From contig CAUJDC010000041.1 of NCBI GenBank assembly GCA_963169815.1, forward strand, positions 1 to 51,699: a stretch of 51,699 bases of DNA. The letters are read 5' to 3'. The position numbers and the translations under genes were made by a program. The notes under the pieces are model-generated. The model had not been told where the DNA came from. It worked only from the letters and a program-made list of their open reading frames with translations, and did no database searches. Source of the DNA: Patescibacteria group bacterium (GTDB taxonomy: Bacteria > Patescibacteriota > Gracilibacteria > UBA1369). Below are positions 1 through 51,699 of the stretch, piece after piece (position 1 is the first letter of the stretch; each line of letters begins with the position of its first letter).

Positions 1-2
1 TG

Positions 3-251
3 TTGAATCATATGATTGATTTTGCCAAGTCGAATAATATTGAAGGGGTTGGTTTTTCGACAAATAAAAATATTAGGACGAACAGGACTGGTGGAATTTT
101 TGAAAAATCCATGGATTTAGAAATTTCTCAAACACGGGAACAATTGGGGTCATCGGCTAAGCTGACTTTTTCAAATGCCAAGCAATTTTCATTTTATCCT
201 ACATATATGGTTGATACTGTAGATCTGGTTTGGAGAAATGGTGTTGGTTGA
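3..251 (+). CDS. C-terminal part of an unrecognised protein (5' end outside the window)
   Basis: The reading frame is open from the left edge of the window to a TGA at 249-251, giving about 82 residues with ordinary amino-acid composition (mixed polar, and an aromatic-rich end with FSFYPTYM and VDLVWRNG). An in-frame TTG at 3 and ATG at 12 exist, but the frame is open to the edge, so the true start probably lies outside. It ends 13 bp from the stop of the convergent DUF2207 gene, with no terminator hairpin visible between them. I do not recognise the family. It could be a chance frame, but the composition and tight convergent packing favour a real gene. Confidence 0.45.
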   Translation: MNHMIDFAKSNNIEGVGFSTNKNIRTNRTGGIFEKSMDLEISQTREQLGSSAKLTFSNAKQFSFYPTYMVDTVDLVWRNGVG

Positions 252-264
252 TTGGGAAATTTTA

Positions 265-2079
265 TTACCAGCTGCTAGACCCACCCCCTCCGAACCCACC
301 CCCGCTGAATCCGCCACCACTACTAAACCCGGAGATGCCACTGGATGATGAGCTGCGCGGCGCTACCGCCATATTGGTGCTGGCAGTATTGCTGAAATTG
401 TTCAATGAGTGCAGGAATAAATTGGTACTAAAATGAGTGCCAAAATTTGGATTGGAGCTTTGATACCAGCCCGGTTGTTGAATGTTTAGACTTTCACAGG
501 CTTTAGCCCATTTTTCTGCCAAGTTGAGAGCGATGGCATAAGGCAACATCTTTTCAAAAATGTTTTCATTTTCATAGAATTTCATACGATCCTTTTCAGC
601 TGTACGAATGAATTCCTCTAAGCCCAGAATGTGAACTCTTGTATCAACACCTTTCTGGGTTTTCTTGGGCATGAAGTTGCCAAAGATACCTATGATGACT
701 GCTGAGATGAGTAAGCCTGGCATTAGTGAAGGCATGATAGCAAGGACTATTTCTCCAAAGAAAATGGTGCCAAAGAAAATAATTGCGGCAGTTGTGACAT
801 AAACTGCACGTACACTTTCTGGATTGGCTACGTAATATTTTTGATTGACCAAGTCAGTGTAAACTGCACGTTTTACTTCAGGTATGACTTTGTAAAATTT
901 ATAACGTAAATCGTCGAGAGTTGCTTTCTCGCTGCTGCCAAAAAGTCCGCTATAAACCTTCTGTTCAAATTCGGCCAAACTGTCTTTGGAGTTAGTTGGT
1001 GTAGTTTTTTCCAAAGTATAAGTAGTTGATTCGCCAAAGAATTGTTTTTCTTTTTTCTCAATAATTTTGAGGTAACCACGAGTGGCCAGATCAATAATGG
1101 TACTAGTGATGTCGCGCATATCCATGCTGTCATCAATCAAAGTGCCAATTTGAGCAGGACGGAGATTGTCAGGTGCTTCGTATTCAGCCATGACAGTTGA
1201 CTTGATGGCGATTGGGTCGCGGCCTTTGGTATACCATTGGAAATACATTACAGCGAAAACCAGGATAGGAAGTCCAAATCCCCAGTTGTCGGCGAGGAAC
1301 CAGAGCACATAGGTGAGTTGACTTGGATAGGTGATTAAATCTTTAGGAAAGCCTACTAAAACAGAAATTCCTTCTCCAGCACGGAGTAGGGAATTGGTTT
1401 TATATTCAATGATCTGACCATCGATTATTTTGCTGGTACATTCTTGTGCTGAACTCCCTTCGTAGCCGGTGAAACATTTACTTTGGAGCTGCTTTTCATC
1501 TACTGATTGCGGCAACACAATGTAAGTTGTGGAATTAGCGATGGCAGATTGATTGGCATTGCCAGTGGTGTTCCAGAAAAGCTCGTCATAACTTTCGAAG
1601 CGATTTAGGCCACGGTCAATTTTATATTTGATTTTATAATGAACTACTTGGCCATCGACATATTTGTCAGCTGAGCCCATTTTGATATCGGCATTGGGAT
1701 CGTTAAAACTGTAACTATAATTGATTGGTTGATTGTTCTGGTCGGTGACGCTGATTAGATTGAAATGTAAATTGAGGAAATTGCCAAGTTGGTCGCGATA
1801 TTTCATTGGAATGCTGCGAATCAATCCATGGCGATTGGTGGCATTGGTGAAATCAACGCTAATTTCTTCAGTAACAATAATGCTGCTATCTTTTTGAATT
1901 TCTAAAAGGCTGTTGAAATCACGGATGCCGTAATCATAATAACTTTCTTCAGCAAATTGCTCAGTATAGTCTTCGGTATTGTGCTCTGGGAAGGCGGGTA
2001 CAGAAACAGCCTCTACCGAGAGGCTGTAAGTTAGCGCTAGGGTTAGCGCTAGAATAGATTGTTTGTGAAGCTTATTCAT
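265..2079 (-). CDS. DUF2207-type predicted membrane protein with Gly-rich C-terminus
   Basis: A Sec signal peptide (basic start, then a Leu/Ala-rich core) is followed by a long extracytoplasmic beta-rich region, a hydrophobic helix around residue 260-290 followed by KGRDP, a cytoplasmic region, a hydrophobic pair near 430-470, and a C-terminal Ser/Gly tail rich in SGGGFSGGG ending SSSW. This architecture and tail are typical of DUF2207 membrane proteins, whose function is unknown. The start chosen is the ATG at 2079, which overlaps the lemA stop in ATGAATAA and begins right before the signal peptide. In-frame ATGs at 2097 and 2121 are alternatives. LemA-DUF2207 gene pairing suggests a shared envelope role (inference). 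Confidence 0.85.
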   Translation of the reverse strand: MNKLHKQSILALTLALTYSLSVEAVSVPAFPEHNTEDYTEQFAEESYYDYGIRDFNSLLEIQKDSSIIVTEEISVDFTNATNRHGLIRSIPMKYRDQLGNFLNLHFNLISVTDQNNQPINYSYSFNDPNADIKMGSADKYVDGQVVHYKIKYKIDRGLNRFESYDELFWNTTGNANQSAIANSTTYIVLPQSVDEKQLQSKCFTGYEGSSAQECTSKIIDGQIIEYKTNSLLRAGEGISVLVGFPKDLITYPSQLTYVLWFLADNWGFGLPILVFAVMYFQWYTKGRDPIAIKSTVMAEYEAPDNLRPAQIGTLIDDSMDMRDITSTIIDLATRGYLKIIEKKEKQFFGESTTYTLEKTTPTNSKDSLAEFEQKVYSGLFGSSEKATLDDLRYKFYKVIPEVKRAVYTDLVNQKYYVANPESVRAVYVTTAAIIFFGTIFFGEIVLAIMPSLMPGLLISAVIIGIFGNFMPKKTQKGVDTRVHILGLEEFIRTAEKDRMKFYENENIFEKMLPYAIALNLAEKWAKACESLNIQQPGWYQSSNPNFGTHFSTNLFLHSLNNFSNTASTNMAVAPRSSSSSGISGFSSGGGFSGGGFGGGGSSSW

Positions 2080-2629
2080 TAAATGAAACTTTGACATTAT
2101 TTCTTTCTTCCTGGTTTTCAATTTCGAAGAATTTGCGGCGTTCGAACTTGAACACGCCAGCTACGATATTGTTTGGGAAAATTTCAACTTTAGTGTTGAA
2201 GTCACGAACTGTAGCATTGTAGTAACGGCGAGAAAGTTGAAGTTTTTCTTCGATTTCTTTGAGAGTGGCCTGTAATTCCATGAAATTTTGATTGGCTTTC
2301 AAATCTGGATAGCTTTCAGCCACAGCAAAGAGAGTTTTGAGTGTTCCAGAGAGAGCGTTTTCAGCCTGAATTCTTTCTTCAGGAGATTTAGCAGACATAG
2401 CCATGTTGCGGGCCTGAGTAACTGCTTCTAAAGTTTTGCTTTCATGTTTGGCATATCCCTTTACTGTTTCAACCATGTTCGGGATGAGGTCGTAACGACG
2501 CTTGAGTTGAGTGTCAATGTCAGACCAAGCTTCATCAACTTTGTTCTTTAATTGAATAAGACCATTATAAACACCAATAACTGCAAAGGCTACGATGGCC
2601 AACACAGCTATAACTATAATTAATTCCAT
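2072..2629 (-). CDS. lemA: LemA family protein
   Basis: 185 residues, the usual LemA length. One N-terminal membrane helix (residues about 2-24, Ile/Val/Ala rich) is followed by the family signature: NGLIQLKNKVDEAWSDID, then LKRRYDLIPNMVETVKGYAKHE, a long helical bundle and a C-terminal segment with YNATVRDFN and FPNN. The extracytoplasmic or cytoplasmic helical domain is of unknown biochemical function. The gene overlaps the next gene by 8 bp (translational coupling likely) and has its own promoter just upstream. No SD precedes the ATG. Confidence 0.93.
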   Translation of the reverse strand: MELIIVIAVLAIVAFAVIGVYNGLIQLKNKVDEAWSDIDTQLKRRYDLIPNMVETVKGYAKHESKTLEAVTQARNMAMSAKSPEERIQAENALSGTLKTLFAVAESYPDLKANQNFMELQATLKEIEEKLQLSRRYYNATVRDFNTKVEIFPNNIVAGVFKFERRKFFEIENQEERNNVKVSFNE

Positions 2630-2656
2630 ATATGTAAATGAATTGTTACTGGCGAA

Positions 2657-2685
2657 ATTTTAGTGGTTTTCCCAGTACAATGCAA
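2657..2685 (-). promoter_or_regulatory. Predicted sigma70-type promoter for lemA-DUF2207
   Basis: On the minus strand, TTGCAT (2680-2685) and TAAAAT (2657-2662) are separated by exactly 17 bp. The predicted transcription start is about 20 bp upstream of the lemA ATG. It lies in the 59-bp gap after the preceding gene. Confidence 0.6.
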
Positions 2686-2688
2686 TGC

Positions 2689-4029
2689 TTATTCCATTGG
2701 CTCTTCCGCCTTGACCACTGCTGGCTTTATCTCAGGGGTTTCAGAGAAATTAACGATTTTTTCTGGCATACGGCGAATTTTTATTGTCTTGTCGGCTTCT
2801 CCAGTTTCAGGTGTTGGGGCTTCTTCTTTAATTTCTATAATTTTTAATTTGGTAGCAGTAACTTCTTCACTGCTTCCTAGAGTTGGTATTGTCTCTGTCA
2901 CTGGACTTGTTGCAGTAGCTGGTGCCTGAGGTGTGCTGCCAGTATTTACCACTGGCATTGTATAGGAGGTAACTGTAAGGGCGCCTTGTCCAAGTTGGAA
3001 AACCTCATTGGAGTCAGAGCGATCTCTGAGCAGCAGTTTAACCAGGAAAGTAATGGGATAGGTTGTTTCCCGATGCTGTAGTCTGGCTATATCATCAAGC
3101 TTGAGTTCGTAACTCGCCAATTGGCTTTCGGGGCTCAGTTTGAGATTTTGGATGTTTTGAATGTCGTCGTAACGAGTAGAGTTTTGTAATGAAATGTAGA
3201 GACGATCGCCACATACTTTAAGGAAAGCTGGTGTTAATCCCTGGAAAGGAATGCTAACATCTTTGTCTGTTTCCAGATTTGGGATTTGTACCTCAGGGAA
3301 ACTGGTAGAGCAGGGAATAGTGAATTTAAAAGTGAGTTCAGGGGCAGCGTCTAATTGGGCATAAACATTTCCTGGCTGGAATTTGCGAAGAGTTTGGCCG
3401 GTGCTATTTTGAGCTACAACTTTGTCAGTGATCAGAACTTCATTGACGAGAGGACGGCTATTGATGAAGCCATTCCAATCTAGCTTGGCATTACCTATGT
3501 TTGAAGTGCTGTCGTCAAAAATTTTGGCAGAAAAACCAGCTTCACAGATATTTGTATCGTAGAAATATGTTTGTTGATCTTTGGAATAATTAAGTTTGGC
3601 AATGGTGCCGCGGCTTCCTACTGGAACTGTGTCATTTGCTTTGACGTACTCACTTGTCAAAGTATATTGCGGATCAGTTAAAATGACTGAGGCCTGATAA
3701 CCATTTTCAATAAAATTACAGCTAAGTTTCCCTTTGGCAATTTTTACTGGAATGACATTGTCAGTAAGTTTGCGATCTGAATATTTGGTAAAAATGGTGT
3801 ATTCACCGTCAGGGAATTGTCCCTTTTGAAACTTTTCATAGAAGTGTTCGCAGTCGTCTAATTCGTTGCTGGAGTAGCTTTTGCCTTCAATTTTACAAGA
3901 AGTATAAATGGGACGAATATTGTAGAGAGCCCCTTGGAAGAATTGGCCCCCACCAGTCCAAATAGCAATGCCGATTATGACGGCTAGACCGAGAATTATG
4001 CCCAATCCGATGAGAATTTTCTTTTTCAT
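2689..4029 (-). CDS. Membrane-anchored extracytoplasmic protein of unknown function
   Basis: 446 residues. A Lys-rich start and a single hydrophobic helix (residues about 4-25) look like a signal anchor. The rest is predicted extracytoplasmic, beta-rich and Ser/Thr/Asn-rich with several cysteines (for example in YTSCKIEG and DDCEHF), followed from about residue 355 by a Pro/Thr/Glu-rich low-complexity region that ends in an acidic stretch. I do not recognise a domain. It lies between dinG and lemA in the same orientation and has an extended -10 promoter upstream, so it may be an envelope gene co-expressed with lemA-DUF2207 (inference). Confidence 0.75.
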   Translation of the reverse strand: MKKKILIGLGIILGLAVIIGIAIWTGGGQFFQGALYNIRPIYTSCKIEGKSYSSNELDDCEHFYEKFQKGQFPDGEYTIFTKYSDRKLTDNVIPVKIAKGKLSCNFIENGYQASVILTDPQYTLTSEYVKANDTVPVGSRGTIAKLNYSKDQQTYFYDTNICEAGFSAKIFDDSTSNIGNAKLDWNGFINSRPLVNEVLITDKVVAQNSTGQTLRKFQPGNVYAQLDAAPELTFKFTIPCSTSFPEVQIPNLETDKDVSIPFQGLTPAFLKVCGDRLYISLQNSTRYDDIQNIQNLKLSPESQLASYELKLDDIARLQHRETTYPITFLVKLLLRDRSDSNEVFQLGQGALTVTSYTMPVVNTGSTPQAPATATSPVTETIPTLGSSEEVTATKLKIIEIKEEAPTPETGEADKTIKIRRMPEKIVNFSETPEIKPAVVKAEEPME

Positions 4030-4055
4030 GGCAAAAAGTATAATAAAATCCCATT

Positions 4056-4064
4056 ATTATAACA
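4056..4064 (-). promoter_or_regulatory. Extended -10 promoter for the 446-aa membrane-anchored protein
   Basis: On the minus strand the gap after dinG reads TGTTATAAT, a perfect extended -10 element, placing the transcription start about 20 bp before the ATG at 4029. No good -35 is visible, as expected for this promoter type. Confidence 0.5.
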
Positions 4065-4078
4065 TTTTTAGGCTATAT

Positions 4079-6721
4079 CTACAAATAGCTGGCCACTTTG
4101 TCTTTTTGACATTGATGAATTTTGATTCCTTCCGGTAAGGAAGCGATAAATTCCTTGCCATAAGCCTTTTGAACGAGGCGAGAGTCGAGGATAATTACTG
4201 AACCAGTATCTTTGGAAGAGCGAATTAGGCGGCCAAAGCCCTGTTTGAAGCGTAAAATTGCCCGAGGAAGAGCGTATTGTTCGAAAGGTTTTGCGAAAAG
4301 TTGGGATCTGGCAAAAACAATCGGGTCGTCAGGTGGGTCGAAAGGTAATTTTTGAATAATAACGCAGGTTAAGGCCGAGCCAATTAGGTCTACTCCTTCC
4401 CAGAAACTGTTGGTACCCAGGATGGCGCTCTTTTCTGGTTCATCCTGGAAGTGGGCGAGTATTTTACCTCGTCCTCCGGATAGGCTTTGTCCAAGTAGGC
4501 TGATTCCAGCTATTTTTAGTCCTGGAGCGAGATCATGATAAACTTTGGCCAAGTCTTTTTTGGCTGTGAATAGGACCAGGCAACGGCCGTGATTGGTGCG
4601 AATAGTTTGATCGATAACCGTCGTGCATTCGCCTAAATAACTCGGTACTTTTGGTTCTGGCAAATCTTCAGGGATGATAATTTTGACCTGGTCTGGATAG
4701 CTAAAATGGCTAGCAATCCTAACCTCTTCGAAGTGTTCAGTTAACCCTAATTCGTGGCGCAGATAATTAAAATTGCCATAGGTGGTGAGCGTGGCTGAAG
4801 TCAGAATGATGGAATTTCTCTCGGCAAATAAAGTTTCCTGAAGGGTGTTTTGAATTGTCAGTGGGGCGCTGAAGAGGAAAATGGCTTCATCCATGCCTTG
4901 ATGAATCCAGAAAATTTGATTCTTCATAACATTGAAACTTTGCAGATTGCGTAGATATTCTAAGATTTGATTGAAATCGTAGAGCAGGTCATTATTTTCT
5001 GAATCGTGATTTAGTAGAGTTTGATTTAATTTTTGCCCAAGCTGAGCTAAAGCTAAAACTTGTTCACTTAAGGGTTTGATTTGATCCAAAAAATTTTGCC
5101 ATTCTTTGCTATCAAGTATGTTCGGTGTAAGTGAAAGTGTATGAGGGATACCTGGCTGGGTTTTGCCATATTTATTAATCACCTGGCGTAACTTATCAAA
5201 GCCTTTTTCCACCAAATTGGTATTGGCTATTTTAGCATCGACAATGGCTTTATTGAGTTCCTCCATGCTGTTTTCAAAGAGCAGCGTGTTTTGCCAAAGT
5301 GTATTGAAAGTTTCCAAAAATCTTTCCCAAAGTTTGAAGAGGCGATTCTGGCTGAGGCCGATAGTCAATGCATCAGTGAGAGTTTTTTCCAAATGATGTG
5401 CTTCATCAATAACCAGATAATGGCTTTGTGGAAGGATGGGCGAACCACTAAGGCTGTCTTGAACCAAGAGGGCGTGATTGACGACTATCAAATCTGATTG
5501 CTCTGCTTGAAGGCGGGCATTTTCCAAAAAATCGATTTGATTGCCAGAAGGTTTTTGATCGGGGTGTGAGCAGATTTGATCGAGTAGAATGAGCTCTTTG
5601 TTTTGTAAATTTACTTCATCCAAATCACCAGTGGTTGTCTGTTCCAACCAGATGAGAATTTTGATAAAAGCGGTGATTTCATGGTCTTCTAATTCCTCGC
5701 GGTTCTTGAGATTATTGAAGCGCTCCAGGGAGAGGTATTTGCGGCGACCTTTGAGGACGGAGAGTTTGACGGTTGGGAAAATTTGCTGAATGAGCGGGAA
5801 GTCCTTTTTGATAATTTGATCCTGTAGATTATTGGTATGAGTAGAGATAATTATTTTTTCTTTGTGATGCTTGGTTAAAAAAGCTGAAGCAAGCAGATAA
5901 GCCATAGTTTTGCCAGTTCCAGTCCCGGCTTCGGCAATTAAATGGTGATTTTCTTTAAAAGCTTTGTTGATTTTTTGCAATAATTTCTGTTGTCCTGGGC
6001 GTGCTTCGAAGTCAGGAATTACCTCTTGAAGTGGGCTGTTTTTACTCAGTAAATCCACTAGCTCTTCGCTATCGTTAATGACAATGGAATTACTATTGGC
6101 CTGTTCTTTGACTGGTTTGGTTTTGGCCTTGTCAGAAACTTCCGAATTGACCATGAAAAGCTCAGTCATATCCCAATTTGATTTGCGTACTAATTGCTGA
6201 ATTTGGCTTAAGGTTTGAGGGGGGATGGATTTGATTTTATCGATAAGCAGCAAGAAGAGCTCGAAACAAACATGGGCATCAGACATGGCGCGATGTTTGT
6301 TGGTATGACTGATTTTCAGCTGGCGACTGATGGTTTCTAGACTGTAAGAGGGGAGATTGGGTAGGAGAATGCTGGCCAAATGGAAAGTGTCGAACTGCTT
6401 ATTGGTAATAGGGATGCCTTTGGCCTCCAAAAAGGTTAAATCGAAGTCTATATTGTGGCCGACTATTGGGAAATTACCGATAAAGCGGCTGAGATTTGAG
6501 GAAACACTTTCAAAACTTGGGGCATCTTTAACAGTTTCGGCAGAAATGCCGGTGATGTGGCTGACCATGCTGGGTATTTCTACTCCAGGATTGATAAGCG
6601 TTTCGAATTGTTCAATTATTTGATTGCCCTGAAACTTGATTGCTGCAATTTCCAAAACTTGGTCATTGCTGGGATCAAAACCGGTAGTCTCAAGGTCAAG
6701 GGAGATATAGGTTTGATTCAT
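4079..6721 (-). CDS. dinG: DnaQ-like exonuclease / DinG-type helicase fusion
   Basis: 880 residues with two modules. Residues about 1-170 form a DEDDh 3'-5' exonuclease: DLETTG near 9-14, GHNIDFD near 88, and HRAMSDAH near 143-150 supplying the ExoIII His and Asp. The remainder is an XPD/DinG superfamily 2 helicase: Walker A GTGTGKT near 265-271, DEAHH near 439-443, SATLTT, and C-terminal motifs with NSFWEGVDL and QGFGRLIR. This fusion is the Firmicutes-type DinG. Unlike E. coli DinG, I see no four-cysteine Fe-S cluster between the Walker motifs. Likely role: DNA repair, helicase or nuclease action on DNA ends and flaps (family inference). Confidence 0.92.
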   Translation of the reverse strand: MNQTYISLDLETTGFDPSNDQVLEIAAIKFQGNQIIEQFETLINPGVEIPSMVSHITGISAETVKDAPSFESVSSNLSRFIGNFPIVGHNIDFDLTFLEAKGIPITNKQFDTFHLASILLPNLPSYSLETISRQLKISHTNKHRAMSDAHVCFELFLLLIDKIKSIPPQTLSQIQQLVRKSNWDMTELFMVNSEVSDKAKTKPVKEQANSNSIVINDSEELVDLLSKNSPLQEVIPDFEARPGQQKLLQKINKAFKENHHLIAEAGTGTGKTMAYLLASAFLTKHHKEKIIISTHTNNLQDQIIKKDFPLIQQIFPTVKLSVLKGRRKYLSLERFNNLKNREELEDHEITAFIKILIWLEQTTTGDLDEVNLQNKELILLDQICSHPDQKPSGNQIDFLENARLQAEQSDLIVVNHALLVQDSLSGSPILPQSHYLVIDEAHHLEKTLTDALTIGLSQNRLFKLWERFLETFNTLWQNTLLFENSMEELNKAIVDAKIANTNLVEKGFDKLRQVINKYGKTQPGIPHTLSLTPNILDSKEWQNFLDQIKPLSEQVLALAQLGQKLNQTLLNHDSENNDLLYDFNQILEYLRNLQSFNVMKNQIFWIHQGMDEAIFLFSAPLTIQNTLQETLFAERNSIILTSATLTTYGNFNYLRHELGLTEHFEEVRIASHFSYPDQVKIIIPEDLPEPKVPSYLGECTTVIDQTIRTNHGRCLVLFTAKKDLAKVYHDLAPGLKIAGISLLGQSLSGGRGKILAHFQDEPEKSAILGTNSFWEGVDLIGSALTCVIIQKLPFDPPDDPIVFARSQLFAKPFEQYALPRAILRFKQGFGRLIRSSKDTGSVIILDSRLVQKAYGKEFIASLPEGIKIHQCQKDKVASYL

Positions 6722-6768
6722 TTATTAAGTTTTAACATTTTCAGATGTAAATTATGATATAGATCGCT

Positions 6769-6796
6769 TTGACGTTTGGAAATATTCTTGTATAAT
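6769..6796 (+). promoter_or_regulatory. Predicted sigma70-type promoter for the 6.8-7.3 kb plus-strand gene(s)
   Basis: TTGACG (6769-6774) and a perfect TATAAT (6791-6796) are spaced by 16 bp. The predicted start is near 6803, only about 15 nt before the ATG at 6818. It lies between divergent dinG and the small plus-strand gene. Confidence 0.7.
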
Positions 6797-6817
6797 AGTC
6801 GCTTACAATTAAATTTT

Positions 6818-6919
6818 ATGAAACCAAAGTTAGCTAAGCTTCCTGAACATATAAAGGCTGTCCCACTGTCTAAAGAAAGTGAGGTTAGGGTTAAAGCTGG
6901 CTTTGGAGCCAATGTATAG
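6818..6919 (+). CDS. 33-aa ORF, either a leader cistron or the N-terminus of the next frame
   Basis: ATG at 6818, just downstream of a strong promoter, opens a 33-codon frame (starting MKPKLAKLPEHIK) that ends at TAG 6917-6919. The stop overlaps the ATG of the next frame in ATGTATAG, the same 8-nt overlap style seen at lemA/DUF2207. Composition is Lys/Ala/Val rich. It could be a coupled small cistron, or, with a +1 shift, the true N-terminus of the downstream 123-aa protein (natural frameshift, sequencing error or decay). Confidence 0.4.
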   Translation: MKPKLAKLPEHIKAVPLSKESEVRVKAGFGANV

Positions 6920-7283
6920 AGAGTCGATGAAAAGAGGCGCAGAGGCTGCGCTCTTTGATATGGCCTTAATTAAGGGTTACATCAAGATAATGTATGTAAA
7001 TTCTGCTAGTTATGAAATAAAGATTATGCCTATTTTGTATAAAATAGCTTTGAGTTGTCGTAATTGGACTTTCCCTGAATTCGATAGGCTTTATAGCAAT
7101 GTGCTTTATGCTATTAACTCTGTTTATCTAGTTCGTATGCAAAAGCAATTTATGGAAAAGGATTGGGGTGATTATGGTGAATTTATTCTTTTTTGGAGTA
7201 ATATTGAGTTGTTGATGAAGCGATTTACTAGAAAGGATGGTTTTGAATATTTGAAACAGGTATTAAATGCTGGTTTGAATTAG
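6912..7283 (+). CDS. Small protein of unknown function
   Basis: 123 residues from the ATG at 6912; an in-frame GTG at 6879 would add 11. It is predominantly helical with many aromatic residues, including WTFPEFDRLYSN and KDWGDYGEFILFW. No signal peptide or membrane helix is obvious. I do not recognise a family. It is transcribed from its own strong promoter and closed by a strong terminator, so it forms a self-contained plus-strand unit between two minus-strand blocks. Its relation to the overlapping 33-aa frame is unresolved. Confidence 0.6.
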   Translation: MYRESMKRGAEAALFDMALIKGYIKIMYVNSASYEIKIMPILYKIALSCRNWTFPEFDRLYSNVLYAINSVYLVRMQKQFMEKDWGDYGEFILFWSNIELLMKRFTRKDGFEYLKQVLNAGLN

Positions 7284-7310
7284 TCTTTATAGAAAAAATA
7301 ATAATTCCTA

Positions 7311-7340
7311 AAAAAGAGCCCTTATTTAAGGGCTCTTTTT
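7311..7340. terminator. Bidirectional intrinsic terminator
   Basis: A perfect 13-bp inverted repeat (7311-7323 with 7328-7340; GAGCCC/GGGCTC core, 4-nt loop) is flanked by A-tract and T-tract, so it works in both directions. It ends the plus-strand small gene and the convergent surface operon (the SLH protein stops at 7364). Confidence 0.9.
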
Positions 7341-7363
7341 GGTTTTATATTGATCTAGTTTAT

Positions 7364-9709
7364 TTAATAATTTTTGAAAGTATTTAAATATCTAGAGATG
7401 ATGGTGGCCGTTTCGGCACGAGTTAGAGTATCATTTGGACTGAAATGATTGAAGGTTTTTCCACTGACCAACTTATTCTGGAAGGCAGCTTTGACAGCGT
7501 TATAATACCAAGCTGAGCTGCTTACATCACTGAATGGCAAGTCGAGATTGTGATTTACTATGTAGCCTTCATTATCTGCCAGGGCATTATTTAGTATTTG
7601 AACTGCTTCGGCACGGCTGATTGACTGATCTGGACGGAAAGTATTATTGCTGTAACCTGAGATAAGGCCATGAGCGCGAGCTTTGTTGATAGGGTAAGCA
7701 TACCAGGCATTAGTAGGTACGTCGCTGAAGTAGTTGTCTGGCTCGACTTCAGTATAGTAATTGCCATTGTATTCAAGAGCGGACATAACAGTTTTGATGA
7801 ATTCAGCTCTGTTAATAGGCGCGTTTGGACGGAAATTTGAGTCATTGCCTTCCATTACGTAAGTGTTGGCCACATGATTGACCTGGCGATAGAACCAGTC
7901 ATCGGCTTTAACGTCTGTGAAGCCAGCATCTTGGTAGAGGTAATCCTGCCAGTTTTCAGTGTATTCGCCAACATCTGGTCTGTCAGTGAAGCTGCTGAAG
8001 GGGATGATTGCGCTCAAGTCTTTAATGGCATCGGCATAAATACTAGTTTGGCTCATATCTAGATTGAGTTGAAATTCAGTGAATAGAGCATTGTTGGCTA
8101 GAACTATTGTACTGCTAGAAAGACTTTTGAGTGGGCTGAAGTATTTGTCCAACTCAGTCATGCTATCAGCATCATTGCCAGTTTTTACGGCAAAATATTT
8201 GATGTAAGTTTGAAGATTATCTAGATTGACGTAAGCCAAGTTGTAGAGGGTGGTATTGTGAATTACTTTGTTGAATTCAGGGTCTTTTTCCAAACCTTGG
8301 CTGGAAAGGACTGAGCTTGGATCAGACGAGGTGGTGAAAAAGAAACTGCCATCAGCTAAAGTAGCGAAAGAAAGAGTAACTGGTGTTTCTCCTGTATTCA
8401 TGTGAATGAATGGGAGTTGGCCATTTTGGTCTGGCTGGAAAGTCAGCTGTTGATAGTCAACACCATTAATGTTTTTGGCTGTCATTTTTGGAATAGCCTT
8501 CAAATATTCTTCCAAAGCAGGTAAGGCAGGAGCATTAGCGTATTCATCTGGATAATATTCTTTGAGGAATGCCTGATCTTCAACTTTTCTTTGATATTCG
8601 AGCTTGGCTGCTTCTAATAGTTTATTTTCGCTAAGAGCTTTGATTTTGTTGATCAGATTTTGAGAACTGCTGCTATCGCTTTGGCTGATTAAGGAAATTC
8701 CTGGAAATTCTTGATGCGCACTGTCATCATGAATGGAGATTGCTGTTTGTCTTGAAAAAACAGCATTGAGGTCGCTTATTTCTAAACCTGCTGATCTGAA
8801 AAATCCATCGCGTATACTGGAGAATGGATCAGCTAAATTATATTCCATTGCGCCATCTTCAACAGTACTTAGGGAATTGAAGCGGCCTGCCCAATTGTAG
8901 CTTTCACCGTATAGGAGCAGGTGATCTGCATTGAGCTTTTTGTAAAGCTCTGGAGTGGCAGCAAAGCCACTAGCTGGATACGTGCTATTTGGTACATTTT
9001 CCAAATAAACCTGCCCTTTAATACCATCCGTGTTCATGGAAATGCCAACACCTTCAGCCTGTAATTGGCTTGGAGTAGCTGTGATATAATCGTATTCAGG
9101 CTTTGGTTTCTTACTTATGTCGATGAAATACTTGAAGAAACTATCTGCGCTTACTTTGTCTTGGAACGATTGATATGAAGTATTCTTTTTAATGTTAGGG
9201 AGAGAGTCAGGGACCATTAAAATATCTGAAAGAACACCTTCACGGCTGGTCATGATTAAATTCCCATCTTTGTAAGTGAAAAATAAATCCGTACCTTCGC
9301 TGTAAATTATTCTGCCTGAACCAAGGTCCTTAGTTTCATAACTAGCTGGGTAGGCGGCTAAGGCTGCTTCGAAGTCAGACTGTGCCAATGGCATTGAAAA
9401 CACATTGATGTTTGTGCCGTCAGAGTGGGCGGTCTGACTAACTGTAATATCAGTAGATTCAATGGCTCTTTTGAGCATTTCTAAAATCTGAGGATGTTCA
9501 CTATCAGTTGTGATCATTTCATCAAGGTATCCTTTGAGCCTGCCTTTGAAAGGATTTTCTTTGGTGGTATTGAACTCAATCAGCTCGTAAGCATTTTCTG
9601 GAATAAAGTTTACTCCAGCTGTAGCCGCTGATGCTACAGAAAAAGAAGCTAAATTGGCTACGACTAAAAAGGAGCCAAATAAAGCTTTTGGGGTGTTGTG
9701 TTTTGGCAT
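7364..9709 (-). CDS. Secreted DUF3352-like surface protein with three SLH domains
   Basis: 781 residues. A signal peptide (N-terminal Lys/His, hydrophobic core to about residue 29, ending VASAA) is followed by a large DUF3352-like extracellular region (about 30-590). The C-terminus carries three S-layer homology domains, beginning FTDVKADDWFY, FSDVPTNAWYA and FSDVSSSAWYY, each with the RAE motif (NRAEFIK, SRAEAVQ, TRAETAT). SLH triplets bind secondary cell-wall polymer, so the protein is probably anchored to the envelope. It is the last gene of a three-gene unit, 38 bp after the 419-aa gene, with a terminator just downstream. The DUF3352 biochemical role is unknown. Confidence 0.88.
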   Translation of the reverse strand: MPKHNTPKALFGSFLVVANLASFSVASAATAGVNFIPENAYELIEFNTTKENPFKGRLKGYLDEMITTDSEHPQILEMLKRAIESTDITVSQTAHSDGTNINVFSMPLAQSDFEAALAAYPASYETKDLGSGRIIYSEGTDLFFTYKDGNLIMTSREGVLSDILMVPDSLPNIKKNTSYQSFQDKVSADSFFKYFIDISKKPKPEYDYITATPSQLQAEGVGISMNTDGIKGQVYLENVPNSTYPASGFAATPELYKKLNADHLLLYGESYNWAGRFNSLSTVEDGAMEYNLADPFSSIRDGFFRSAGLEISDLNAVFSRQTAISIHDDSAHQEFPGISLISQSDSSSSQNLINKIKALSENKLLEAAKLEYQRKVEDQAFLKEYYPDEYANAPALPALEEYLKAIPKMTAKNINGVDYQQLTFQPDQNGQLPFIHMNTGETPVTLSFATLADGSFFFTTSSDPSSVLSSQGLEKDPEFNKVIHNTTLYNLAYVNLDNLQTYIKYFAVKTGNDADSMTELDKYFSPLKSLSSSTIVLANNALFTEFQLNLDMSQTSIYADAIKDLSAIIPFSSFTDRPDVGEYTENWQDYLYQDAGFTDVKADDWFYRQVNHVANTYVMEGNDSNFRPNAPINRAEFIKTVMSALEYNGNYYTEVEPDNYFSDVPTNAWYAYPINKARAHGLISGYSNNTFRPDQSISRAEAVQILNNALADNEGYIVNHNLDLPFSDVSSSAWYYNAVKAAFQNKLVSGKTFNHFSPNDTLTRAETATIISRYLNTFKNY

Positions 9710-9747
9710 TGTGCGAAAGTTAACTAATTGCCTGAATTGTAGTTGAA

Positions 9748-11007
9748 TTAAGAGATATTGTCACTGTCTTTTTGCTTGGGTTGTGCTTTAGTAGTCCCAA
9801 ATTTTTCTTTACCTTTTTGATAAGCTTTATCAGCATCGATTGCTCCTTCTGCTCCATTCAGAACAGAGGCAATGCGCGGATTTTTCAAGGCTTGATAATA
9901 AGGCATGGTCACTGCTTTACCATCGGCATCTATGACGGTAACGTTACCATCGATTGGTCGGAAGCCATGGCTGTAGTCACGATAAGTGGATTCGTGGGCA
10001 GGATTTTGCTGTATTGGCGCACCGTTTATATACAAACCATCGAAGTCGAGTGAGTCTGGATGATCGATAGCGTATCTGGAAATAATTACATCTTTTTTAT
10101 GGCCTGCTACTAGGCTTTTGCCTTCACGTAGTCTGCTTAACCCGGCTTCGCCGAGCTGTTTGTTGATATCTGCCGTATGTCGAGCGATATATTCATTGCC
10201 CTGCATTTTTGTCTGTTGTTCTAGGTTCTCTGCAGATCCTTTCGGAGCGGTTATGTAACCCACGCCACTTAATTTGATGTCTGAATTGGCGTAGATGGCG
10301 CGAGTCATATCTCTAGTAGGTAGGCCCCAGCCATATTTCTCTGAAAGTGCTTGCGCCAAAATCGGCGTCATGGGTACGCGAACGAAATCATGGTCAGAGC
10401 CGATGGCCATGTAGTCCAAACCTGCTTTGTATTGAACAGTTATACCATTGGCTTTCATGGCCATGGTTTTCATATTTTCAGGACGGCAGAAAGAGGGGAT
10501 ATTGCCTTTGGCTATTTCGGCCAACATTGCTTGTTCCATTTTGTACTGATTTTCCTTTGAATTCATATCACCAAAATCATTGGCGGCTATAAATTGACTG
10601 CCTGTTAAGGCATTGGTAGGTCTTTCAGGAATCTTGCCTGATGCAGCAGGACCAATTTCTATAACTGGTTGATAGGAGCCGTCTTTAATATCGCCGCGGA
10701 GCTTACCGTCTGCGTCGAATTGCCCAGCTAGAGTTTGATCCAGTCCAACCATAGCCATAATCTGATCGAGGCGAGGTTGTCCCTTTTCGTCGAAATATTT
10801 TTTTCGAAATTCTGGACTAAAGTCTTTGGCCCCTTTAACCAGTAACTCTTCCATTTGTTTAGCGAGTACGGCTTTGGCTTCATCAGATTTAAATTCACTC
10901 TTAACTACTTCAGTGATGTCTTTGGATTTCTCTGGCTGTTGATCGGCAGCGCCAGCCTGTTTTTCAGGTGCTTTTGGCGCGTCGCCTTCAAAGAACTTAA
11001 TTGCCAT
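9748..11007 (-). CDS. Conserved protein of unknown function with GSDxD, GHKKDV and DYSHG motifs
   Basis: 419 residues. The N-terminal ~130 residues are charged and low-complexity (Lys/Glu/Ala/Gln), with no signal peptide. The C-terminal ~270 residues form a folded domain with conspicuous polar motifs: DYMAIGSDHDF, MTPILAQALSEKYG, LPTRDM, a GHKKDVIIS block, then a GAPIQ...STYRDYSHG segment. I recall the same motif order in bacterial proteins annotated only as hypothetical. The clustered His/Lys/Asp residues look catalytic (inference), but no reaction can be assigned. Its ATG shares a base with the stop of the upstream 51-aa ORF (TAATG), so translation is probably coupled. The SLH surface protein follows. 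Confidence 0.8.
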   Translation of the reverse strand: MAIKFFEGDAPKAPEKQAGAADQQPEKSKDITEVVKSEFKSDEAKAVLAKQMEELLVKGAKDFSPEFRKKYFDEKGQPRLDQIMAMVGLDQTLAGQFDADGKLRGDIKDGSYQPVIEIGPAASGKIPERPTNALTGSQFIAANDFGDMNSKENQYKMEQAMLAEIAKGNIPSFCRPENMKTMAMKANGITVQYKAGLDYMAIGSDHDFVRVPMTPILAQALSEKYGWGLPTRDMTRAIYANSDIKLSGVGYITAPKGSAENLEQQTKMQGNEYIARHTADINKQLGEAGLSRLREGKSLVAGHKKDVIISRYAIDHPDSLDFDGLYINGAPIQQNPAHESTYRDYSHGFRPIDGNVTVIDADGKAVTMPYYQALKNPRIASVLNGAEGAIDADKAYQKGKEKFGTTKAQPKQKDSDNIS

Positions 11008-11162
11008 TAGAGATTTTTAGGTTGTTTTATTACTAACTCTTTTTTGCTTTTATAAACAGCTTCAGTGAGTATTTTTTCCAATAATTGATGGTCTTTAAGC
11101 TCTTCACTCCTTGAAGCATTAATGTTTTTAGAAACAAGCTTTTTTAATTGAGTTTTAACCAT
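11007..11162 (-). CDS. 51-aa small protein, coupled to the downstream 419-aa gene
   Basis: ATG at 11160-11162 opens a 51-codon frame (begins MVKTQLKKLVSK, Lys/Glu/Leu-rich, probably helical, ends KQPKNL). Its TAA shares an A with the ATG of the next gene in TAATG. An extended -10 promoter lies directly upstream. The tight overlap, own promoter and protein-like composition support a real gene. There is no signal peptide. Function unknown; it may be a partner or regulator of the 419-aa protein (inference). Confidence 0.6.
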   Translation of the reverse strand: MVKTQLKKLVSKNINASRSEELKDHQLLEKILTEAVYKSKKELVIKQPKNL

Positions 11163-11181
11163 GGTAAAAGTTAATCCCTAT

Positions 11182-11190
11182 ATTATAGCA
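11182..11190 (-). promoter_or_regulatory. Extended -10 promoter for the three-gene surface operon
   Basis: Minus strand TGCTATAAT is a perfect extended -10 (TGnTATAAT). The predicted start is about 13 nt upstream of the 51-aa ORF. No clear -35 is present. Confidence 0.55.
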
Positions 11191-11203
11191 TGAAATTGCT
11201 GGT

Positions 11204-12367
11204 TTAGACTATAGCCAAGAGCTTTTTGGTACTTTGTACAGAATTGGCCTTGGCTAACTCAAAAGAAGGCATTTTAAGTTGCTTTTTCTGGCAGAACTGA
11301 CGTAAGTACTGATGCAGGAAGCGACGATAACAATGATCATGTTTGATCAGCGAGCCGATTTCCAGAACCTTGATCGAGTTAGAGCGAGGAATGAGACTGA
11401 GTAATTCTGAGATAATTTGCGCGTGGATATAAGCACCTCTATTATTCATTTCCCGCCAAACCCAATGGTAAGTTTTTTCTTCACTGGTGAGGGTTCTTTT
11501 GGTGAAATAGCTTTCAATATCGCCAGATGACCATTTGTTGATTTTTTTGAGGAATTTTTCAGCATTAAGTACGCCTGCTGCAGTGAGATCGGTTAGGATA
11601 ATGCGAAAGAGTTGATGATGCCAGGCCCCAGCTAAAAGTTTTTCGGTGCGAAAACGGCCTGGTGTAGGACTGGTGACGTCAAGTTGCGCATCAAAGCTGC
11701 TGTATTTCAGGAAGTCGAAATCTCCCATTTCCAGATTGGCCAGGAAAATTTTTTTGTCTTGAGGCTGAGCGAGACAGAGATTTACCCCTGTACCGACAAT
11801 TAGACTGATTAAGGTAGAGTGTTTTTCATGGGTGAGCGTGTTGATCAGGCCATCATTGATCAAATGGACTTTAACTTTTTTAGAGATTTTCTTTTTGATT
11901 AATTGACCGAGATTTGCGCCAATTAAATTACGATGCAGATGATTTTTGCCGAAGAAAAGAATTTTGCTTTGTAGTTCGCCTTTGAGGAGTTTGGTTTGTA
12001 GGGCGTTGGCGAGGACAATTATTAAAGTGTCTGTTTCAGTAGTGGAGTATTTCTGAAAGTATTCGGCTAAAGAGTTGGCTAGGTTAGCAGCGGTGTAAAC
12101 TTTGGTCGTTTGATAAAAAGATACGGTTTTATCATTGACTAAGTTGTTGTGTGAAATAGTTGAGATATGCAAAAAAGTTCCACCTAGCTCTAACAAAACA
12201 AAGTTTTTACTAGGTGATTTGAGCTTGAGCGGAAGAGTAAGATTGGTTGGAGACTTGGGCGAAAGGGCTTTTCCTAAAACCTTTTTTAGTTTCGGTAAAT
12301 GCTGATTGGAAAGGTGATTGTAAAATCCGAGTTCCTGGAGTAAAAATTTTATTTTGGTTTTACTCAT
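11204..12367 (-). CDS. Divergent hexokinase of the eukaryotic hexokinase (ASKHA) family
   Basis: 387 residues. Family landmarks are in order: phosphate-1 loop LELGGT (59-64), a catalytic-type Asp in LINDGL (D172), phosphate-2 GTGVN (192-196), NLEMG (E213, matching the glucose-binding TEWG segment), and PTPGRFRTEK (E242, matching NPG..LFEK), then a helix resembling the GMYLGEIVRLIL region. The small-domain sugar motifs TFSFP and WTKGF are not conserved, so substrate specificity may differ or activity may be altered. Known family members phosphorylate hexoses with ATP. It is shorter than typical (about 450). It is divergent from hrpA and stops 41 bp before the 51-aa ORF. Confidence 0.72.
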   Translation of the reverse strand: MSKTKIKFLLQELGFYNHLSNQHLPKLKKVLGKALSPKSPTNLTLPLKLKSPSKNFVLLELGGTFLHISTISHNNLVNDKTVSFYQTTKVYTAANLANSLAEYFQKYSTTETDTLIIVLANALQTKLLKGELQSKILFFGKNHLHRNLIGANLGQLIKKKISKKVKVHLINDGLINTLTHEKHSTLISLIVGTGVNLCLAQPQDKKIFLANLEMGDFDFLKYSSFDAQLDVTSPTPGRFRTEKLLAGAWHHQLFRIILTDLTAAGVLNAEKFLKKINKWSSGDIESYFTKRTLTSEEKTYHWVWREMNNRGAYIHAQIISELLSLIPRSNSIKVLEIGSLIKHDHCYRRFLHQYLRQFCQKKQLKMPSFELAKANSVQSTKKLLAIV

Positions 12368-12429
12368 GCAGAAGATTTGGTGAGATTGCTTAATTACTAT
12401 AAAATATCTTTAGTAAATAAGACAAATAA

Positions 12430-15400
12430 ATGCGTTTAAATTATCCAGAAATTCTGCCAATTTCAGCTCATCGTGATGAAATTGTTAGTGCCATAGCTAA
12501 AAATCAGGTAGTAGTAGTTGTAGGTGAAACCGGTTCAGGTAAATCTACTCAAATTCCTAAAATGATTTTGGAAGCCTTTTATCAAATCAATAAAACTGAT
12601 CCAAGTCAGGCCAAGTATAAGATTGCTTGTACACAGCCGCGTAGAATTGCGGCGGTTTCTATTGCTACCTGGATGGCTCAAGAGATGGATGTGGAATTGG
12701 GGAAGGAAGTTGGTTACAAGATTCGTTTTGACGATGAAACCACTTCGGGAACGATGATTAATATTTGTACGGATGGGATTCTTCTTCAGGAAATGAAGGG
12801 CGATGGACTGTTATCTGCCTATGATGCGATTCTGGTTGATGAAGCGCATGAGCGCAATTTGAATATCGATTTTTTGCTGGGGTTGCTCAAAGATATTCAG
12901 CCCAAGCGTTTGGCTAAGGGACTTAAAGAAATGAAGGTTTTGATTACTTCAGCGACGGTTGATGCCAGCAAATTTGCCGACTTTTTTGCCGATTTAAATC
13001 TGGTTGATGGCAAAGCTCAACCTATTCCGATTATCAATGTTTCAGGTCGCCTTTATCCTGTTGATATAGTTTACAAACCGATTGAAGGTAGGGAAGACGT
13101 TTTTAAGCGCATTGGCAGTTTAGTGCGAGGGATTGAACATGATGAAATGGGTGATGTGCTGATTTTTTTACCTGGAGAAGCTGAAATCTTTGCTACTATT
13201 GAAGAGATAGAAAGAGTAACAACTACTAAAGTAGTTTGTTTACCTTTGTATTCTCGTTTGCCAATGGAAGAGCAGGAAAGAATTTATGGTAATTTTGAAG
13301 GGAAAATGAAAGTGGTGGTGGCGACTAATATTGCTGAAACATCTTTAACAGTTCCAGGTATTAAATACGTGATTGATAGTGGCGTGGCCAGGATGACTGA
13401 TTTTAATTTCCGTACGGGGATTGGAAGTCTCGAAGTGCGTGAAATTTCTCAGGCTTCGTCTATTCAGCGTGCTGGACGTGCGGGAAGGGTTGAGCCGGGT
13501 GTGTGTTATAGACTTTATGAAGAAGCAAATTTCCAAGAGAGAGAACGCTATACCAAGCCAGAGATTCTGAGATCGGATCTCTCTGGAGTGGTTTTACATA
13601 TGAGACTGATTGGTATTGAAGATGTTACCAAGTTTAGTTTTATTGATGCTCCAGAACCGAAAGCTTTTCGTAACGCCATTATCAACTTGATTGAACTTGG
13701 TGCAATGAAAGAAGATATGGATTTGACTGAATTGGGTGTGAAGATGGCTCATTTGCCTTTGGAGCCTCGTATCTCAGCTATGCTGCTTGCTGCTGAGAAA
13801 CATGATTGTGTGAGAGAAGTGGCGATTATTGCCTCTTCTCTTTCTGTTAAAGATCCTTTTATTCGTCCGAATGGTGAAGAAGATGAAGCTGATCGAGCCA
13901 AAAGAAATTTCCAAAGGCAGGCTACTGGTGCCGAAAGGAAAGTTCGTTACATAACGATGAGACGTGGTCGCAAAGTGATTAGAAAAAAGGTTTTTGAAAA
14001 TACTTTCACTGATGTACTGGCTTCCGATTTATTAGTTTTCCTGATTGTTTGGAATACGATTCAGGGCCTGCCGGAAGAGCAGCGCGAAGGTTTTTGCCAG
14101 TCCAATTATTTGAATTATTTGGTGATTAAAGAAATTGCCCAGATTTATGAACAACTGATTGATACTTTAAAAACTTTTGCTGGAAAGGAATTTTCGGAAT
14201 ACCTGGAAAATGACAATGCGGATTTGATTTTCCCTTTAGATAATCGTACTGGAATTCTCAAATCTATTTCTTCTGGTTTCATTCAAAATCTCTGTGAAGC
14301 TACTAGCAAGATGACTTATAAATCTCGTGGAGTAGAGGGTATTATGATTCATCCAGGATCAGCTTTATTTACGATAAATCCCAAGTGGTTTGTCTCAGCG
14401 GAAATTGTGGAAACGACTAAGCTTTACGCACGTAATAACACGATGATTGATCCAGCCTGGTTGGAAGAAATTGCGCCACAACTTTGTCAGTATAAATATT
14501 CTCCGGCTTACTTTGATCGAGCAACTGGTAGATTGATGCGAGAGGAGTCTGTTAGTTTCCGCGGCAGCAGGATTATTCGCTCGAGAGTTGTTGATTTGGC
14601 TAAAGAAGATCCTAAATTGGCTCAGAATATTTTTATCAAAGAAGGACTGATTGAGGGTGAACTGTATCGCAAATATTTCTGGATAGCAGCTAACTTTGAA
14701 ACCCTTAAATTGGCTAAATTCTACGCCAAGATGCTGGGACTTAAACTAGGCGATTTTGATCAGAAGAAATTAGAGAAATGGTATGCTCAAAAATTCCAGG
14801 AAGCTGGTCAAATGGTCATGTCCCAGCGCGATCTGGAAAAAGTTATTAAAGCCAAAGGTGCGAAGTATCTACTTTTGAAACAGAGTGATTTACTTTCAGA
14901 GAAGCAATTACAGCAGCTCAAGGATCAATATCCAGAAAGCATATTTCTATCAGGGAAGCAGTATCAGATTGAATATGTTTTGGAAAAAGACGAAGCGCTA
15001 AGCGGTCCAGTAGTTAAGCTCCTAGTTAATGATTTGGATGGATTAAATGATCAGGTGGTGGTTTCGGAAACTGCAAAACTGAGGAATTTGAAGATTAACT
15101 TTAAAGTCTATAATAGTGATGCTTATTTGAATGTAATTGCTGAATCTCATAGTATAGAAGAACTTAAAAAGGAAGTAGATCAGTGGTATCTCAGAAAATC
15201 CTGGAAGAAAGCTCGACGTGAACTGGAGATAAAAAGCTTTAGAGTTGATGAATTGTGGCCGCACACCTTTGATTTGATGAAGCAGGTGAAGATTGGCGTG
15301 AGTAGATTTGGCGGTGAAATGGTCTATGGCTATATTGGCTTAAGGCTTGAAGGAAAGAAAATTATCAAAACTCTTTTCAATGACTTGGAGGTGGCTCATC

Positions 15401-15762
15401 AGCAAATGATTTTGGTGGCTCAAATGGTTTTCAAATATTTGGCTAAATATAATTTCCAATTTAAGGAAAAAGAAATTGATGGTATGGAAGAACGCTGGAG
15501 TAAATATTTTTCTGAAATTAATCAGCAGGAAGTATTGGAAAAATACTTATGGAAACAAATTGATTTGGAAACGATTAAAGATTGGACTGTTATGAAGAAA
15601 GAATTGGATAAACGTCTGCAAACTCTAGCCGAAGCTAAGAAACAGGCTCTGCAGAAATTATCTTCAGCCCTGGCAGAAATCTCCTCCTTAAATAAATCTG
15701 AAAACTCTGCTGATTTAAAAAATTTAGCTGAACTTAAATCAAGAATTGAGCGTGGAGAATAA
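12430..15762 (+). CDS. hrpA: HrpA-like DEAH-box ATP-dependent RNA helicase
   Basis: 1110 residues. Superfamily 2 motifs: GETGSGKST (32-40), QPRR near 69, DEAH (137-140), SATVDAS, NIAETSLTVPG and QRAGRAGR. After the two RecA domains come the HA2/ratchet and OB-fold regions, then a long DUF3418-like C-terminal domain characteristic of bacterial HrpA. E. coli HrpA is about 1300 residues, so this is a shorter member. In the family, HrpA acts on mRNA and on stalled ribosomes. It is the only large plus-strand gene in the left half, and its last 24 bp overlap the convergent rsmA gene. Confidence 0.93.
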   Translation: MRLNYPEILPISAHRDEIVSAIAKNQVVVVVGETGSGKSTQIPKMILEAFYQINKTDPSQAKYKIACTQPRRIAAVSIATWMAQEMDVELGKEVGYKIRFDDETTSGTMINICTDGILLQEMKGDGLLSAYDAILVDEAHERNLNIDFLLGLLKDIQPKRLAKGLKEMKVLITSATVDASKFADFFADLNLVDGKAQPIPIINVSGRLYPVDIVYKPIEGREDVFKRIGSLVRGIEHDEMGDVLIFLPGEAEIFATIEEIERVTTTKVVCLPLYSRLPMEEQERIYGNFEGKMKVVVATNIAETSLTVPGIKYVIDSGVARMTDFNFRTGIGSLEVREISQASSIQRAGRAGRVEPGVCYRLYEEANFQERERYTKPEILRSDLSGVVLHMRLIGIEDVTKFSFIDAPEPKAFRNAIINLIELGAMKEDMDLTELGVKMAHLPLEPRISAMLLAAEKHDCVREVAIIASSLSVKDPFIRPNGEEDEADRAKRNFQRQATGAERKVRYITMRRGRKVIRKKVFENTFTDVLASDLLVFLIVWNTIQGLPEEQREGFCQSNYLNYLVIKEIAQIYEQLIDTLKTFAGKEFSEYLENDNADLIFPLDNRTGILKSISSGFIQNLCEATSKMTYKSRGVEGIMIHPGSALFTINPKWFVSAEIVETTKLYARNNTMIDPAWLEEIAPQLCQYKYSPAYFDRATGRLMREESVSFRGSRIIRSRVVDLAKEDPKLAQNIFIKEGLIEGELYRKYFWIAANFETLKLAKFYAKMLGLKLGDFDQKKLEKWYAQKFQEAGQMVMSQRDLEKVIKAKGAKYLLLKQSDLLSEKQLQQLKDQYPESIFLSGKQYQIEYVLEKDEALSGPVVKLLVNDLDGLNDQVVVSETAKLRNLKINFKVYNSDAYLNVIAESHSIEELKKEVDQWYLRKSWKKARRELEIKSFRVDELWPHTFDLMKQVKIGVSRFGGEMVYGYIGLRLEGKKIIKTLFNDLEVAHQQMILVAQMVFKYLAKYNFQFKEKEIDGMEERWSKYFSEINQQEVLEKYLWKQIDLETIKDWTVMKKELDKRLQTLAEAKKQALQKLSSALAEISSLNKSENSADLKNLAELKSRIERGE

Positions 15763-16566
15763 ATCGATCAGTTTTTGCCAGTCTTCAAAGCTCAAATTTT
15801 GCGGTCTTACTTGAGGTGAAATGCCAATTTCTGGGAGTTTTTCATTGAGCCAAGCTTTGCTTGCTCCATGGAAAGTGGAAAGGGTGTTGAGTAAAGTTTT
15901 TCTCTTTTGAGAAAAAGCTTTTTTAATCAGTTTATCAAATAATTTAAAGTCACTAACTTGTGACTGAGGAAGCACTGATAAATGCAAGATAGCTGAGTCT
16001 ACCTGTGGAGCTGGATGAAAATTTCCAGGAGGCACTTTGGCCACTACTTTTGGCTGAGCAAAGGCTTGTGTTTGCAGACTCAAAACTGTGTGATCGCCAG
16101 GTTTGGCGCAAATTTTCTGAGCTACTTCTAGTTGTACTAGCAGGGTTAGGGAAGATGGTTTATGCTCAGCTGTACCGAGATAATGATGTATCAACGGCGA
16201 AGTAATGTAGTAGGGTATATTGGCAACTACTTTATATTCTGTGAAGGTTGGTTGATATTCTAAAGCGTCGCCTTTGACCAAAGTGGTATTCGGATAATCT
16301 GCCAAAATATTTTCCAAATGAGCGTAGAGTTTGGAGTCCTTTTCTATGGTGATAAATTCTTTGGCACGTTTAGCTAATTCAACTGTTAAAAGACCAATGC
16401 CTGGGCCTATTTCTAACACTTGATCTGTAGACTTTACATCGGCAGCTTGTAAGATTTTTTCAATAATCTGGGTATTAACCAGGAAGTTTTGACCTAGATT
16501 TTTTTGGGCATAGAGGCCGTTTTTCTGTAAGAGCTGAATGAGCTCAGATTTATTATTGTAGAGCAT
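15739..16566 (-). CDS. rsmA: 16S rRNA (adenine1518/1519-N6)-dimethyltransferase RsmA/KsgA
   Basis: 275 residues, normal length. A Rossmann methyltransferase with the KsgA signatures: QNFLV near the start, VLEIGPGIGLLT (SAM motif I), the acidic end of strand 2 (TIEKD), and the catalytic motif NIPYYITSP (NxPY, base flipping and N6 methylation). The C-terminal domain contains FSQKRKTL. It dimethylates two adjacent adenines near the 3' end of 16S rRNA during late 30S assembly. Its start overlaps the DUF167 gene by 14 bp, and its 3' end overlaps hrpA. Confidence 0.95.
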   Translation of the reverse strand: MLYNNKSELIQLLQKNGLYAQKNLGQNFLVNTQIIEKILQAADVKSTDQVLEIGPGIGLLTVELAKRAKEFITIEKDSKLYAHLENILADYPNTTLVKGDALEYQPTFTEYKVVANIPYYITSPLIHHYLGTAEHKPSSLTLLVQLEVAQKICAKPGDHTVLSLQTQAFAQPKVVAKVPPGNFHPAPQVDSAILHLSVLPQSQVSDFKLFDKLIKKAFSQKRKTLLNTLSTFHGASKAWLNEKLPEIGISPQVRPQNLSFEDWQKLIDLFSTLNS

Positions 16567-16840
16567 TGATGGAGAGGATTTTTTGTCGACTGGTGAAGCC
16601 GGAAATGATTTGTAGAGAGGATTTTGCTAAGTTTAGCTCTGTAGATAGGTAGTTAATAAGATTCTCGTTAACTTGGCCATTTTCTGGAATGCCGCGGACT
16701 TTAACTTTGAGTGTGAATTCAGAGTTTTCGGGGTTTAGCTCACAACTGAGAATTCTATTCTGCTGGCTTTTGGGAGTGACTATGACAGTAATTTTAAATT
16801 CTTTGCCTGCTGCTATTTTTGTTCTCAAATCATTAAGCAT
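16553..16840 (-). CDS. DUF167 (YggU-like) protein
   Basis: 95 residues. It matches the small DUF167/YggU fold: ITVIVTPKSQQNRI near the start, LKVKVRGIPENGQVNENLINYLS in the middle, and a C-terminal LQIISGFTSRQKIL (the family GxxSRxK element). Molecular function is unknown in the family. It overlaps the upstream ATPase by 8 bp and the downstream rsmA by 14 bp, so all three are likely translationally coupled. Confidence 0.88.
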   Translation of the reverse strand: MLNDLRTKIAAGKEFKITVIVTPKSQQNRILSCELNPENSEFTLKVKVRGIPENGQVNENLINYLSTELNLAKSSLQIISGFTSRQKILSINALQ

Positions 16841-19652
16841 GGGCTGTTTTTTTTCTGCGGCTGAGTAACTTGCTAAGTTCGAGGAAAAGAGTTAGTAACA
16901 GACATGACCCAATCACTGCTAACCAGTCGATTAGATTTAGGCTTGTGGTGCCGAAATAGCCCTGGAAGAAGGGGATTTCGACGATGGCTACAGCAATTAA
17001 CACTGAAGATAAATTGGCCCAAATTAATTTAAGATTGTTGAGAGGATTGATTTGGAAAATGCTGGCTTTGATACTCTTGGAGTTAAATGAATTGGTGACT
17101 TGGAGAAGTACCATGGCCAGGAAAGCCACACTGCTACAGGCTGCGAATAATTCTTTAGAAACAGGTTGGCCATATGTCCAACCATTAGTGAGTAATTTAT
17201 AGAAGTAGAGTGCAATAATGAGAATTCCCAATAAAAATCCTGTAGTGATAATGCGCTTAATAAAATCTCTATTCATGATTTTTTCAGTAGGTGCACGAGG
17301 CGGCAGAGTCATGATATTTTTCTCAGCAGGTTCAGCACTGAGAGCCAAAGCAGGAAAGAGGTCTGTAACGAAATTGATAGTCAAAATCAGTACGGCGGTG
17401 AGTGGTGGGTCCAAGCCAATCAGCAATGCCAAGAAAATACACATTACTTCTCCGATATTTGAAGAAAAGATGTAGTAAATAAACTTCTTTAAATTAGCAA
17501 AGATAATGCGGCCTTCTTTGATAGCAGTAATAATAGTAGAGTAACTGTCATCCATTAAAACCATACTGGCGGCTTCTTTGGATACATCAGAGCCTGTAAT
17601 GCCCATGGCAACGCCGATATCAGCGCGTTTCAGGGCTGGGGCGTCATTTACACCATCCCCAGTTACAGCGACGATTTCTCCCAAAGCTTTGAGGGTAGAA
17701 ACGATGCGCAATTTGTGCTCGGGTTTGGTGCGGGCGAAAATAATGTCCAAATCTTTATTATTGAGTATATCCTGTAATTCCTGTTCGGATATTTTATCAA
17801 GCTCTGCGCCTGTAACTATTTCGTAAGGCTTATTGTTAGAAATTAAGCCAGTTTGTTTGGCAATAGCAGCGGTGGTCGCGCCATGGTCTCCAGTAATAAT
17901 ATAACTGCGTAGGCCAGCTAATTTGGTTAATTTAACGGCCTCTTCTATTTCGGCGCGTGGAGGATCAGTTAGGCCAGCTATGCCAATAAAGGTTAATTTT
18001 TTTTCAATATGATTAACTCGATCGGCGAAGGCTGGAAGAGCTAAATACTCTTCAAGATGTTTGCCTGGAACTTCGCGATAAGCAAGGGCAATATTGCGCA
18101 GGGCGTTTTCACTAAACTGATTGGTGATTTCTAGTAAATCTTCTTTAATACTCTTGGTTAAAATAACTTCTTTGCCTTGATGTAAGCGCTGATCACAGAG
18201 TGGTATGAGGTTTTCTGGGGCACCTTTTGAGAAGACATAATATTTGCCAGTTTTTTCGTCAAAGAAAATTTTTGACATGACTTTACGCTCTGAATCGAAA
18301 GGTAGTTCATGTACTTCACGTAAATTTTCCAAGAATTTATCTTCGGTACTACATTCAATTTTCTTGGCCATGACAAGTAGGCCGCCTTCAGTGGGGTCGC
18401 CTATAATTGAATATGTAGAGTTGCGATTGACTAGATTGGCATTATTACAAAGTTTGGCGCAAATGCCGAGCCATTTGAGACTGCTGCCCAATGAAGGATT
18501 GGAACGGGCGAATTGATCAGTTAAATCGGATTGGGAAAGCTTTTGAGTATGTTCGTGGTGATTGATATAAAAATGTCCAACTGGTTCATAGCCAATGCCT
18601 TCGAATTTGAGGAAGAAATCGTCAACCAGGGCTTCCGTAACAGTCATTTCATTTTTTGTGAGAGTACCGGTTTTGTCAGTACAAATTACTGTGGTTGAGC
18701 CAAGAGTTTCGACAGATGTTAATTGGCGAATAATGGCTTTCTTACGGGAAAGATGTTGAACACCTAATGCCAAGGCGATAGTGATAACAGCTGGCAAACC
18801 TTCTGGTACGGCAGCAACAGCTATGGAAGCGGTGAAAAGGAGATTTTTGCCAAAATCTAAATGATGGAAAATATATTCAATGGCAAAAATCAGAACAGAG
18901 ATGATGACAGTAACTTTGGCTGCGAAGAGGCCAATATGATAAATTTCTTTTTGAAGCGGAGTGGTGTCTTGTTTGGTTTCTGCGGTGAGTGCGGCGATTT
19001 TACCAAACTCAGTTTCCATGCCAGTTTTGATAATCAAGGCTTTGGCATTGCCACGAGCAATCGTTGTACCAGTGAAAACGATATTATTAATAGTAGTTTG
19101 ATTGCCCTTAATGGCACTATTGAAGGCTGATTTGCTAATAGAGGCTGATTCACCAGTTAAAATAGCCTCAGAGGTTTCTAACTCATTAGCTTGGAAAACG
19201 ATGCCGTCTGCCGGAACTGTGTCACCTTCGCTGAGGATGATCACATCTCCCGGGACGAGGTCTGTACTATTAATCAGGATTTGCTGATGATTACGATAAA
19301 CTCTGGCTTGAGGGGAGATCAGTTTTTTGAGAGCTTCAACAGCTTTTTCGGCTTTATGTTTCTGAAAGAAACTGATTGAACCATTTAATAAAATTACTAT
19401 TAAAATCAGTAAACCATCTGTGCTATTACCAAAGAAGAAACTGAATACTGAGGCAAAAATGAGCAGTAGCATCATTGGGTCGCGGAATTCACTTAGAAAA
19501 CTAATCCAAAGTGGAGTTTTCTTTTTTTCCTGAATCTGATTGGGGCCATATTTCACTTGGCGAAAATTGGCTTCATTTACATCAATACCAAACTCGGTAC
19601 TATCAAAGTTTTCGAAGATATTCTGGTAAATGTGATTGTTTTCGTTGTTCAT
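16833..19652 (-). CDS. P2A-type Ca2+-transporting ATPase
   Basis: 939 residues. Actuator TGES (166-169), phosphorylation motif DKTGTLT with Asp326, and hinge TGDGVNDAPALK are all present. Ca2+-site residues match SERCA/PMCA pumps: PEGLP (283-287) in M4, SSNIGE in M5, and NFVTD in M6. About ten membrane helices are expected, with four after the hinge. It is therefore probably a Ca2+ (possibly Mn2+) exporter of the plasma membrane. The ATG directly follows the trmD stop with no spacer, and the 3' end overlaps the DUF167 gene, an odd mix of ion transport with RNA-modification genes. Confidence 0.93.
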   Translation of the reverse strand: MNNENNHIYQNIFENFDSTEFGIDVNEANFRQVKYGPNQIQEKKKTPLWISFLSEFRDPMMLLLIFASVFSFFFGNSTDGLLILIVILLNGSISFFQKHKAEKAVEALKKLISPQARVYRNHQQILINSTDLVPGDVIILSEGDTVPADGIVFQANELETSEAILTGESASISKSAFNSAIKGNQTTINNIVFTGTTIARGNAKALIIKTGMETEFGKIAALTAETKQDTTPLQKEIYHIGLFAAKVTVIISVLIFAIEYIFHHLDFGKNLLFTASIAVAAVPEGLPAVITIALALGVQHLSRKKAIIRQLTSVETLGSTTVICTDKTGTLTKNEMTVTEALVDDFFLKFEGIGYEPVGHFYINHHEHTQKLSQSDLTDQFARSNPSLGSSLKWLGICAKLCNNANLVNRNSTYSIIGDPTEGGLLVMAKKIECSTEDKFLENLREVHELPFDSERKVMSKIFFDEKTGKYYVFSKGAPENLIPLCDQRLHQGKEVILTKSIKEDLLEITNQFSENALRNIALAYREVPGKHLEEYLALPAFADRVNHIEKKLTFIGIAGLTDPPRAEIEEAVKLTKLAGLRSYIITGDHGATTAAIAKQTGLISNNKPYEIVTGAELDKISEQELQDILNNKDLDIIFARTKPEHKLRIVSTLKALGEIVAVTGDGVNDAPALKRADIGVAMGITGSDVSKEAASMVLMDDSYSTIITAIKEGRIIFANLKKFIYYIFSSNIGEVMCIFLALLIGLDPPLTAVLILTINFVTDLFPALALSAEPAEKNIMTLPPRAPTEKIMNRDFIKRIITTGFLLGILIIALYFYKLLTNGWTYGQPVSKELFAACSSVAFLAMVLLQVTNSFNSKSIKASIFQINPLNNLKLIWANLSSVLIAVAIVEIPFFQGYFGTTSLNLIDWLAVIGSCLLLTLFLELSKLLSRRKKTAHA

Positions 19653-20336
19653 TTAAGAAAGATTTTTTTTCCTCCATTCATTGATTTTGGCGTGATTCCC
19701 AGAGAGTAGAACTTCTGGCACAGCCAAGTCGTGAAAGAGGCGTGGTTTTGTATAATGTGGATATTCTTTTTTTCCTTTTAACTTGCGGGAGAAGGTGTCT
19801 TCTTCGTGAGAAGACTGATCACCAAGTAGTCCTGGTATAAATCTGACTACAGCATCGATTAGAACCATAGCAGGCAATTCTCCTCCTGTAAGTACATATT
19901 TGCCGATTGAGATTTCCTGGTCAACACAAAGATCAATAACTCTTTGATCAATTCCTTCATAACGTCCGCATATCAATATGCAACCAGGAGATTTATTATC
20001 GTTGCTAGGTGCTATTTTAGCTATTTCTGCAGCCATTTTTTTGGCTCTGGTATGAGTGAGAGCAGTGCCTTTAGGACTCAGATAAATGACTGGGCCGGAG
20101 TTTTGTTTACGCAGTTCTTGAACGGCATCGAAAAGTGGTTGAGGAGTCATTACCATACCAGCGCCACCGCCATAGGGGATATCGTCAACTTTGCCCCATT
20201 TGTCATCGGTAAAATCGCGGAGATTGTGGATATTGATAGAGAGTAGGCCTTGTTCGAGGCCTTTTCGAATCATGCCTTCGCGGAAGTAAGAATCGAATAT
20301 TTTGGGAAAAATTGTTATTATGTCAAATCGGATCAT
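19653..20336 (-). CDS. trmD: tRNA (guanine37-N1)-methyltransferase TrmD
   Basis: About 227 residues from the ATG at 20336; an in-frame upstream ATG at 20363 would add nine. The start was chosen because MIRFDIITIFPKIFDSY is the standard TrmD N-terminus. SPOUT trefoil-knot features: YGGGAGMVM (substrate pocket), ILICGRYEGIDQRV, and SIGKYVLTGGELPAMVLID. The catalytic Asp-bearing SHEEDTFS linker is also present. It makes m1G37 in tRNAs and prevents +1 frameshifting. It is the first gene of the trmD-ATPase-DUF167-rsmA cluster. Confidence 0.95.
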   Translation of the reverse strand: MIRFDIITIFPKIFDSYFREGMIRKGLEQGLLSINIHNLRDFTDDKWGKVDDIPYGGGAGMVMTPQPLFDAVQELRKQNSGPVIYLSPKGTALTHTRAKKMAAEIAKIAPSNDNKSPGCILICGRYEGIDQRVIDLCVDQEISIGKYVLTGGELPAMVLIDAVVRFIPGLLGDQSSHEEDTFSRKLKGKKEYPHYTKPRLFHDLAVPEVLLSGNHAKINEWRKKNLS

Positions 20337-20717
20337 ATTTTTGTCGTGAATAGTATTTTGCACAAGTAAATTGTGAATTTTTATTATGGATAGGGAATTT
20401 AGTTTTTTAAAATAATTTTATTTAAATTGTAATTCTATTTTTAAGATATTTTGGCTGAGCCGGTTTGAGGTCAAAATTTGGATAGTCACAAAATAAGCTA
20501 ATTTGGTTAAATTGTATAGATGACTAAAAAATGTTTTAAAGATAGGGAAATGGTACTATAGAAATTTTCTTAAAATGATAGATAGGTCGACTCGCCTTTC
20601 AAACGCCTCTATAAACGAATGTTTTTGGATATGTATTTCGGTGCTCGGATTTAAAAAACTCCGCATCCCAACAATGGGTGGGCGGAGTTTGAATTGTGCA
20701 AAATACTCGGGGTCTGA
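20337..20717. other. Intergenic region with two candidate minus-strand promoters and a terminator
   Basis: This 381-bp gap separates the end of the ribosomal superoperon from trmD. I see no protein-coding frame, tRNA or repeat. Minus-strand promoter candidates for trmD are TTCACA (20372-20377) 16 bp from TACTAT (20350-20355), almost adjacent to the start, and TTGACC (20469-20474) 17 bp from AAATAT (20446-20451). The terminator of rpsI lies at 20656-20690. The AT-rich stretch 20480-20650 holds nothing I can name; a small RNA cannot be excluded. Confidence 0.5.
20656..20690 (-). terminator. Intrinsic terminator of the ribosomal superoperon
   Basis: On the minus strand AAACTCCGC (20682-20690) pairs with GCGGAGTTT (20656-20664), with an inner 4-bp TGGG/CCCA stem, followed by a T-run. 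It lies 28 bp after the rpsI stop. Confidence 0.85.
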
Positions 20718-21164
20718 TTAACGTTTGCTGAACTGAGGTGCGCGACGTGCTTTCTTGAGACCTGGTTTCTTTCTTTCTTTAACTCTAGGATCTCTAGTTA
20801 GTAAACCTGCTTTCTTGAGAGTTGCGCGAAGAGATTCGTCGTATTTGAGCAATGCTCTAGAAACACCGTGACGAATTGCTTCAGCCTGAGAAACTTTTCC
20901 ACCACCTTCAACCTTTACTGAAATATCAAATTTCTTAGTGAGTGAAGTTAATTTAAGTGGAACAATCAATGTGTTGATCAATGAGCTTGGTGTAAGGTAT
21001 TCAGTACCTACTTTGTCATTGATAGTAATATCGCCTTTGCCGTTTTTATAAAGTCTAACGCGTGCAACTGAAGTCTTTCTCTTGCCTGTTCCATAGTAAT
21101 ATTCTTGAACTGAAGAGCTTTTTTTAGTTGCGGCTTTAGGAGTTGTTGATGCTTTTACTGCCAT
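20718..21164 (-). CDS. rpsI: 30S ribosomal protein uS9
   Basis: 148 residues against 130 in E. coli. The extra ~20 residues are an N-terminal Ala/Lys/Thr/Ser-rich leader before [17 protein letters not shown]. The C-terminus [14 protein letters not shown] keeps the SKR end that reaches the P-site tRNA. It is the last gene of the superoperon, 26 bp after rplM and just before the terminator. Confidence 0.96.
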
Positions 21165-21190
21165 GGTGATGCGGGATAATTAGATTAATA

Positions 21191-21652
21191 TTAAAGTTCA
21201 ATTACTTGAGGATTCTGAGCAGCCATATCATGTTCTGCTCCAGCAAATACGCGAAGTCTCTTGAGGATATGCTTCTTGTGTTTGTTGTTAGGAATCATAC
21301 CAGCAACAGCATGAGTAATAATTTCTTCAGACTTATTCTCTGTTTTGAGTTTGGCTGGAGTGATAGCTTTAAGACCATTTGGATAGCGTGTATGCCAGTT
21401 GTAAACTTTGTCAGTTTCTTTTTTACCACTGAGTTTTACTTCAGCAGCATTGATAACTACAACGTAGTCTCCAGCCTGAATGTGGCCTGAGTATTGAACT
21501 TTTCCTTTGCCTCTGAGGAGATCAGCAATTTTATTAGTGATACGTCCGAGAGTTTTTCCTTTTACATCAACCAAATACCATACTGGTTTGAGGTCTGCTT
21601 GTTTAGGGCTGTAAGTTCGGAATACAACTTGTTTTTTCTGAGCGGTTTTCAT
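21191..21652 (-). CDS. rplM: 50S ribosomal protein uL13
   Basis: 153 residues. Conserved elements include WYLVDVKGKTLGRI, LRGK, YSGHIQAGDYVVVINA and GMIPNNKHKKHILKRLRVF. It is an early 23S-binding assembly protein. It sits in the canonical rplM-rpsI pair, here joined directly to the alpha operon 19 bp after rplQ. Confidence 0.96.
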   Translation of the reverse strand: MKTAQKKQVVFRTYSPKQADLKPVWYLVDVKGKTLGRITNKIADLLRGKGKVQYSGHIQAGDYVVVINAAEVKLSGKKETDKVYNWHTRYPNGLKAITPAKLKTENKSEEIITHAVAGMIPNNKHKKHILKRLRVFAGAEHDMAAQNPQVIEL

Positions 21653-21671
21653 TGCGGTGATAGGTTTATAA

Positions 21672-22025
21672 TTACATTAATTCGATTTGAACCAAAGGAG
21701 CTGCATCTCCGGCACGGAAACCGATTTCAGAGATTTTAGTGAAGCCAGTTGCTCGATCTTGGTATTTCTTAACTAATTTGTCGAAAAGGATTTTTGAGCT
21801 AGCTTCAGTTTGCAAGATTTTGCCTACTGCTTGAATTGCAATACGCTTGTCCTTAGTTTTAGCAGTGATAATCAGTTTATCGATTACTGGCTGAATAGCT
21901 TTGGCACGAGCCTTAGTTGTCTGGATTTTGCCATGAAGGATTAATGAAGTAGCTAAGTTGCCTACTAATAATCTTCTTTGTCCGCGAGGTCTAGATAGAC
22001 GATTTTTCTTTACTTGATGTCTCAT
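21672..22025 (-). CDS. rplQ: 50S ribosomal protein bL17
   Basis: 117 residues. The N-terminal basic region MRHQVKKNRLSRPRGQR and LLVGNLATSLILHGKI match bL17. The C-terminal domain with GFTKISEIGFRAGDAAPLVQIEL is complete. It follows rpoA by 31 bp, the usual alpha-operon order. Confidence 0.96.
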   Translation of the reverse strand: MRHQVKKNRLSRPRGQRRLLVGNLATSLILHGKIQTTKARAKAIQPVIDKLIITAKTKDKRIAIQAVGKILQTEASSKILFDKLVKKYQDRATGFTKISEIGFRAGDAAPLVQIELM

Positions 22026-22056
22026 GATTTTTGGAAATTAGGTATGTTACTATTAA

Positions 22057-23031
22057 TTATTCGTCAGCGAGATTGAGGCCACGTGTCTTAAGGGCGTCTC
22101 TAACTTCAGTGAGGGCTTTTCTACCAAATCCACGTAAGTTAGTCAATTTGCTTTCAGTACATTTAGAGAGCTGTTCGATAGAACCAATTCCTCCATTGAT
22201 TAAAGCGTTGAGAGTTCTTGGAGAGAAACCGAGAATTTCAATTGGAGTATAGGCTTCTTGAACTGGTTTGTTCTTTTCTTCTTGTTCTTGCTTTTGAGAG
22301 ATCTTTTGGAAATCACTCATGTATTCTGCCTCAACCATGATGTTTTCTTGGTTGAAGAGATTGAAGTAAGACTTGAGAATGTTAGAACTGAATTTGAGAG
22401 CATCATCAGGAGAAATTGAACCATCAGTTTCGATTTCTAGAACCAATTTGTCGAGATTAGTCATTTGGCCTACACGAGTTTGTTCTACGTCGAAACGTAC
22501 TTTCTTAACAGGTGAGAAAATTGAATCCATCAAAATTACTTCTGGATCAGTATCAGCCTTCTGTTTAACAGAAACTGGTACATAACCAACACCTTTTTCA
22601 ACGTGAATTTCTATGTTGAGTTTAGAGCCTTTTTCAAGAGTTGTAATGTATTGATCTGGAGTGAGAATTTCTACATCTGAAGGACATTTAATGTCTTTAG
22701 CATAGATTTCCCCTTCTTTAGTTGCATTTAAAGTGAGTACGCTTGGTTCAGCACTTGTCTTGGTCAATCTAATCAATTTAAGATTTAGAGTGATATCCAA
22801 AACGCTATCCTTAACACCTTTGATGGTAGAATATTCATGAGTAACACCATCAATTTTTATTCCACTGATAGAAGCACCAGGGAGTGAAGACAGAAGAACT
22901 CTTCTGAAAGCATTTCCGATCGTGATACCGTAACCCTGCGGGAGAGGGCTAACAGTAAATATAGCGTGACTATCGCTAATCTTTTCCACTTTAATCTTTG
23001 GAATGCCGATTTCTTCTTGTATTTGATGCAT
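22057..23031 (-). CDS. rpoA: RNA polymerase alpha subunit
   Basis: 324 residues, standard. The alpha-NTD dimerisation domain spans about 1-230 (GYGITIGNAFRRVLLSSLPG near 34). A flexible linker near 240-255 is Gln/Glu/Lys-rich. The alpha-CTD (about 257-320, FSPRTLNALINGGIGSIEQL and LRGFGRKALTEV) keeps the helix-hairpin-helix used for UP-element and activator contact. It sits between rpsD and rplQ as in the canonical alpha operon. Confidence 0.97.
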   Translation of the reverse strand: MHQIQEEIGIPKIKVEKISDSHAIFTVSPLPQGYGITIGNAFRRVLLSSLPGASISGIKIDGVTHEYSTIKGVKDSVLDITLNLKLIRLTKTSAEPSVLTLNATKEGEIYAKDIKCPSDVEILTPDQYITTLEKGSKLNIEIHVEKGVGYVPVSVKQKADTDPEVILMDSIFSPVKKVRFDVEQTRVGQMTNLDKLVLEIETDGSISPDDALKFSSNILKSYFNLFNQENIMVEAEYMSDFQKISQKQEQEEKNKPVQEAYTPIEILGFSPRTLNALINGGIGSIEQLSKCTESKLTNLRGFGRKALTEVRDALKTRGLNLADE

Positions 23032-23054
23032 TAGAAAAGGATTAATAAATTATT

Positions 23055-23675
23055 TTATTTTGAATAGAATTCAACAATCAAATGAGCAGAGATAAGTGGT
23101 TCTAATTCACCTTTATCAGGTGTGCGAACTACTTCTCCACTTAAGTTTTTGAGATCAACTTCGAGCCATTTAGGCGCTTTGATCGCTCGCTCTGAGTTTT
23201 GCTTAAAGAGAGATGAATCCTTTTTCTTGGCAATAAGATTGAATTTGTCCCCAGCCTTAACTTGAACTGAAGGAATGCTGACAACTTTTCCATTAACTTG
23301 AATGAGACCATGGTTGACCATTTGTCTTGCTTGATAGCGAGTGTTGGCAATACCTGATCTAAAGATAACATTATCTAATCTTTGCTCAAGCAATTTGATC
23401 ATTTCGTCACCAGTAATACCTTCCATTTTGGAAGCCTGTTCGAAATATTTGCGGAGATGATTTTCGTTTACGTTAAAAATAACTTTAGCTTTTTGCTTTT
23501 CCAGAAGCTGTCTAGCATATTCTGACTTTTTTCCAAAGCTACCTTTAGGACCATGCTGACCGGGACCATAAGTCTTTTTGACGGTTGCATGAGTTTGTTT
23601 GAGGTCGCTATTTGTTTGAAGTCTGATGCCGAAGCGGCGGAAAAGTCTTGATTTAGGACCAGTATAGTTTGACAT
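23055..23675 (-). CDS. rpsD: 30S ribosomal protein uS4
   Basis: 206 residues, same as E. coli. No cysteines are present in the N-terminal region, so it is the zinc-free (C-) form. The S4 RNA-binding domain with RLDNVIFRSGIANTRYQARQMVNHG is complete. It is a primary 16S-binding protein. In E. coli it is the alpha-operon repressor; no such leader can be demonstrated here. Confidence 0.96.
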   Translation of the reverse strand: MSNYTGPKSRLFRRFGIRLQTNSDLKQTHATVKKTYGPGQHGPKGSFGKKSEYARQLLEKQKAKVIFNVNENHLRKYFEQASKMEGITGDEMIKLLEQRLDNVIFRSGIANTRYQARQMVNHGLIQVNGKVVSIPSVQVKAGDKFNLIAKKKDSSLFKQNSERAIKAPKWLEVDLKNLSGEVVRTPDKGELEPLISAHLIVEFYSK

Positions 23676-23693
23676 GTATTTCGTGAATTAAAA

Positions 23694-24194
23694 TTATACG
23701 CGGCGAGCTTTGCGTGGGCGACAACCATTGTGTGGTTTTGGTGTAACGTCAGTAATTGATTCGATGTTTACACCTGAGCTACTTAGACCACGGATAGCTT
23801 GTTCTCTACCTGCCCCAAGACCTTTGACGAAAACGTGAAGTTTTTCGAGGCCATGGAGGAGAGCTTTGTTAATGCAAGCTTCTGCAGATACTTGAGCGGC
23901 GTAAGGAGTAGCTTTTTTAGCACCCTTGAAACCGTTAGTACCAGCAGTGCTCCAAGCGATAACATTGCCGTTTAAATCAGTGATAGTAATGATTGTGTTG
24001 TTAAAGCTAGATTGAACAAAAGCTTTTCCTTCAGTAACTGTTCTCTTGGATTTGCTTTTTTTAACTTTAACTTTTGCAGCGCCTTCTTCAGCAACTGCTT
24101 CAGTTTTAGCAGCAGTTTCGTCAGCAGTTTTTGTCTGCTTTGGGTCTTTTGCTTCAGTAGCGACAGCGGTAGTTTTTTTCTCTTTTTCTGCCAT
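23694..24194 (-). CDS. rpsK: 30S ribosomal protein uS11 with N-terminal extension
   Basis: 166 residues against 129 in E. coli. The first ~50 residues are a low-complexity Lys/Glu/Ala/Thr segment not found in the standard protein. The conserved core begins near [22 protein letters not shown] and ends with the canonical [13 protein letters not shown]. It forms the 30S platform with bS6/bS18 and contacts mRNA near the E site. The extension has no stop and the normal ATG lies upstream of it, so it is probably translated. Confidence 0.95.
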
Positions 24195-24224
24195 AGGTAA
24201 TAAGAGCGGTTATGTAATGAGAGA

Positions 24225-24599
24225 TTATTTAGTAGCGATTTTCTTGTTGGCAACAGTCTTTTTCTTACCTTTTCTGGTACGAGAATTAGTCTTAGTCTGT
24301 TGACCACGAGCTGGGAGGCCTTTTTTGTGACGTGAGCCACGGTATGTGCCAATATCCTGTTGATATTTAACATCTAACTGGATTTTGCGGCGAAGATCAC
24401 CTTCAGTTGGATATTCACTGATCTTTTCGCGAAGACGATTGACCTGTTCTTCAGTCAAATCTTGCACTTTAGTGTCTTCATTGATGCGAAGAGTTTTGAG
24501 AATTTCACGCGCCAAAGGTCTGCCGATACCGTAAACAGCAGTTAGCCCGATTGCTACTCTTTTTTCTTTAGGTAGGTTTACACCTGCGATTCTGGCCAT
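24225..24599 (-). CDS. rpsM: 30S ribosomal protein uS13
   Basis: 124 residues. [26 protein letters not shown] is the conserved N-terminus. The middle carries [19 protein letters not shown], and the basic C-terminal tail after [19 protein letters not shown] contacts P-site tRNA. It follows rpmJ by 33 bp, the usual infA-rpmJ-rpsM order. Confidence 0.96.
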
Positions 24600-24632
24600 T
24601 TGGATAAAGTAGTTAAGGAGATACTAAAAAAA

Positions 24633-24746
24633 TTAACCTTGTCTTTGCTTATGTTTCTTAGTTGAGCAAATAACACGGATAACGTTTTTGCGTTTAATGA
24701 TTTTGCATTTTGCGCAAATAGGTTTTACTGAGGATCGAACTTTCAT
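24633..24746 (-). CDS. rpmJ: 50S ribosomal protein bL36
   Basis: 37 residues, the smallest ribosomal protein gene here. It has the zinc-ribbon residues of the C+ form: PICAKCK, then a third Cys in RVIC and the His in KKHKQRQG. Start and stop are unambiguous (ATG at 24744-24746, TAA at 24633-24635). It is 24 bp after infA and 33 bp before rpsM. Confidence 0.95.
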
Positions 24747-24770
24747 ATTGAGTTTGTGACAATGCTATGA

Positions 24771-25079
24771 TTATGCAGCTTGTTTTGGCTCTTCTTCAGG
24801 TTTCGCTTCTTCTACATTAGCCGATGTAGCAGAGTTGCTGTGTCCTCGATCATCTTTGTGGCGGAAGGTAATTCTGCCTTTACTCAGGTCATAGGGAGTC
24901 ATGACCACGGTAACCTTGTCTCCGGGCAAAATACGAATAAAATTGATACGCATGCGGCCTGATATATGAGCTTTAATCTCATGTCCTTTAAAGTTCTCGT
25001 CGAGGAGTTTAACTTTAAAGCTAGCGTTTGGATAGCATTCGAGCACTACCCCTTGGGCCTCAATTTCTTCTTTTGCCAT
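24771..25079 (-). CDS. infA: Translation initiation factor IF-1 with C-terminal tail
   Basis: 102 residues against 72 in E. coli. The S1-type OB fold is complete ([16 protein letters not shown], then [17 protein letters not shown] and [10 protein letters not shown]). The last ~25 residues are an added Ser/Glu/Ala/Pro-rich, acidic tail. It blocks the A site during initiation. It is preceded by a 107-bp gap with its own promoter. Confidence 0.95.
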
Positions 25080-25140
25080 AAGGCGGGATTAGGTTTTAAT
25101 GATGAGGTAAAATCCTGGTTTTCACCTAAAAAGCGTTAGG

Positions 25141-25169
25141 ATTCTACATGACGATATTTTAGATTGCAA
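25141..25169 (-). promoter_or_regulatory. Internal promoter before infA-rpmJ-alpha genes
   Basis: Minus strand TTGCAA (25164-25169) and TAGAAT (25141-25146) with a 17-bp spacer. Downstream, the leader contains a short CCTAA/TTAGG hairpin. The position before infA suggests a separate supply of IF-1, S13, S11, S4 and alpha. Confidence 0.65.
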
Positions 25170-25186
25170 GCTATTTTTATTGTTTT

Positions 25187-25915
25187 TTATTTAGCTCGTT
25201 TGGTCAGTATTTCAGCACCTTTATCGGTGATGGCAATAGTGTGTTCTACCTGCACTGAAAGTGAGCTATCTTTGGTAACAATTGTCCAGCCATCACTACG
25301 TAATTTGGTCTTGGGATTGCCTAAAGTAATGATTGGCTCAATAGCAAAAGTCATTCCTGGTTGCATGACAGGTCCTGGATGACCATCATAATAATTCAAA
25401 ATATAGGGATCCTCATGTACTTCAAAGCCTACTCCGTGACCACAAAGAGTTTCCACGATGCCAAAACCTTCTTTTTCAATGACTTTTTCAATGGCTTTGC
25501 TCATTTCGGTAGTTCTGACACCCGGTTTGGCTACTTCAATGGCTTTATCTAGTGCTTTTTGAGCCGTTTTAATCAATTTTGCCATTTGTGGATGTTTGCC
25601 TATTCCACCACCAACAATGATGGTGATGGCTGAGTCAGTTATCATGCCCTTGTAACTAACACCACAATCAATAGTTAATAGATCCCCAGCTTCAATTAGA
25701 CGGTCGGCTGAAGGTACGCCGTGAACAACTTCTTCATTAAGACAAATACAGGCTGTTCCAGTAAAACCGTTATAGCCCTTGAAAGCAGGTTCGCCGCCTT
25801 GACTGCGCATGATTTCTTCGGCTTTCAAATCTATCTCCAAAGTAGATTGGCCCGGTTTTACCCAGCTTTCTAACTCACTTAAAACGCTGGCCAGGATTTT
25901 ACCTGACTTACGCAT
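25187..25915 (-). CDS. map: Methionine aminopeptidase type I; start codon uncertain
   Basis: 242 residues from the only canonical start (ATG 25913-25915). The metal ligands are all visible in this numbering: D83 (TIDCG), D94 (ITDSA), H160 (GHGVG), E193 (AIEP), E224 (VEHT). It removes the initiator Met from nascent chains. The reading frame stays open upstream of the ATG and encodes ITIKNSEELKN, which matches the conserved Map N-terminus, but no ATG, GTG or TTG is in frame there. The real start may be ATC (25946-25948) or a nearby ATT. It follows adk in the normal secY-adk-map order. Confidence 0.93.
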   Translation of the reverse strand: MRKSGKILASVLSELESWVKPGQSTLEIDLKAEEIMRSQGGEPAFKGYNGFTGTACICLNEEVVHGVPSADRLIEAGDLLTIDCGVSYKGMITDSAITIIVGGGIGKHPQMAKLIKTAQKALDKAIEVAKPGVRTTEMSKAIEKVIEKEGFGIVETLCGHGVGFEVHEDPYILNYYDGHPGPVMQPGMTFAIEPIITLGNPKTKLRSDGWTIVTKDSSLSVQVEHTIAITDKGAEILTKRAK

Positions 25916-25989
25916 ATTTTTGAGTTCTTCGGAATTTTTAATGGTGATATTATAATCACCCTCTTGCCAAACTTTGATGGTTTTGTTGG

Positions 25990-26556
25990 TTACATTAATG
26001 AAGTTGTATAGAGAGCCAATTTTTCAGAAACTTCATTGGCTACTGTTTCAATTGGTTGATTTCCATTGATTTCGATAACATTACCACGTTTTTTGTATTC
26101 TGCAATGACTGGTTTTGTATCGCGGATAAATACCTTAATTCTTTGGGTAATTACTTCTGGAATATCATCTTGGCGATGTCTGGCTAATAATCTTTTAATG
26201 GTTTCATTTTCAGGAACCATGAAATGCATGACTTTGAAATCGCGATTGTATTTTGCCATCAAGGCGTCAAATTCTTTTTGCTGGTCTGAATTGCGAGGAA
26301 TGCCATCAAGAACCAAACCATCAGATGGTTGTAATTTGCTTAAGAAATTATCCAGAATCTGCATAATGATATGTGCTGGGACCAAATTTCCACTTTCAAT
26401 AATTTCCTTTACTTTCAAACCAAGTGGAGAATTTTCAGTAGCGAGCTTACGAAGTTCACCTCCCATCTCAAAGTAGTTTAATTTGTAGCGATCAACTATA
26501 ATTCTAGCCTGGGTACCTTTACCCGAGCCCTGAATTCCGAGAAGAACGATGTTCAT
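25990..26556 (-). CDS. adk: Adenylate kinase, short-LID form
   Basis: 188 residues. P-loop LGIQGSGKGTQ (6-16), the AMP-binding helix region (YFEMGGELRK), DGIPRN in place of the usual DGFPR, and RHRQDD followed by TQRIKVF. The LID is the short kind without the ~27-residue zinc or beta insert, so it resembles UMP/CMP-kinase-like short kinases in size. It interconverts ATP+AMP and 2 ADP. It lies 8 bp after secY. Confidence 0.92.
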   Translation of the reverse strand: MNIVLLGIQGSGKGTQARIIVDRYKLNYFEMGGELRKLATENSPLGLKVKEIIESGNLVPAHIIMQILDNFLSKLQPSDGLVLDGIPRNSDQQKEFDALMAKYNRDFKVMHFMVPENETIKRLLARHRQDDIPEVITQRIKVFIRDTKPVIAEYKKRGNVIEINGNQPIETVANEVSEKLALYTTSLM

Positions 26557-26564
26557 GTTTTGTT

Positions 26565-27863
26565 TTAGTAAAGCTTGTTGTAGTCGTGCATGACAAGCTG
26601 TGCATTGATTTGACGAATCACTTCGAGAACAACACTAACGATGATGATCAAACCTGCACCACTGATAATTGATGACACAGATCCAAGTGCAAAAGCACCA
26701 GTAAGAGTTTGAATCAAATTAGGAGAAATTGCAATGAAGGCAACAAACAGACCGCCCCAAAGATTTAATCTATTGGAAATATCATTGAGATATTTAACAG
26801 TTTGTTTGCCAGGTCTAATTCCTGGAATATAGCCACCACGTTTCTGAATATTTTCGGCTACTTGCTCTGGATTGAAAGTAATGCTCACATAGAAGAATGT
26901 GAAAGCAATAATCAGTAAGAAGTAAATAGCAGAATAAGCAATAGAGTTTACGTGGAAATTGTTGGTAATAACATTGGCAATATTGCGGAGAGTTTCATTG
27001 GTGGAATTCTGCATGAATTGTGCAATAATACCTGGGAAGCTCACTACAGAAAGGGAGAAAATGATCGGAATCATACCAGCCTGATTGATCTTGATTGGTA
27101 AATTAGCTTTTTCACCTCCACCACGAACACCACGACCAGCATATAGAACTGGAACGCGTCTTTCAGACTCAGTAATCAAGATAACAAGGATAGTGAGAGC
27201 AAGTGTCACGAGAACTTCAATGATGAATGGAATCAGTAAACCACTTGATTGACCAGCTAAAGTAAGGTTTTGACCAACGATAGCAGGGATATTAGAAATG
27301 ATACCGGCAAAGATCAGAATGGAGATACCATTACCCATACCTTTTTCTGTAATCAATTCACCCAACCACATCATCAGTACTGTACCTGTACTTAATGTAA
27401 GCATTATTGGAAGTATTACGTTTGGTTCATTGATATTCTGAATGATAGGAGTGCCAGCTTGAGAGTTAAGCAAAGCAATCATTCCATATGAAGTAATGAA
27501 AGCGATTGGCAATGATAACCAGCGAGTATATTGATTTAATTTACGGCGGCCTTGTTCACCTTCTTTGGAAAGGTTTTCCATGCTTGGGATAATAACAGTC
27601 AAAAGCTGGATAATGATTGAGGCATTAATATATGGAGATAGCCCCATTAAAATAATGGAGAAATTGTGAGCGCTTCCACCAGTTAAAACACTGAAGGCTC
27701 CGAGTAATTGATTTCTCTGGAAAATACCACGGATAACATTCAAGTCGGCACCTGGGATAGTGATTTGGGAGAGCAAGCGTACAACAATGATAATGCCGAT
27801 GGTGAAGAGAATTTTATTTCTGAGATCTTTGGAATTCCAGATTTGTGCTATTTGTTTAAACAT
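26565..27863 (-). CDS. secY: Protein translocase subunit SecY
   Basis: 432 residues with ten predicted membrane helices. Recognisable elements are LMGLSPYINASIIIQLL (around TM2), the cytoplasmic loop with EGEQGRRKLNQYTRW, and SGTVLMMWLGELITEKGMGNG. A C-terminal cytoplasmic loop carries FNPEQVAENIQKRGGYIPGIRPG, the SecA/ribosome contact region. It forms the export channel. It follows rplO by 49 bp. Confidence 0.96.
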   Translation of the reverse strand: MFKQIAQIWNSKDLRNKILFTIGIIIVVRLLSQITIPGADLNVIRGIFQRNQLLGAFSVLTGGSAHNFSIILMGLSPYINASIIIQLLTVIIPSMENLSKEGEQGRRKLNQYTRWLSLPIAFITSYGMIALLNSQAGTPIIQNINEPNVILPIMLTLSTGTVLMMWLGELITEKGMGNGISILIFAGIISNIPAIVGQNLTLAGQSSGLLIPFIIEVLVTLALTILVILITESERRVPVLYAGRGVRGGGEKANLPIKINQAGMIPIIFSLSVVSFPGIIAQFMQNSTNETLRNIANVITNNFHVNSIAYSAIYFLLIIAFTFFYVSITFNPEQVAENIQKRGGYIPGIRPGKQTVKYLNDISNRLNLWGGLFVAFIAISPNLIQTLTGAFALGSVSSIISGAGLIIIVSVVLEVIRQINAQLVMHDYNKLY

Positions 27864-27912
27864 TGTAATAATCAGTAGTTAAATTCCGGCAGCGACCCTA
27901 TTGTGAAGGAAA

Positions 27913-28383
27913 TTAGGCTTCTTGAGAAGTCTTTGGATTCAATTCAGTAATAGTTCCCTTGGCTTCTGTGATTTTTTGTCGTGCAGATGCAGATACGCGA
28001 GCAACTTTAATTGTAAGTTTCTTACTTAAATCACCAGTTCCGAGGATTTTTACTGGAGCTTTAGCATCACGGACTAAATGATGTTTGAAAAGTGTTTCAC
28101 CATTTACTTCTGTTCCTTCTTCGAATTTGTTCAAATCAGAAACGTTTACAGCTTGATAGCGAACAGTATTAATATTGTTGAAACCTTTAGCTTTAGGCAT
28201 TTTGCGGTAAAGAGGAGTTTGACCACCTGTGAAGCCTGGTTTGATATTGCCACCAGTGCGGGCAGTTTGACCGTTACCACCACGACCAGAGTATGTACCA
28301 AGACCTGAGCCGTTACCACGACCTAGTCTTTTTTTTGTTGTTCTAGCACCTTTGTTGCGGCGAAGTTTGAGTAATGCGTCCAT
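27913..28383 (-). CDS. rplO: 50S ribosomal protein uL15
   Basis: 156 residues. The glycine-rich N-terminal arm (KRLGRGNGSGLGTYSGRGGNG) and FTGGQTPLYRKMPKAKGF are diagnostic. The last residues include a slightly extended Lys/Thr tail. It directly follows rpsE with a 32-bp gap; the usual rpmD (uL30) is absent. Confidence 0.96.
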   Translation of the reverse strand: MDALLKLRRNKGARTTKKRLGRGNGSGLGTYSGRGGNGQTARTGGNIKPGFTGGQTPLYRKMPKAKGFNNINTVRYQAVNVSDLNKFEEGTEVNGETLFKHHLVRDAKAPVKILGTGDLSKKLTIKVARVSASARQKITEAKGTITELNPKTSQEA

Positions 28384-28415
28384 GACTTTTGAAAATTTAA
28401 ATTTCTAAATAATTA

Positions 28416-29054
28416 TTATTCGGCCTTGTTTTGCTTTTGAGCGGCAGCTGGAGCTTTAGGAGCAGCTGGTTTTTGTCCTGCTGGTTTTTTGTGGAAAGGC
28501 TTGCGGTTATTCTGTTGAGCTGGGTGGCCTTCTGGAGCTTCTTCCTTAGATTTAACTGCTTCAACTGAAGCGTTCTTTAACCAAGGAATTGGTTTGAGAA
28601 GTTTGAGAGCTTCGATAGCAGCTTGGCTGTTATTTAAGCGGTTAGGAGAACCGATACATTTACCCATAATATCTTTGATACCAGAGAGTTCGATTACTTT
28701 ACGTACGCTACCACCTGCTTTAAGACCTGTACCTGGAATAGCTGGCATGAGAAGAATACGGGCAGACTTGAATTTCACAGCGATACGATGTGGAATAGTT
28801 TGGCCAGCCATTGGAACAACAATCAGATTTTTCTTGGCTTGAGCAACTGCTTTAGAGATAGCACCAGCAACTTCAGTTGATTTACCGATACCAACACCTA
28901 CTTTACCTTTTTTGTTCCCGATAACTACAGTAGCTCTGAAACGAAGTCTGCGACCACCTTTTACTACGCGAGTAACGCGATCGATCTGAAGTACTTCTTC
29001 TTCGAATTCTTTGACTTCTCTGATTGGGGCTCTTCCTTTTTGCGGCTTCATCAT
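28416..29054 (-). CDS. rpsE: 30S ribosomal protein uS5 with C-terminal extension
   Basis: 212 residues against 167 in E. coli. The double-stranded RNA-binding N-domain (QIDRVTRVVKGGRRLRFRA) and the C-domain (GTGLKAGGSVRKVIELSGIKDI) are intact. From about residue 170 it carries a Pro/Ala/Lys/Gln/Asn-rich tail. The start could be either of two adjacent Met codons. It takes part in decoding fidelity. Confidence 0.95.
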   Translation of the reverse strand: MMKPQKGRAPIREVKEFEEEVLQIDRVTRVVKGGRRLRFRATVVIGNKKGKVGVGIGKSTEVAGAISKAVAQAKKNLIVVPMAGQTIPHRIAVKFKSARILLMPAIPGTGLKAGGSVRKVIELSGIKDIMGKCIGSPNRLNNSQAAIEALKLLKPIPWLKNASVEAVKSKEEAPEGHPAQQNNRKPFHKKPAGQKPAAPKAPAAAQKQNKAE

Positions 29055-29078
29055 ATAAGTATGAGTATAATTTTATTG

Positions 29079-29417
29079 TTAGAATTTAAGTCCACCTTCA
29101 CGGGCACCTTCAGCCATAGCTTTAACACGTCCGTGGTATTTGTAACCGTTACGATCAAAGGTTACTTCTTCAATCTTAAGATCTTTAGCTTTCTTAGCAA
29201 GTTCCATACCAACTTCTTTGGCTTTTTCAGTCTTAGTGCCTTTTTTAGCTTTCATATCTGAAGCACTTGCTAAAGTTTTGCCGTTTGTATCATCAATTAA
29301 TTGAAGATAGTTTGAAGTTAAGCTGCGGAAAGCTACAAGACGTGGTTTGTCGTATTTGAGGCCACCCTTTACTCTGGCTTTGCGGCGTTCTCTTTTTAGA
29401 TTTTTCGGATTAATCAT
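29079..29417 (-). CDS. rplR: 50S ribosomal protein uL18
   Basis: 112 residues. RERRKARVKGG near the N-terminus, PRLVAFRSLTSNYLQLIDD in the middle and the C-terminal FDRNGYKYHGRVKAMAEGAREGGLKF are all standard. It binds 5S rRNA. Gap of 24 bp to rpsE. Confidence 0.96.
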   Translation of the reverse strand: MINPKNLKRERRKARVKGGLKYDKPRLVAFRSLTSNYLQLIDDTNGKTLASASDMKAKKGTKTEKAKEVGMELAKKAKDLKIEEVTFDRNGYKYHGRVKAMAEGAREGGLKF

Positions 29418-29442
29418 ATTGAGTTGATTATTTTAAGTGGGA

Positions 29443-29997
29443 TTATTTAGAGTCTTTAGAAGCAGCCTTACCAGCTTTCTGAGCAACGTATTCACCAACA
29501 TAGCGGATACCTTTGCCTTTGTATGGTTCAGGTTTCTTGAAGCCACGGATCTTAGCAGCTACTTCACCTAAAACTTGCTTGTCAGAACCTTTAATAATGA
29601 GAATGTTCTTTTTTTCTTTATCGATTTCAATTGTAATGCCTTTTGGAGCATTGAATTCAATTGGATGAGAGAAACCGAGGTTTAACGTCAGTTTAGAGCC
29701 AGCAATTGCAGCTCTATAACCTACACCAAGGATTTCCAATTGTTTTTCGTAACCAGTATTTACACCTACGACCATGTTTTGGAGTAAGCTACGAGTCAAG
29801 CCGTGTAAAGCACGATTGAGTTTGAGGTCATTTGGACGAGTAACAACGATTTGGTTGTCAGTCAGAGCTACTGTCATGTTGGGATGGAAGGTTTGAGTTA
29901 ATTCACCTTTTGGTCCTTTCACTGATACAGTATTCCCATTGATAGTGACTGTTACGCCTGCTGGAACTTGTACCGGGTTTTTTCCTATTCTAGACAT
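29443..29997 (-). CDS. rplF: 50S ribosomal protein uL6
   Basis: 184 residues. MSRIGKNPVQVPAGVTV and VKGPKGELTQTF at the start, and the C-terminal signature KKPEPYKGKGIRYVGEYV before a short Lys/Ala tail. It contacts the factor-binding region of the 50S subunit. It keeps the spc-operon order after rpsH. Confidence 0.96.
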   Translation of the reverse strand: MSRIGKNPVQVPAGVTVTINGNTVSVKGPKGELTQTFHPNMTVALTDNQIVVTRPNDLKLNRALHGLTRSLLQNMVVGVNTGYEKQLEILGVGYRAAIAGSKLTLNLGFSHPIEFNAPKGITIEIDKEKKNILIIKGSDKQVLGEVAAKIRGFKKPEPYKGKGIRYVGEYVAQKAGKAASKDSK

Positions 29998-30028
29998 GGT
30001 CTTAAAAGATTTAGCTTAGTAATTATAT

Positions 30029-30418
30029 TTAGAAAACTTCACAGATCAACTCGCCACCGAGATTCATCTTCTTTGCTTCTTCACCAGTGATGATGCCCTT
30101 TGGAGTAGAAACAATCGCCACACCGAGGCCACCATTAACTTTCTTTAGTTCGTCTGATTTGATGTAAATTCTTTGACCTGGCTTGCTAACTCTTTTAACT
30201 TCGATATCACGGCGTGAGTTGTTAAGAGTGATAACAAGATTTTTCCATTGAGGACGTGCACCTTTTTCAACAGCGAAACTTTCGATGAATTGGCGGTTTT
30301 TGAGATTTTCCAGAATTCTTTCTTTGACCTTTGAGTAAGGTACTTCTACAACTGATTTTCTTGCACGAGCAGCATTTTTGATTCTGATGAGTAAATCTGC
30401 AATTGGATCTGTATACAT
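30029..30418 (-). CDS. rpsH: 30S ribosomal protein uS8
   Basis: 129 residues, essentially E. coli length. TDPIADLLIRIKNA, KSVVEVPYSKVKERI, and the C-terminal signature STPKGIITGEEAKKMNLGGE are present. It is a primary 16S central-domain binder and, in E. coli, the spc-operon repressor; no target site is demonstrated here. Confidence 0.96.
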   Translation of the reverse strand: MYTDPIADLLIRIKNAARARKSVVEVPYSKVKERILENLKNRQFIESFAVEKGARPQWKNLVITLNNSRRDIEVKRVSKPGQRIYIKSDELKKVNGGLGVAIVSTPKGIITGEEAKKMNLGGELICEVF

Positions 30419-30450
30419 ACTGATGAGTTAAGTGGATTTAATGATTATTT

Positions 30451-30675
30451 TTACCAAGATGACTTACGAACTCCCATGATCTTGCCTTCTCTAGCTAATT
30501 CGCGGAAACAGATTCTGCAAATCTCGAATTTTCTGAGATAGCCACCTTTACGTCCGCAACGCTTGCAGCGATTGTAAACGCGAGTAGGGAATTTTGGTTT
30601 CTTACCCTTTGCGAGTGAATCCATGAGAGCCTTTTGAAGGCGGAGTGTTTTAATTCGGAGTGATAGTCTAGCCAT
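30451..30675 (-). CDS. rpsN: 30S ribosomal protein uS14, zinc-binding type
   Basis: 74 residues against 61 for the usual zinc form. The N-terminal half is an atypical Leu/Arg/Lys-rich stretch. The zinc knuckle is clear: [19 protein letters not shown] with two CxxC pairs, then [19 protein letters not shown]. Zinc-form S14 (type Z) is common in bacteria lacking the long form. Confidence 0.95.
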
Positions 30676-30705
30676 TGTAAGGGAGGTTTAATTAATTTGC
30701 TTATA

Positions 30706-31278
30706 TTATTTTTTAGCTGCGCGTTCTTTTTTTTCTTGGAATGGGAAGCCTAGTGCTTTGAGGAGTTGAAGAGCTTCTTCATTAGTCTTGGCAGTAGTCA
30801 CGAAAGTGATCTGCACGCCATGGAGTTTAACGATATCGTCAGCATTTACTTCTGGGAATACAGTGTGTTCTTTGATGGCTACAGAGTAATTACCATTTCC
30901 ATCGAAGCTGCGAGCAGAGATACCACGGAAGTCACGAGTACGTGGAAGAGTGATATTTACAAATTTTGAAACGAAATCATACATGCGTGAACCACGGAGA
31001 GTGGTATGAATACCAACTGGCATGTTTTCACGAAGCTTGAAGTTTGAAATAGCTTTGCGTGATTTGGCGATTAGTGGTTTTTGACCAGCAATGTTTTTAA
31101 CGTTCTGCTCTACATCAGAGTAGTCTTTACCACCTGCTAACATTTTACCAATACCAACGTTAACGATAACCTTGGATAATTTTGGCACAGCATTGATGTT
31201 TTTGATGCCGAGACTCTTTTGAAGAGCTGGGGCGATTTCTTTGCTGTATCTTTCTTTGAGACTGAGTGCTTTAGTCAT
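30706..31278 (-). CDS. rplE: 50S ribosomal protein uL5
   Basis: 190 residues. The N-terminal helix with LKERYSKEIAPAL, VNVGIGKMLAGG, FKLRENMPVGIHTTLRGSRMYDF and TLPRTRDFRG are diagnostic. It binds 5S rRNA and the P-site tRNA elbow. A short Lys/Ala tail ends the protein. Gap of 30 bp to rpsN. Confidence 0.96.
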   Translation of the reverse strand: MTKALSLKERYSKEIAPALQKSLGIKNINAVPKLSKVIVNVGIGKMLAGGKDYSDVEQNVKNIAGQKPLIAKSRKAISNFKLRENMPVGIHTTLRGSRMYDFVSKFVNITLPRTRDFRGISARSFDGNGNYSVAIKEHTVFPEVNADDIVKLHGVQITFVTTAKTNEEALQLLKALGFPFQEKKERAAKK

Positions 31279-31301
31279 TGTAGTTAGATTGATTTACGGA
31301 G

Positions 31302-31658
31302 TTATTTAGCTTTTTTCTTAGTAGTCTTGGCAGCAGCTGTAGAAGAGACATTGTCTAGAGAGTTTCCTGATTTGCTGGCCACACGTTCTTTTTTGCCATT
31401 AGCCAATTTTTGAAATTTAATACGTGTAGGCTTGCCAGACTTTGGATCAATAGCCATTACATTAGAAGCGGAAAGAGGTGCTTCAAAAGAGATCTTTTCA
31501 CCTGGGCCATTGGCGCCCTTTTTAATGTGCTTGATGCGAAGATTGAGTTTTTCAACAGTTACTTTGTTGTTCTTGCGGTCAACACGGATGATTTTGCCGG
31601 ATTTGCCTTTTTCCTTGCCTGCAATCACCATTACTTGATCATTTACCTTGAGTTTCAT
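31302..31658 (-). CDS. rplX: 50S ribosomal protein uL24 with Lys-rich tail
   Basis: 118 residues. A KOW motif near the start (VMVIAGKEKGKSGKIIRVD) and the middle GEKISFEAPLSASNVMAIDP are typical of uL24. The C-terminus is an added Ser/Thr/Ala/Lys segment ending in KTTKKKAK. It is the first assembly initiator of the 50S subunit in the family. Confidence 0.95.
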   Translation of the reverse strand: MKLKVNDQVMVIAGKEKGKSGKIIRVDRKNNKVTVEKLNLRIKHIKKGANGPGEKISFEAPLSASNVMAIDPKSGKPTRIKFQKLANGKKERVASKSGNSLDNVSSTAAAKTTKKKAK

Positions 31659-31677
31659 AGTTGTTTGGGGTGTTTAA

Positions 31678-32046
31678 TTAAAGTACTTCTGGAGCCAAAC
31701 TGATAATTTTTTGAAAACCTTTTTCGCGAAGTTCTCTACCAACTGGACCGAAAACACGAGTTCCCTTTGGTTCATTATCTTTGTTGATAATAACGATAGC
31801 GTTTTCATCGAAACGGATATAGCTACCATCTTTACGGCGAGTTTCCTTGCGAGTGCGGATTACTACACCTTTTTCAACGGCGTGAGTTTTAACTGCACCT
31901 TTAGGAGCGGCATTCTTGATGGTAACGACAACGATATCACCGATGCCGGCATATCTTCTGTGATGACCACCCATTACCATAATAACTTGAGCCAATTTGG
32001 CACCGGAGTTGTCAGCGATATTTACCATTGATCTGAGCTGAATCAT
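31678..32046 (-). CDS. rplN: 50S ribosomal protein uL14
   Basis: 122 residues. [38 protein letters not shown], and [24 protein letters not shown] are near-invariant family sequences. It forms intersubunit bridge B8 at the factor site. Gap of 28 bp after rpsQ. Confidence 0.97.
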
Positions 32047-32074
32047 AGTTGTTTAGTTGAGGATTTCTGTAAAA

Positions 32075-32314
32075 TTATTTTGTAGCTGGTTCAGTAACTG
32101 TCCATCTCTTCAATTTGCTGAGAGGACGTGTTTCGTAAATAGTTACTTCGTCACCAATCTTATACTTTCTGTCTGCATCGTGAGCATAGAATTTCTTGGA
32201 AGTTCTATATCTTTTCTTGTATTTAGGATGCATTTTGTAAGTGTGAACAATTACCACAATGGTTTTGTCCATTTTATCGCTTACTACAATGCCTTTTTTG
32301 CTTCTGCTGTTCAT
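32075..32314 (-). CDS. rpsQ: 30S ribosomal protein uS17
   Basis: 79 residues. An OB-fold with [16 protein letters not shown], then [11 protein letters not shown] and [21 protein letters not shown]. It is a primary 16S binder. The upstream region is CU/A-rich (TAACCTTAACCTAAC before the ATG) with no SD, a good example of the leader style in this operon. Confidence 0.96.
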
Positions 32315-32326
32315 GTTAGGTTAAGG

Positions 32327-32518
32327 TTAGGCTGCTTTACTTAATGCTTTTACTGTCTTAAGTCTGGCAATATGTTTGCGAAGACTCTTGAGCTTGTGAG
32401 TTTCTTTAGATTCTTTAGAGATAGTCTTGAGTTTAGCTTTTAATAGTTCTGCCTGTGATTTAGATAGTTCTTTGCTGAGATCAGCAGCGCTCAAGTTGTG
32501 GATTTCAGATGGTTTCAT
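32327..32518 (-). CDS. rpmC: 50S ribosomal protein uL29
   Basis: 63 residues, exact family length. Two-helix protein: MKPSEIHNLSAADLSKEL and HKLKSLRKHIARLKTV, with C-terminal Lys/Ala. It lines the polypeptide exit. It starts 2 bp after rplP, suggesting coupled translation. Confidence 0.95.
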   Translation of the reverse strand: MKPSEIHNLSAADLSKELSKSQAELLKAKLKTISKESKETHKLKSLRKHIARLKTVKALSKAA

Positions 32519-32520
32519 GA

Positions 32521-32940
32521 TTAGAATTCGTTAGCGTTGATATATTTACATTTAATTGGAAGTTTTTGGCTAGCCAATCTCATAGCTTCTTTAGCAGTAG
32601 AAACATTTACACCATCCATTTCAAACAAAACTGTTCCTTTTTTAACAACTGCTACGTAATGGTCGAGTGCACCTTTACCTGAACCCATTGGTACTTCAGC
32701 AGCTTTTTGAGTGATTGATTTGTGTGGGAAAATTCTAATCCAGATTTTTCCGCCTCTTTGAATGTATCTAGACATGGCACGACGAGCGGCTTCGATTTGT
32801 CTGGCAGTGATTTCTGTGCCATCCATAGCCTTTAATCCATGTTCGCCGAAGGCTAAACGATAGCCTTTTGTAGCGACACCTTTTTCAGCGCCGCGAAGGC
32901 GTTGTGACTTTCTATACTTAGTTTTCTTTGGACCGAACAT
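32521..32940 (-). CDS. rplP: 50S ribosomal protein uL16
   Basis: 139 residues. Signatures: [41 protein letters not shown], and [27 protein letters not shown]. It binds near the A-site tRNA. The 76-bp gap upstream holds a promoter, unlike most junctions in this operon. Confidence 0.96.
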
Positions 32941-32979
32941 AGCTTTTAGTGATTATTCTTGATAGATTGAGGCCTGAGC

Positions 32980-33008
32980 AATTTACTATTGATTATCTTT
33001 AAGGTCAA
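32980..33008 (-). promoter_or_regulatory. Internal promoter before rplP
   Basis: Minus strand TTGACC (33003-33008) and TAAATT (32980-32985) spaced by 17 bp, with the start about 33 nt before the rplP ATG. The gap is 76 bp, well above the 20-35 bp typical of neighbouring junctions. Confidence 0.55.
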
Positions 33009-33016
33009 ACGATTTT

Positions 33017-33676
33017 TTACTCTTCTTGGTTGATGTATTCACCTTTTTTCTTGAAAACGTCTCCTTTATAAATCCAAACTGTTACACCGATAGTTCCGTA
33101 TTCAGTTTTAGCGTGACATAAAGCATAGTCGATATTAGCGCGGAAAGTATGAAGAGGGATTTTACCTTGACTGAAAAATTCGCTACGAGCGATTTCAACA
33201 CCGTTGAGACGACCTGACATAAAAATTTTAACTCCTTTAGCACCTGCCTCGAAAGCCTTTTCAATACCCATTTTGCAGGCGCGGCGATATGAAACACGTT
33301 TTTCGATTTGAGCAGCGACACTTTCAGCGAGTAATCTAGCGCTTAAAGCTGGTTTCTTGATTTCACGAATGTTAATCATGAATTCTTCATTGAAAAGCTT
33401 CTTGAGCTTATCTCTGAGTACATCAACGTTAGCACCTTGCTTACCAATAATAGTACCTGGTTTAGCAGTGTGAATGATAACATTCACTTTATTGGCGCTG
33501 CGGTGGATTTCAATTCTTCCAATACCTGAATCAGCCAATTCTTTGTTGATTACTTTTTCGATTTCAATATCTTGGAGTAAGAATTTGGCAAATTTTCTTT
33601 TTGGGGCGAACCATTTGGAGTCCCAAGTTCTGATAATGCCGATTCTTTGGATGATTGGATTTACTTTTTGACCCAT
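33017..33676 (-). CDS. rpsC: 30S ribosomal protein uS3
   Basis: 219 residues. MGQKVNPIIQRIGIIRTWDSKWFA at the N-terminus, the KH motif GTIIGKQGANVDVLRDKL, and the C-terminal GVKIFMSGRLNGVEIARSE with TVWIYKGD. It lines the mRNA entry tunnel, with helicase function. Spacing is 27 bp after rplV. Confidence 0.97.
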   Translation of the reverse strand: MGQKVNPIIQRIGIIRTWDSKWFAPKRKFAKFLLQDIEIEKVINKELADSGIGRIEIHRSANKVNVIIHTAKPGTIIGKQGANVDVLRDKLKKLFNEEFMINIREIKKPALSARLLAESVAAQIEKRVSYRRACKMGIEKAFEAGAKGVKIFMSGRLNGVEIARSEFFSQGKIPLHTFRANIDYALCHAKTEYGTIGVTVWIYKGDVFKKKGEYINQEE

Positions 33677-33703
33677 GAGATTTAGGAGATTAGGTGGTTT
33701 AAA

Positions 33704-34147
33704 TTATTTAGTTAATTTCTTAGCAGTCTTTTTGCCTGCAGCTTTCTTTGGCTTTTCACTCACTGTAGTTTCAGCTTTTTCTGAAGCGTCTTTTTTGCTA
33801 GTTTTGTCAGCAGTTTGAGCTTCGTTTAAAGCTAATAAAATAGTGATATGAGAAGTTCTTTTTAAAATAGGGTAGACACGGCCACGAGATACTGGAACAC
33901 CGCGCTTGAGAGTGGCCCCCTTAGTTACAATGATTTCTTTAACAATGAGGGATTTTTTGTCTTGTTTAAAATTAGTTTCAGCATTTGCTACAGCGCTCGT
34001 GAGGAGCTTGTGGAGCATTTGAGCTGATTTCTTTGGAGTGTATTTGAGGATTTCCAAAGCTTCTAATACTGGCAGTCTTCTAACCATACCTGCAGTAAGG
34101 TTGGCTTTTTTAGGTGTGAGACGTGCTGATCTAAGGATTGCTTTCAT
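33704..34147 (-). CDS. rplV: 50S ribosomal protein uL22 with C-terminal extension
   Basis: 147 residues against 110 in E. coli. The core includes RLTPKKANLTAGMVRRL, LTSAVANAETNFK, and the exit-tunnel loop region with GVPVSRGRVYPILKRTSH. The last ~38 residues are a Lys/Ala/Thr/Glu-rich tail ending KKLTK. The long beta-hairpin of the family reaches the nascent peptide tunnel. Confidence 0.95.
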   Translation of the reverse strand: MKAILRSARLTPKKANLTAGMVRRLPVLEALEILKYTPKKSAQMLHKLLTSAVANAETNFKQDKKSLIVKEIIVTKGATLKRGVPVSRGRVYPILKRTSHITILLALNEAQTADKTSKKDASEKAETTVSEKPKKAAGKKTAKKLTK

Positions 34148-34177
34148 GTTCGTGGAGAGTATTTATAATTTATTGTA

Positions 34178-34483
34178 TTAGGCTGCTGAAGTTGGAGCAG
34201 ATGCAGCACTATTTGCTGACGCCAATTTGCCACCATGCCCCTTGAATTTTCTAGTATGTGCGAAAACCCCGAGCTTTTGGCCAACCATTTCTTCAGTGAT
34301 ATAAACTGGAATATGTTGTTTGCCGTTGTAAACTGCGATAGTGTGACCAACGAATTCAGGAGAAACTGTGCTGCTGCGAGCCCAAGTTTTGATAACTTTC
34401 TTTTGACCGCCTTCATTGAGGGCATTAACCTTTTTGAGCAGTTTGGCGTCTACGTGTGGACCTTTCTTTGAACTTCTAGACAT
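34178..34483 (-). CDS. rpsS: 30S ribosomal protein uS19
   Basis: 101 residues. [41 protein letters not shown], and [27 protein letters not shown] are diagnostic. The last ~12 residues are a Ser/Ala tail. It forms part of the 30S head. Order rplB-rpsS-rplV is canonical. Confidence 0.96.
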
Positions 34484-34507
34484 AGTAGAGAATTAAGTTT
34501 GCTAATA

Positions 34508-35356
34508 TTATTTATTAAGCTTAGAACCGTTACGGCGAGTGACAATGTATTTGTCAGAGAATTTTTTGCGTTTGCGAGTCTTAACACCGAGAGCGGCATA
34601 ACCCCAAGGAGTTTTTGGATGTGGAAGACCACAAGGCTGATTACCTTCACCACCACCGTGCGGATGGTCTACTGGGTTCATAGCTTTACCTCTAACTGAT
34701 GGACGAATACCGAGCCAGCGAGAACGACCTGCTTTACCGAGACTAACGAGATTCCAGTCAACGTTACTAACAATACCGATAGTAGCAAAACAGTTTTTAT
34801 CGATAATACGAATTTCACCAGATGGAAGCTGAACTTGTGCGTGATCCTTTTCGACTGCAACGAGAGTAGCGCGAGAACCAGCAGAACGTACAATTTGACC
34901 ACCTTTACCTTTAGCGAGTTCTACGTTGTAAATGCTGTAACCAGCTGGAATGTATTTGAGCATGATGCGGTTACCAGTAGCAATCTTAGCTTTGTCTTTG
35001 GTAATTACACTGTCGCCAACCTTAATTCCTTCTGGAGCGAGATGATAGCGTTTTTCACCATCAGAGTAGGTAACGAGCATAATCAGAGCAGTACGATTTG
35101 GATCGTATTCGATGCTAGTTACTTTGCCTGGGATACCGAGTTTATCAACTTGCTTGAAGTCAACAATACGGAGGAGTTTCTTGTGACCACCACCTTGATG
35201 TCTGATAGTGATTTTACCCTGGTTATTGCGGCCTGCACGAACCCTTTTACCGATAGTGAGGCTTTTTTCTGGTTTAGAGCGAGTGATCATGGATGTATCC
35301 AATGTACTCATGAGACGACGCCCGGGTGTTATTGCTTTAAACTTTTTTACTGGCAC
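34508..35356 (-). CDS. rplB: 50S ribosomal protein uL2
   Basis: 282 residues against 273. [22 protein letters not shown] near the N-terminus, and the conserved [13 protein letters not shown] loop carrying the His implicated in the peptidyl-transferase neighbourhood. It bridges the subunits through the B7b region. Gap of 25 bp to rplW. Confidence 0.97.
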
Positions 35357-35381
35357 GATCGTAAGGTGTTAAAAACTAGTA

Positions 35382-35759
35382 TTATTTAGTAGACTTTTTA
35401 GCAGTTTTCTTAGCAGCTGGTTTCTTTTCAGCCTTGGCAGATGCTAATTTAACTTTTACTTCTTTGTCTGATTTTTCAAATTTATTGAGATCGAGTTTGC
35501 TGCGATTCTTCAAAGTAACATAAGCTTTTACTGTCTCAGATCTTTTGTTGAAGTTACCTTTGCGGATAGCGCGGAATTTAGCTGGAACCTTGACCATTTT
35601 AACTGCTGAAACGTCAGCACCGTAAAGTTCTTTTACAGCTTGTTTAACGTCAATTTTAGTAGCCTTTGAGCTAACCCAGAAAGCGTAAATGCCTTTTTCT
35701 TGCATTTGAGTGCTTTTCTCGGTAACAACAGGTTTTCTGATAGTATATAATGCTTTCAT
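35382..35759 (-). CDS. rplW: 50S ribosomal protein uL23 with C-terminal extension
   Basis: 125 residues against 100. IRKPVVTEKSTQM, ATKIDVKQAVKELYGADVSAVKM and the beta-strand rich core are standard. The last ~25 residues form a Lys/Ala/Glu-rich tail ending TAKKSTK. It forms part of the exit site used by trigger factor and SRP. Confidence 0.95.
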   Translation of the reverse strand: MKALYTIRKPVVTEKSTQMQEKGIYAFWVSSKATKIDVKQAVKELYGADVSAVKMVKVPAKFRAIRKGNFNKRSETVKAYVTLKNRSKLDLNKFEKSDKEVKVKLASAKAEKKPAAKKTAKKSTK

Positions 35760-35781
35760 TGCTTTGATGTATTAGTGGGGA

Positions 35782-36417
35782 TTATTTAGTGAGAAATACT
35801 TCTTCCATTTTGCCGAGTGACGCTTCCAAGAAAACTACAGTGTCGTATTTCTGTAAATCAGCGATATTAAGGTAATTAACTTGAATAGTCTTAACATGTG
35901 GAAGATTGCTGGCAGATTTAGCGATAGTAGCATTCTTCTCAGGGATAACAAACAAACAGTCTTTTTCAATTGGGAGGTTCTTGATGCTAGCGACGAAGTG
36001 CTTAGTCTTGATTTCAGTGGCATCGTATTTGTCCAAACCGATCAATTTCTTGTCGCGAAGTTTCTGAGAAAGAGCGGAGAATAAAGCTGCTCTTCTTTGC
36101 TTCTTTGGCATGTCTTGTTTGTAGTTCTTAACATTGCGTGGGCCAAAAGATACGCCACCACCTTTTTGATGAGGGTTGTTAGTAGCACCTTGTCTAGCGC
36201 CGCCTGTACCTTTTTGACGGAATGGTTTCTTTTTCCCACCAACAACTTCACCTTTAGTCTTAGTATGAGCAATCATGCCGAGACGGCGATTTGCTAATTG
36301 TCTAGTGAGGGCTTGTTGTACCAAGTCACGGTTGAACTCAGCGTCAAAAATTGCTGATGATGCATCGAAGTCGCGGACTTTCTTGCCTTCCTGATTGTAA
36401 ATAGTGATATTAGCCAT
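35782..36417 (-). CDS. rplD: 50S ribosomal protein uL4
   Basis: 211 residues. LVQQALTRQLANRR, the tunnel-loop region (GGKKKPFRQKGTGGARQGATNNPHQKGGGVSFGP) in condensed form, and the C-terminal domain (LKTKHF-like segment, then NLPHVKTIQVNYLNI). E. coli L4 also represses the S10 operon; no L4-binding leader is demonstrated here. It begins 2 bp after rplC. Confidence 0.96.
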   Translation of the reverse strand: MANITIYNQEGKKVRDFDASSAIFDAEFNRDLVQQALTRQLANRRLGMIAHTKTKGEVVGGKKKPFRQKGTGGARQGATNNPHQKGGGVSFGPRNVKNYKQDMPKKQRRAALFSALSQKLRDKKLIGLDKYDATEIKTKHFVASIKNLPIEKDCLFVIPEKNATIAKSASNLPHVKTIQVNYLNIADLQKYDTVVFLEASLGKMEEVFLTK

Positions 36418-36419
36418 GA

Positions 36420-37004
36420 CTATGAAATTTTCTTAATAGTTACATACGAATTAATAGATCCTGGAACTGGGCCTCTGATACCAACGAGATGATTTTCTGT
36501 GTCGATATATTCAATGGATGTTTTGAGAGTCTGAGTTGCATTACCCATGCGAGTTGCCATTCTTTTACCTTTGTGGATTTTACCTGGTTTAGCACGAGCG
36601 CCTACTGAACCTGGTTCTCTCATAAAATGTGAGCCGTGACTGCGAGGACCACCATGGTAATTCCACATTTTCATTACACCTTGGAAACCTTTACCTTTAG
36701 TAGTGCCAGTTACAGCAACAGCATCACCAACAGCCAATACTGAATTGGCCTCGATGTTCTTACCTTTTTCAAGTTGGTCGAGAGACTCTACCTTGAATTC
36801 GCGAGAGTAATGAAATTTTTTAGTCTTGGTTGGTTTTTTGCGAGGTGCAAAACCGAGTACCATAGCATTATAACCGTCCTTTTCAGCGGTCTTAAGTTGT
36901 TGGATGACATTTGGAGTGCACTCAACGATTGTAACAGCAATGTAATTGCCATCTTCACGAGTTACTCTTGTCATGCCTAGTTTTTTTCCTAGTATTCCTT
37001 TCAT
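36420..37004 (-). CDS. rplC: 50S ribosomal protein uL3
   Basis: 194 residues. GILGKKLGMTRV, NVIQQLKTAEKDGYNAMVLGF, and TKGKGFQGVMKMWNYHGGPRSHGSH are diagnostic. The middle extension reaches the peptidyl-transferase centre. It is preceded by a 107-bp structured gap after rpsJ, larger than the neighbouring spacers. Confidence 0.96.
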   Translation of the reverse strand: MKGILGKKLGMTRVTREDGNYIAVTIVECTPNVIQQLKTAEKDGYNAMVLGFAPRKKPTKTKKFHYSREFKVESLDQLEKGKNIEANSVLAVGDAVAVTGTTKGKGFQGVMKMWNYHGGPRSHGSHFMREPGSVGARAKPGKIHKGKRMATRMGNATQTLKTSIEYIDTENHLVGIRGPVPGSINSYVTIKKIS

Positions 37005-37111
37005 AAGTGTTTAGAGGTTACATCCGGTCGAAGTGAGACGGATAGGGGAGATAGACTTGGGGCCCATCGCCCGAGGGTAACATAATTAGAAACCCTGGTT
37101 TTAATTAACGT
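37005..37111 (-). other. Long spacer between rpsJ and rplC with dyad symmetries
   Basis: On the minus strand this 107-bp gap contains a GGGC/GCCC hairpin and an ATCCGTC/GACCGGAT hairpin with a one-base bulge, neither followed by a T-run. I see no clear promoter. It may be a regulatory leader or a processing region. The E. coli S10 leader lies upstream of rpsJ, not here, so position argues against a simple homologue. Confidence 0.4.
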
Positions 37112-37444
37112 TTAGTCTTCTTTCTGGAGCATTCTAATTTCGATGTCAACACCAGCTGGTAGACTCAAGTTAGTGAGTGAGTCTACCGTTTTCGGAGTTG
37201 ATTCAGTTATATCAATTAGTCTTTTGTGTGTTCTGATTTCGAACTGGTCGCGAGCATTCTTGTGTACGAAAGTTGAACGATTAACAGTAATTTTATCGAT
37301 TTTTGTAGGTAATGGGATTGGACCTGCAACGATTGCGCCTGTTCTCTCAGCTGTGTCGATGATTAACTTGGCTGAATCGTCTACGATCTTGTGATCATAG
37401 GCTTGGATCTTGATACGGATTTTTTGCTTTGAAGTAGTTGCCAT
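37112..37444 (-). CDS. rpsJ: 30S ribosomal protein uS10
   Basis: 110 residues. [42 protein letters not shown] and RTHKRLIDI are the family signatures. In other bacteria it doubles as NusE in antitermination. It follows tuf by 31 bp, the usual str-S10 junction. Confidence 0.96.
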
Positions 37445-37475
37445 TGCTTACAAAAAGTTATTTCTGATGGATAAA

Positions 37476-38660
37476 TTATTCGAGAATCTTAGTTACAACA
37501 CCTGCACCAACTGTTCTACCACCTTCACGAATCGCGAAGCGAAGATTGTCGTTGATCGCTACTGGTACAGAGAGAGTAACAGTTACTTTAATATCATCAC
37601 CTGGCATGATCATTTCAGTACCAGCTGGAAGTTCGATACCACCAGTTACGTCAGTAGTTCTGATGTAGAATTGTGGTTTATAACCCTTGAAGAATGGAGT
37701 ATGACGACCACCTTCTTCTTTCGTTAATACGTAAACTTGAGCTTCAAATTTAGTGTGTGGTTTGATTGAACCTGGTTTAGCAAGTACCATACCTCTTTCG
37801 ATATCTTCTCTTTCAATACCACGGAGGAGGAGACCTACGTTATCACCAGCTTGACCTTGATCAAGAAGTTTCTTAAACATTTCAACACCAGTTACAACAG
37901 TCTTTCTAGTTTCACGAATACCAATGATTTCAACTTCTTCGTTTACTTTAATAACACCAGTTTCGATTCTACCAGTAGATACTGTACCTCTACCTTTAAT
38001 AGAGAATACGTCTTCAACTGCCATCATAAATGGCTTGTCGAGTTCACGAATTGGATCTGGAATATAAGTGTCAAGAGCGTCGAGAAGGTCTTTGATACAT
38101 TTAGTAGCTTCATCATCTTTTGGATTTTCGAGTGCCTTAAGAGCTGAGCCACGGATGATTGGAGTCTTGGCACCATCGTAACCGTATTTAGTAAGAAGAT
38201 CACGAACTTCCATTTCTGAAAGATCAGCGATTTCTGGATCAGCCATGTCCATCTTGTTGAGGAATACAACGATATAAGGAACATTAACCTGTTTTGCGAG
38301 GAGGATGTGTTCACGAGTCTGTGGCATAGGACCGTCAGCTGCTGAACAAACTAAGATAGCACCGTCCATTTGAGCCGCACCAGTAATCATGTTCTTAACA
38401 TAGTCAGCATGCCCTGGACAATCTACGTGAGCATAGTGACGTTTGTCAGATTCATATTCTTGGTGAGAAGTATTAATAGTAATACCTCTTGCCTTTTCTT
38501 CTGGAGCATTGTCGATTTCATCGTATTTTCTTGCTTTTGCCTTGCCTCTTTCAGCGCAGTAAAAAGTAATAGCAGCAGTCAGAGTTGTTTTACCATGGTC
38601 TACGTGTCCGATTGTACCGACGTTGACGTGGGTCTTATTTCTTTGGAAAACTTCAGTCAT
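37476..38660 (-). CDS. tuf: Elongation factor Tu
   Basis: 394 residues, full length. GTPase motifs: [10 protein letters not shown] (19-28), the switch region with [29 protein letters not shown] in the usual NKCD slot, and SALKA. Domains 2 and 3 follow, including the [14 protein letters not shown] segment. It delivers aminoacyl-tRNA. It has its own promoter in the 95-bp gap after fusA, so it can be made in excess. Confidence 0.98.
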
Positions 38661-38712
38661 AAGGTTAAAGAGTTAGGTTAATAATATGTCTTTTTGGGAC
38701 AAGTGCCCCGTG

Positions 38713-38741
38713 ATATTAGCGTAAAAGTTTTTTGAATGCAA
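38713..38741 (-). promoter_or_regulatory. Predicted promoter for tuf
   Basis: Minus strand TTGCAT (38736-38741) and TAATAT (38713-38718) with a 17-bp spacer. The leader then carries a small GGGGC/GTCCC hairpin. The gap to tuf is 95 bp. Confidence 0.6.
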
Positions 38742-38755
38742 ACAATTTTTCAGAG

Positions 38756-40831
38756 TTATGCTTTTGCTCTTTCTGCAATGATCTTCTCGGCTACGTTGCC
38801 AGGTACTTTTTCGTATCTAGCGAACTCCATTGCATAGGATGCTCGGCCTTGAGAAATTGAGCGAAGGTCAGTAGCATAACCGAACATTTCAGCGAGTGGA
38901 ACATAGGCCATAATTACCTTAGCCATGCCACGATTTGTTGTTTCGTAGATTTGACCACGGCGAGAAGAAAGATTGCCCATTACATCACCGAAGTATTCAT
39001 CCGGAGTCACGACTTCTACTTTCATGATTGGTTCAAGAATTACTGGTGAACCTGCTTTACAAGCTTTTTGGAAAGCCATTGAGCCAGCTATTTTGAAGGC
39101 CAATTCGTTGGAATCCACATCATGGTAAGAACCATCATACAGCTCTACCTTAACATCCACTACTGGAAAGCCAGCCTGAATACCACGAGTGAGAGCTTCT
39201 TGAATACCTTTATCAACTGCTGGAATAAATTCACGAGGAATTTTACCACCAACGATTGAGTTAACGAATTCGTAACCTTTACCAGCTTCGTTTGGAGTAA
39301 CATTGATAAGTACGTGACCATATTGACCACGACCACCAGTTTGCTTGGAGTATTTTTCCTCAGCTTTTTGTGGGACAGTGAGAGTTTCACGATAAGCTAC
39401 CTGTGGTTTGCCGATATTAGCTTCAACTTTGAACTCTCTTTTCATACGATCAACGATGATTTCAAGATGCAATTCACCCATACCTTCAATCAAAGTTTGA
39501 CTTGTTTCTTCATCTGAAGATACGCGGAAAGTTGGGTCTTCTTCAGCAAGTTTGTGGAGAGCCATGCCCATTTTCTCCTGATCAGCCTTAGTCTTTGGTT
39601 CGATGGCGATCTTGATTACAGGTTCTGGGAAGTCGATTGATTCGAGAATGATTGGACGTTTTTCATCAGCAAGAGTGTTACCAGTCAAAGTATCCTTGAG
39701 ACCCACGAGAGCAGCGATATCGCCAGCATGCACTTCTTTGATTTCTTCACGTTGATTAGCATGCATTTGGAGGATACGACCAATTCTTTCGCGCTTACCA
39801 TTGTTCATGTTGGTAACATAACTGCCTGATTCGAGCTTACCAGAGTAAACACGGAAGAAGGCAATTTTACCTACGAATGGATCAGTAGCGATTTTGAAAA
39901 CCAAAGCTGAAAATGGATCTTCATCTACTAAACGGCGAACTTCTTCCACACCAGTGTCAGGATTTGTACCTTTGATAACCTTTACATCTTCTGGAGATGG
40001 AAGATAGTCAATAACCGCGTCGAGAATTAACTGAACACCTTTGTTGTTAAGTGCTGTACCACAGAATACTGGGAAGATTTGAACATTGAGAACTGCTTTA
40101 CGGAGAGCGGCCTTGAGTTCAGGAACGCTTGGCATTTCACCTGCGAGATATTTTTCCATCAAAGCGTCGTCAGTTTCAGAAATTTTTTCAACCATAGTGT
40201 TGCGGAATTCAGCAACTTTATCCTTCATATCTTCTGGAATAGGTACTTCTTTAGTGATTTCACCAAATTTACCTTCGAATTCATAACATTTTTCTTCCAT
40301 CAAATCGATGATAGCTCTGAAATCGTTTTCCATACCAACTGGTAGTTGGAGAGCAATAGCGTTTTTAGAAAGTCTGTCCCAAATTGTATTGAGTGTCATG
40401 TAGAAATCTCCACCGATTTTATCCATCTTGTTGGAAAAAGCGATTCTTGGAACGTGATATTTGTCAGCCTGTCTCCAAACTGTTTCAGATTGAGGTTCTA
40501 CACCCTGTGATGAGTCGAATACTACAACACCGCCATCAAGCACACGCATAGAACGTTCTACTTCAGCAGTAAAGTCTACGTGCCCTGGAGTATCAATCAA
40601 ATTGAAGCGATAGTCTCTCCACTTACAGGTAGTAGCGGCAGCGGTAATAGTAATACCTCTTTCTCTTTCTTGTTCCATCCAGTCCATAGTGGCTTCACCT
40701 TCGTGAACTTCACCGATTTTGTATGATTTACCAGTGTAAAAGAGGATTCTTTCGGAAGTAGTAGTTTTTCCTGCATCAATATGGGCAATGATGCCGAAAT
40801 TGCGCAGTTTGGTGAGATCGAAGGTCGACAT
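38756..40831 (-). CDS. fusA: Elongation factor G
   Basis: 691 residues. G-domain motifs: [19 protein letters not shown] (around 17-35), [32 protein letters not shown], and NKMDKIGG. Domains II-V are complete, including [18 protein letters not shown] and the domain [13 protein letters not shown]. It catalyses translocation and ribosome recycling. It is the first gene of the superoperon, separated from rpsG by an inserted plus-strand gene. Confidence 0.98.
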
Positions 40832-40885
40832 AATGAATTTCGAGTTATTTATATATAGGCAATGCTGCTCGTTTAGAGCATCGGT

Positions 40886-40913
40886 ATTATATGGTGATGA
40901 GGCTATAAGTCAA
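40886..40913 (-). promoter_or_regulatory. Main promoter of the fusA-tuf-S10-spc-alpha superoperon
   Basis: Minus strand TTGACT (40908-40913) and a perfect TATAAT (40886-40891), spaced by 16 bp. The predicted start is near 40880, giving a leader of about 50 nt. It is the only near-consensus promoter upstream of the roughly 20-kb block. Confidence 0.75.
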
Positions 40914-40956
40914 TGGATAATATGGCTTCTCAGGGATAGGTTTTGGGCCAGTTTTA

Positions 40957-40965
40957 TGTTATAAT
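40957..40965 (+). promoter_or_regulatory. Extended -10 promoter for the Pro/Gly-rich protein
   Basis: TGTTATAAT is a perfect extended -10 on the plus strand, about 26 bp upstream of the start codon. It sits back-to-back with the fusA promoter in the same 160-bp gap. Confidence 0.55.
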
Positions 40966-40990
40966 ATCAGGATTTAGTTAAATTTAAGTC

Positions 40991-41809
40991 TTGGTGTTCC
41001 AAAATAAAAACAAAATTTGGCTAGGAGTAGCTAGAGTGGCTGTAGCTGCTGGGCTTTTTGTGGCCAGCGTAATGTGGGCATCAGCTCAGAGTACTTCAAC
41101 CAGTTATAAAGCTGTTGATTTCGTTAATCCAGAAGGTAGTTTAAGTGCTTCTTCATCATACAAACTTAATGATAGCGTTGACTATTATGGCGGAATTAAT
41201 GCTAGTAGTAATTATATAGAATGTACTGGGGACCATGCAGTACTTAGTGCTTGTGGAAGTACTGTTGCACCACCTCCACCACCAGGTGGAGGAGGTGGTG
41301 GTGGAGGAGGTGGTGGAATTGGGGCAGGTGGAGATCACCCAGATCATCAGGATTGTAATAAACTCGACTGTATTACAGATGAGCCCCCAATTGAAGAGGA
41401 AGAGCCACCTGTAAAGCCTCCTTTCCAATTGCCAAATATTGAAGAACCTTTAGCAGTGCCAGTTAGGCCAGCGGCACCAGTGGTGGAAGTATCAAAGCCA
41501 GTTGTTAAACCAGCTGAAGTAACTCCTGCTTTGGTCAATAAAGTTATTGAAAAGGTGATTGAAGAAGTGTTGCCAAATGAACCGCTCTGCCAGGATTTGA
41601 TCTGTGCTCAAGCCAGCATGTTAATAGCTCAAGGCGAAAAACTTCGTGGTGCAGCTGAAAATATTTGTACAGTTTATACTTATGGAGGCTTCGCCTTCAG
41701 AGGAGGATGTGAAAATATTGTCTTCTTCTGGGTAACATCGATAGTCATTGCCATTTTAGGGGCGGTAGGGGAAACAGTTAGAAGCAAGCGCCGTAAAAAG
41801 AAATTTTAA
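40991..41809 (+). CDS. Secreted, C-terminally anchored Pro/Gly-rich surface protein
   Basis: 272 residues. Start is TTG at 40991 or the adjacent GTG at 40994; no ATG fits. An N-terminal signal peptide (Lys/Trp, then Val/Ala/Leu core, ending ASAQS) is followed by repeats of the SSSYKLNDS / SSNYIE kind, then a Pro5-Gly11 block, a Pro/Glu/Val-rich stalk, and a C-terminal hydrophobic helix (FFWVTSIVIAILGAVG) ending in a basic RSKRRKKKF tail. This looks like a cell-surface stalk protein with a sorting or anchor helix (inference). Function unknown. Confidence 0.72.
   Translation: MVFQNKNKIWLGVARVAVAAGLFVASVMWASAQSTSTSYKAVDFVNPEGSLSASSSYKLNDSVDYYGGINASSNYIECTGDHAVLSACGSTVAPPPPPGGGGGGGGGGGIGAGGDHPDHQDCNKLDCITDEPPIEEEEPPVKPPFQLPNIEEPLAVPVRPAAPVVEVSKPVVKPAEVTPALVNKVIEKVIEEVLPNEPLCQDLICAQASMLIAQGEKLRGAAENICTVYTYGGFAFRGGCENIVFFWVTSIVIAILGAVGETVRSKRRKKKF
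41270..41298 (+). repeat. GC-rich palindrome at the poly-Pro / poly-Gly junction
   Basis: Two half-sites CCACCTCC (41270-41277) and GGAGGTGG (41291-41298) with an inner CCAC/GTGG stem and a 3-nt loop form a 12-bp GC-rich hairpin (one A-A mismatch), within an imperfect GGN repeat that continues to about 41336. Confidence 0.6.
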
Positions 41810-41813
41810 ACTA

Positions 41814-41840
41814 AAAAACCCCGCCGCAGGCGGGGTTTTT
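41814..41840. terminator. Bidirectional intrinsic terminator between rpsG and the surface-protein gene
   Basis: A perfect 12-bp stem AAAAACCCCGCC / GGCGGGGTTTTT with a GCA loop. T-runs on both strands make it work for the plus-strand surface gene and the minus-strand rpoB-rpsG operon. Confidence 0.92.
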
Positions 41841-41847
41841 GATTGGT

Positions 41848-42303
41848 TTAGTATTTAGCGTAGTGAGCGAAAGCTTTGTTAGCTTGGGCCATCTTGATAA
41901 CGTCATCACGTTTTTTGATAGCTGGTCCTTCGCCGTTAGCTGCTTGAATTAATTCGTTAGCGAGCTTTTCAGCCATAGGAGCATTACGCTTAGAACGAGT
42001 TGTTGCCAAAATCCAACGGATAGAGAGAGTCATTTGACGGCTTGCCTTAACTTCCATAGGAATCTGGTAAACTGCACCACCGATTCTCTTGGCCTTAACT
42101 TCGAGTGTTGGCTTGATTGTATCAAGGGCTTTTTCGAAAAGTTTAACTGGTTCTTTGTGACCTTTAGCGGCAATCTTTTCCATAGCGTCGTTAAAGATGC
42201 GGCGTGCTGTAGCTTTTTTACCACCTCTCATCATACAGTTGATGAATTTTTCTTGTAGAACTGAGGAGTTTTCTGGGATGTGAACGTTTCTTTTCTGTGC
42301 CAT
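41848..42303 (-). CDS. rpsG: 30S ribosomal protein uS7
   Basis: 151 residues. SSVLQEKFINCMMRGGKKATARRI, LEVKAKRIGGAVYQIPMEV and the C-terminal AFAHYAKY identify it. It nucleates the 30S head and contacts E-site tRNA. It is the last gene of the rpoB operon, closed by a strong terminator. In the usual str operon it would be followed by fusA. Confidence 0.96.
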   Translation of the reverse strand: MAQKRNVHIPENSSVLQEKFINCMMRGGKKATARRIFNDAMEKIAAKGHKEPVKLFEKALDTIKPTLEVKAKRIGGAVYQIPMEVKASRQMTLSIRWILATTRSKRNAPMAEKLANELIQAANGEGPAIKKRDDVIKMAQANKAFAHYAKY

Positions 42304-42340
42304 TGTCGGTAGAGTTTATTGGATTATGAGTAGTGAGAGA

Positions 42341-42754
42341 TTAGGCTTTTGGTTTCTTAGCACCATAGCGTGAACGACCTTGTTTGCGATTAGCAACACC
42401 CTGAGTATCAAGAATGCCACGAACGATATGATAACGTACACCTGGTAAATCTTTTACTCTTCCTCCACGAATCATTACAACGGAGTGTTCTTGTAAATTG
42501 TGACCTTCGCCTGGAATATAAGCGTTTACTTCAATGCCGTTAGTTAATCTAACTTTTGCAAATTTACGTAAAGCTGAGTTCGGTTTCTTTGGAGTCATAG
42601 TACCTACTTTGATACAAACACCTCTGCGGAATGGGCTTGGGTTTTTAACCATGCGATTTTTGAGAGTGTTTAAACTAGTGAGTAGAGCAGGAGATTTACT
42701 CTTGCGAACTTTGGCTTTGCGAGGCTTGCGAATAAGTTGATTAATGGTTGGCAT
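42341..42754 (-). CDS. rpsL: 30S ribosomal protein uS12
   Basis: 137 residues. [28 protein letters not shown] (containing the PKKPNSA streptomycin-contact region in wild-type form), and [27 protein letters not shown]. It monitors codon-anticodon pairing. It is separated from rpoC by a 78-bp gap containing a promoter and a dyad. Confidence 0.97.
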
Positions 42755-42796
42755 TGTGGAGAATAATAAGGTTATTTTTCGGGTTTTCGCTGCAAC

Positions 42797-42825
42797 AATC
42801 TACACAACGAAGATTGTTATTGCAA
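42797..42825 (-). promoter_or_regulatory. Promoter with overlapping dyad before rpsL
   Basis: Minus strand TTGCAA (42820-42825) and TAGATT (42797-42802) with a 17-bp spacer. The same bases form an inverted repeat AACAATCT / AGATTGTT (42794-42801 with 42811-42818), so the promoter is embedded in a potential operator or hairpin. Confidence 0.6.
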
Positions 42826-42832
42826 GTATTTT

Positions 42833-45800
42833 TTAGATAACTGGGTAAAACTTGTTCTTTTCAGCTTCTTCATAAGGATCAACAGTAACTTCAGGTTTAG
42901 TATTGTTTTCTTCATGGAGACGGCGGCGGAAAGTTTCACCTGCTGGAATCAATTTACCGATGATCACGTTTTCTTTGAGACCAGCGAGATTGTCGATGCG
43001 GGCTGTAGTTGAAGCTTCTACCAGTACACGGATTGTTTCCTGGAATGAAGCGGCAGACAGCCAGCTATCAGTGTGGAGAGATACTCTAGTCAAACCGAGT
43101 AAGAGACGTTCAAATGTAGCGATTTTTTTATTGTCCTTTTCAGTTTGAGCGTTAGTGAAGTCCACATCGAGAATGTCCATTACTTCACCTGGTAAGAGAG
43201 CAGTGTCTCCTGGTTCTAAGATTCTTACTTTAGAAAGCATTTGGCGGGCAATGATTTCGATATGCTTATCGTTGATGGTTTGACCTTGAGAGGCATAGAT
43301 GCTTTGTACTTCAGAAACGATATATTTTTGAGCAGTGTAAACATCTGTAAGGTCGATCAGATCGCGAAGGTTAAGATGTCCTGAAGTGAGGTTTTGGCCT
43401 TTCATTACTTTTTCCTTGTGCTTGATCTTGATGATTTTGCCAAATGGAATCTTGTAGGTAATAGTAATATTATCATTGCTGCGAACACGAACATGGTTAG
43501 TGTTTACTTCAACAATTTTACCGTTGAATTCAGAGCGCAATACGGCTTTGCTGCCAGCTGAACGGGCGATAACTTCTTTTTCTTTAACATGATCACCTTT
43601 CTTAACTGTGGCTTCCAAATCGCCACCTAGAATATAGTCTCTTTCCACTGGTTCTTCGGTAGTAACAATAATTTCAGTCTGTTGTCCTTTAGTAATAATT
43701 TGGGCAATACCATCGAGTTCACTCATAACTGCTGGAGATTTTGGAGCTCTGGCTTCAAACAATTCTTCTACACGAGTCAAACCTTGAGTAATATCACCTT
43801 CTTCTGAGGCTACACCACCCATGTGGAACGTTCTCATAGTCAGCTGTGTACCTGGTTCACCGATTGATTGAGCAGCGATAATACCTACTGCTGTACCTAA
43901 ATCTACTGATTTGTTTGTACCCAAATCTCTACCGTAACAAAGGATACAAATGCCACCACGAGTCTTACAAGTCATCACTGAGCGAACATTTACTTCAGTA
44001 ACCCCACCTTCTTCGATTTGCTTGAGGACTGGACGATCAATTTCAGTATTTCTTTCGCCAATAATTTCACCAGTCTTTGGATTGACCAAAGTGCTAGCAA
44101 GAGTGCGTCCGAAAATACGGTTTTCCAATTTTTCACCAATGCGATCACTTTCAGCTTTAGTTACAAGATGAGCGTGAGTAGATCCACAATCTAATTCTTT
44201 AATAATAATGTCTTGTACTGAGTCAACCAAACGACGAGTTAAGTGACCTGCTTCCGCAGTTTTTAAGGCAGTATCTGATTTACCTTTACGTCCACCGTGA
44301 GTCGCAATGAAGTATTCCAAGATAGTAAAGCCTTCTTTGAGGTTTGATTTAATTGGAAGTTCGATGGTTTTACCAGATGGATTGGCAACGAGACCTTTCA
44401 TACCACAGAGCTGAGTAATCTGTCCCCAGTTACCACGGGCTCCAGAGTTGATCATGTAATGAAGATCGTTTTCTGGATCGATACCATCAATCATCACTTT
44501 AGAGATATCATTCTTGGCTTTATTCCAGGTTCTGATTGTCTGAACATAACGTTCATTGTCAGTAATCAAACCACTTTGGAAGAGAGTATTGATCTGTTTA
44601 ATTTGAGTAGAACCTTCATCGATAATGCCGTCTTTAGCGTCAGGAATGATCATATCTGACGCGCCAATAGATAAACCTGAGTAAGTAGCGAATTCGAAAC
44701 CAATTTTCTTCATATGATCAACGATTTCAGCAACTTTTGCCGCACCGCAGAGTAGAAAAGCGTCATTGAGTAAGTTCCCGAGCTGTTTTTTGCCGAAAGT
44801 TACATTGTAGTAACCGAGTTCAGCTGGGAGATAACTGTTGAAGATAGCGCGGCCGAGAGTTGTTTCTTCGATTTTTCCACGGAAGCGGATCTTAATTTTA
44901 GCCTGAAGGTGGAGATAAGTTTGTCTCCAAGCCATAATAGCTTCGTTAATATCGGCATAAGTACTGCCTTCGCCTGGTTTTCCTGGAGTTTCTTTAGTGA
45001 GGTAATAACAACCAAGTACCATGTCCTGAACTGGAGTTACGATTGGTTCACCTGCTGATGGTTTGAGGAGGTTGCGGTTTGAAGCCATTAACATTTTAGC
45101 TTCTTCTTGAGCTGGACGAGAAAGTGGTACGTGAACGGCCATCTGGTCACCATCGAAGTCGGCATTAAAGGCTGTACAAACCATTGGATGGATTTGAATA
45201 GCTTTACCTTCTACCAATACTGGTTTGAAAGCCTGAATACCAAGACGGTGAAGTGTAGGAGCACGATTGAGGAGTACATAACGATCACGAGTTACTTCTT
45301 CCAAAATATCCCAAACAGCTCTTTCACCTGATTGAATTAATTTTTCAGAGCTCTTGATATTGTGCGCGAGACCATCGCGGATTAAACGACCAATAACGAA
45401 TGGTTTGAAAAGTTCCAAAGCCATTTGTTTGGGTAGACCACATTGGTCCAATTTGAGCCAAGGACCTACTACGATTACTGAACGGCCAGAGTAGTCCACA
45501 CGTTTACCGAGGAGGTTTTGACGGAAACGACCCTGTTTACCTTTAAGCATATCTGAGAGTGAGCGGAGTTTGCGCTTGTCGCCAGAATTGAAGACAGTTT
45601 TACCAGCACGAGCAGAATTGTTGAGGAGAGTATCTACGGCTTCCTGAAGCATACGTTTTTCATTTCTGGAAATTACTTCTGGAGCACCGATAGACATAAG
45701 TCTCTTCAGACGATTGTTTCTGTTAATAACACGGCGATAGAGATCGTTTAAATCAGAAGCGGCAAAACGTCCACCATCGAGTTGTACCATTGGACGAAGA

Positions 45801-46747
45801 TCTGGTGGGATTACTGGCAACACAGTCATAACCATCCATTCTGGATGAATGTCAGCTTTTAGGAGACTGCCAGCGAGTTTTAAACGCTTAATAATCTTTT
45901 TTTGCTTTTGACCACTAGATTTCTTTTGCTCAACTTCGAGCTGTTTGATTAATTCTGTTAAGTCGATGTTTTGGATGATTGTGCGGATAGCTTCAGCACC
46001 AATGGCAGCTTTGAAGATTTGACCAAATTTTGTAGAAAGCTCACGATATTCTAGTTCAGAGTAGATAGCTGTAATTTGAATGCCATCAAGTTGGTCTTTA
46101 GTTGATTTGTGCTGTGCATCTAGTTCATCAAGCCTCTGAGCATAGTCCTTTTCAATTTTAGACTTGTTGTCTTTGTTAGCGCTGACAGCTTTGCCCGCTT
46201 CTTCCTGAATCTTTTTGCGAAGATTTTTGTATTCGTTTTGAAGTTGTTCTTTTGCTTCATCCTTAGCCTTTTGATCGACTTCAGTGATGATGTAGGCAGC
46301 AAAATAAACTACTTGTTCAATTGCTTTGATAGGCAAGTCTAGTAAAAGACCAATTCTGGAAGGAGTAGAGCGGAGGAACCAGATGTGAGTTACTGGTACA
46401 GCCAATTTGATATGACCCATGCGTGAGCGACGTACAGAAGAGTGTGTTACTTCTACGCCACATTTTTCACAGATAATACCTTTGTAACGGATACGTTTGT
46501 ATTTTCCGCAATAACATTCCCAGTTTTTGGTTGGACCAAAAATCTTTTCACAGAAGAGACCATCTCTTTCTGGTTTTTGAGTACGATAATTGATTGTTTC
46601 TGGTTTCTTGATTTCACCGTAGGACCAGCCCAGAATTTCTTCTGGTGATGCTACTGAGACCGAAATTTTATCAAAGATATCCTTTGATTTGTTTCTGTCC
46701 TGAGCCTGATTTTGGTGGTTGTTGTGAACAGTTTGTTGTGAACTCAT
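42833..46747 (-). CDS. rpoC: RNA polymerase beta' subunit
   Basis: 1304 residues. N-terminal zinc site CYCG...CEKCG (C78, C80, C93, C96), catalytic NADFDGD (528-534) that binds the active-site Mg2+, and the second zinc site with [15 protein letters not shown] and CYG. The bridge helix/trigger loop region includes [14 protein letters not shown]. The protein is slightly shorter than E. coli (1407). It is separated from rpoB by ssb. Confidence 0.98.
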
Positions 46748-46792
46748 CGTGTGCTTTAGGTTAATTGTTTAAAGCCAAATGTTTATTGGTAG

Positions 46793-47224
46793 TTAGAGAC
46801 CTAGGCTGGCGTTGATGTCAGCATTGCAAGGAGGTGGTAGGTCGTCGGATCCTTCGCATGGTATGTATTCTTCTTCGCTTGAGTGCGTAACAGTATCCTT
46901 GCGATCTAGTATGATCAAATCCTGGATAACGATTTCTGTCTTATACTTTTTGATGTTCTCATGTTCCCAGCAGCGGGTTTTTAAGTATCCTTCAACGTAA
47001 ATCAATTTGCTTTTACGGAGATGGGAGTGACAGATCTCGGCCAGTTTGGCCCAAGCGACCAAATCGTGATACTCGGTGAGAGAGTGCTTCTGATTATCTC
47101 GGCTGATCCATTCACGGTTAGTAGCTATTGAGAAGGTGCAGACTGCCTGACCACTAGGAGTTTGGCGTAGTTCTGGATCTCTAGTGAGGTTGCCGACCAA
47201 GATAACTTTGTTGACGCTTCTCAT
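46793..47224 (-). CDS. ssb: Single-stranded DNA-binding protein
   Basis: 143 residues. OB-fold signature NKVILVGNLTRDPELRQTPSGQAVCTFSIATNREW (condensed here), then a Trp-containing strand VAWAKLAEICHSHLRKSKLIYVEGYL, and RCWEHENIKKYKTEIVIQDLIIL. The C-terminus (about 115-143) is short and moderately acidic but ends NASLGL, not the usual DDDIPF that recruits partner proteins. It lies between rpoB (26-bp gap) and rpoC (45-bp gap), an unusual position, with no internal promoter visible. Confidence 0.93.
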   Translation of the reverse strand: MRSVNKVILVGNLTRDPELRQTPSGQAVCTFSIATNREWISRDNQKHSLTEYHDLVAWAKLAEICHSHLRKSKLIYVEGYLKTRCWEHENIKKYKTEIVIQDLIILDRKDTVTHSSEEEYIPCEGSDDLPPPCNADINASLGL

Positions 47225-47250
47225 GGGTAAGAAGGTTAAAGACTAGTTGT

Positions 47251-50200
47251 TTACTTATCTTCGATGTCAATGTCTTCTAAATCTTCGGGATCTTCTTCCA
47301 TAGCTTTTAACTCTTCTTCAGGTGCATCTTCGATATCATCGAAGTTTATTTCAGCGTCCATTTTGGCGAAATCTTCGAGATCTGCTGGATCGCCGCCTTC
47401 TTTAATTTCTTCAACTTCAGTTGATTCCATTTCATCGTCTGATACTACGTCCATGCCAGAAACATGTTTTTCAATATCGGCAGTTTCTGTACCTTCAGCA
47501 GCGATTTTGCTAGTGATTTCTGCTTGTAAAGCAAGTTCTGCTTTGGCCGCATCGTCTAGTTCAGGAACTACTTCGAGTTCTGGATTTCCTTCGTATTCAT
47601 CTTCCGCAGCTTGTTCACTGTTTTCGAATTTAACTGATAGACCAAGTGATTGTAATTCACGTACCAATACGTTGAATGATTCTGGAGTCTTTGGTCTCTT
47701 GATTGGTTCGTCTTTAACGATTGATTCGTATGCTTTAGCGCGGCCGAAAATATCGTCGGATTTAATAGTAAGCATTTCTTGAAGCGTATGAGCAGCACCG
47801 TAAGCTTCAAGTGCCCAAACTTCCATTTCTCCGAATCTCTGACCACCATGCTGAGCTTTACCTCCGAGTGGTTGTTGAGTGACGAGAGAGTATGGACCTA
47901 CAGAACGGGCGTGAATCTTGTCTTCAACCAAGTGAGATAATTTGAGAATGTAGGCGATACCTACAGTTGTTTTGTGATCAAATGGTTCGCCAGTTTGTCC
48001 ATCAAATAACTGAATTTTACCATCTTCTGGGAGATCAGCTTGCTTGAGGAGATCATGAATTTGTTCAGTCTTAATACCGTTGAGGGCTGGAGTGGCTACA
48101 GTTATCCCGAGTTTAGAAGCGGCCCAACCAATATGTACTTCGAGAATCTGACCGATGTTCATACGAGAAGATACGCCGAGTGGATTCAAGATAATGTCGA
48201 TTGGTGTACCATCTTCGAGGAATGGCATGTTTTCTTGAGGAACAATCACTGAGATAACACCCTTATTACCGTGGCGTCCGGCAACTTTATCACCAACTGA
48301 TACTTTTCTAGTTTGTGCTACATTTACTTTAATTTGTTGATTTACACCTGTAGCGAGTTCATCACCGTTAGCACGAGTGAAGATTTGAACTCCTACGACT
48401 TTTCCACCTTCACCACCTGGGAGGCGGAGAGAGGTGTCTTTTACGTCACGGGCTTTGTCACCGAAGATAGCGCGGAGAAGTCTTTCTTCTGCAGAGAGTT
48501 CGGTTTCACCCTTTGGAGTAATTTTACCTACGAGGATATCGCCTTCACGAACTGATGCACCGATGCGAACGATACCGTTTTCATCGAGATCTTTTAATCT
48601 GGCTTCACCTACGTTTGGAATATCGCGAGTAATAATTTCAGGTCCGAGTTTAGTGTCGCGTACGTCGATAGTGAATGTTTCAATATGTACTGAATCGAAG
48701 TAACCATCTTTAACGATGCGATCAGAAACGATTACGGCATCTTCAAAGTTGTAACCTCTCCAAGCCATGTAGGCTACGAGTACATTGCGTCCGAGAGCCA
48801 ATTCACCATTTTCGATAGCTGGACCATCAGAGAGAACATCACCACGGCTTACTCTTTGGCCCTTGCTGACACGAGCACGATGGTGGATACAAGTAGATTG
48901 GTTAGATCTTTCGTAAGTGTTTAATTTATAAATAGATTTCTTGCCATTATCGTAGATAATCACGATTTGATCCGCATCTACATAAGAAACTGTACCATTG
49001 TCTTCAGCCAGATTAACCTGACCTGAACTTTTTGCTACCATTTCTTCCATACCTGTACCTACAACTGGGGACTGTGGTTTGATTAGAGATACGGCCTGAC
49101 GTTGCATGTTTGAACCCATTGAGGCACGAGTGTTGTCATCATGTTCCAAGAATGGAATAAGGGCAGTTGTTTCGGAGATAATCTGTTTTGGAGAAATATC
49201 CATATGAGTGATATTTTTGGCAGGTACCAATTCTGGTTCGCCAAACTGTCTTCCGGAAACAAGTGAGTCACTGATTTGACTTTCTTCATCAAGTTTTGTA
49301 TTGGCCTGAGCGATTACTTTGTCAGCATCTTCATCTGCTGAATAATAACGTACATCGTCTGTAGCATGTTTGAATACTTTGATTGATTCAAAGCCAAGTT
49401 TCTTGATTTTTTCAATTTCTTTTTCATTCAAAACTGTTTCTTTGGCAATTAATACTTTGCCAGTTTTGGGATCGAGAAGATCTGAACGAAGTTTTTTACC
49501 TGCCAATTTCTTGGCATCTTTTACTGAAATAGTTTCATTCATTGTACGATAAGGAGTTTCGATGAAACCATACTTGTTAACACGAGCATAAGTAGCGAGA
49601 TGTACTACGAGACCGATGTTTGGACCTTCTGGAGTGGCAATTGGACAGATACGACCATAGTGTGATGGATGCACGTCACGAACATCGAATGACGCTCTTT
49701 CACGAGTCAAACCACCTGGGCCCATAGCTGAGAGACGACGTTTGTGAGCCAATTCAGCGAGTGGATTAGTTTGATCCATGAACTGTGAAAGCTGTGAGCT
49801 AGCATAGAATTCACGGAGAGCTGCAGTAATTGGGCGAGAGTTGATTAACTGAGTTGGAGTAACTGTCTCCAAATCCATTACAGTCATACGATCCTTGGCG
49901 ATACGGTCTGTACGGAGTAAACCAACACGGAATTTGTTCTGAACCAATTCACCAACGGCACGGATACGGCGGTTAGAAAGATGATCGATATCATCTTCTT
50001 TACCATCACCATTGTTTAAATTGATTAGATGCTTGAGGATACGAACCAAATCTTCAACCTGGAAAGTGTGATATTCCTTAGTGTTTGGAGTTTCAATATT
50101 GAAACGCTTGTTGAGTTTGTAGCGGGCAACTGGTCCCATGTCATATTTCTTGTAATCGAAGAACATGGATTGAATCAAAGCTTTGGCATTTTCAGGAGTA

Positions 50201-51363
50201 GCTAGATCGCCTGGGCGAATTTTCTTGTAAATATTTTGATATGCTTCATCAAGAGTCTTAGAACTGTCTTTATCAAGAGTATTGAGAATGAAGTCACGTT
50301 CTTTGATAGTGTCTTTGAAAATATCACGAATTTCTTGGTCAGTAGAGAAACCAAAAACACGAAGCAGGGAAGTTACAGGAATTTTTCTCTTACGGTCAAT
50401 TTTTACGCTGATAATGTCTTTCTTGTCAGTTTCAATTTCGAGCCAAGCACCACGTTTGGGAATAATTTTAGCGTTGAAAGCGTTTTGCATGCCGGCGTTC
50501 TTTGAGAAGAATACACCTGGTGAACGAACGATTTGAGAAACCACTACTCTTTCGATACCGTTTACAATGAAAGTACCTTTGGCAGTCATGAGTGGAATAG
50601 CACCAAGATAAACATCCTGTTCTTTAATTTCACCACTTTCTTTGTTTACTAATTGTACATGTACCTTGAGTGGAGCTTCATAGGTAAGGTTTTTTACCTT
50701 ACAAGTTTCTGGGTCGTATTTTGGCTCGTCAATAATATGATCAAGTAATTGTAACTCCAATTTTTTCCCTGAAAAATCAGTAATTGGAGAGATTTCATCT
50801 AATAATTCACGAATACCTTGATCGAGGAACCAGCGATATGAATCGAGCTGAACTTCAATCAAGTTTGGTAAAACAATATTTTTATCGATACGATCGTTAA
50901 AGTATTTGCGCTTAGAAGACTCCTTCATAACGATATTTTCCATCGGGAGGAGTTTGTAAACTTCTTCAGCCATATTGAAAGCTTTGCTTTTAACAGTAGC
51001 TTTAACTGATTTAGCAGGGGCTTTTGGAGCCTCTTTAGCAGCTGGTTTTGATTTGGCTACTGGAGCGACTTTAGCTTTCGGATCTGGCCGACTACCAGAG
51101 GTGTCGCTATTTTGTGTTGCGGCTTTAGCAGTAGTTTTTTTAACTGGCTTAGCGGCTTTTGGCGCGATTTTCTTTGCAGGCTTAGTAACTTTTTTAGGAG
51201 CTGCTTTAATTTTTGCCTTTGGCTTGCTAACCACTTTTTTCACTACTTTTTTGGCAGCTTTAGAGACAACCGGCTTTTTGGCTGGTTTGCTTTTTTTGGC
51301 TGACTTGGAAATAGTTTTTTTGGCTGCTGGCTTCTTGGCTTTGGAAAGTTTTTTCTTCGGCAT
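47251..51363 (-). CDS. rpoB: RNA polymerase beta subunit with basic N-terminal and acidic C-terminal extensions
   Basis: 1370 residues. The catalytic core is normal: the rif region (QLSQFMDQTNPLAELAHKRR, RRLSAMGPGGLTRERASFD), HPSHYGRICPIATPEGPNIG, GYNFEDAVIVSDRI and SVGDKVAGRHGNKGVIS. Rifampicin-contact residues (Asp, His and Ser of the 516/526/531 set) are the sensitive type. The first 130 residues are 43 Lys plus Ala/Pro/Val/Thr repeats, and the last 119 residues have 47 Asp/Glu. An internal ATG at 50973 (MAEEVYK) is an alternative start that would drop the basic extension. Confidence 0.97.
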   Translation of the reverse strand: MPKKKLSKAKKPAAKKTISKSAKKSKPAKKPVVSKAAKKVVKKVVSKPKAKIKAAPKKVTKPAKKIAPKAAKPVKKTTAKAATQNSDTSGSRPDPKAKVAPVAKSKPAAKEAPKAPAKSVKATVKSKAFNMAEEVYKLLPMENIVMKESSKRKYFNDRIDKNIVLPNLIEVQLDSYRWFLDQGIRELLDEISPITDFSGKKLELQLLDHIIDEPKYDPETCKVKNLTYEAPLKVHVQLVNKESGEIKEQDVYLGAIPLMTAKGTFIVNGIERVVVSQIVRSPGVFFSKNAGMQNAFNAKIIPKRGAWLEIETDKKDIISVKIDRKRKIPVTSLLRVFGFSTDQEIRDIFKDTIKERDFILNTLDKDSSKTLDEAYQNIYKKIRPGDLATPENAKALIQSMFFDYKKYDMGPVARYKLNKRFNIETPNTKEYHTFQVEDLVRILKHLINLNNGDGKEDDIDHLSNRRIRAVGELVQNKFRVGLLRTDRIAKDRMTVMDLETVTPTQLINSRPITAALREFYASSQLSQFMDQTNPLAELAHKRRLSAMGPGGLTRERASFDVRDVHPSHYGRICPIATPEGPNIGLVVHLATYARVNKYGFIETPYRTMNETISVKDAKKLAGKKLRSDLLDPKTGKVLIAKETVLNEKEIEKIKKLGFESIKVFKHATDDVRYYSADEDADKVIAQANTKLDEESQISDSLVSGRQFGEPELVPAKNITHMDISPKQIISETTALIPFLEHDDNTRASMGSNMQRQAVSLIKPQSPVVGTGMEEMVAKSSGQVNLAEDNGTVSYVDADQIVIIYDNGKKSIYKLNTYERSNQSTCIHHRARVSKGQRVSRGDVLSDGPAIENGELALGRNVLVAYMAWRGYNFEDAVIVSDRIVKDGYFDSVHIETFTIDVRDTKLGPEIITRDIPNVGEARLKDLDENGIVRIGASVREGDILVGKITPKGETELSAEERLLRAIFGDKARDVKDTSLRLPGGEGGKVVGVQIFTRANGDELATGVNQQIKVNVAQTRKVSVGDKVAGRHGNKGVISVIVPQENMPFLEDGTPIDIILNPLGVSSRMNIGQILEVHIGWAASKLGITVATPALNGIKTEQIHDLLKQADLPEDGKIQLFDGQTGEPFDHKTTVGIAYILKLSHLVEDKIHARSVGPYSLVTQQPLGGKAQHGGQRFGEMEVWALEAYGAAHTLQEMLTIKSDDIFGRAKAYESIVKDEPIKRPKTPESFNVLVRELQSLGLSVKFENSEQAAEDEYEGNPELEVVPELDDAAKAELALQAEITSKIAAEGTETADIEKHVSGMDVVSDDEMESTEVEEIKEGGDPADLEDFAKMDAEINFDDIEDAPEEELKAMEEDPEDLEDIDIEDK

Positions 51364-51396
51364 GGGCTTGTATAATAGTTGTTATATACAGTAGTA

Positions 51397-51485
51397 ACCT
51401 TTGTATTAATCAAAGGTCTGCTATCGTCCACAACACAATCGTGAGCTAATAGATGGCTCATAAATGCGGCAATGATCAGTTGCCT
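51397..51485 (-). promoter_or_regulatory. Structured 5' leader of rpoB
   Basis: Three consecutive hairpins on the minus strand: GGCAA/TTGCC (51468-51472 with 51481-51485), TGAGC/GCTCA (51442-51446 with 51456-51460), and ACCTTTG/CAAAGGT (51397-51403 with 51411-51417). They lie between the predicted start near 51533 and the rpoB ATG. No T-run follows them, so they are not simple terminators. Confidence 0.45.
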
Positions 51486-51539
51486 TATTTACTTTATTTG
51501 AACCTGTTCTAAATAGCTTTATTGACAGCCTTAGCGCCA

Positions 51540-51567
51540 GTATAGGCAGAACTCGAGCAATGTCAAA
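51540..51567 (-). promoter_or_regulatory. Promoter of the rpoB-ssb-rpoC-rpsL-rpsG operon
   Basis: Minus strand consensus TTGACA (51562-51567) and TATACT (51540-51545), spaced by 16 bp. It gives a leader of about 170 nt. Confidence 0.72.
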
Positions 51568-51612
51568 GATTTAATAAAATTCACTTCCTTTGAGTTGAAA
51601 AATGTGGTCTAG

Positions 51613-51699
51613 TTATTTACTGAGTAAGGGGAGTGGATCGAGTTTAGCGGCTTTTTGTGCGGGTAAATAACTAAAAAGTAAGGCGGTTAAAAGCGCCAC
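51613..51699 (-). CDS. C-terminus of a MacB/FtsX-like ABC transporter permease (partial)
   Basis: A 28-residue C-terminal fragment, open to the right edge. It reads as a last membrane helix (VALLTALLFSYLPAQ) followed by KAAKLDPL, matching the end of MacB/FtsX-family permeases (the Y-P-A-x-x-A-A-K-L-D-P motif). Most of the gene lies outside the window. Family assignment rests on that motif only. Confidence 0.65.
   Translation of the reverse strand: MALLTALLFSYLPAQKAAKLDPLPLLSK

Follow-up and report, generated by a model that had tools for sequence, protein, structure and literature searches.

The locus analysed here raises the question of what a gene for a single-stranded DNA-binding protein (SSB) is doing between rpoB and rpoC, and whether its product serves RNA polymerase, some other machinery, or the cell at large. 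It lies in a window of 51,699 nucleotides, contig C41 of a 1.09-Mb genome with a stated completeness of 99.89%, in which rpoB, ssb and rpoC follow one another in this order on the minus strand (Table 1). The collinear order, the coordinates and both gaps agree with an earlier note on this DNA. That note had also seen no internal promoter, and indeed a sigma-70 consensus scan, which is weak evidence for this lineage, detected no promoter-like or terminator-like site on the minus strand from 46400 to 47600, in a manner compatible with co-transcription of the three genes. The plus strand of the same interval yielded one promoter-like and one terminator-like site, and shuffled sequences are expected to yield 2.0 and 1.1 over both strands. 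The closest named relatives of the junction SSB, as we call it below, come from Candidatus Peregrinibacteria, whose tiny members are uncultured, the best of them from UBA1369 with 74% identity.

Two further features of the window are worth recording. RpoB carries an N-terminal extension of more than 100 residues, rich in lysine, alanine and proline, as well as a long acidic C-terminal tail. The plus-strand ORF between rpsG and fusA has, by eye, a signal-peptide-like start, a glycine/proline-rich middle and a C-terminal hydrophobic segment.

Table 1. Coordinates of the rpoB-ssb-rpoC junction, of parts of the junction SSB, and of other genes mentioned in the text
Feature	Position	Strand	Description
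rpoB	47251-51363	(-)	1370 aa, complete; Pfam match
rpoB-ssb gap	47225-47250	(-)	26 bases, read from sequence
Junction ssb	46793-47224	(-)	143 aa; single OB domain plus disordered tail
OB-fold ssDNA-binding domain of junction ssb	46916-47215	(-)	Residues 4-103
Variable disordered tail linker of junction ssb	46817-46894	(-)	YIP motif, residues 120-122
C-terminal tip of junction ssb	46796-46816	(-)	INASLGL, replaces canonical (D/E)DLPF tip
ssb-rpoC gap	46748-46792	(-)	45 bases, read from sequence
rpoC	42833-46747	(-)	1304 aa, complete; Pfam match
ORF between minus-strand rpsG and fusA	40991-41809	(+)	272 aa; no Pfam match
Antiporter-like gene, example	L046:1583-2542		Before rpoC
Antiporter-like gene, example	L006:135-1139		Before rpoC
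Antiporter-like gene, example	L036:1029-2039		Before rpoC

Distribution of ssb at the rpoB-rpoC junction

The stretch upstream of rpoC was read in three sets of genomes, all within one phylum. In the window's own order, 12 of 89 genomes remained unread (nine without an RpoC match and three with rpoC at a contig edge), and the 77 that were read comprised 58 with ssb, 11 with rpoB and rpoC adjacent, five with an antiporter gene alone, and three made unreadable by contig ends. This places ssb upstream of rpoC in 58 of the 74 readable genomes, which represent 11 of the 15 families that were read, with an antiporter gene in between in five of the 58; the other 16 readable genomes have no ssb at the junction. 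Lineages lacking the gene include f2, f3, f6 and f16 as well as G003, G026, G049 and G054. Other orders of the same class (49 genomes read, four of 53 unread) contained ssb upstream of rpoC in 12 of 48 readable genomes, the rest being 25 with adjacent genes, 11 without rpoB upstream, and one cut by an edge. Outside the class, no ssb was found at the junction in any of the 49 readable genomes: the 51 genomes read (four of 55 were not) included 46 with rpoB and rpoC adjacent, one with another insert, two without rpoB upstream, and two edges. These counts show that the junction ssb is common in the order, patchy, and, within the phylum, seen in one class only. As a separate observation, rpoB was not found in the roughly 1.3-1.9 kb upstream of rpoC in 11 genomes belonging to families f21 (L051, L160, L162, L168, L281) and f19 (L044, L171, L177, L278-L280).

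Altogether, 70 genomes carry the junction ssb, and both flanks are visible in 67 of them, the rpoC side alone being seen in G053, G033 and G166. The median gaps are 36 bases between rpoB and ssb and 41 bases between ssb and rpoC, as measured in 63 of the 70 junctions after exclusion of G033, G166 and the five junctions containing the antiporter. Because it recurs in most readable junctions of the order with such short gaps, the placement of ssb is not a matter of chance. An assembly artefact or a recent local rearrangement, in favour of which we found no point, is refuted by the survey and may be set aside almost entirely, since the same arrangement is seen in those 70 genomes and, with both rpoB and rpoC flanks, in 43 of 80 named loci, a set that overlaps with the surveyed genomes.

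The slot between rpoB and rpoC is also open to unrelated genes. A Ca2+/Na+ antiporter-like gene (TIGR00367, whose curated cut-off is exceeded by one of the three proteins scanned) precedes rpoC in families f3, f4, f7 and f9; among the 77 genomes of the order it accompanies ssb in five and occurs without ssb in five, with two additional cases at cut junctions. An SLH-domain gene was found in the junction of G166, and a YdjM-family gene in that of G119, which belongs to another class. Since unrelated genes have also been inserted there, position alone constitutes weak evidence for a link to transcription.

The OB domain and its paralogues

The junction SSB scores 111.3 bits (E-value 2.8e-32) against PF00436 and 129.6 bits against TIGR00621, above the respective cut-offs of 26 and 53.95. 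Three tryptophans, which we take to be the aromatic ssDNA-contact residues of SSB, are conserved among the 78 junction SSBs compared (W39 in 76, W58 in 77, W86 in 76). A single-chain structure model, built on 46 junction SSBs with the first methionine omitted, shows block means of pLDDT between 94 and 98 for model residues 11-100, falling to 48-60 across the final 32 residues, and its best match in the PDB is 5odn, the SSB of Salinibacter ruber, with a TM-score of 0.89 normalised by the target. Given the matches to both SSB profiles, the confidently modelled OB fold and the conserved aromatics, it is likely that the junction SSB retains ssDNA binding.

It is not the only SSB of its genome, a possibility that we rejected upon finding three SSB genes. 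The copy on contig C25 ends in VTIDDLPF and is of the canonical type, while the copy on C29 ends shortly past the OB domain and adjoins a gene that by eye resembles pgk. The second ssb envisaged in the earlier note does exist, and one of these copies even has the DDLPF tip, but none is located between rpsF and rpsR, which are adjacent to each other in this genome. With the insertion being widespread, the circumstances which that note associated with a local rearrangement (a second canonical ssb with rpsF/rpsR, and no insertion in close relatives) do not apply. Relatives often encode an SSB of junction type, recognisable by its MRSVNKV-like start, behind rpsF, and G025, G050, G059 and G069 possess both rpsF-linked and junction SSBs with different tips.

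All SSBs were searched for in 21 junction-ssb genomes (G000; G002, G005, G009, G018, G025, G050, G059 and G069; and twelve of other orders), and an LPF-tipped SSB is present in 18 of these, the window's genome included. The presence of this additional, canonically tipped SSB weakens the idea, also put forward in the earlier note, that through co-transcription the supply of SSB would be coupled to that of RNA polymerase. In G096, G180 and G194 (completeness 98, 93 and 88%), the junction SSB was found alone, with no LPF-tipped SSB. More generally, 87 of 99 genomes have at least two SSB-domain matches, a two-domain gene being counted twice. SSB chains with two OB domains are the layout known from Deinococcus and Thermus, and the LPF-tipped SSBs of other orders are reminiscent of it: in nine of the 12 genomes (L305, L306, L307, L309, L311, L313, L314, L315, L317) they combine two OB domains in one chain and end in PEDLPF.

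In phylogenetic trees the LPF-tipped SSBs form a separate clade (support 100/98, and 100/100 in a thinned set), and the junction and rpsF-linked SSBs are placed outside it, intermixed with each other in both trees. The larger tree includes 134 of 138 distinct SSBs, four without a visible start having been excluded, and is to be read with the caution that its bootstrap had not settled and that the OB domain gives few columns. The thinned set, from which nine long-branch rows (five of them junction SSBs) were dropped, retained 37 of the 73 remaining junction rows, 16 rpsF-linked rows and six LPF rows; on this set, a tree constrained to unite the junction SSBs in one clade was rejected at borderline significance (p-AU 0.044).

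A junction-specific C-terminal tip

The SSB in the window ends in NADINASLGL and thus lacks the canonical IPF-type tip. An LGL or FGL ending is present in 48 of the 58 junction SSBs of the order, where the tip consensus reads I-(D/S)-x-D-L-G-L (SLGL in the window's copy), and 44 of all 70 junction SSBs end in exactly DLGL. Counting back from the end, 47 distinct full-length proteins have L in 47, G in 47, L in 46, D in 44, a variable position, D in 34 (S in eight) and I in 45. The linker preceding the tip is long, acidic and variable; its motif [DE][YF][ILMV]P occurs in 41 of 82 junction SSBs versus 6 of 56 elsewhere, being commoner at the junction and far from universal. Junction SSBs with other endings are those of families f13 and f15 (nine genomes), of G002 (NLEI), and of all 12 genomes of other orders.

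When distinct SSBs are sorted by place, the LGL-type ending is found in 50 of 83 at the junction (the 50 include L012, a fragment belonging to the gene that was read whole as L091) versus none of 88 elsewhere. The remaining junction SSBs include 31 without terminal F and two with other F endings, and none of the 83 ends in PF. The 37 rpsF-linked SSBs comprise 20 with N[MVIL]F, nine with another terminal F and eight without F, and the 51 SSBs at other places comprise 30 with PF, 19 without F and two with other F endings. Among the SSBs read, then, LGL is restricted to the junction and PF is missing there, a pattern from which genomes that were not fully searched might differ. The N(M/V/I/L)F ending of rpsF-linked SSBs (L102, L110, L114, L342, L348 and others) constitutes a third kind of tip. 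The 80 named loci include 26 with an LGL-type ending, and all 26 adjoin rpoB or rpoC; 13 genomes without a junction ssb have 30 SSB genes, and no LGL is seen among their 29 readable ends.

Eight genomes were also scanned for D-L-G-L preceding a TAA or TGA stop. The junction SSB was retrieved in all eight, and was the sole such protein recurring in more than one genome; the search pattern is weak in itself, as its reversed control yielded 22 hits in the same genomes. A second DLGL-tipped protein that might share the partner was therefore rejected as a candidate, none being present in more than one of the eight genomes among the 30 of 37 hits that were located and read. Covarying columns were likewise looked for in two stretches of RNA polymerase: no column at the RpoB C-terminus (46 LGL versus 16 no-ssb genomes) or the RpoC N-terminus (48 versus 16) separates the two groups, in a comparison confounded by kinship.

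A possible companion of RNA polymerase and its alternatives

We propose, with a probability of roughly 40%, that the junction SSB is a dedicated paralogue in the RNA polymerase operon, presumably transcribed together with rpoB and rpoC, the replaced tip of which binds another partner, perhaps RNA polymerase itself. Its OB domain keeps the aromatics for ssDNA binding, whereas the docking tip at the C-terminus has given way to a lineage-specific peptide with the ending D-L-G-L, and the protein should therefore not recruit the partners that SSB usually has in repair and replication. PMC10143822 describes the SSB C-terminal tip (of the IPF type) as strongly conserved across eubacteria and indispensable for the recognition of partners. 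As the canonical tip docks partners and the new tip has turned up on no copy but the one in the RNA polymerase operon, the leading candidate is RNA polymerase, or else a factor that moves along with it, and the new tip would dock on one of these. There the SSB would most likely cover ssDNA exposed by transcription, be it on the non-template strand, in R-loops or at stalled complexes. It might, however, stabilise R-loops rather than prevent them, since added ssDNA-binding proteins increase R-loop frequency in vitro, according to PMC12478114. The earlier note had suggested that the SSB may act with the polymerase, and the junction-specific tip lends this indirect support. Points against a transcription role are the antiporter gene in the same junction, the 16 readable genomes of the order without the junction ssb, the junction SSBs that do not end in LGL, and the lack of a separating column at the RpoB C-terminus or the RpoC N-terminus.

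The same weight has to be given to the view that a specialised SSB paralogue with a role in repair, recombination or DNA uptake has merely hitchhiked in a strongly expressed operon, in which case the slot is permissive, the partner has nothing to do with transcription, and the location provides only growth-linked expression. The antiporter, SLH-domain and YdjM-family genes in the same slot speak for it, as do the 16 order genomes that do without the junction ssb and the common presence of several SSBs per genome. On the other hand, ssb is found in 58 of the 63 order junctions with any insert and the antiporter in ten (both in five); the junction ssb also extends over most families read, and tip type goes with place.

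We find it rather improbable that the housekeeping SSB left rpsF-rpsR for the rpoB-rpoC gap, with the effect that SSB would be supplied in step with RNA polymerase. In favour of such a move, the junction SSB matches the rpsF-linked SSBs of relatives in type, sharing their start and intermixing with them in trees, the rpsF-rpsR gap is empty in the window's genome, and no other SSB was found in the three genomes in which the junction copy is alone; yet an LPF-tipped SSB is encoded elsewhere in the window's genome and in 17 of 20 further junction-ssb genomes, and in four genomes the rpsF-linked and junction copies coexist with differing tips. The dedicated paralogue could also be taken further, to a bacterial RNA polymerase with an SSB of its own, made together with it, tethered by D-L-G-L and accompanying the transcription bubble or R-loops, the rpsF-linked, LPF-tipped and junction SSBs then forming a set in which exchanged tips direct each SSB to a different machine; in this full form the proposal is a doubtful one.

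Relation to known systems

Comparison of the junction SSB with canonical SSBs, which bind ssDNA as homotetramers, shows that both have the OB domain and its conserved aromatics, and likewise a disordered acidic tail with a short conserved peptide at the C-terminus. It differs from them in that this peptide reads DLGL (SLGL in the window) instead of (D/E)DxPF, in its location between rpoB and rpoC, and in being a paralogue beside an LPF-tipped SSB. The Bacillus-type SsbB resembles the junction SSB in being a second, extra paralogue that lacks the canonical tip, but the latter possesses a long acidic tail ending in a conserved tip specific to it, and lies in the RNA polymerase operon.

Precedents exist for SSBs that work with RNA polymerase. 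Phage N4 SSB acts on E. coli RNA polymerase, its C-terminal residues being essential and the contact lying at the β′ C-terminus, as described in PMC4496689. An SSB whose C-terminus is essential with RNA polymerase would be a model for the proposed mechanism; it is, however, a phage protein, the RNA polymerase interaction is one reported for N4SSB, and the likeness is one of described function. In PMC3820547, Pyrococcus abyssi RPA is reported to interact with RNA polymerase subunits and to stimulate transcription in vitro, and an interaction between Sulfolobus SSB and RNA polymerase is cited. These are likewise ssDNA-binding proteins that interact with RNA polymerase and, as described there, raise in vitro transcription, but they belong to another domain of life and to other SSB/RPA types. 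Our search of the open-access PMC literature found neither an ssb in the rpoB-rpoC gap nor an SSB tip of this kind described.

Overall, the interpretation offered in the earlier note is partly supported, and the altered, conserved tip and the SSB paralogues are new beyond it. The junction proteins represent an SSB subfamily in which a different conserved peptide stands in place of the canonical tip, and this peptide was found on no other copy than the one residing in the RNA polymerase operon. Whether a cellular bacterial RNA polymerase has a dedicated SSB thereby becomes a question directly testable through a seven-residue peptide, and the family as a whole may provide a case of SSB paralogues sorted to their partners by their tips.
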